Assembly (NCBI GenBank): GCA_020630675.1
Contig: JAHDIR010000031.1
Coordinates: 1-32,306 of the forward strand
Origin: Bdellovibrionales bacterium
GTDB lineage: Bacteria > Bdellovibrionota > Bdellovibrionia > Bdellovibrionales > UBA1609
Reading direction: 5' to 3'
Length of the DNA: 32,306 nt
Shown here: piece by piece, positions 1 to 32,306 of the stretch
How the letters are laid out: every line of letters begins with the position of its first letter
Position numbering within the stretch: the first letter of the stretch is position 1
Program-made: the position numbers and the translations under genes
The notes under the pieces: generated by a model
What the model was told of the DNA's origin: nothing
The model's database searches: none
Seen by the model: the letters and a program-made list of their open reading frames with translations, nothing else

Positions 1-425
1 TGTAATTCAGATGAAATTTGTTCTTCAATAATAGATTCAATATCTTTTTGCGAGTAAAGGCGGCCTTTACCTACACCTGGGCAAAAGCTTTCAACTTCTT
101 GGCTCCAAACTTTTGCATCCATAGATTCCGGCCAAAAGGGCCAAGTTTTACATTGAATGGGGCGAGCTTCGTAAATTGAACATTTCTTTTTATTTAAAAA
201 AACACAATCTGGTGATTTTCCTGACTTTAAAAAGTAAGTGTTGCGGCCTTGTTTCTTGCAGTATTTTTTTGTGAAACTTTCTAAATCTAAGTTTAACTGT
301 CGAGCCATTCTTTCTCTATCGTCTCCGGTTAAATAAACATAACCATACTGACCACGGGATGAACAACATTTTCCTGAGCCTTGACATTGAAAGCGAAGCC
401 CTTGTGAGTACCATTTATCTTTCAT
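1..425 (-). CDS. YkgJ-family Cys-cluster (zinc/iron-chelating) protein, C-terminus cut off by window edge
   Basis: I translated this from the ATG at 425; it stays open to base 1, giving 141 residues plus a partial codon. Cysteines are spaced as in the UPF0153/YkgJ family: an N-terminal F-x-C-x-G-x(3)-CC cluster (Cys14, Cys20, Cys21), then CxxY-x-x-RPxxCxxWPFW (roughly residues 80-96) and a later FCPG. Family members are small cytoplasmic proteins thought to bind a metal through the Cys cluster; their biochemical role is poorly known. The start has only a weak Shine-Dalgarno (AGG about 12 bases upstream), and that AGG lies in the 3' arm of a hairpin (434-461). It follows the di-haem gene pair on the same strand, with an 82-base gap. 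Family is clear, function is not. Confidence 0.82.
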   Translation of the reverse strand, partial: MKDKWYSQGLRFQCQGSGKCCSSRGQYGYVYLTGDDRERMARQLNLDLESFTKKYCKKQGRNTYFLKSGKSPDCVFLNKKKCSIYEARPIQCKTWPFWPESMDAKVWSQEVESFCPGVGKGRLYSQKDIESIIEEQISSEL

Positions 426-433
426 ATTTATAA

Positions 434-461
434 ATTGCCTACACTGTATAGACAGGGCAAT
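434..461. other. Inverted repeat between the di-haem gene and the ykgJ-like gene
   Basis: Outer arms ATTGCC (434-439) and GGCAAT (456-461) enclose a second hairpin, CTGT-ATAG-ACAG (444-455). On the minus strand it lies after the stop of the di-haem gene and just before the ATG of the ykgJ-like gene, with the only SD-like AGG in its 3' arm. It has no proper U-tract, so it is a poor terminator. It could fold over the ribosome site or mark RNA processing; that is inference. Confidence 0.4.
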
Positions 462-507
462 TAAAAAATGATGGAAAACAAGATCAGAGACTTTGCGTTA
501 GGTTTTT

Positions 508-1914
508 CTACCGATCTTTAAAACTGGTGTCTAAAAGACCCTCTCTCAGGAAGTCTAATAAATCACTTTTTTCTTGGTCGGTTAAGCCAAGCCCCTCTCT
601 CATTGACGGCACATCAATTTGTTGAATTCTTTCCTGGTTACGAGCTGGGTCGCGATCCACAGTTAATACTTCTTCGTAATGCTCTTGATACTGACTAGGT
701 ATAACATAGTTTTCAAGGCTTTCAGAGACATTATTTTTATGATCAATGACTGCTTCAAGATTATCAAAAGCTCCATTGTGCATATAAGGAGCAGAAAGTT
801 TTATATTTCTTAACCCTGGAGTTTTAAATTTGTAACGATCTTCTGCACGTTTACTAAATTCCTCACGGCCTAGATCATCTTGAAAAGGCTCAAACCCTAG
901 TTGTGGTACGGCCACACTAAAGAAACCATCATTGGTCATACGAGGGCCAGAATGACAAACATTACATTTACCCTTGGTATAAAATACCTTCATTCCTTGT
1001 TTTTGAGAGGTCGTTAAAGCATTTAGATCTCCATCGAGGTATTTATCAAAAGGAGTTGCGTTGGCTTTAAACTGTAACTTTAAAAAAGCTCTAACAGCTC
1101 TAGAGATATGCCCAGGGTTTATATCTTCGAGTTCAATATCTGGGTAGGCATTAGAAAAAAATAGGCGGTAGTGCTCATGAGCAAGAAGGTCACGTTTTAA
1201 AATTTCATCCCAAATGGCGGGTGTGTTAGGAAGGCTAGAAAGATCATTATTAAGTCCAAAGAACTCCTCAGGGGTTATCAGTGGAAAAAGTGGTTGAATA
1301 TCAAAAGCATTTTCAAAAGTATCTGCAATGTCTGCTCGGTCAGGGTTGGGGCCGGAAATCTCAAGAACAGGAGAGGAAGGAAAACCAAGAATAAATTGAA
1401 GTCGGCCGTCCCATAAAGCCAAGTTCATACCTTCTCGCCCTTTATTAAATATAACCGGAGAATGACGGCGCATAGGTTTACTTTTGCCATTCACCTGTCG
1501 ACGGTGAGGGAAGTCTCCGATTCCTCCCGAGCCAATTGGAAAGGGGAGACCGTCACCTGTACCTAATTCATTTTGATGGCAGGTGGTGCAGGAAACATCA
1601 TTAAGCCCACTCATTCCTGTGTCATTAAAAAGTGCTTCTCCTAGCAAGACTAATGCAGAAGATTCCGGCTTTGGGTCGCTCAATGAAGTGAGTTTATAAC
1701 GATTAATAAGATCCACAAGCTCTTGGTCGATTGCCGTTTGCGGATTATAAATAACTGGAGGCCCCAAAGATATGGGGTGATCAATATCTACTTTATCCAA
1801 ACCGATTTGGCTGGCTTGGTAATCACTACAATTTGTAAAAGAAAATTGAACCACAAAAAGGACTGATAAAAATAAAGTAGTAATGAGTAGTCTTGACCAA
1901 TATTTAATATTCAT
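508..1914 (-). CDS. Di-haem cytochrome c peroxidase/MauG-family lipoprotein (paralog 2)
   Basis: 468 residues from the ATG at 1914. Two CxxCH haem c sites are present, CTTCH at 109-113 and CNVCH at 317-321, with the late family motif PGLRNIKLSAPYMHNG near 366-381. Proteins of this fold are periplasmic bacterial cytochrome c peroxidases (H2O2 to water) or MauG-like oxidases; the sequence cannot tell these apart. The N-terminus is a hydrophobic export signal ending in FTNC (Cys29), an atypical lipobox with Asn at -1. I start at 1914 rather than 1941 because the longer form only adds a charged MSPSGRDKK stretch ahead of the signal peptide and overlaps the upstream gene by 23 bases; from 1914 the gap to the upstream stop is 4 bases. 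It is a clear paralog of the next gene, forming a two-gene operon. Confidence 0.9.
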   Translation of the reverse strand: MNIKYWSRLLITTLFLSVLFVVQFSFTNCSDYQASQIGLDKVDIDHPISLGPPVIYNPQTAIDQELVDLINRYKLTSLSDPKPESSALVLLGEALFNDTGMSGLNDVSCTTCHQNELGTGDGLPFPIGSGGIGDFPHRRQVNGKSKPMRRHSPVIFNKGREGMNLALWDGRLQFILGFPSSPVLEISGPNPDRADIADTFENAFDIQPLFPLITPEEFFGLNNDLSSLPNTPAIWDEILKRDLLAHEHYRLFFSNAYPDIELEDINPGHISRAVRAFLKLQFKANATPFDKYLDGDLNALTTSQKQGMKVFYTKGKCNVCHSGPRMTNDGFFSVAVPQLGFEPFQDDLGREEFSKRAEDRYKFKTPGLRNIKLSAPYMHNGAFDNLEAVIDHKNNVSESLENYVIPSQYQEHYEEVLTVDRDPARNQERIQQIDVPSMREGLGLTDQEKSDLLDFLREGLLDTSFKDR

Positions 1915-1918
1915 TTTT

Positions 1919-3250
1919 TTATCTCTGCCTGAAGGACTCATCGGTGAGCCCGTTACGTAAAAATTCCACTAAATCTTCTTTTTGTTGGGAGCTTAATCCC
2001 AGTCCATTTCTTAATCGAGGGTCAAATATAGCGTTTAGTCTTAAGCTGTTTCTGGCTGAACTTGTGTCATGAATAATTGTTGCATCATAATGTCGTTGAT
2101 AACTGGAAGGGATTTGATAGTTGCTTAGGCTTCTTGGGATGTCATTATAGTGTTCAACAAGAGCCTCTAAATTTTCCAGAGCACCGTTATGCATAAAGGG
2201 AGCAGATAGCCCGACATTACGCAAACCAGGGATTTTAAATTTGTATCTGTCGTTAGGGTTGTTGGTCACCTCTTCTCGGCCCAGGTCATCAAAAAATGGA
2301 GAAAAACCAATCTGAGGAACTCCTGAACTGGCAAATTGATTATTTGTCATGGCTGTTCCTGAGTGACAAGAGTTACAAGCTCCTTGAGTATAAAAAACCT
2401 TCATCCCTCTTTTTTGTGCATCAGTAAGGGCGGAGGTATCACCTGCGATATATCGATCAAAGGGAGAATTGTTAGCTAAAAATTTAGCTTTCATAAAGGC
2501 CCCCATGGCTCGTCCAATATGTCCCGGGTTAAGGTTTGCTGAAGAAGTCGTAGGAAAAGCACGACTAAAAAGTTGAACATAACTGGGCTGGTTTAAAAGA
2601 CGTCGAGTTAAAATTTCTTCCCAAATATCTTCTTCGCTGTTTAAGTTTGCCAGTGAATTATTTGTTCCTAAAAGCTCTCTGGGGCTTAATAAGGGGAAAA
2701 GAGGTTGAATATCAAAAACATTTGTAAATAAGCTAGTTATATCAGAGCGAGAAGGGTTGGAACCAGAGATGGAGGCCACAGGAGATGAGGGAATACCACT
2801 GATAAAACCTAGGCGACCATCCCAGACAGCATGGGGTTGCTCAGGGCGAACTAAATTAAATAAACTGGGTGAGTGACGACCTACGGGTAAGCTTCTTCCA
2901 TTGACTTGTCTTCGATTGGGGAATGTACCTATAGCTCCTGTTCCTAAAGCGAAAGCCAGGCCATCACCGCTGCCTGCAACATCACTGTGGCAAGTTGCGC
3001 ATGAAGTGTCTCTGGGGCCACTTAAGGCAACGTCGTTAAATAAAGCTTTACCCAAGGCAATCAGGTCCGGTGAGTCTTGTGGTGGTAATTGTAATGGCCT
3101 TAAATTGTTAACGGCCATAAGAGAGTTGAGCTCTCCATCAGTGGGCGTGATAACAACTGTTCGGCGACCACCCCCTCCACAGTTTGTGAAAGAAAACCCG
3201 ATCAGTCCAACCAAAGAAACAATAAAAGATACCAAAAGTACATTTTTCAT
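1919..3250 (-). CDS. Di-haem cytochrome c peroxidase/MauG-family lipoprotein (paralog 1)
   Basis: 443 residues. Haem c sites CATCH (84-88) and CNSCH (292-296) are 208 residues apart, the same spacing as in the downstream paralog. Shared blocks include RRQVNG, SP(V)IFN/SPSLFN, WDGRL, DIQPLFPL, INPGH/LNPGH, DDLGREE, PGLRN and AP(Y/F)MHNG. The signal peptide ends in FSFTNC (Cys24) followed by a Gly/Arg-rich linker, so the protein is probably a lipid-anchored periplasmic di-haem enzyme. The likely role is peroxide reduction or another MauG-type oxidation at the envelope, fed by electrons from small c-type cytochromes or quinol; no partner gene is visible. It is the first gene of the pair, with a candidate promoter at 3301-3331. 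The ATG at 3250 sits directly before the signal peptide. Confidence 0.92.
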   Translation of the reverse strand: MKNVLLVSFIVSLVGLIGFSFTNCGGGGRRTVVITPTDGELNSLMAVNNLRPLQLPPQDSPDLIALGKALFNDVALSGPRDTSCATCHSDVAGSGDGLAFALGTGAIGTFPNRRQVNGRSLPVGRHSPSLFNLVRPEQPHAVWDGRLGFISGIPSSPVASISGSNPSRSDITSLFTNVFDIQPLFPLLSPRELLGTNNSLANLNSEEDIWEEILTRRLLNQPSYVQLFSRAFPTTSSANLNPGHIGRAMGAFMKAKFLANNSPFDRYIAGDTSALTDAQKRGMKVFYTQGACNSCHSGTAMTNNQFASSGVPQIGFSPFFDDLGREEVTNNPNDRYKFKIPGLRNVGLSAPFMHNGALENLEALVEHYNDIPRSLSNYQIPSSYQRHYDATIIHDTSSARNSLRLNAIFDPRLRNGLGLSSQQKEDLVEFLRNGLTDESFRQR

Positions 3251-3300
3251 AAATAACCAATCAAGTTTATAAATTTATGTTAGCCAAGGCTCATCGGAGA

Positions 3301-3331
3301 ATTATATGCAATTCCAATAAAACCTTGTCTT
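3301..3331 (-). promoter_or_regulatory. Candidate promoter for the di-haem pair
   Basis: On the minus strand there is a perfect -10 TATAAT (3301-3306) preceded after 19 bases by AAGACA (3326-3331; 4 of 6 to TTGACA), and a TG near the -15 position. The start codon is about 50 bases downstream. The -10 is strong; the spacing is slightly long. Confidence 0.42.
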
Positions 3332-3362
3332 TATCTTAAGGTCGATCGGTAAAAATAGAGGT

Positions 3363-3389
3363 TCAACTTGAGGAAAGGTCTCAAGTTGA
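3363..3389 (-). terminator. Rho-independent-like hairpin after the ureohydrolase gene
   Basis: A perfect 10-bp stem TCAACTTGAG/CTCAAGTTGA with a 7-base loop lies 35 bases after the ureohydrolase stop. On the minus strand it is followed by a short T-rich run (ATTTTTA). It separates the yqaA-like/ureohydrolase pair from the di-haem pair. On the plus strand it is also followed by ATTTTTG, but no plus-strand gene ends here. Confidence 0.6.
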
Positions 3390-3424
3390 TACATTTTTGT
3401 TAGGTAAATTTGAGTTAGTAAGAA

Positions 3425-4435
3425 TTAAGGGTTAGGAAAAAGTGTTTTGTATAGCAAGAATAAAATTCTTGAGCCGACATTGCCGTCCCACTCATCTTTG
3501 GTCTGTAAATTAGGACTCACTTCACACAAATCAAAACCAATCACCTTTTGATGCTGAGATAATTTTTCTAATAAAAACTGGGCTTCAGAAAAATTAAGAC
3601 CACCAGGTACAGGTGTTCCCGTGTTAGGGCATAAAACTGGGTCGAGGCCATCTATATCAAAAGAAATATAGGTGGGATTTTTTAGTTGATTTAAAATTTG
3701 ATCACATATTTTTAACCATGGGGTTCCAGAAAGTTTTTGTTGTTGAATAAAGTGGTCAGTAAAACTGCAAACTCCATTTTGACTTTCAACCAGCTCCATT
3801 TCTTCTTGGCAATAATCACGAATACCAACTGATACTAAATTTTCAGGTCTATTTTCAAGTTGTAATACATTATACATAATGGAAGCATGAGAGTGTTTAA
3901 ACCCTTGATAAGATTTTCTTAAGTCGAGGTGGGCATCGATATGTAAAACATCATAATTTTCATAATTTTCGCTAAGGGCTTTTATTAAGCCTAAAGGGCT
4001 TGAATGATCGCCGCCAACAATAGCTACTTTTTTTTCTTTGGCAAGATGAGCTTGGCACTCGTTATAAATAAAAGAAACCATATTTTCGCAAGCTTGATTC
4101 ACATCAGTTAGGAGTTTTTGGTTTTCAGGGTCGAGCTGACAGTGACTTTCTAAGTATTTAATAATTTTCTGAGCTTTCTTTTTATTAAGATTATTTTTTT
4201 CTTTTAACTCAGGGTTTTCAGGGCAAAAATAAATGGGATGTTTTTCAATGCTGAAGGATTTGTCGTAAGTATATAAATCGAGCTGAGGGCTGGCTTGAAG
4301 TATAGCCGAAGGCCCACAAGAAGAGCCCGCACCATATGAGACAGTGACTTCCCAAGGAACTGGGACAAGAGCTAAGGCGCAGTCTTGCCATTTAGTTTCG
4401 TAGCCGAATAAAAAAGAAGAAGAGTTGTTATTCAT
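3425..4435 (-). CDS. speB: Ureohydrolase (arginase/agmatinase family), probably agmatinase
   Basis: 336 residues, somewhat longer than the usual ~300. The binuclear manganese site is complete: GGDHS (His144), DAHLD (Asp167, His169, Asp171) and SFDIDGLDP (Asp260, Asp262), plus a later FDLCEVSP with Glu305. The VPWEVTVSYGAG block near residue 26 is typical of the family. It hydrolyses a guanidino group to urea; agmatinase (agmatine to putrescine plus urea) is favoured because a biosynthetic arginine decarboxylase (SpeA) lies at 11486-13375. The family also contains arginases and formimidoylglutamases, which I cannot exclude. A charged insert (about residues 72-130) explains the extra length. 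The ATG is 3 bases after the stop of the upstream membrane-protein gene, so the two are co-transcribed and probably coupled. Confidence 0.85.
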   Translation of the reverse strand: MNNNSSSFLFGYETKWQDCALALVPVPWEVTVSYGAGSSCGPSAILQASPQLDLYTYDKSFSIEKHPIYFCPENPELKEKNNLNKKKAQKIIKYLESHCQLDPENQKLLTDVNQACENMVSFIYNECQAHLAKEKKVAIVGGDHSSPLGLIKALSENYENYDVLHIDAHLDLRKSYQGFKHSHASIMYNVLQLENRPENLVSVGIRDYCQEEMELVESQNGVCSFTDHFIQQQKLSGTPWLKICDQILNQLKNPTYISFDIDGLDPVLCPNTGTPVPGGLNFSEAQFLLEKLSQHQKVIGFDLCEVSPNLQTKDEWDGNVGSRILFLLYKTLFPNP

Positions 4436-4438
4436 AAT

Positions 4439-5032
4439 TTATCTCACTTTTAAAAAAAAGAAAAATAACACACAAGTAATCATTAAGACTAAAAATATTT
4501 TTTCTAGGTATTTATCGATGAAGTTTTTAATTGTGGGGCCATAAAAATAAATTAAACCTCCCACTAGAAAAAAACGCAACCCTCTGCCCATAATAGAGCC
4601 AAAAATAAAGGGCCAAAAAGAAACTTTTGCGACACCAGCGGTGACAGTAAAAACTTTGAAAGGAAGAAAAGTAAATCCTGCCAAGAACATAGCACTGAAA
4701 GTGTTATCTTGAAACATAGAGGTGGCTTTAACCATAGCCGGATGGGTTCCTAAATAATTCATAACTAAATCTACAAATTGAAAGCCAACAAAGTATCCTG
4801 CTGCTGCTCCTAGAACAGAAGCCGTACAGCCAATGGCGGCATAGTGTAGGGACTTTTTGTGCTTAGAAGTGCATAACGCCATTAATAAGGGGTCGACAGG
4901 AATAGGAAAAAAAATAGATTCGATAAAAGCAATAAATGTATAGGCCTGAACACCCTTGGGGTGAGAGGCCCATTTCAATGTCCATTCATAGAGCTTTCTT
5001 GGCCAAGTGAGTATTTGTGCAAACTGATTCAT
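4439..5032 (-). CDS. YqaA/DedA-type (VTT domain) inner-membrane protein
   Basis: 197 residues with about five hydrophobic segments. DedA-superfamily signatures are visible: an acidic residue before a proline-rich re-entrant stretch (FIESIFFPIPVDPLL, near 37-51), then FTFLPFKVFTVTAGV (about 118-132) and GR-x-LRFF (about 149-154). DedA/YqaA proteins sit in the inner membrane; some act as lipid flippases or affect membrane potential, but this subgroup's substrate is unknown. An ideal AAGGA lies 5 bases ahead of the ATG. It is the first gene of the pair with the ureohydrolase. The pairing gives no clear functional link, though putrescine metabolism and membrane transport could be connected. Confidence 0.83.
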   Translation of the reverse strand: MNQFAQILTWPRKLYEWTLKWASHPKGVQAYTFIAFIESIFFPIPVDPLLMALCTSKHKKSLHYAAIGCTASVLGAAAGYFVGFQFVDLVMNYLGTHPAMVKATSMFQDNTFSAMFLAGFTFLPFKVFTVTAGVAKVSFWPFIFGSIMGRGLRFFLVGGLIYFYGPTIKNFIDKYLEKIFLVLMITCVLFFFFLKVR

Positions 5033-5210
5033 GGGTTCCTTTTATGGGTTAGATCTTAAATTATAATGAAAAGAAGAAAAACCCTAGCTGTGTGTTTTGC
5101 TACAAACGGCTGATATTAGAAAAATGAGTTCCTTGTGGCTATAATTTATAAAAAAATCAATAGTTACAAATGTTTAAGTCCCAACTTTTGTTGTGGCATT
5201 TTTACTGACG

Positions 5211-5229
5211 CAGGGCCATATTGACCCTG
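5211..5229. promoter_or_regulatory. 19-bp imperfect palindrome, possible operator upstream of yejA
   Basis: CAGGGCCATATTGACCCTG is symmetric at 7 of 8 paired positions around a 3-base centre (CAGGG.CA tat TG.CCCTG). The size and symmetry are those of a dimeric repressor site. It lies 133 bases before the yejA start and downstream of the candidate plus-strand -10. No regulator gene is nearby, so the role is inferred. Confidence 0.35.
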
Positions 5230-5284
5230 AAAACTTATAACGAGACAGAGCTATTTCTTGAAAAAATCTAATGCTTATAAGATG

Positions 5285-5306
5285 TTAGTACCACTTTGAG
5301 TGCTAA
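5285..5306 (+). other. Bulged hairpin in the yejA leader
   Basis: TTAG/CTAA and CACT/AGTG stack into an 8-bp stem interrupted by a 3-base bulge (TAC) on the 5' side and closed by a TTG loop. It ends 55 bases before the yejA ATG. There is no U-tract, so it is not a terminator; it may stabilise the mRNA or be a protein-binding element. Confidence 0.3.
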
Positions 5307-5361
5307 GCTTATGAGTTTAAATCTTTGACGAAAGTCATTGTCATTAAAAGAGAGGGATACA

Positions 5362-7005
5362 ATGAAAAAGAGTTTTAAATTATTCTTAATGTTTACTTTT
5401 ATAGCACCAGCTGTCTTGATGGCTTCTCCTGTAAAGATGTCGAGCTCATTGGTTCCCATCGGCAACCCTAAGGCTATAAAAGGTGGAACATTTTATAGAG
5501 CGTTTTTATCTGAGCCTCAAAAATTAAACCCAATCACCAGTACTGATGTATACGCTCGATATATTAAGCATTATGTGATGGACCGAGCTATGATCAGAAA
5601 CCCAGAAACTCACAAATACGACCCAGCCTTGGCGGAGTCTATGACTGTGGCTGCTGACGGTATGTCTGTTGATATGAAAATCAGAACAGGAGCCAAATGG
5701 CATGATGGAAAGCCTGTAACGCCAGAAGATGTTAAGTTTAGTTTTGACTCAATAGTTAACGGCAAGTTCGCCACTGCCGCGCTGAAACCTTATTATGAAA
5801 ATATTGAATCAGCCACAGTTAAAGGTCAGTCTGTGATTTTTAAATTTAGAAAAAAATACTTTGGCAATGTGAACCAACTGGCAGATCTTTTTATTGTCCC
5901 AAGGCATTTTTATAAGGATCCGAAAAAGAAATTAAACAAAACCATGATGGGTTCAGGTGCTTATAAATTACATAAGTATAAAAAGGGAAAAAGTATTCAG
6001 TTAAAGAAAAATAAGGACTGGTGGGGTTGGACCGTTGGAAATTATAAAAACATTTTTAACCCTGATAAAGTTGTCATTCGTTTCGTAAAAGAAGACAGCG
6101 TTCAGCTAGAAATGCTTAAAAAAGGCCAGCTAGACCTCATCAATATGAGCTCTGAGTTTTATCATAAAAAAGCCGTGGGTAAACTTTGGGGCAAAAAAGT
6201 GCACAAGCATAAGGTCAAGCACTCAGGCCCAAAGAGCTACGGTTACATTGGTTGGAACTTAAAAAAAGACTTGTTTAAAGACCGTGACGTGAGAGTGGCC
6301 TTAGCTCATTCAATGAACCGTCGTTTAATGATTAAAAAGTTTCGATATGGAGCTTCTTTACCAGCAACAGGCCCATGGTTTAGGCAAAGCCCTTTTGCTT
6401 CTCAAAAAGTAAAGCCTTATGAATTTGACTTAAAGTTAGCTCGAAAACTGTTTAAAAAAGCTGGCTGGGCCGACAGTGATAAAGATGGTGTTTTGGATAA
6501 AGTGATTAAGGGCAAAAAAACTGACTTTAGATTTACTTTAATGTTTCCTTCAAAAGAAAGTGAAAAATACTTTACCGTATTTAAAGAAGATTTAAAAAAA
6601 GTGGGCGTTGATATGAAGCTCAAAGTTGTTGAGTGGAATAGTTTATTGAAATCTATGGATGAAAAAAAGTTTGATGCTGTTTCACTAGCTTGGGGTGGTG
6701 GAGATTTAGAAAACGATCCAAAACAAATTTGGCATACAGATAGTTCTAAAAATAAAGGTTCAAACTTCATTAGTTACAGTAACCCTAAAGTTGATAAAAT
6801 GATTGAGCAAGGGGGCGAAATTTTAGATTTTGATAAAAGGGCTAAGCTTTGGAAAAAAATCTATGAAACAATTGCTTACGATGCTCCTTACTTATTTTTA
6901 TTTAATGATGAGTACAATTTTTATGGGGTGACTGACCGAGTGGGTATGGAAAAACCTACTTATGGTTATGAAGTTGGACATTATTATTGGTGGCTTAAAA
7001 AGTAA
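5362..7005 (+). CDS. yejA: Periplasmic oligopeptide-binding protein (SBP family 5, YejA-like)
   Basis: 547 residues from the ATG at 5362, chosen over 5338 because AGAGAGGGA sits 5-6 bases upstream and the N-terminus then starts as a normal signal peptide (MKKSFKLF..., cleavage likely after LMA). There is no lipobox Cys, so the product is soluble in the periplasm. Family 5 signatures include GGTFYRAF near the mature N-terminus, R-x-GAKWHDGKPVTPEDVKFSFD (about 112-132), GSGAYKL and a DW(W)GW block. These proteins capture oligopeptides for an ABC importer; the YejA branch is linked to short peptides and microcin C-like compounds. The downstream yejB and yejE genes support this assignment. The mature protein is very Lys-rich. 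Confidence 0.88.
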   Translation: MKKSFKLFLMFTFIAPAVLMASPVKMSSSLVPIGNPKAIKGGTFYRAFLSEPQKLNPITSTDVYARYIKHYVMDRAMIRNPETHKYDPALAESMTVAADGMSVDMKIRTGAKWHDGKPVTPEDVKFSFDSIVNGKFATAALKPYYENIESATVKGQSVIFKFRKKYFGNVNQLADLFIVPRHFYKDPKKKLNKTMMGSGAYKLHKYKKGKSIQLKKNKDWWGWTVGNYKNIFNPDKVVIRFVKEDSVQLEMLKKGQLDLINMSSEFYHKKAVGKLWGKKVHKHKVKHSGPKSYGYIGWNLKKDLFKDRDVRVALAHSMNRRLMIKKFRYGASLPATGPWFRQSPFASQKVKPYEFDLKLARKLFKKAGWADSDKDGVLDKVIKGKKTDFRFTLMFPSKESEKYFTVFKEDLKKVGVDMKLKVVEWNSLLKSMDEKKFDAVSLAWGGGDLENDPKQIWHTDSSKNKGSNFISYSNPKVDKMIEQGGEILDFDKRAKLWKKIYETIAYDAPYLFLFNDEYNFYGVTDRVGMEKPTYGYEVGHYYWWLKK

Positions 7006-7030
7006 CTTTTTAAATTAGGGCTTATTTTTT

Positions 7031-8050
7031 ATGCTGATATACTGTTTACGTAGAATGTTGATGATGGTTCCAACTTTGTTTGGAATCACTTTAATATGTT
7101 TTGTAGTTATTAACTTGGCACCGGGTGGGCCGGTAGAACAAAAAATTCAAGAGCTTCGGTTTGGTGGAACTGCCAGTGGAGGTAATGACACCAACAATAT
7201 GGGTGTATCTGAAGAAGTGATTGAGGCTTTAAAAAAACAATATGGTTTTGATAAGCCAGTGCATGTTAGGTACTGGATATGGCTAAAAAATATCTCTCGC
7301 CTTGATTTTGGTGAGAGCTTTAGTGCTGAAGAGCCTGCCATTGATGTCATCACAAGTAAGTTTCCTGTTTCTTTGCAGTTTGGCGTTATTTCCTTACTTC
7401 TCACTTATCTTATTTGTATCCCACTAGGTATCTCAAAGGCAGTGAAAGATGACTCTACTTATGATCGTATATCCACAGCTGTCTTATTCGTTATGTATTC
7501 TGTTCCCGCTTTAATGTTAGCAATACTATTGATTACCTTTTTTGCTGGGGGTTCTTATTTTGATTGGTTTCCTTTAAGAGACATTATTTCTGATAATTAT
7601 GATGAATTATCTACTTTTGATAAAATTAAAGACCGTATTCATCACTTTATTTTGCCTATGATTTGCTACATGATTGGTAGCTTTACAGTTCTCACTATAC
7701 TTATGAAAAATTCATTACTAGATGAAATAAAACTCGACTATGTTCGTACGGCTCGAGCTAAAGGCTTATCTGAAAAAACGGTGATTTATAAACATGCCTT
7801 AAGAAATGCTTTAATTCCTATACTGACTGGATTAAGTGGTTTCTTGGCGGTGTTTTTATCAGGTTCTATTATTATTGAGCAAATTTTTAGTTTAGATGGA
7901 ATTGGTTTGTTGAGTTATCAAGCCACCCTAGACCGAGATTATAACGTGATCATGGGTTTAATATTTTTACAGTCTGTGGTTATGCTGGTTGGGCGTTTGC
8001 TCAGTGATTTAACTTATATGATCGTTGATCCAAGAATTGATTTTTCTTAA
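7031..8050 (+). CDS. yejB: Oligopeptide ABC transporter permease YejB
   Basis: 339 residues. It has the OppB/DppB-type N-terminus (LRRMLMMVPTLFGI, then APGGPVEQ), six predicted membrane segments, and the EAA loop DYVRTARAKGLSEKTVIYKHALRN near residues 236-259, which contacts the ATPase. The FAGGSYFDWFPLR stretch and the C-terminal DPRIDF are as I recall them in E. coli YejB, which separates it from OppB or DppB. It forms the inner-membrane channel together with YejE. It starts 25 bases after yejA; TAGGG lies about 10 bases upstream of the ATG. Confidence 0.9.
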   Translation: MLIYCLRRMLMMVPTLFGITLICFVVINLAPGGPVEQKIQELRFGGTASGGNDTNNMGVSEEVIEALKKQYGFDKPVHVRYWIWLKNISRLDFGESFSAEEPAIDVITSKFPVSLQFGVISLLLTYLICIPLGISKAVKDDSTYDRISTAVLFVMYSVPALMLAILLITFFAGGSYFDWFPLRDIISDNYDELSTFDKIKDRIHHFILPMICYMIGSFTVLTILMKNSLLDEIKLDYVRTARAKGLSEKTVIYKHALRNALIPILTGLSGFLAVFLSGSIIIEQIFSLDGIGLLSYQATLDRDYNVIMGLIFLQSVVMLVGRLLSDLTYMIVDPRIDFS

Positions 8051-8055
8051 GACAA

Positions 8056-9084
8056 GTGGGCGTGAGTGTGATTGAAAAATACATAAACAATGATTTAACT
8101 TTGAAAAGATATCGACGCTTTAAAGCTAAAAAGCTATCTGTTCTTTCAGTTTGGGTTTTAATCGGCCTTATATTTTTTAGTGCTACGGCAAATTTCTGGG
8201 CGAATAGTCAACCCTTAGCTATGAGCTACCAAGGTCAATTGTACTTTCCAGTAATCAAAACTTATCACCCAAGTTTATTTGGTATTGAAGGTGAATTTGT
8301 CACTAATTATAAAACATTGAAAGTTGATGAGAAGGATTGGGTTTTATGGCCAATGGTACGTTGGGACCCCTTTGAATCTAATAATAGCATTGATGACTAT
8401 CCATCTCCGCCCACTTCTGAAAACTGGTTTGGAACAGACGATCGAGGACGAGATATCTTTACACGATTACTTTATGGCTTTCGCTTTAGTTTTGGTTTTG
8501 CCATTTTAGTATGGCTTTTTGCTTACTTTATTGGAATTATTGCTGGCGCTTTTATGGGGTTTCGTGGCGGCCTTTTTGATTTAATAAGCCAAAGGTTTGT
8601 CGAAGTTTTTGAGTCTATGCCCTGGCTACTTCTTTTAATTACTTTAGTTTCTATTTTTGGAGCCAGTTTAAAATTACTTGTTATTTTTACGTCGATCTTT
8701 GGTTGGATGACAATCTCTCATTATGTTCGTGCAGAGTTTTTAAAACTAAGAAAGAGGGAGTTTGTGGAGGCGGCTAAGTCTATTGGTGGCAGTCGAATTC
8801 GACAAATCTTTCGACACATTCTTCCCAACGCCTTAGGCCCTGTCATAACTTTTTCTCCTTTCGTGATAGCTTCTAATATTTCAAGCTTGGCTATTCTTGA
8901 CTATCTTGGCTTTGGTTTGCCTCCTCCCACTCCAAGCTGGGGAGAGCTTTTACAACAGGCTCAAAAAAACTTTACCACTGCATGGTGGTTAGCAGTTTAC
9001 CCATCTTTGGCCTTATTTCTGTCACTTGTGGTTATGAATATGATTGGAGAAGGAATTAGAGATGCCTTTGATCCCAGAAAATAA
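8056..9084 (+). CDS. yejE: Oligopeptide ABC transporter permease YejE
   Basis: 342 residues from a GTG at 8056; in-frame GTGs at 8062 and 8068 are equally possible because no clear Shine-Dalgarno is seen. After the first membrane segment there is a long periplasmic loop (Q-P-L-A-M-SYQGQLYFP, with PPTSENWFGTDDRGRDIF) characteristic of the YejE/DppC group, then five more membrane segments. The EAA loop (EFVEAAKSIGGSRIRQIFRHILPNA) would dock an ATPase, and the C-terminus ends GEGIRDAFDP as in YejE. It begins 5 bases after yejB. No ATPase gene (YejF or OppD/OppF) follows; the next gene is an unrelated lipoprotein, so the transporter must use an ATPase encoded elsewhere. Confidence 0.9.
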   Translation: MGVSVIEKYINNDLTLKRYRRFKAKKLSVLSVWVLIGLIFFSATANFWANSQPLAMSYQGQLYFPVIKTYHPSLFGIEGEFVTNYKTLKVDEKDWVLWPMVRWDPFESNNSIDDYPSPPTSENWFGTDDRGRDIFTRLLYGFRFSFGFAILVWLFAYFIGIIAGAFMGFRGGLFDLISQRFVEVFESMPWLLLLITLVSIFGASLKLLVIFTSIFGWMTISHYVRAEFLKLRKREFVEAAKSIGGSRIRQIFRHILPNALGPVITFSPFVIASNISSLAILDYLGFGLPPPTPSWGELLQQAQKNFTTAWWLAVYPSLALFLSLVVMNMIGEGIRDAFDPRK

Positions 9085-9124
9085 AGTTAAGTATTTGTAA
9101 TTATATATCTTTTTGTTTAGTGCT

Positions 9125-9145
9125 AGCAGGGCTTTGGTCCTGTTT
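9125..9145 (+). terminator. Weak hairpin after yejE
   Basis: AGCAGGG (9125-9131) can pair with TCCTGTT (9138-9144), including wobble pairs, around a 6-base loop, followed by a short TTTGTGT. It lies between yejE and the lipoprotein gene. The flanks carry a direct repeat of TAGTGCT. Weak stem and poor U-tract make this tentative. Confidence 0.28.
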
Positions 9146-9245
9146 GTGTCTAGTGCTTTCGTGTCTGAATTTACCCCGCCTCATTTTTACTTTAAATTGA
9201 TCTTATTGAGAATTGTTTTTTAACTCGCAGGTGAGGTAAGTTCAT

Positions 9246-9803
9246 ATGAAGTATTTTTTGACCCTAGTTTTAGTATTTAGTTTCATTGGCTGCTCAAGCT
9301 CTAAGAAAAAAGAGTCTTTAGATAAACAAGCAGAATCTAATGCTGAGAGCACTAAAAATGCTATGGAAGATGTTTCTGAAACCACAGATGCTGTCGTTGG
9401 TGAATCTGTTGCCACAGGAAGTGATTGCCCAGTTAGTCTTAATTATCAAACTTTAGACTTTGGTGAAAGAAAAGTCACTAGTCGAGCCTTTAGAAGGTTA
9501 AAGCTTAACTCTTCCACACCATTTAAAATCACGGATGTTTCTAGCTTTGAAAAGCCTTTTGGTTTTTATAATACAGGGGAGTTTCCAGGAGCTGCCACTT
9601 ATAAAGACTATAAACTTTGTGATATGAGTGAGGTTGCAAGTAGCTGTAGTTTAAATATTGAGTTTAGGCCCACAGCTATTGCCGAGTACAGCTCGCGCTT
9701 AATGGTGAGCTATATTGATGAAAAAGGAAATGACTGTTCTGTTAAGGTTCTATTAAAAGGTGTTTCTACGGAAAGTTATTTAGGGGATGATACTTCTCGG
9801 TAA
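9246..9803 (+). CDS. Small lipoprotein with one ASH/choice-of-anchor-like Ig domain
   Basis: 185 residues. The signal peptide ends in lipobox FIGC (Cys16), followed by a Ser/Lys/Glu-rich linker to about residue 55. The rest reads like one ASPM-SPD-2-Hydin/choice-of-anchor Ig-like unit: LNYQTLDFGERKV, a central PF-x-I-T-D-V, then CSLNIEFRPTAIAEYSSRL and a closing CSVKVLLKG. Four Cys in the domain may form disulphides. Such domains are carbohydrate- or protein-binding beta-sandwiches in exported proteins; no catalytic residues are seen. AGGTAAG lies just upstream of the ATG. It is not closely spaced with yejE (161 bases), so it is probably its own unit, closed by the terminator at 9847-9873. 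Confidence 0.72.
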   Translation: MKYFLTLVLVFSFIGCSSSKKKESLDKQAESNAESTKNAMEDVSETTDAVVGESVATGSDCPVSLNYQTLDFGERKVTSRAFRRLKLNSSTPFKITDVSSFEKPFGFYNTGEFPGAATYKDYKLCDMSEVASSCSLNIEFRPTAIAEYSSRLMVSYIDEKGNDCSVKVLLKGVSTESYLGDDTSR

Positions 9804-9824
9804 ATTTTTTTAAAAATTAAAAAC

Positions 9825-11096
9825 TTAAAGATTAGAATTTTTGGAGCCCAGAACGTTTGTTTCTGGGTTTTTTATTTCCTCACTATGGTTTTTAAAAATA
9901 AACTGTAGTTTTTTACGACCCTTTGTTGATTCGCTTAAAGACACAAAAACAGCGGTCAATCCTATAGTTATAGGAATTAAAGTGAATAAAACATTTTGTA
10001 ACCAATCTCCTCCGGCAATGCCTTTTTGCAAAGGAATGGTGGCTAAAACAGCGCAGGCTAGGCCTCTCGGCCCCATGGCTGTGGCCACTAAAGCATCAAT
10101 AAGAGGGTATGATTTTTTATTAAATAATAAATGAATAGCTACATAGCGAGTTAAAAGAATAACGACCGAAACAATAAAGGCAAAGAGAATTATATTTAAG
10201 CTATTAAATTGAATTAAAAGCCCTAGGTATAAAAAGAAAAAAGTACGTAGTAAAAAAGTGAGTTCACTTAGTATAGATAAGTCCTTATAAGATACAGGTA
10301 CAGCACTAAAGCTGTTAGATAGCCACGAAGGCAGTAGGTTAAGGTTTGCTAAGGTAAAGCCGAGCGTTAGAACAGCGATGGCCCCGTTTAAACCTGAAAA
10401 CTCAATAAGGCCATATAATAATAAGGCCCAGGCTTCTCCTGCAAAAGCCATTGCTAAAATAGGTGCAAACTTCTTTTTTAGAAATGCCCAGATAAGACCT
10501 GAAACAAGACCAATTATGGCTGATAACCCAGTTTTTGGACCAATTCCAATTAAAAGCTCTGAGAGGTCAAATTGGCCGCGGGCAAAAGACTCAACAAGAA
10601 CCAAGAAAATAACAATGGTTAAAACATCAGTGAAGGCCGACTCTAAAGACAAAATGACTTTAGTTTTATTTTGTAAGCTTAGCTTTTTAACCATGGGAAT
10701 AACAATAGCTGAAGAAGTGCTCCCAATGGCCACACCAAACAAAAGGGAAATATGCCATGGTTGAAAAGCAATTAAGAAGGCCAATAAACCACCAGCGACG
10801 GCAATAAAAATAAAGCTAAAAAGAGAAAGAAGAAGGGAGGGGACACTTGAAGAAACTAAGTCTTTAGAGCTGAGGTGAAGCCCGCCTTCGTAAAGAATAA
10901 CAATTAATGCCATAGTTGATATAACAGGGCCGGCTTTACCAAAATCACTGGCTTGTAAAATACCTAATACTGGCCCTAAAAGATAACCTAATCCAATTAA
11001 AATAAGTAAATCAGGAATTTTAGTTTTATCAAAAAACCAATTTAAGCCATGGCCTAAAAAAAATAAAACTCCAATTCCAATCATTGTTACAGCCAT
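9825..11096 (-). CDS. Cation:proton antiporter (CPA2/KefB-like membrane domain)
   Basis: 423 residues, nearly all hydrophobic, with roughly 12-13 membrane segments. Sequence blocks fit the Na+/H+ exchanger domain of the CPA2 group: IPDLLILIGLGYLLGP near the N-terminus, ILYEGGLHL (about 68-76), GSTSSAIVIP (about 124-133), LESAFTDVLT (about 150-159), and AMGPRGLACAVLATIP near residue 343. It exchanges Na+ or K+ for H+ across the inner membrane. There is no C-terminal RCK/TrkA domain, so nucleotide gating is not expected. No Shine-Dalgarno precedes the ATG, and a promoter-like TTGCCC-17-TTATTT would place the transcript start at or next to the ATG, so a leaderless message is possible. Its last codons overlap the plus-strand terminator of the convergent lipoprotein. 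Confidence 0.88.
   Translation of the reverse strand: MAVTMIGIGVLFFLGHGLNWFFDKTKIPDLLILIGLGYLLGPVLGILQASDFGKAGPVISTMALIVILYEGGLHLSSKDLVSSSVPSLLLSLFSFIFIAVAGGLLAFLIAFQPWHISLLFGVAIGSTSSAIVIPMVKKLSLQNKTKVILSLESAFTDVLTIVIFLVLVESFARGQFDLSELLIGIGPKTGLSAIIGLVSGLIWAFLKKKFAPILAMAFAGEAWALLLYGLIEFSGLNGAIAVLTLGFTLANLNLLPSWLSNSFSAVPVSYKDLSILSELTFLLRTFFFLYLGLLIQFNSLNIILFAFIVSVVILLTRYVAIHLLFNKKSYPLIDALVATAMGPRGLACAVLATIPLQKGIAGGDWLQNVLFTLIPITIGLTAVFVSLSESTKGRKKLQFIFKNHSEEIKNPETNVLGSKNSNL
9847..9873 (+). terminator. Strong intrinsic terminator of the ASH-like lipoprotein gene
   Basis: CCCAGAA (9847-9853), 7-base loop, TTCTGGG (9861-9867), then six Ts. It lies 44 bases after the lipoprotein stop and inside the 3' coding part of the convergent antiporter gene, where it encodes part of the non-membrane tail. 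Confidence 0.85.
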
Positions 11097-11139
11097 AAAT
11101 AAAAATAACCCGAAACTTTTAGCAAGGGCAAGTGAAACA

Positions 11140-11169
11140 TTGAATTACAAAATTTTAGAAAGGTATACA
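11140..11169 (+). promoter_or_regulatory. Candidate promoter for yheU
   Basis: TTGAAT (11140-11145), 18-base spacer, TATACA (11164-11169). The predicted start of transcription is near 11176, about 50 bases before the yheU ATG. Confidence 0.5.
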
Positions 11170-11211
11170 GTTATGCTTTTAGTATTATTGGTTCGCCCTT
11201 AAGGAGTTACT

Positions 11212-11232
11212 GTGTTAAGTCTTGCTTTATGA
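11212..11232 (+). CDS. Possible 6-codon leader minicistron overlapping yheU
   Basis: A near-perfect AAGGAG (11201-11206) stands 5 bases before a GTG that opens a 6-codon frame (MLSLAL, stop TGA at 11230-11232). That stop overlaps the yheU ATG as ATGA. The yheU ATG itself has no ribosome site at the right distance, so ribosomes may load here and restart on yheU. The layout is seen directly; the coupling is inferred. Confidence 0.35.
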   Translation: MLSLAL

Positions 11233-11474
11233 GCGAAGAAAAAAAAGAAGCTATTGTCATACCTTATAAAAAACTAAGTGCTGCTATTTTAGAATCTCTC
11301 ATCAGTGAATACATTTTACGAGAAGGCACTGATTATGGGGTTAAGGAATACACTCTGCAAGAAAAACAGCAGCAGGTTTTGAGCTTACTCGAAGAGGGCA
11401 AGGCTCTTATTCTTTTTGACTCAGAAACAGAGAGTTGTTCACTTATACTCAAAGAAAACTTTCACCCAAATTAA
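11229..11474 (+). CDS. yheU: YheU/UPF0270 family protein
   Basis: 81 residues, matching the small UPF0270 family in length and pattern: IPYKKLSAAILESLISEYILREGTDYG at the N-terminal half, then T-LQEKQQQVLSLLEEGKALILF. It is a soluble cytoplasmic protein of unknown function, found widely in gammaproteobacteria. The ATG at 11229 is the only in-frame start; the strong AAGGAG upstream fits a different frame (see the minicistron). The gene is convergent with speA, with 11 bases between the two stops and no terminator seen in the gap. Confidence 0.85.
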   Translation: MSEEKKEAIVIPYKKLSAAILESLISEYILREGTDYGVKEYTLQEKQQQVLSLLEEGKALILFDSETESCSLILKENFHPN

Positions 11475-11485
11475 ACAAGTAAATT

Positions 11486-13375
11486 TTATTCTGTTTCTTG
11501 TAAATAAGTATATCCAGAAAGACCTTTTTCATAGTGCCTCATTAATAATCGACTTTCTTGTCGAGTGAGCTTTCCGGCAGCAATACTATTTTCGCTGGCC
11601 AATCGAATATTTTCTAAGAGTACAGATTTATTATAAGCTAAGTAGCTGAGTACATTTTCAACAGAATCACCTTCAACCACATGATCAACTGTGTAGCCTT
11701 TGTCTGTAATAGAAATATGAACAGTGTCAGTATCACCAAATAAGTTGTGTAAATCACCAAGTATTTCTTGATAAGCACCCGTTAAAAATGCAGCCATAAA
11801 ATAAGTTTGGCCTTCTTTTAATTCATGAACATCTAAATACTTTTGCTTTTCAAAGTTTTCACCTTCAACAAATTTATCAATTTTTCCATCAGAATCACAT
11901 GTAAGATCAGCAATGGTGGCTTGATTGTTTGGTTTTTCATTAAGTTTATGAATAGGCATGATAGGAAAGTACTGTCCAATAGCCCAAGAGTCGGGAAGAG
12001 ACTGGAAAACACTAAAATTACAAAAATATGTTTCAGATAAAGTTTTTTTGATTTTCCAATATAAGTCTTCATCAATGTCTTTAACAAAACTTTGAATTTT
12101 TGTTAGTGTGGCCCAATATAAATCTTCAGCCTGAGCCCTTTGCTGTAAATTAAGAACTCCGTATGTAAACATTTGCAAGATATCGCGTTTTTTTTCTATT
12201 AGGTCATTATAAAACTCGTTAAAGTTTTTAGTGTTAATGCCCGTATATATTTCATACATTTCTTGCACAATTCTTGAGTCACATTCTTTTTGGGAAAAAG
12301 AAACATCTTCTTTAGCAACCTTATTATTACCCAAAACATCAAAAATAAGAACAGAACTATGGGCAACTAATGACCGGCCTGACTCAGTGATAATTTGCGG
12401 ATGGGCAATATTTTTTTCATCACAAATAGACTGAACAATACTTATAACATCATTAGCGTATTCTTGAACGTTGTAATTAGTTGAACTGTAAGAGCTACCA
12501 GAGCCATCATAATCAACGCCCAAGCCTCCACCAACATCTAAGTATTTAATATGAGCCCCCATAAGGTTAAGCTCTCTAAAAAATTGAGCGCCTTCTTTCA
12601 TGGAAGATTTAATGTCTTGAATAGATGGAATTTGTGAACCAATGTGAAAGTGAAGTAGCTCAAGGCATTCGAGTTGACCTAGCTGTTTAAGTTTTTCAAC
12701 CCCCTTAACCATTTCAGAGGGAGTTAAGCCAAACTTAGATTTTGCTCCAGAAGATTCAATCCATTTGCCACTTCCTTTTGAGCTGAGTTTTGAGCGAAAG
12801 CCAATATGAGGTTTAACATTCAATTTTTTTGAAGCTTCTAATATTAAATCTAATTCGACCATACGGTCGACGACAATAATGGTATTGCGACCTAATTTTT
12901 GAGCCAACAAAGCCGTTTCAATATATTCAATGTCTTTAAAACCATTACAAATAATATGTGCATCAGGAGTTGTCATTAATGAAAGTGCGACTAAAAGTTC
13001 AGGCTTACTTCCGCATTCAAGGCCTAGTTGGTGGTTAGCACCAAATTTTATGATTTCATGCACGAGGTGGCGCTGCTGGTTAACCTTTATGGGGTAAACA
13101 CCAGCGTAGCCGCCTTTGTAATTATACTCTTCAATGGCGTTACTAAAGCATTGAGATAAAAGCTCGACTCTTTTTTTTACGATGTCAGGAAACCTGACTA
13201 ATAATGGAGAGCGAATACCTCGTTCAATAAGATCTTGAGTGAGCTCATATAAGTTTAAACATTTTTTTGGCTCTGGGTTAACTTCAACACAGCCGTTTTC
13301 ACTAACTTTAAAATAACCTTTACCCCAATGTTTAATTCCATAAAGTTCAGCACTTTTTTTATAATTCCACGACAT
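11486..13375 (-). CDS. speA: Biosynthetic arginine decarboxylase SpeA
   Basis: 629 residues, the usual size for the large PLP fold III arginine decarboxylase. The PLP lysine is Lys97 in GVYPIKVNQQ; HFHIGSQIPS and GGGLGVDYDGSGS (phosphate-binding loop) follow in the barrel; the late TCDSDGKID supplies the conserved active-site Cys-Asp pair of the C-terminal barrel. It converts arginine to agmatine and CO2 in the cytoplasm, the first step of the agmatine route to putrescine. It lies 9 bases after leuS on the same strand, so it is co-transcribed with it; the leuS stop (TAG) is part of a TAGG Shine-Dalgarno-like stretch. Its expected partner, agmatinase, is at 3425-4435 in another operon. Confidence 0.96.
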   Translation of the reverse strand: MSWNYKKSAELYGIKHWGKGYFKVSENGCVEVNPEPKKCLNLYELTQDLIERGIRSPLLVRFPDIVKKRVELLSQCFSNAIEEYNYKGGYAGVYPIKVNQQRHLVHEIIKFGANHQLGLECGSKPELLVALSLMTTPDAHIICNGFKDIEYIETALLAQKLGRNTIIVVDRMVELDLILEASKKLNVKPHIGFRSKLSSKGSGKWIESSGAKSKFGLTPSEMVKGVEKLKQLGQLECLELLHFHIGSQIPSIQDIKSSMKEGAQFFRELNLMGAHIKYLDVGGGLGVDYDGSGSSYSSTNYNVQEYANDVISIVQSICDEKNIAHPQIITESGRSLVAHSSVLIFDVLGNNKVAKEDVSFSQKECDSRIVQEMYEIYTGINTKNFNEFYNDLIEKKRDILQMFTYGVLNLQQRAQAEDLYWATLTKIQSFVKDIDEDLYWKIKKTLSETYFCNFSVFQSLPDSWAIGQYFPIMPIHKLNEKPNNQATIADLTCDSDGKIDKFVEGENFEKQKYLDVHELKEGQTYFMAAFLTGAYQEILGDLHNLFGDTDTVHISITDKGYTVDHVVEGDSVENVLSYLAYNKSVLLENIRLASENSIAAGKLTRQESRLLMRHYEKGLSGYTYLQETE

Positions 13376-13384
13376 AACAACAAC

Positions 13385-15781
13385 CTACTTAGCAATTATA
13401 TTTAAAATTTTTCCGGCTTTATAAATTACTTTCACGATATTTTTATCTTTTAATGCATTTTGAACGGCTGAGATTTCTTTGGCCAGTTTTACAGCCTCTT
13501 CTTCAGCACAGTCTAAACTTAATTCTATTTTTCCTCTCATTTTACCACTCACCTGAACGCCAATAGTGGCAGTACTATCGACAACAAGAGCTGGGTCAAA
13601 CTTGGGCCAACTTGCTAAAGAAACAAGTTCTTTTTCTCCTAGTTGATGCCAAACTTCCTCTGCAAAATGTGGAGCGAAAGGCATTAACAGTTGGCTGAGA
13701 GTTTTTAAAACAGATAAGGGGCGGTGGTTTGTTTTATACAAATCGTTAACAAGAATCATCATACTGCTAATGGCAGTATTAAAACTTAAAGACTCAATAT
13801 CTTCAGTTACCTTTTTTATGGTTTTGTGAAGAGTTTTAAGGATATCAGCACTAGGCTCTTTATCTTCAGCAATGATGGCTCCTTCATCATTAAATATGAG
13901 TCGCCAAACTCTTTCAAGAAATCGTCGAGAACCTTCTATGCCCCTCGTATCCCAAGGTTTATCTTTATCAAAAGGACCCATAAACATAATGTAAAGTCTG
14001 GCAGCATCCACTCCATGGGATATTTTTAGTTCCATGGGGTCTATGACATTGCCATAGCGCTTTGACATTTTTTGACCATCAGGGCCAGCCACGATTCCTT
14101 GGTGAGCAAGCTTTTTAAAAGGTTCATCATGATCGACCATACCGGCATCAAATAATACTTTTTGCCAAAAGCGAGAATATAAAAGGTGACCGACGGTGTG
14201 CTCAGGTCCGCCAACATATAAATCGACGGGCATCCAATACTTTTGAGCCTCTTTATTAAATGCTTCGAGGTCATTATGAGGGTCTGTGTATCTTAAAAAG
14301 TACCAAGAGGAACCAGCACTTCCTGGCATAGTGTCGGTATTGCGTAAACCCTTTCCTGAAGGACCATCGTAATTAACAAAATCTTTTGCCTTAGCCAGAG
14401 GAGGCTCGCCGTCTTCAGAGGGCTCGTAGTTACTGACCTGAGGAAGAGTGACAGGGAGTTCATCGTGGGCCACGGGAACATTGTTACCATTTTCACTATG
14501 AATAATGGGGAAAGGCTCTCCCCAATATCTTTGTCGACTAAAAAGCCAGTCTCTTAATTTGTACTGAGTTTTCTTTTGCCCTAACGATTGTTCTTCTAGG
14601 TAAGAAACCATTTTTTCAATGGCCGATTTTTTATCTAGTCCATCAAGAAATTCGGAGTTTATAAGCTTTCCATCTCCTTCATAGGGGAGGTCACCTTCAG
14701 CTTCAATCACTCTTTGAATAGCAATTTTAAATTTTGTAGCAAACTCAAAGTCTCGACCGTCATGAGCTGGCACCGCCATGATAGCCCCAGAGCCATAATC
14801 CATAAGTACGTAATCAGAAACCCATATTGGAAGTTTGTTTCCTGAAATAGGGTGTAGGGCATAGGCTCCCGTGAAAACACCGGACTTATCGAGGTTGGCT
14901 TGACGATCAATATCACTTTTTTTAGCCGCTTGTTCTTGATAAGCCTTTACTGCGCTAAGCTGGTCGCTCGAGGTGAGCTCTGCAATAAAGGGATGTTCTG
15001 GAGCTAAAACCATAAAAGTGGCCCCAAAGAGAGTGTCGGGGCGAGTGGTGAAAATATTTAGTTTTTTATTGGAGTTTTCAATGGCAAAATCAACATTGGC
15101 TCCGATGCTTTTGCCAATCCAATTGCGTTGTCCGTCTTTAGTTTTTTGTGGCCAATCCACTTTATCTAAATCATTTAAAAGCCTTTCAGCATAATCGGTA
15201 ATTTTTAGCATCCATTGTTTCATAGGCTTACGAATAACAGGGTGTCCGCCTCGTTCACTTTTTCCGTCTATTATTTCGTCATTAGCAAGAACTGTCTTAA
15301 GCGCTGGGCACCAATTGACAGGAGCTTCTTTTTGATAAGCTAAACCTTTTTCAAATAATTTTAAAAATAGGCTTTGTGTCCATTTGTAAAACTTGGGATC
15401 GCAAGTGGAAACTTCTCGACTCCAATCAAAGCTATAACCAAAACCTTGCAATAAAGAGCGAAAGCTTTGAATGGCCTTTTGAGTAGTAATATCAGGATGA
15501 ACTCCAGTTTTGATAGCATATTGCTCAGCGGGTAAGCCGAAAGCATCGTAACCCATAGGGTGTAAAACATTGAAGCCACAAGATCTTTTGTAACGAGCGA
15601 CAATATCTGTAGGAGTATATGAGGCCAGGTGTCCAACATGTAAACCAGCACCAGATGGGTATGGAAACATGCTGAGGGCATAATACTTTGGTTTTGTAGA
15701 AAAAGTTTCTGCTTTAAAGGCATCTTCTTTACTCCACTCTTGTTGCCATTTTTGTTCGATCTCTTTATGGGGATAGGCCAT
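13385..15781 (-). CDS. leuS: Leucyl-tRNA synthetase
   Basis: 798 residues from the ATG at 15781. I chose this over the GTG at 15793 because GAGGA stands 5 bases before it and bacterial LeuRS normally starts near M-x-Y-x-x-x-x-IE-x-KWQ. Class Ia features are complete: the HIGH-type HVGH at 48-51, the editing domain with TRPDTLFG and GAIMAVPAHDGRD, GGPEHTVGHLLYSRFW, and the KMSKS-type loop KMSKR at 571-575. It charges tRNA-Leu and hydrolyses mischarged products. The Ser-to-Arg change at the last loop position leaves the two catalytic lysines in place. It heads a leuS-speA operon with a good promoter at 15820-15849. No T-box leader is seen. Confidence 0.98.
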   Translation of the reverse strand: MAYPHKEIEQKWQQEWSKEDAFKAETFSTKPKYYALSMFPYPSGAGLHVGHLASYTPTDIVARYKRSCGFNVLHPMGYDAFGLPAEQYAIKTGVHPDITTQKAIQSFRSLLQGFGYSFDWSREVSTCDPKFYKWTQSLFLKLFEKGLAYQKEAPVNWCPALKTVLANDEIIDGKSERGGHPVIRKPMKQWMLKITDYAERLLNDLDKVDWPQKTKDGQRNWIGKSIGANVDFAIENSNKKLNIFTTRPDTLFGATFMVLAPEHPFIAELTSSDQLSAVKAYQEQAAKKSDIDRQANLDKSGVFTGAYALHPISGNKLPIWVSDYVLMDYGSGAIMAVPAHDGRDFEFATKFKIAIQRVIEAEGDLPYEGDGKLINSEFLDGLDKKSAIEKMVSYLEEQSLGQKKTQYKLRDWLFSRQRYWGEPFPIIHSENGNNVPVAHDELPVTLPQVSNYEPSEDGEPPLAKAKDFVNYDGPSGKGLRNTDTMPGSAGSSWYFLRYTDPHNDLEAFNKEAQKYWMPVDLYVGGPEHTVGHLLYSRFWQKVLFDAGMVDHDEPFKKLAHQGIVAGPDGQKMSKRYGNVIDPMELKISHGVDAARLYIMFMGPFDKDKPWDTRGIEGSRRFLERVWRLIFNDEGAIIAEDKEPSADILKTLHKTIKKVTEDIESLSFNTAISSMMILVNDLYKTNHRPLSVLKTLSQLLMPFAPHFAEEVWHQLGEKELVSLASWPKFDPALVVDSTATIGVQVSGKMRGKIELSLDCAEEEAVKLAKEISAVQNALKDKNIVKVIYKAGKILNIIAK

Positions 15782-15819
15782 AGTTGTCCTCACTGATGAA
15801 AGGCTGTTTTTAGCTGATA

Positions 15820-15849
15820 AATATACAGCTTTATTATCCTATTTGCCAA
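15820..15849 (-). promoter_or_regulatory. Promoter of leuS-speA
   Basis: On the minus strand TTGGCA (15844-15849), 18-base spacer, TATATT (15820-15825). Transcription would start near 15813, about 30 bases before the leuS ATG, leaving no room for a long leader. Confidence 0.55.
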
Positions 15850-15886
15850 TTAAGATTAATCAGCATTGTAAAATTTAGACCAAAAT

Positions 15887-15941
15887 ATATCCAGGTCATC
15901 GCTTTTCGGATATTTACCCTGGTGACGATGGCTTTTCGCCA
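15887..15941 (+). other. Structured leader with alternative stems and a repeated GCTTTTCG loop
   Basis: Two mutually exclusive stems share bases: ATATCC/GGATAT (15887-15892 with 15908-15913) and CCAGG/CCTGG (15891-15895 with 15918-15922). A third hairpin TGGC-TTTTC-GCCA (15929-15941) follows, then an A/T run ending in six Ts (about 15951-15956). The stretch GCTTTTCG occurs twice (15901 and 15931), each time in a hairpin loop region. It lies 74 bases before the lipoprotein at 16015, and on the other strand it is upstream of the leuS promoter, so it most likely belongs to the plus strand. No known riboswitch consensus was recognised. Confidence 0.35.
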
Positions 15942-16014
15942 ATTTTAGCTTTTTTGCAGCCTTGCAATTCTAGACAGGCAAATAGTTCAATTATTTAATG
16001 GTAGGAGATAAATT

Positions 16015-17295
16015 ATGGTTTTAGGCTGGGGCCAGTTTTTAAAAATTATATTTTCATTAGGTTTTTTCATTTTAAGCGCTTGTGCAGAGGAAGCTAAAAA
16101 AGGGGAAAGCTGGTCTTTAACAGAGCCTTCACTAATTATTAACGGCCAGGAGCTTAAGGTTTCAGACGTTCAAGCCTTACAATCTAGGTATTTATCTTGG
16201 CAAGATCACCTGTTGTTTCGAGAAAATCAACAAGGGCAAGTAAATTTACAATTCACATCGACCTGTGGAAGCTATGCTCAGACTTTATCAGCTCCATTGA
16301 CTCAAAAAATAAGTATCTTGGAACTTCTTCCTTATAAAGCGCTTCTTGATTTACAAAGCGATAATGGAATTACTGATATATCTTGTCAGTTTGATTTTTT
16401 GGCAACTCATATGAGCGGCAATAAACACAAGTTTACTTTAAAGAATATAACCGTGGTTGGAAACCCTTTTAACAACACAAGCGACTTATTAAAAAATGAC
16501 TTATCTAAAAACTCTTTGTATATGGATGAACTAGCTCTAAAGGTGACAGATTTTGATTTACATATTTATTGTGATCAATGGCAAAGTCCAATCACGAAGT
16601 CCTCAGAGTCTTCTTTGATGAATATAAAGAAACATTGGCACACTAAAAAGGACTTGAGTAAAGTGTCGTCATGTCTTGTTTTAGAAAAAAATAATATGGG
16701 CTTAGTGCGTTCAGTATCGGCTCAGTTTTATTTAAAAGAAAAACAAGATTTTCCTCATGTCGTTGTTGAGCGAGCACCATTAAATCAAAATATTCAAGAA
16801 GGAAATATCATTCACGGAAACACGTATCATATATTCAATTCTAAATCTAAAATTATACATATGGCGATTCCTAAAAAAATAACAGTTCATATTCACCAAT
16901 TACAAAAATATAAGTTTGACGAAGTAGGAGCTGCTTACCCGCAGCCAGCCAACCTTCAAATCGATACAAATGTGAAAGTGACAGAATGGGGCTCTTATTA
17001 TGTGTTTTCTCTACTTCCCAATCAAGAAGCTTACATTCGCCACTCCTTTCCCGTAAGATTTAAAGCCTGCAAAGTAAGAAATATAAATATAAAAAATGAC
17101 AGCCGTATTAAATCAAACCCTATTAGAGGAGCTAGGTATTTATATGAAACCGGTGTTTCCATGTACTTACTCAATTCGCCGGTTGTAAATGATGGGACAA
17201 TTATTCAAAGCCATAATGTACTCAACTTCACTTTTGGAGACTATAATGACCTAAATATGCTGATTGGGGTACCTTTTGAAAAAGTGACTTGCTAA
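16015..17295 (+). CDS. Unrecognised exported lipoprotein
   Basis: 426 residues. The signal peptide ends in lipobox LSAC (Cys23), so the mature protein is lipid-anchored. I do not recognise the family. The rest is beta-rich in character, with few Cys (clusters near residues 80 and 122, then 184, 218, 354 and the last residue) and no catalytic motif. A TAGGAG stands 7 bases before the ATG. The gene stands alone, preceded by the structured element at 15887-15941 and followed by 163 bases before the trypsin-like gene. The C-terminus ends on Cys, which may form a disulphide with an earlier Cys. An envelope structural or binding role is possible, but I see nothing that fixes it. Confidence 0.7.
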   Translation: MVLGWGQFLKIIFSLGFFILSACAEEAKKGESWSLTEPSLIINGQELKVSDVQALQSRYLSWQDHLLFRENQQGQVNLQFTSTCGSYAQTLSAPLTQKISILELLPYKALLDLQSDNGITDISCQFDFLATHMSGNKHKFTLKNITVVGNPFNNTSDLLKNDLSKNSLYMDELALKVTDFDLHIYCDQWQSPITKSSESSLMNIKKHWHTKKDLSKVSSCLVLEKNNMGLVRSVSAQFYLKEKQDFPHVVVERAPLNQNIQEGNIIHGNTYHIFNSKSKIIHMAIPKKITVHIHQLQKYKFDEVGAAYPQPANLQIDTNVKVTEWGSYYVFSLLPNQEAYIRHSFPVRFKACKVRNINIKNDSRIKSNPIRGARYLYETGVSMYLLNSPVVNDGTIIQSHNVLNFTFGDYNDLNMLIGVPFEKVTC

Positions 17296-17395
17296 GCCTA
17301 AAGAGAAAATCTCAAATTCATTTTTTGGCCTAAAGTTTGCAAAATGTAATAAATATATTAAAGCCTTAATTTTATTACACTTTTAAAAAAAAATA

Positions 17396-17425
17396 TTGGT
17401 TTTATTCGGCTTTTAGCTTTAATAA
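17396..17425 (+). promoter_or_regulatory. Candidate promoter for the trypsin-like gene
   Basis: TTGGTT (17396-17401), 18-base spacer, TAATAA (17420-17425), about 33 bases ahead of the start codon. It lies in an otherwise very AT-rich 163-base gap. Confidence 0.42.
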
Positions 17426-17458
17426 GAAAGCTGTTTTAATATTCATAGTAGGTAAAAA

Positions 17459-18433
17459 ATGATGATGTTTTCTATAAAGTTCTTCCTTGGATTAATATTT
17501 ACTTTTACATTTAATTTATCAATGGCCAAGGTTGAATATCTTCCTAAGAGTCAGCTGAGTGAAAAAGTACAAAATTCATTTTTATGGAAAGACTGTGGCT
17601 CCACACGTATTCATGACAAAATACAAATTTACATATCAGCTCTCCATTGTGTGAGTAAGCACATTGGCAGTTATTTAAATAACGAAACATTTACCATAAA
17701 AGGAAACCCTATTATTGGTGACGAAACAGTTTTTTCTTATAGTTACCCTGAAAGTAAAAATATTGAGTTTAATGGTAAAAAAGTTTTAGCTTGGGGTGGA
17801 TGCTTTACGGGTTTTTCTTTAGATCTTATATCTAGAGCAACAAACAGCGAAATTTCAAGGGCTACAGATTGTTTGCAAAAAGATTGGGTTATATATGAAG
17901 TCGTGGATGTTGAAATAGCTTTTTTATCAGACCCTCCAAGCAGTTGTTTAAAAGCAAATTTAAAAACAACAGATCAGCAACAAGTTCGTCCGATTGGTCG
18001 AACTAGTAACACAATGTACGTATTTAGGGATGATCAGCCTGTGAATGTTATTCAGCATGGTGCTTACAGTGTTGGTTATATCGATTATAATGTTTGGGAT
18101 TCAAAATCTAAGGGTTACGAGTTTACTGATTTTTGGGTCGAAAAAATGATAAATGAAGTGAGCTCATTAATTGAAAATGGTTCAGTTATTATTTCCTCGG
18201 GAGAGGTTATTGATGGTTTTTCGGGAGGTGCTATTCTTAACGAAAATGATGAAATCGTGGGAATAAATACAGTGCTACTTATACCGGGAAGATCGAGTCC
18301 TGAAATGAATTATTTGTATGGAACTCACTTTGGAGTCACTATAGCTGGAGTGAAAAAACAAATGATTCAGCAAAATAATGAAAATATAATTAAAACTTCT
18401 TTTGAAGAAGTTTTTGATTGTAATGAACAGTAG
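17459..18433 (+). CDS. Secreted trypsin-like (S1 fold) serine protease with a non-standard acid residue
   Basis: 324 residues. A signal peptide runs to about residue 23 (cleavage likely after SMA). S1-type motifs are ISALHCV (His63, with Cys64 probably paired to Cys46) and DGFSGGAIL (Ser255 in the place of GDSGG), followed by EIVGINT as in the C-terminal barrel. The stretch aligned to the catalytic Asp motif (D-I-A-L-L) reads V-E-I-A-F-L, putting Glu152 where Asp is expected; Asp150 is two residues earlier. The enzyme may use Glu152, Asp150, or have lost normal activity. Other Cys (115, 138, 163, 322) suggest a disulphide-stabilised extracellular or periplasmic protein. TAGG lies about 6 bases before three consecutive ATG codons; I took the first. 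It is not visibly co-transcribed with its neighbours. Confidence 0.78.
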   Translation: MMMFSIKFFLGLIFTFTFNLSMAKVEYLPKSQLSEKVQNSFLWKDCGSTRIHDKIQIYISALHCVSKHIGSYLNNETFTIKGNPIIGDETVFSYSYPESKNIEFNGKKVLAWGGCFTGFSLDLISRATNSEISRATDCLQKDWVIYEVVDVEIAFLSDPPSSCLKANLKTTDQQQVRPIGRTSNTMYVFRDDQPVNVIQHGAYSVGYIDYNVWDSKSKGYEFTDFWVEKMINEVSSLIENGSVIISSGEVIDGFSGGAILNENDEIVGINTVLLIPGRSSPEMNYLYGTHFGVTIAGVKKQMIQQNNENIIKTSFEEVFDCNEQ

Positions 18434-18536
18434 GTTTCATTAATTTTTTATTAAACTTCAACAGTATAAAAAAGTTATAAAAAAATCCTGGCCGGCTAGT
18501 CTATGGTTCAGTGCAGGTTTATAAACATTCATTTCT

Positions 18537-18546
18537 TTCATGAAAA
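18537..18546. promoter_or_regulatory. Perfect 10-bp palindrome in the intergenic region before the GGDEF gene
   Basis: TTTCATGAAA is fully self-complementary, flanked by CATT and AATG with one offset base on each side. It lies about 110 bases before the diguanylate cyclase start. It could be an operator half; no U-tract follows, so it is not a terminator. Confidence 0.25.
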
Positions 18547-18636
18547 ATGTAAATGAGCTACTATTCCTAGGGCTGGACTTTATAAAACTAACTAGTAAAT
18601 AGCCTAAAATATTTAAAAAGTATTTTGTCTTAGCCC

Positions 18637-18660
18637 ATAATCAATTTAAAATTTGATTAT
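18637..18660 (+). promoter_or_regulatory. Inverted repeat enclosing the start of the diguanylate cyclase gene
   Basis: ATAATCAA (18637-18644) and TTGATTAT (18653-18660) form an 8-bp stem around an 8-base loop; the right arm includes the first two bases of the ATG at 18659. No Shine-Dalgarno is present in the 20 bases before the ATG. CATAAT inside the left arm could also be a -10 (TTTAAA 18 bases upstream). The structure is visible; control of translation or transcription by it is inferred. Confidence 0.4.
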
Positions 18661-19651
18661 GGTTACTAAGCTAGAAAATTATGGTCAGAAAATATTAGTT
18701 GTTGATGATGATCCAGAAAGCGTAAAAATCGTAAGTAAGGCACTAGAGTGGGAGGGCTATACTGTACAGTCGGCAAGCTCTGGTCATGAGGCCATTAACA
18801 AAATAAATCATTATCACCCTCACTTAGTATTGCTGGACATTAATATGCCAGGGCTAAATGGCTTAGATACACTAAAGTACTTAAGAGCAAACAGTGAGTA
18901 CGTAGCTACAATATTTGTTTCAGGGCAATCAAATACAGAAGATGTTATTCGCGGCCTTGACGCCACCGCAGATGATTATATTTGCAAACCATTTGATACA
19001 GGTGAACTCTTATCGAGAGTTAGAAGTCAATTAAGAATTAAAAAGCTTCACGATGATTTGAAAATTGCCAATGCCCGCTTAAAAGAATTGGTAGATATTG
19101 ATGATTTAACCGGCTTATTTAACATGAGGTCTTTATACTCTAAGTTAGATCATGAAATAGAAAGAGCCAGTCGTTACGGAAGAGGGCTTTGTACTATTAT
19201 GATGGATATGGATCATTTCAAAACAGTAAATGATAACCATGACCATCTATTTGGTAGTTTTGTTCTCTCTGAAGTCGGAAAAATTATTCAAGGAAATATA
19301 AGAAAAATTGATTTTGCAGCCCGCTATGGTGGGGATGAATTTTTAATTGTGCTGACAGAAACAAATGCTGAAGGAGCAAAAGCTTTTACTGAAAGATTAC
19401 GCAGTAAGATTGAAAACTATTTATTTAAAAGCGGCGAATATCAGATAAACTTAACTGTGAGTATAGGTTTTGCCATTTTAAGTGATGGGGTGAGTGGTTT
19501 AGATGCCAAAACCTTTGTAAGACATGCAGATAAAGCACTTTATGGAGCCAAAGAAAATGGTCGTAATAGAGTTCATTACTACGACTTTTCTAAAGACACC
19601 TCTGTGTTGCTGACTCCAGGAAAATCTAAAGTTTTACGAAAGATCTCTTAA
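18659..19651 (+). CDS. Response regulator with REC and GGDEF domains (diguanylate cyclase)
   Basis: 330 residues from the ATG at 18659 (a TTG at 18653 is the only other option). REC domain about 10-128: acidic pocket DDD (16-18), phospho-acceptor Asp60 in LLDINMPG, Ser88 and Lys110 (CKPF). GGDEF domain about 145-318: DLTGLFN, then DMDHFKTVND, and an intact GGDEF signature at 224-228. RKID (215-218) five residues upstream is a complete RxxD I-site, so product inhibition by cyclic-di-GMP is expected. The enzyme should make c-di-GMP from two GTP in response to phosphorylation by a histidine kinase, which is not encoded here. The stop TAA overlaps the ATG of the esterase gene by one base. There is no output DNA-binding domain. 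Confidence 0.95.
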   Translation: MVTKLENYGQKILVVDDDPESVKIVSKALEWEGYTVQSASSGHEAINKINHYHPHLVLLDINMPGLNGLDTLKYLRANSEYVATIFVSGQSNTEDVIRGLDATADDYICKPFDTGELLSRVRSQLRIKKLHDDLKIANARLKELVDIDDLTGLFNMRSLYSKLDHEIERASRYGRGLCTIMMDMDHFKTVNDNHDHLFGSFVLSEVGKIIQGNIRKIDFAARYGGDEFLIVLTETNAEGAKAFTERLRSKIENYLFKSGEYQINLTVSIGFAILSDGVSGLDAKTFVRHADKALYGAKENGRNRVHYYDFSKDTSVLLTPGKSKVLRKIS

Positions 19652-20670
19652 TGGACTCCGAGGTCATACAGAATGTTGCTTGTTATTCTCTAGAAAATTT
19701 TCTAATAGAAACTCTGGTGGTTAACAGTGAAAAACTAAGCAAAAACCCATTAAAAGATAGCCCTGTAAAATATAACTTAGTTCTTAAGCCAAAAAATTAT
19801 TCTCCAGCAAAAAAGTATAAATTAGTTATTGTATTTTCAGGTTTTACAGGGAATGCAGGCAAGTCCTTTGCTTACAAAGGTTTTCAACAGAATTACCCAC
19901 AAATATTAGATCATTGGTTTGCAAATAGTAATGCTGACCCCTGTCTATTTTTATTTGTCGATGCTATGACTTATTGGGGCGGTTCACAGTTTATAAATAG
20001 TCCTTTGGTTGGGGCTTATGAAGATTATATAGCTACGGAGCTGTTTCCTGAGTTTTGCCGAAAATACTCTGTAAGTTCTGACGCTCATGATATCTATTTA
20101 ATGGGTGGATCTAGTGGTGGCTATGGTGCTTTTCATTTAGCTAGTAAGTACCCACAACACTTTGGTAATATTGTAGCTATAGCCCCAGATTGTGATTTCA
20201 ACTTAAGCTTGTTACCAGAGATTTATAAGGCTTTACCTTTGATTGAAAAGTGTGGCGGAATTAAAGGTATAAGAAATGAGTTGAATGAAGGTAAATTCTT
20301 TCGCCGTAAAGATTCTCACTTAATTATAAATGTTTTAGCCATGGCTTATTGTTATTCGAATAACAATAATGGAGTGCCCATTTTTCCTTTTGAATTAGAA
20401 ACCGGATTGCTAAATGAAAAAGAGTGGGGTCATTGGTTAAATAAAGACCCACTTAACTTTATACAATCCCGTAAAACTTCAATTGAGAAATTAAATTCAA
20501 TTTATTTAGATGTTGGAATGTATGATCAATTTAATTTACAGTATGGCGCTCGAAAATTATCTAAAATTTTAAAAAGTTATAAAGTTGAATTTTCTTATTC
20601 TGAGTTTAAAGGAAATCATTTTGATATTGGTAGCCGACGGCCTCAAGCTTGGAGCTATATTTTTAAGTAA
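19651..20670 (+). CDS. Alpha/beta-hydrolase, esterase (esterase D/PHB-depolymerase-like) coupled to the diguanylate cyclase
   Basis: 339 residues, no signal peptide, so probably cytoplasmic. The nucleophile elbow is GGSSGGYGAFHLA with Ser155 in G-x-S-x-G; LDVGMYDQFN supplies the acid (Asp292, or Asp287) and GNHFD the His (His323). The early IVFSGFTGNAG block fits the oxyanion-hole strand of the fold. Esterases of this type hydrolyse acyl esters, but the substrate cannot be read. The ATG overlaps the stop of the REC-GGDEF gene as TAATG, which strongly suggests translational coupling. It ends 11 bases from the stop of the convergent giant lipoprotein; no hairpin terminator is visible in that gap. 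Confidence 0.85.
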   Translation: MDSEVIQNVACYSLENFLIETLVVNSEKLSKNPLKDSPVKYNLVLKPKNYSPAKKYKLVIVFSGFTGNAGKSFAYKGFQQNYPQILDHWFANSNADPCLFLFVDAMTYWGGSQFINSPLVGAYEDYIATELFPEFCRKYSVSSDAHDIYLMGGSSGGYGAFHLASKYPQHFGNIVAIAPDCDFNLSLLPEIYKALPLIEKCGGIKGIRNELNEGKFFRRKDSHLIINVLAMAYCYSNNNNGVPIFPFELETGLLNEKEWGHWLNKDPLNFIQSRKTSIEKLNSIYLDVGMYDQFNLQYGARKLSKILKSYKVEFSYSEFKGNHFDIGSRRPQAWSYIFK

Positions 20671-20681
20671 CCAATTTTAAA

Positions 20682-23600
20682 TTAGTGGGAGTGAATAAGG
20701 TATTCAGTCCAGTCGGCAGGTTGAGTAAAAAAGCCTTGGGTTTTCATTTCACGAAATAAATCAGCCTCATTGCGACCATATTTGGTAGATAGTGGGTACA
20801 TAGTTAGAAGTTCTTTAAAAAGCTCAACCCTAATTTGATCAGAACCAGTCCAAGTAGAATCTAATAAGTCTTGAGACTGTTCTTCTAAGTCAATAAGACT
20901 ATCAAGTTTGTGATCGAGTCGTTTTTTTACATAATTAAATTGCTCTGTTAAAATTTCAGAATCAAAATTAAAAATTAAACCAGGTCTACTTTTACGAGCT
21001 AAGAATAAATCCATAGCTATCCCTCTTTCATGTAACCAAAAACATTTATTTCGTTGTCCGCAAACTGTGAACTCAAGTTTGTGGCCATTATTTGCAGCTG
21101 TGGCAATAAGAAGTTCAGTTTGCGTGTAAAAATGTTTTCCCAAATAATTAGACTTTAACATATCATAAGCAAGATCAAAGTAGCCATTGAGGGAATTGTA
21201 AGGCATATACTCTTGGGTACCTTGTTTACTTGATGGTAGGGGAGACTTAACGTTTAATTTGAGTTGAACATCAATATTGTACCTAGAAATTTCTCCACTA
21301 ATATATGTCAGCAAATAATAATTTTCTTTTTCAGAATTAATTTCAATATTAGTAAATAAATCATTCATGTGAGAGCCAATGTCTTTTAAAGTTGTCTTAT
21401 GTGTATAAAGGCAGCCCTCGACAATTTTTTCGAATGAGTTTCGACATTTTCTTAAAGAGACATCTCTATAAGTAATATCTCCTAACTGATACATTTGAAC
21501 TAAAAATTCTAATTTATATTTTCTTGTTGATTCACGAAACTGTTCCTTTTCTACAAGGTCCCAGGAGGTGTAGGGCTCTGGTTTTCTTATTAAAGTTCGT
21601 TTAGTTTTTCCCATAAGCTTAGAAATGACATCAGCAGAAAATTCAGTTAATGAGGTTCCACGCCGATAAGTTGTTTCTCTTATTTCGGATATGAACTTAT
21701 TTCTTCTCATAAAAGGGTTGTTTTCATTTGTGAATAAATCAGCATTAATGTTAATAGTTAGCTTATTACCAACAACAGGTAATGTTTTAATGTTTCCTAG
21801 GGTATCACTTTTAATATCAAGACCATGAATTAAGTACTGACGAACACGCAAAAGAAAGCTAATTTTAGATGTTATATAGTTAATTTTATCATTATTTACT
21901 TTAACAAAATAGTCTTTGAAGTTTGTTTGATAGTTATTGGCCAAAGCTAGTTCAGTGTTAGCTTGTTTAACTGTTAAAGTGCCATCTAATATTTTTTCTA
22001 TTAAGGGTTGAACAACAAGTTGAATATATTTTTTTTCACTAAAAGCCACAGCCCGCGATCGTCTACCTGACTGATTAGCTGTGACTAAGCTACACTTACC
22101 CAGTTTTTTTGTAATTAATATTTGTGATCCCAAATAAATTTGCTTAAAAAACTCAAAGTCGGTTAGAGTTTTTAAGCTTTGAGATAAATCAGATGTAATA
22201 GTATTTGGAGACTTCACTTTAATTCTTTGAGTCATATCGATGACCTGTTTATACCAATCAAGAATCGGGACATACTCTAAGCGGAATCGTTCATTTGCCT
22301 CAATGATTGAAGTTGGAGGTGGAGCGTCTTTAGAATTAGAGTACTGCCCAGCAGGAGTTGTTCGAATAATACTTTGGTTGTAAGTATCTGAATAGTAATT
22401 GTATCTTAAATTTTGATTGTTCTCTAATTGAATATAGGCGGGAAAAGGAGTAATTCTATTATGAAGTTCAAAGAACGGTATAATTTCATCTACAGGCTCT
22501 TCATTTTCAATACTTTGGCACCAATTCACCCAATTATTCACAATAGATAGATTACTAAAATAAAGATCTTTCTGTTTTTCAACAACATTTTCAAGAATTG
22601 GTTTTCGAAGGTTCATTACTTCAACACCGAGAGTATTTATAAGTTCATCAGCTGTGATTTGATATTCTTTATGGGTGTGAGTTGTAAAAAAATAATGAAT
22701 AACATCAACAATTTCAAACCGAAATAAAGAGGCTTGAGTTTTTTTCACTTCTTCTTTTTCTTCACCAGTAGCATACTTTTCTTTGTTATTTTGAGTGAAA
22801 TTTAAATTTAAATTCATAAAATCAAACCAGGGTTCTTGTATTTCTCCTGTAATAAATTTATCTATGAGTTTGGCAGGGTTATCATCAAAGTAAGTTGTTG
22901 AGATATCATAACTATATTTCCATTCTGTTTTTGCCATATAATATATAAAAGCCAGCATATTTGGGTAAACAACTGTTTTTAGTATGTTTCGATTGATAGA
23001 AAAGAAAAACTCCTCAGACTCTGTTAAGTTAATAACTCCTTTGTGTAGGTCAATAGCTTTAAAGAGCTTCCTAAATGAACCAATAGTTTGATCATGAAAT
23101 TTTGACCACTCTGGCACAATATTTTTAGAGCTGGCCAAAACATTTAAAACAAAAGCCTGGTCTTTTATTTTCTTTTTAAAAAAATGATTTCTAATTATTT
23201 GAGTAGATTCGATAGATAACTGAGCTAATCTCCAACGAACTAATTTTTTAGATAAACTATAGATTCTTTCAATATCAACAGATCCTTGAAGAATGTATTC
23301 ACGAGCTTGTTGTTCATTCATTATATTACGAAATACATTTAAAACTAAAAAATCGCTAATAACCCATTTTGATTGTGTTTGAGGTTTGAAAAATAAGTTT
23401 GAATAAGCCGGGTATTTAGATAAGTCATAAGAATCTTCTAAAATTTGTTTTTTTATTTCATTTACTGTCTCAATGACCCCGTTGCGTATAATTTCACTTT
23501 CAGAACTATAAATAGGTAAAAAGGAAACTAAAAACTCGCGAAAGAAATTTATAGCACTATGACTATCTTTTTTTACTAACCAGGGTTGAGCTCGTTCAAA

Positions 23601-24353
23601 TATATGAATTGCATTGTTATCAACAGTTTTCCAATCAATTCTTTTGACAATGTTAAGGGTGTTTCCTAAGTGTTTTTTTACAAAAGTGTTTTGTTCTTCA
23701 TTTAAGTTGCTTGAAGATTTAGACAGTTGGTCCAAAAAAGTATTAAGATATAAATATTCTAATTCTTTTTCTGTGTTCTGTTCTGAGATATCATAGCCGA
23801 TAAATAGTAGATTAAGTTTTTTTTGATGATCAGGTTCGTGTTTGATGATATGAATAATTATACGAACAAGAGATTTTTCTTTTTTTAATAAATACTTAAC
23901 TAAATCACAGCTTGGAAATTCACTATGGGTACAAGGGTCTAAATATATTTTTTTAAATTTATCGAGAGATTTTTTAAATTTAATATCAAATAAAGAATCG
24001 ATATTATTAGCTTTCCAAATTTGGAATATCTGTACATAAAGACTTAAATATTCCACCATTTTATTATTTTTATATGAATTACTGCCTGAGACACCTTGAT
24101 TAAATAAATGAACGCTTAGTTTTTCTAAATCTTTAATTAAGTTTGAAGTAGAGGCAATGTTTCCTTTTTTTTGTAATTCAAAGTGATCAGTTGAATTAAC
24201 TTTTGTACTATCACTTTCTGTAACATTTGAATTATTATAACTTTCTTGAATTGCCTGATCTGAACGATGAATAATTTCGTCACTACAACTAAGAGTCATC
24301 AAAAGACAACAAGAAAGTAACAAAAAAAATAAAAATTTGAGGTGTTTCAACAT
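20682..24353 (-). CDS. Giant lipoprotein, paralog of the adjacent upstream gene, function unknown
   Basis: 1223 residues. A hydrophobic signal ends in TLSC (Cys23), then a Ser/Asn-rich linker to about residue 70; the remainder is mostly helical, charged sequence with no recognised domain. It is a diverged paralog of the gene at 24386-28213: Cys141/Cys149 match Cys156/Cys164 there (8 residues apart in both) and are followed by similar I-I-x-x-I...H-x-x-x-L-x-L stretches; YPNM (463-466) and PWF (508-510) recur 45 residues apart in both. The C-terminal part has TVCGQRNKCFWLHERGIAMD (about 1095-1114) with two close Cys. The ATG has only a distant AAAGGA (16 bases upstream). It is the third and last gene of the operon, AT-rich relative to leuS or yejA. 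Confidence 0.75.
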   Translation of the reverse strand: MLKHLKFLFFLLLSCCLLMTLSCSDEIIHRSDQAIQESYNNSNVTESDSTKVNSTDHFELQKKGNIASTSNLIKDLEKLSVHLFNQGVSGSNSYKNNKMVEYLSLYVQIFQIWKANNIDSLFDIKFKKSLDKFKKIYLDPCTHSEFPSCDLVKYLLKKEKSLVRIIIHIIKHEPDHQKKLNLLFIGYDISEQNTEKELEYLYLNTFLDQLSKSSSNLNEEQNTFVKKHLGNTLNIVKRIDWKTVDNNAIHIFERAQPWLVKKDSHSAINFFREFLVSFLPIYSSESEIIRNGVIETVNEIKKQILEDSYDLSKYPAYSNLFFKPQTQSKWVISDFLVLNVFRNIMNEQQAREYILQGSVDIERIYSLSKKLVRWRLAQLSIESTQIIRNHFFKKKIKDQAFVLNVLASSKNIVPEWSKFHDQTIGSFRKLFKAIDLHKGVINLTESEEFFFSINRNILKTVVYPNMLAFIYYMAKTEWKYSYDISTTYFDDNPAKLIDKFITGEIQEPWFDFMNLNLNFTQNNKEKYATGEEKEEVKKTQASLFRFEIVDVIHYFFTTHTHKEYQITADELINTLGVEVMNLRKPILENVVEKQKDLYFSNLSIVNNWVNWCQSIENEEPVDEIIPFFELHNRITPFPAYIQLENNQNLRYNYYSDTYNQSIIRTTPAGQYSNSKDAPPPTSIIEANERFRLEYVPILDWYKQVIDMTQRIKVKSPNTITSDLSQSLKTLTDFEFFKQIYLGSQILITKKLGKCSLVTANQSGRRSRAVAFSEKKYIQLVVQPLIEKILDGTLTVKQANTELALANNYQTNFKDYFVKVNNDKINYITSKISFLLRVRQYLIHGLDIKSDTLGNIKTLPVVGNKLTININADLFTNENNPFMRRNKFISEIRETTYRRGTSLTEFSADVISKLMGKTKRTLIRKPEPYTSWDLVEKEQFRESTRKYKLEFLVQMYQLGDITYRDVSLRKCRNSFEKIVEGCLYTHKTTLKDIGSHMNDLFTNIEINSEKENYYLLTYISGEISRYNIDVQLKLNVKSPLPSSKQGTQEYMPYNSLNGYFDLAYDMLKSNYLGKHFYTQTELLIATAANNGHKLEFTVCGQRNKCFWLHERGIAMDLFLARKSRPGLIFNFDSEILTEQFNYVKKRLDHKLDSLIDLEEQSQDLLDSTWTGSDQIRVELFKELLTMYPLSTKYGRNEADLFREMKTQGFFTQPADWTEYLIHSH

Positions 24354-24385
24354 ATGACGTGTATTAATATCCTTTAAAAATAAAT

Positions 24386-27300
24386 TTACTCTCGCCTTTC
24401 TTCAGTACTATATTTACTCATAGAGTCTTCGCGTTCGAGCTCTTCAGTATTAGCTATAATTTTTTCACCAAAAAGTTCTTCAAGGTCAGAAGACTCTTCT
24501 ATAAAAGTTTGGGAAAAGTACAATGAAGTGTCTGTGTTCAATTTTTGGCTCACTTGTACAAACTTACCAAGAATGAGGTTGCTTATTAAAGGTTCGAGCG
24601 GTCCGATTCCTGAACTTAAATTTACGATTTCTTCATCTAATCGATAGCGAAATTTAAATTCACTATCTTTATGAAGGTGTATTCTTTTTTTAATTTCTTT
24701 AATAAACTTTCTGTTGGTATCAAAATGATGTGCGATCCAATTTGAATATTTTTTACGGAATATTTCGTCAATATACTTAGGAGGTTCAAATAAAAATTGA
24801 GCATTTTCCTTTTTTTGCATAGAACTAACAAAAGAAACTAATATTTTTTTAAACCAAGTTTTGACAGCTTTATCAATATCATTTTCAGAAAATACTTTTA
24901 AATAAACCATATCAAACTGTGAATAAATTTTATCAACACCATTTTTTTTAATGAGAGATTCATAAGTTTTACTATTGTAAGTACTTGATTTTCCCAATAA
25001 ATTTAGGATAATTTCATCTCTTTCATTTAAGTTAATAAAATCAATAAAGCTTTTATAGTAATCAAGAACATCTGCTGCTGAAAAACTTTTACAATGTTTA
25101 TTGCGAACGTCTTGATTTAATAAAATACTTTTACAGTTTATGTCAGGATGACTTGAAAACTCTCCCATTTTAAAAAGATTTATTAAAACCTTGCCTTTGC
25201 TTTCATAACTTGCAAGATCTAGTGGTTTTTTTGCCCAATCTAAATACTCGGTAAAAATAATTAATCCTGCACTAACAAACTTTTCACGAGCTATATTTTT
25301 GTCTTCAGACCAATCAAATTCAATACTTTTAGTTTTTGTATCGCCATAAATGTTATTAGAGGAAGTAAATTGATCTGGGAAATTAATTTGATATTGTCCT
25401 TCAAGGTGAGGAGAATTTTCTAAGTAACTAGCTAATCTAGCATATACATCCATTTTGTAGGTTGTAAGGCTTTGAGTTGTAATAGAAGTTTTTCCAAATT
25501 TATCTTGATATTCTTTTTGTGGAAATATTGGTCTTTGGGTAAAAGTAAAATGCTCCTTTTTAATAGCTTGTAAATCTTTTGTTAAACTAATAGAGGGGTT
25601 TTTAATTTCTTCTATGGTTTTGTCAGAAAGTGTCGCATAAAGACTTTCAAAAAGATTTTCAAGATATTTGACTTCTTTGAACAAAATAGATTGTTTTATA
25701 TCTTTGTGTCTTTTAGCTATTAGCCAGTGACAGTAGCCATACTGCTCACTTTTAAGTTGTGATTGAGTTTCATAAATACTACTGAGATAATTTGCTTTTA
25801 ATCGATTAAACTTCTTGAATTGTTCTTTTATGAGCGCATCAATTTTGTCGGTTTCAGCGTTATTATGTTTTGCGTATATTTCGATCAAAACCTTAGCGTA
25901 AGCCGTTTCTTCTTCAAAATCAGTTCTTATTTTTGTAATGACGGAAAGCATATTCTCAGAAAAAACATCTTGAATATAAAGACCGGTACCATTGAGTTGA
26001 AAATGGGTAGGTTTATAAATAGATTTTCCCAAATCACTGAAAGCTATTTGATTTGTTATATTTTTTCTTGGTTGCAAGATATTTTCATAATCATTAACCC
26101 AATCGATTTCATTTTCAGAGTTTTTGATGAACATTTCTTCTTGTTTTTGAAGTTGACCTTCTTCTTGGCAAACCTCAGTGAGGAGCTTAAGTCGACTCAC
26201 TTGGGTTCTTTTTTTCTCGGTAAGGTCATCATAAGCTGTAGAAAGTTCCAGCTCAGTTTTAGAGATAATCATTTCTAAAACAACCTCAAAAAATTGAGTC
26301 GTTGAAAAGTTAACAACAGTGTTTTCAGAAAAGGTATCAAATATTTTTGTAACTAAAGCGTAATAAAAAGTGTATAAAATTTCATTTCTATCTAGCTTGT
26401 CTCCGTTGTGGTGAAAATTAAACCAAGGGTTAAAGCGTTCTTCAAAAAAGTATGAAATAACCGTATCACTAGATATTGTTTGGGGAGTTCCAAAAACCCC
26501 TTTTACTTCAGCAGTTAAGCTTCCTGAAGCCATGACCTGAATAAGAGGAAACATATTTGGGTATGTTACTGTGAATTTAATATTTTTTTGAAAGTCAGCA
26601 ATCACTTCCATGAGATGGTTTAGCATCTCTATAGCCTCAAGGTTATTTGTGTCTTTGATTGAGCTTGCAAAGTCTTCTAATAAATTTATATCATTTTCTA
26701 ATTTGGCCCAAATATTTTTTATTTTACTTGCCTCATCAGATGATTTTTTTAAAATCTGAATGAGATCTATATTTTTGTTTTGAATGTAAAAGTCATTCAT
26801 GAGGGTATTGGTGTACACAATGTTTGTAGCAAACTGAACCTTAATAAATCCTAAAAATGTCTTTAATAGTTTTATTTGGTCTTTTTTGGTTCCTTCCCAA
26901 AATGACTTAGCATCTTGCTTTTGGTAGTGCCCAAAAAATAACATATGTGTAAGATAGTAATATTCGTCCCAATTCATTGTATTCAAAGTTTTTTGCAGAA
27001 GCTCATCAGCAATATTCTTACTTTTACCATCAGGTGAATTCTTACTTCGGTTTTCAAATAAAATAGTATTTGGATATTTTTTAATTTTTTCTAGAACAAA
27101 ATTATTTAAAGGACTTAAGCTTGCCATTTCCGTATTTTTTAATTTTTTCCAACGGCCTAATAAATTTTCTTTTTGAAAAAGCAACCCTTGCTCATTTCCA
27201 TTAGATAACTGATATTTTAGTTTTTCTATTTGGCATTGTAGGTCTGGTGATAAATTTGAATTGTTTAGGTTAATAGGGATATCGCATGTATAAGAATTTT

Positions 27301-28213
27301 CAACTAGGCTATTTTCTTTGTAAATATGCTTTCCAAGAAGTCTTACTAAATCAGACATACCTAAGGTCGTGACATTAATTTCTTTTCTTGTTAATAGCTT
27401 CCAAGCATCTAAATCTTTTAATAACTCGGTATGATTATCTTGGTTTTGAATATCAGTAATACTTACTTTAAGTACGTTTGAAAATAAACTAGCCATTTTC
27501 TTAAAGTCATAAGAGCTTTCATTTTCAGCATTAATGTTGATTTCTACTAAAAGTTGTAAAAGCATAGCATTAATTTCGCTATCTTTAGTTTGATTTTTAA
27601 TTTCATAGGCAGCTTCAATAAGCTTTAATTGCTCTTTATGGTTGGTTTCTTGTTGGAAAATTAATTTAATAATTTTAGTGATATTATTTGCATCTATTGA
27701 TTTATATTTTTTAATCAGTAAGCAAGTGCTTTCTATCTGTAGGTTACAATCATAAAATATAAGAGATTTATATGCGTTTAGTATATCAAAATTTTTAATT
27801 TTAGTTGCATCTGATTGATGAATGAGTAATAGAGCTTCATTAAATACAACGATAAGTCGAGGGATTATGTATTGGTCATATTTATTTTTTAAGTTAAATT
27901 TTACTCGGTCAAGCAAGTAATCTTTATTAAGAACAATATTTTTTAAGGGTTCAATTACATTTTTTAAAAGTAAATCAGAATCAACTTCTAAAGAAATTTT
28001 TTGTTGGCTAGCCAAAGCTTCTTCAGCTGAAATGAGTTTTTGATTTAACCTTTCAGCTTTTGTTTGCCCTAGAGTTTTAATATTTTGTTCTTGAGCCTCT
28101 TCATAATCACCATCTTCAAAAGCTTGGTTACGATTGACCACATTTGTAGTACAGCTCAGCAAAGACATTGCTGTACAAATTACGATTATTAAATGTGATA
28201 AAATTTTAAACAT
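24386..28213 (-). CDS. Giant lipoprotein, paralog of the downstream gene, function unknown
   Basis: 1275 residues. The signal peptide ends in LLSC (Cys21), followed by an acidic linker (AFEDGDYEEAQEQN). I recognise no domain. Helical, Lys/Asn/Glu-rich repeats of similar hydrophobic spacing suggest a long alpha-solenoid-like rod. Landmarks shared with the downstream paralog are Cys156/Cys164, YPNM (551-554) and PWF (596-598). Other Cys lie near GYCHWLI (central) and NCKSILL...KHCKSF in the C-terminal third, and a Cys pair occurs in the matching place of the paralog. The start is well supported: AGGA 6 bases before the ATG, made from the upstream stop (TAGGA), so translation is coupled to the metalloprotease gene, which ends 7 bases before. 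A 32-base gap leads to the next gene. Confidence 0.78.
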   Translation of the reverse strand: MFKILSHLIIVICTAMSLLSCTTNVVNRNQAFEDGDYEEAQEQNIKTLGQTKAERLNQKLISAEEALASQQKISLEVDSDLLLKNVIEPLKNIVLNKDYLLDRVKFNLKNKYDQYIIPRLIVVFNEALLLIHQSDATKIKNFDILNAYKSLIFYDCNLQIESTCLLIKKYKSIDANNITKIIKLIFQQETNHKEQLKLIEAAYEIKNQTKDSEINAMLLQLLVEININAENESSYDFKKMASLFSNVLKVSITDIQNQDNHTELLKDLDAWKLLTRKEINVTTLGMSDLVRLLGKHIYKENSLVENSYTCDIPINLNNSNLSPDLQCQIEKLKYQLSNGNEQGLLFQKENLLGRWKKLKNTEMASLSPLNNFVLEKIKKYPNTILFENRSKNSPDGKSKNIADELLQKTLNTMNWDEYYYLTHMLFFGHYQKQDAKSFWEGTKKDQIKLLKTFLGFIKVQFATNIVYTNTLMNDFYIQNKNIDLIQILKKSSDEASKIKNIWAKLENDINLLEDFASSIKDTNNLEAIEMLNHLMEVIADFQKNIKFTVTYPNMFPLIQVMASGSLTAEVKGVFGTPQTISSDTVISYFFEERFNPWFNFHHNGDKLDRNEILYTFYYALVTKIFDTFSENTVVNFSTTQFFEVVLEMIISKTELELSTAYDDLTEKKRTQVSRLKLLTEVCQEEGQLQKQEEMFIKNSENEIDWVNDYENILQPRKNITNQIAFSDLGKSIYKPTHFQLNGTGLYIQDVFSENMLSVITKIRTDFEEETAYAKVLIEIYAKHNNAETDKIDALIKEQFKKFNRLKANYLSSIYETQSQLKSEQYGYCHWLIAKRHKDIKQSILFKEVKYLENLFESLYATLSDKTIEEIKNPSISLTKDLQAIKKEHFTFTQRPIFPQKEYQDKFGKTSITTQSLTTYKMDVYARLASYLENSPHLEGQYQINFPDQFTSSNNIYGDTKTKSIEFDWSEDKNIAREKFVSAGLIIFTEYLDWAKKPLDLASYESKGKVLINLFKMGEFSSHPDINCKSILLNQDVRNKHCKSFSAADVLDYYKSFIDFINLNERDEIILNLLGKSSTYNSKTYESLIKKNGVDKIYSQFDMVYLKVFSENDIDKAVKTWFKKILVSFVSSMQKKENAQFLFEPPKYIDEIFRKKYSNWIAHHFDTNRKFIKEIKKRIHLHKDSEFKFRYRLDEEIVNLSSGIGPLEPLISNLILGKFVQVSQKLNTDTSLYFSQTFIEESSDLEELFGEKIIANTEELEREDSMSKYSTEERRE

Positions 28214-28220
28214 CTTTTTC

Positions 28221-31200
28221 CTATTTTATGTATTCAAATACCTGTGGCAATATCCAGCCTTTTAATGACAAAGCTGTGGCACCAATTAACCCAAGCCCTC
28301 TTAACGACTCAGAGCACCCTAACTGGTTGGGTACTTGCCCGACTCTTTTGTGATAAATTTCAAAGCTAGTATTTACACTTGTTTCGAATTTATTTCTGGC
28401 AAGTATATCACCGGCAATATTGGGGCCGACATTAAAGCCTTCGAAATCACTATTGCTTTTAAAAAAACTAGCTAAACCAATACTCCCATTCTGAGGGCTA
28501 ATGCATTTGTCGAGCTCTCCATTGGCTAGGTTGGCGATAGAATCTTTGACGGTCAGCCCTTGTAGTGGTTTACCAAAAGATGTGGTTTCATACGAAATTT
28601 CCAATGCCCATACGAGGGCATTTTCTTGATCTAAAAAGCGTACTTTAGAGATAGGTAAAATAATTTTGCCCTCAGGGCCTCTGGCAATTAATTTACGATC
28701 GGGCAAAATGTAGACCTGTGGTAAACCATAAGACTTATTAGTTCTGGGTTTAAAAACTCGACCTTTAAAACCATAAACAATGCTTGGGCCTTTATCGCCG
28801 GTGATTGTTTCAAGCATTACAGCCACCGGTCTTGAAGTTATTGTAAATTTAGTTTGGTTTTGTAGTTCTTTGATAAAGCCTTCATTAAAGCCGTGGGTTA
28901 ATGCTTTTCCTTGAATAAAAGTACGATTTAAAAAATAGGGCATATATAAGTTGGCTATACTTAGCGTCGCTGTATCTTGAAAGGGAGTGTTTCCAAAGTT
29001 CATATTTTTTATAACAGATGTATTAATGATTTCTGAAAACTCAATTGGATATAGAGGGTAGTATGCAAATTTTCCTTTTTTTGAATTAGAAAACTTTGGT
29101 TTAAGTATTTGCCAGTAGCCTGCTTTCATTGTTGATGAAAAACTAGTCAAAGATTCAAGTATAGCTAACTTTATGGGAAGAAAACCAAGCTTTTCAAAAC
29201 GCCCCCAAACAGTAGAGTAATTGGCCTGCGCATTTCCTCCACGAATTCCAGTAGGTATAATAGAGTTTTCATAATTAATTTCACTATGGTCTGATCCATC
29301 AAGACTTAAAGTAGACTTAACTCCTTCCAAATGTATTTGCGTTGCTCTACATAGCTTTTGAACTTCAGTAAGGGCTATACCTTTTTTATAAAGACTATTT
29401 TCTAAATTATGATAGCCGTAGTTATCTAAACGACTAAAGTTCACATCCTTGGTTGTTTCTATAAAAGTTTTGAGAAGTTGCTCGTAGTTAGTTTGACTTT
29501 GGATGACTGGTAAATCGATAGCTTGGGCGAGTTTTGGGGTTGTTTTTAAAGCCAGTTGAGCAAATGTCAATTGCCATTCCTTTGCGGCAGAACCTGGGTT
29601 AATGCAAGATTTTGAAAAACTAAGTAAGGCTTCTTCACTGGCTTTGATTTTATCAAAAGCTAACTTATAAACTTTATTGTTGGTAAGTGTATATCTTAGG
29701 TGGTCATAAAAAGTTCGATTATTATTCATTAAGTTATAAGTAATTTTCCATAGCCTTTTAGATGCAAAGTAAGGGTTTCCACCTGATGCTGTGGTAAATG
29801 AGTTCATTCGAGATGTGAAAGAGTTTTTATATTGATTATTATTTTCTTCAACAATTGAAGGGGCATCAAACCCTCGGTCAAATCTTTTGCAGTAGGGGCT
29901 TGTAGCTAACCAGGCTTCAATGTCTGAGCACTGAGGCATATAGCGGGTTCTATATATTAACCCGTTTTCTGGGTGAACCGTTTCGGCAGGGACTAATCCA
30001 TTACTGGTTAGAGGAAAAAAAGTAAACTGTTCATCACCAGCTCTAAACGTCGAGTATTCTTGTTTGTATAAATATTTAAGAACAAGTTTATCCTGAACCT
30101 GTAGTTTAATTTCTGTTTTGTAGTCTAAGTTAACTTGGGTAAAACCGCTCATATAGTCCATGACGCTGGAGTAGTTTTTATTGTTAAGGGAGGCCGCGTG
30201 CATGGGCTGAAAAACTTCTTCATCAGGCACTGTTCCTCTTTCAGGCAACCTATTGGCTTCAAACTGGTGACCAAGGCCAACAACATGACCCCATTCATGA
30301 AGCATGAGCATTTTAAGAATTGATCTCGCAGCAGCACTTTTGCCATCATTATTGAGGAAAGAAGTTGCTGATTGCCAAGAGTGATAATGGTTTTTTAATA
30401 GATTATCAGTATCGTAAATAGAACTTTGAAGGTTAGTCATTTCTCTAGTTAATAACTTCATGGCGTCATCAGATTCTGGTTGTTTCATTGCATTTCTAAA
30501 TTCTAATTCTTCCGAATTATAAGTTACGACCTCAGAAATATTTGAATGCATTTTTATTTGCTCAATATATTCTTGCTCAGAAATAACGTTATAGTGGTTG
30601 TAATCTTGTAACATATCCTCTGGAAAGTCAGAGAGATCATAATTTTTTAAAAGTCTTATTTTTGAATATTGAGACATATCAATATTAGAATGTGATGGAG
30701 TGTATTGAAAACCTGGGCTCCATTTTTGTAACCCGAGTAAGCTATTGATGTCGATAAAATCAGGGTGGTGTTTTAATGATGGTAAAGATTGTAAAGAGCT
30801 GTTGAGATTTGCTGATATTTGGTCGCCCACCGACGAATTGTACTGATTAACAATGCGATCAATTAGCCCACCCCAAATAACAGCTCCCCCCCAAAGAATT
30901 TCACCTGTCTTTATATTTGTATTGGTTAAGCCGATTCCCAGTGGAGCATTAAGAGAAAGCTCATAATCTTCCACCCAAGTGATGCTAGGGCAACGTAAAT
31001 CAAAGGGGTATTTATATTTCTTTTTTGAAACAACAAATGCTTTTTGTCCTGCTTGAGTCGCCTTGATTGAACTAAACATTGAGTTCATCTCTTCAAGAAC
31101 ATCAATAGCAATATTCTTATACTTTTTAGAATCATCAGGAAACCCATTTAAACAAACCTCAATAGGTTTAGATAAGTCCCAATGAGCAGCATATTCATCG

Positions 31201-32072
31201 ACACCATAGCCATCAGTTTTACTTCCAAGAATATGCAGGATATTCATATGACGAGCTGTGCTTGGATGGTAAGGGGTCTTAGTAAAGCCAGATGTAGGCT
31301 TCATTTCTAAAAAATTAAACCGTACCTCATTTTGAATATCAGACCCATAAAGGCTTGATGTGTATAGGGCGCTAAACCCTAAAAAATTCTTGGGGCCGGT
31401 TTCCATCTCTACATCATATGCAGAAAGGTAGTTAGTGTTTGAGACTAGGCCCATAAGACCATTTATAATTTTACTAAATAATCCTGGAGAGCGATCTCTC
31501 TTCAGAAAGTTAATTTTTTGCAAATCAATATCTATAATAGGAGAAAGCATCCAGTTTTTTTTATCAGTGATTTTTTCATATTTATTTTGTTTCCTTCCTC
31601 TTGAATCAATAACCTTTTCATAAAAATAATGTCTTATAATTGGTAAAGTAAAAATTAACTGGTAGTCTTCTTCGTAGTTATCTGAGTTTACATCAATTTC
31701 TCGAGCCTCAAGGTTTAAACCATCTTTGCTTATATGAAACTCCATATTACAGTGTGTAGATCGAGTAGAGGCAGCCATTTGTACACCTGCATTTTTATAA
31801 ATGCCTGATTGATGAACTGGAGCCCATCCGCATAGCCAAGTTTTACGCGTATTTTTCCAGGTATTTTTATTTTGGTTAATGATTATTCCAAAAAAAGATT
31901 TTCTTATAGAAAGGACACCATTTTGAACGGTTCCGGGAAGGCCTTGAGTAAGAAGACCGGGGGTTGGGTTGACAGCTTCTGGTGTCGAGTAGGTGCAAGA
32001 GGTTAAAAAGTGAAATAGGCATAGAAAAGCAAAAGCGTTTAAAAATACAGAATTTAGCTTTTTAAATATCAT
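28221..32072 (-). CDS. Large metzincin-type zinc metalloprotease lipoprotein
   Basis: 1283 residues from the ATG at 32072. The signal peptide ends in LTSC (Cys26). The catalytic zinc motif HEWGHVVGLGH occupies 592-602 (His592, Glu593, His596, His602), and SVMDYM supplies the Met-turn (Met638). About 200 residues before the zinc site a TGEI-x-WGG-x-V block (389 onward) and a later C-x-x-RFDRGFDAPS stretch recall the DUF5117/DUF4953 zinc-protease layout; that family call is inference. The C-terminal ~600 residues are unrecognised. I reject the longer start at 32171 because the best promoter (32161-32188) would begin transcription inside it; the ATG at 32102 is the alternative. AAGGA lies 13 bases before the chosen ATG. 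First gene of the operon, coupled to the next. Confidence 0.85.
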   Translation of the reverse strand: MIFKKLNSVFLNAFAFLCLFHFLTSCTYSTPEAVNPTPGLLTQGLPGTVQNGVLSIRKSFFGIIINQNKNTWKNTRKTWLCGWAPVHQSGIYKNAGVQMAASTRSTHCNMEFHISKDGLNLEAREIDVNSDNYEEDYQLIFTLPIIRHYFYEKVIDSRGRKQNKYEKITDKKNWMLSPIIDIDLQKINFLKRDRSPGLFSKIINGLMGLVSNTNYLSAYDVEMETGPKNFLGFSALYTSSLYGSDIQNEVRFNFLEMKPTSGFTKTPYHPSTARHMNILHILGSKTDGYGVDEYAAHWDLSKPIEVCLNGFPDDSKKYKNIAIDVLEEMNSMFSSIKATQAGQKAFVVSKKKYKYPFDLRCPSITWVEDYELSLNAPLGIGLTNTNIKTGEILWGGAVIWGGLIDRIVNQYNSSVGDQISANLNSSLQSLPSLKHHPDFIDINSLLGLQKWSPGFQYTPSHSNIDMSQYSKIRLLKNYDLSDFPEDMLQDYNHYNVISEQEYIEQIKMHSNISEVVTYNSEELEFRNAMKQPESDDAMKLLTREMTNLQSSIYDTDNLLKNHYHSWQSATSFLNNDGKSAAARSILKMLMLHEWGHVVGLGHQFEANRLPERGTVPDEEVFQPMHAASLNNKNYSSVMDYMSGFTQVNLDYKTEIKLQVQDKLVLKYLYKQEYSTFRAGDEQFTFFPLTSNGLVPAETVHPENGLIYRTRYMPQCSDIEAWLATSPYCKRFDRGFDAPSIVEENNNQYKNSFTSRMNSFTTASGGNPYFASKRLWKITYNLMNNNRTFYDHLRYTLTNNKVYKLAFDKIKASEEALLSFSKSCINPGSAAKEWQLTFAQLALKTTPKLAQAIDLPVIQSQTNYEQLLKTFIETTKDVNFSRLDNYGYHNLENSLYKKGIALTEVQKLCRATQIHLEGVKSTLSLDGSDHSEINYENSIIPTGIRGGNAQANYSTVWGRFEKLGFLPIKLAILESLTSFSSTMKAGYWQILKPKFSNSKKGKFAYYPLYPIEFSEIINTSVIKNMNFGNTPFQDTATLSIANLYMPYFLNRTFIQGKALTHGFNEGFIKELQNQTKFTITSRPVAVMLETITGDKGPSIVYGFKGRVFKPRTNKSYGLPQVYILPDRKLIARGPEGKIILPISKVRFLDQENALVWALEISYETTSFGKPLQGLTVKDSIANLANGELDKCISPQNGSIGLASFFKSNSDFEGFNVGPNIAGDILARNKFETSVNTSFEIYHKRVGQVPNQLGCSESLRGLGLIGATALSLKGWILPQVFEYIK

Positions 32073-32160
32073 AAATTTATGCCCGTCCTTAGCCTTATCC
32101 ATTACACATCTCGTGCCCAAAAGTAAGTTATTGAAAATACTCGCTTCTTGGCTGTGTTTT

Positions 32161-32188
32161 ATTATATTCATGTCGATCTTTTAGACAA
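32161..32188 (-). promoter_or_regulatory. Promoter of the giant lipoprotein operon
   Basis: On the minus strand TTGTCT (32183-32188), 16-base spacer, perfect TATAAT (32161-32166). The transcript would start near 32154, leaving an untranslated leader of about 80 bases before the ATG at 32072. Confidence 0.6.
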
Positions 32189-32202
32189 AAACAAGGGCTC
32201 TT

Positions 32203-32306
32203 ATGAACAATTTTCAATGGCCGTTATTAAAGATTAAAGCGACTTTTACAAATCCCAAATTGGTTAATGAGTTTGGTATAGTCTTTGAAAAGAAGTTGGT
32301 TATGAA
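32203..32306 (+). CDS. Start of an unidentified plus-strand gene, cut off by window edge
   Basis: ATG at 32203 with AAGGG 6 bases upstream, open for 34 codons plus 2 bases to the end of the window (MNNFQWPLLKIK...). It is divergent from the giant lipoprotein operon. There is no signal peptide in the visible part. Too short to identify. Confidence 0.55.
   Translation, partial: MNNFQWPLLKIKATFTNPKLVNEFGIVFEKKLVM

Follow-up and report, generated by a model that had tools for sequence, protein, structure and literature searches.

The window analysed here is the whole 32,306-nucleotide stretch of a Bdellovibrionales genome, and at one end of it lie three consecutive genes for very large lipoproteins, which we call A, B and C (Table 1). 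A first-pass annotation of this DNA had described such a row of lipoprotein genes, separated by 7 and 32 bases, and our analysis of the open reading frames confirmed their minus-strand orientation, their lengths and their lipoboxes. The stop codon of A is also shared with the next Shine-Dalgarno sequence as annotated, within a junction that reads TAGGAAAAAGATG. From its most upstream ATG the open reading frame of A would run over 28221-32171 and encode 1316 residues; the start was instead taken at the ATG at 32072, 33 codons later, because a normal lipobox then falls at residues 23-26 of a 1283-residue product. The single promoter that had been placed upstream of A is represented by a candidate site that matches the consensus at 10 of 12 bases, but sites of this kind are as frequent in the region as chance would predict (47 observed against 53.7 +/- 9.1 expected from shuffled sequence), which leaves the claim of one promoter unproven. 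Only 234 bases of contig lie upstream of A, with short open frames crossing the contig end on both strands; as no frame in these 234 bases looks like the last part of a barrel gene, a copy of the barrel-like gene O (see below) hidden immediately upstream of A was rejected. Elsewhere in the window, a plus-strand reading frame at 17459-18433 encodes a protein that looks secreted, bears a trypsin-like SGGAI motif and has no Pfam match at E <= 0.001, and upstream of it stands a lipoprotein-like reading frame of 426 residues (16015-17295), also with no Pfam match. Two adjoining genes for MauG-type di-haem cytochrome c peroxidases occupy 508-3250 on the minus strand.

Table 1. Features of the A-B-C operon in the window. 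O denotes the barrel-like fourth component described in the text.
Feature	Position	Strand	Residues	Remarks
Candidate sigma-70-like promoter, TTGTCT-16-TATAAT	32161..32188	-		Upstream of A; frequency of such sites not above chance
Gene A, lipoprotein metzincin (by motif)	28221..32072	-	1283 aa	Lipobox LTSC, Cys26
Parts of A (model)			338-482 (insert)	Beta-rich N-terminus; disordered insert before the zincin core; C-terminus helical/mixed
Zinc site of A, HEWGHVVGLGH	30267..30299	-	592-602	Invariant columns in 19 homologues
Met-turn of A, SVMDY	30153-30167	-	636-640	After the zinc site
A/B junction	28214..28220	-		7 bases; TAG stop overlaps the B Shine-Dalgarno AGGA
Gene B, giant lipoprotein, predicted all-helical	24386..28213	-	1275 aa	Lipobox LLSC, Cys21
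B/C junction	24354..24385	-		32 bases; site of O in most other operons, O absent here
Gene C, paralogue of B	20682..24353	-	1223 aa	Lipobox TLSC, Cys23

Gene A carries the complete zinc-protease site attributed to it on first reading. Residues H592, E593, H596, G599 and H602 of the zinc site, together with M638 and Y640 of the Met-turn, are invariant across 19 homologues, and on these grounds A is a metzincin by motif. Profile searches with A returned weak metzincin matches only (EcxA, E=0.021; archaemetzincin, E=0.058). In the AlphaFold2 model of residues 74-1273 (pLDDT 76, pTM 0.75) the disordered insert precedes the zinc helix, and comparison of this model with PDB folds gave no match at E <= 0.001. 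The window's genome holds a second copy of A, and the two copies are sisters in a quick tree (SH-aLRT 99). When the profiles of A and B are compared, only the signal peptide aligns.

B and C belong to a separate, paralogous family. Their pairwise similarity is barely visible (E=0.003), but the profile comparison is decisive, aligning the two over their full length in 1063 columns (hhalign probability 100, E=1e-93) and bearing out the paralogy that had been proposed for the two partners. Four cysteines are common to both proteins, with B Cys156, Cys164, Cys682 and Cys828 corresponding to C Cys141, Cys149, Cys612 and Cys754. The AlphaFold2 model of B (residues 60-1255, mean pLDDT 81.6) is nearly all helix, and Foldseek found no PDB structure similar to it at E <= 0.001, with TM-scores no higher than 0.16 for the 50 matches listed. 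Searches of B and C against Pfam, NCBIfam, PADLOC and PDB sequences and folds produced sub-threshold single matches and no family, in agreement with the first reading, and no curated family covers either protein in any homologue. Weak Pfam matches to Matrixin in B and to DUF1978 and Phage_TTP_2 in C are reproduced in no homologue and are ascribed to chance; the idea that B and C are degenerate metzincins was rejected as well. A defence-system reading found no PADLOC match and a plasmid reading no plasmid match, and both were set aside. The invariant residues of B and C are for the most part of structural rather than catalytic type (Cys, Trp, Pro, Phe), from which we infer a binding or scaffold role. 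Full-text literature searches, which covered few subscription papers and excluded preprints, turned up no account of the operon or of B and C.

The operon is conserved well beyond the window. Across the order, a whole-genome search with A identified convincing homologues in about 20 genomes, and in the DNA around them A is followed by B and C nearly wherever the contig is long enough. The three genes thus adjoin in related genomes, as the first-pass annotation had proposed to check, and the order A-B-C is kept in 21 of 21 fully readable operons (six families of Bdellovibrionota, two outside the window's order). Convincing B matches occur in 22 of the 369 genomes of the phylum, none of them among the three other genomes of the window's genus, while multiple copies occur elsewhere: four operons in one genome (G076), three in another (L071, L077, L120), and in the window's own genome a second operon, A-B-O-C, which is split over two contigs. 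The assembly break in this second operon falls between the end of L034 and the start of L035, which share an exact 55-base overlap. Scanning GTDB contigs for a pattern taken from the single protein A gave no match, and an alignment-based scan returned Bdellovibrionota only, all named records being Bdellovibrionota/Oligoflexia metagenome assemblies; since the latter scan rests on two short A motifs, it does not prove absence outside the phylum. Evolutionary distances are correlated among A, B, C and O (Mantel r 0.57-0.71, equalled in 0 of 5000 permutations), in part through shared species history. By distances and nearest neighbours, several pairs of operons are matched alike by A, by B and by C, one of these pairs joining G076d to an operon from another family. 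Lipoboxes are found in most A, B and C proteins, with mostly S or T at position +2, for which sorting rules are not established in Bdellovibrionota. The dN/dS ratios for sister species, about 0.01 (A), 0.04 (B) and 0.07 (C), indicate that all three proteins are functional and that C is the least constrained. Together, synteny, correlated distances, matched lipoboxes and purifying selection strongly support the annotated core of one co-inherited envelope system with a protease and two partners; the functions suggested for such an apparatus, namely presentation, processing or contact, may apply to it. Neither of the two refuting conditions covered here, scattered genes in related genomes or partners that match unrelated known families, was observed.

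As a three-part system, however, that description was incomplete. A fourth component, O, of about 290 residues and with a signal-peptide-like N-terminus, is present in 14 of the 21 full operons, lying between B and C in 13 and directly before A in one. Within the order it occurs in 17 of 18 genomes with B against 1 of 123 without, counting strong matches only in the latter (Fisher p=9e-20), and in that one B-negative genome (G092) O adjoins a fragment of A. All seven full operons that lack O are found in genomes with O elsewhere. The window operon has none and the sister operon in the same genome carries one; four O-less operons belong to G076, which has one orphan O; the genome of the O-less operon L077 has two O-bearing operons; and the genome of L079 has an O that matches the one in the O-bearing operon of L117. 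The orphan O of G076 (L153 8171-9385, contig 11) has 404 residues and neighbours that look unrelated. A terminal aromatic residue is present in 12 of 16 O proteins against 9 of 61 control reading frames, strand-like amphipathic periodicity is above that of the controls (p=9e-5), and a Pfam search with 12 O sequences gave one weak OMP_b-brl match, features by which O appears to be a barrel-like protein. O belongs to the operon's system and is missing from the window copy.

A pairing of protease and barrel also exists without B and C. With a relative of A from G015 as query, A-like metzincins were matched in 113 of the 141 genomes of the order, and this order-wide family can be aligned with A across 670 columns (hhalign 99.9%, E=3e-34). 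A barrel-like gene (208-315 aa, some of these genes being cut by the end of the stretch) precedes the A-like gene in 28 of 31 assessable loci, and neither B nor C adjoins the order-wide relatives whose surroundings were examined. In L160-L189, and at 4631-8888 of L158, a barrel-like gene accompanies a metzincin lipoprotein of ~1000-1200 aa, other relatives reaching 1800 aa. The O set and the order-wide barrel set align by profile (99.2%, E=1.6e-19), which we take as support rather than proof because barrels can attract each other. No description of these pairs was found in searchable papers. Given that O tracks B, that the order-wide metzincins follow a barrel gene and that the two barrel sets align, the operon with B and C resembles an elaborated form of the barrel-metzincin pair.

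These observations suggest a model, to which we give an even chance, in which the operon encodes the subunits of one outer-membrane-anchored protease complex. A would be the catalytic subunit, a lipid-anchored metzincin, while the mostly helical B and C would scaffold A and present it to targets, or would themselves recognise targets. O would supply the membrane anchor or an exit path, and the window operon would draw its O from the sister operon. The model thus has us infer physical assembly, an outer-membrane or surface position, a division of roles among the subunits, one O common to several operons and a substrate for A.

The relative rates at which the genes evolve bear on a different division of labour, in which B and C are the surface-active part, as adhesins or recognition proteins, and A is a dedicated protease that cuts or releases them. 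C evolves fastest, B next and A slowest, with A almost unchanged between sister species at 99% aa identity, as this alternative would lead one to expect. In operon b of the sister species, DNA identity is about 94% in the flanks and A and is back to 95% in the gene after C. From mid-B to the end of C (L041 9300-14340 against L060), a stretch that takes in the 3'-terminal half of B and the whole of C, it is 52-88%. This drop looks like allelic replacement by a diverged allele with mostly 52-85% DNA identity, of a kind seen in surface proteins under outside selection. The replacement is a single case, however: operon c has no identity drop and operon a yielded one match, of 90% identity. Only one of the three sister-operon comparisons that include C shows such a change, so hypervariability of C through recombination is not claimed to be general. 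A homologues moreover exist without B and C, which implies that the family of A has an older job, and overall we regard B and C as the business end as rather unlikely.

Lower still in our estimation, and quite improbable, is that the barrel-metzincin pair serves outer-membrane housekeeping, as an envelope quality-control or biogenesis module to which B and C were added as substrate adaptors. The breadth of A-like metzincins across the order, and the regularity with which a barrel-like gene precedes them, are what such a module would show, whereas the B/C operon itself is patchy, being missing from the other three genomes of the window's genus, and is multi-copy, a pattern more in keeping with an accessory function than with housekeeping. 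That three unrelated lipoproteins are merely adjacent is hardly credible: the link between them is so far one of genes rather than of functional data, but simple adjacency is contradicted by the synteny of every full operon, by the presence of whole sets in several copies per genome and by the paralogy of B and C. The protease-complex model may also be carried further, to an entirely new kind of Bdellovibrionota envelope machine in which an order-wide barrel-metzincin core is extended in certain lineages by B and C, proteins with exchangeable parts that determine the target, and several machines in a cell share one barrel. We hold this extension tentatively and think it doubtful; under it, targets would be set in this way for example in prey, kin or phage contact.

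Comparison with known systems places the operon near several of them and within none. The catalytic region of A resembles the DUF4953 'Met-zincin' family (PF16313), which matches this region in 16 of 19 A homologues (best E=1.4e-11); the window A, however, scores 19.6 bits, under the Pfam cut-off of 24.2, and the sister copy in the same genome 24.7, so that, judged by profile scores, A is a remote relative of DUF4953 and is not filed as a member. Slam/type XI secretion, which joins a DUF560 barrel to a surface lipoprotein (PMC5449769, PMC9100927), is similar in that a barrel is encoded with lipoproteins and offers a possible surface route, but none of the 12 O sequences searched matches DUF560 and O has only about 290 residues, so a mechanism common to both is only a possibility. 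The closest parallel in layout is dentilisin of Treponema denticola, whose three-lipoprotein operon PrcB-PrcA-PrtP yields an outer-membrane surface protease complex of a subtilisin-family serine protease, PrtP, with PrcB (23 kDa) and PrcA (70 kDa) (PMC8167434). Both operons join a lipoprotein protease to two partner lipoproteins of restricted lineage distribution. In contrast to dentilisin, A is a metzincin, B and C are paralogues of about 140 kDa, and O-bearing A-B-C operons include a barrel gene where none is described for the dentilisin operon; the likeness is an analogy of layout, not homology. New beside these systems are a family of ~1200-residue proteins without known relative, paired as B and C next to a lipid-anchored protease in all full operons of a phylum that includes the Bdellovibrio predators, and an order-wide barrel-metzincin pair that offers a concrete target for genetics. 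Surface exposure, as in dentilisin, would make the system a direct candidate for action on neighbouring cells or matrix.
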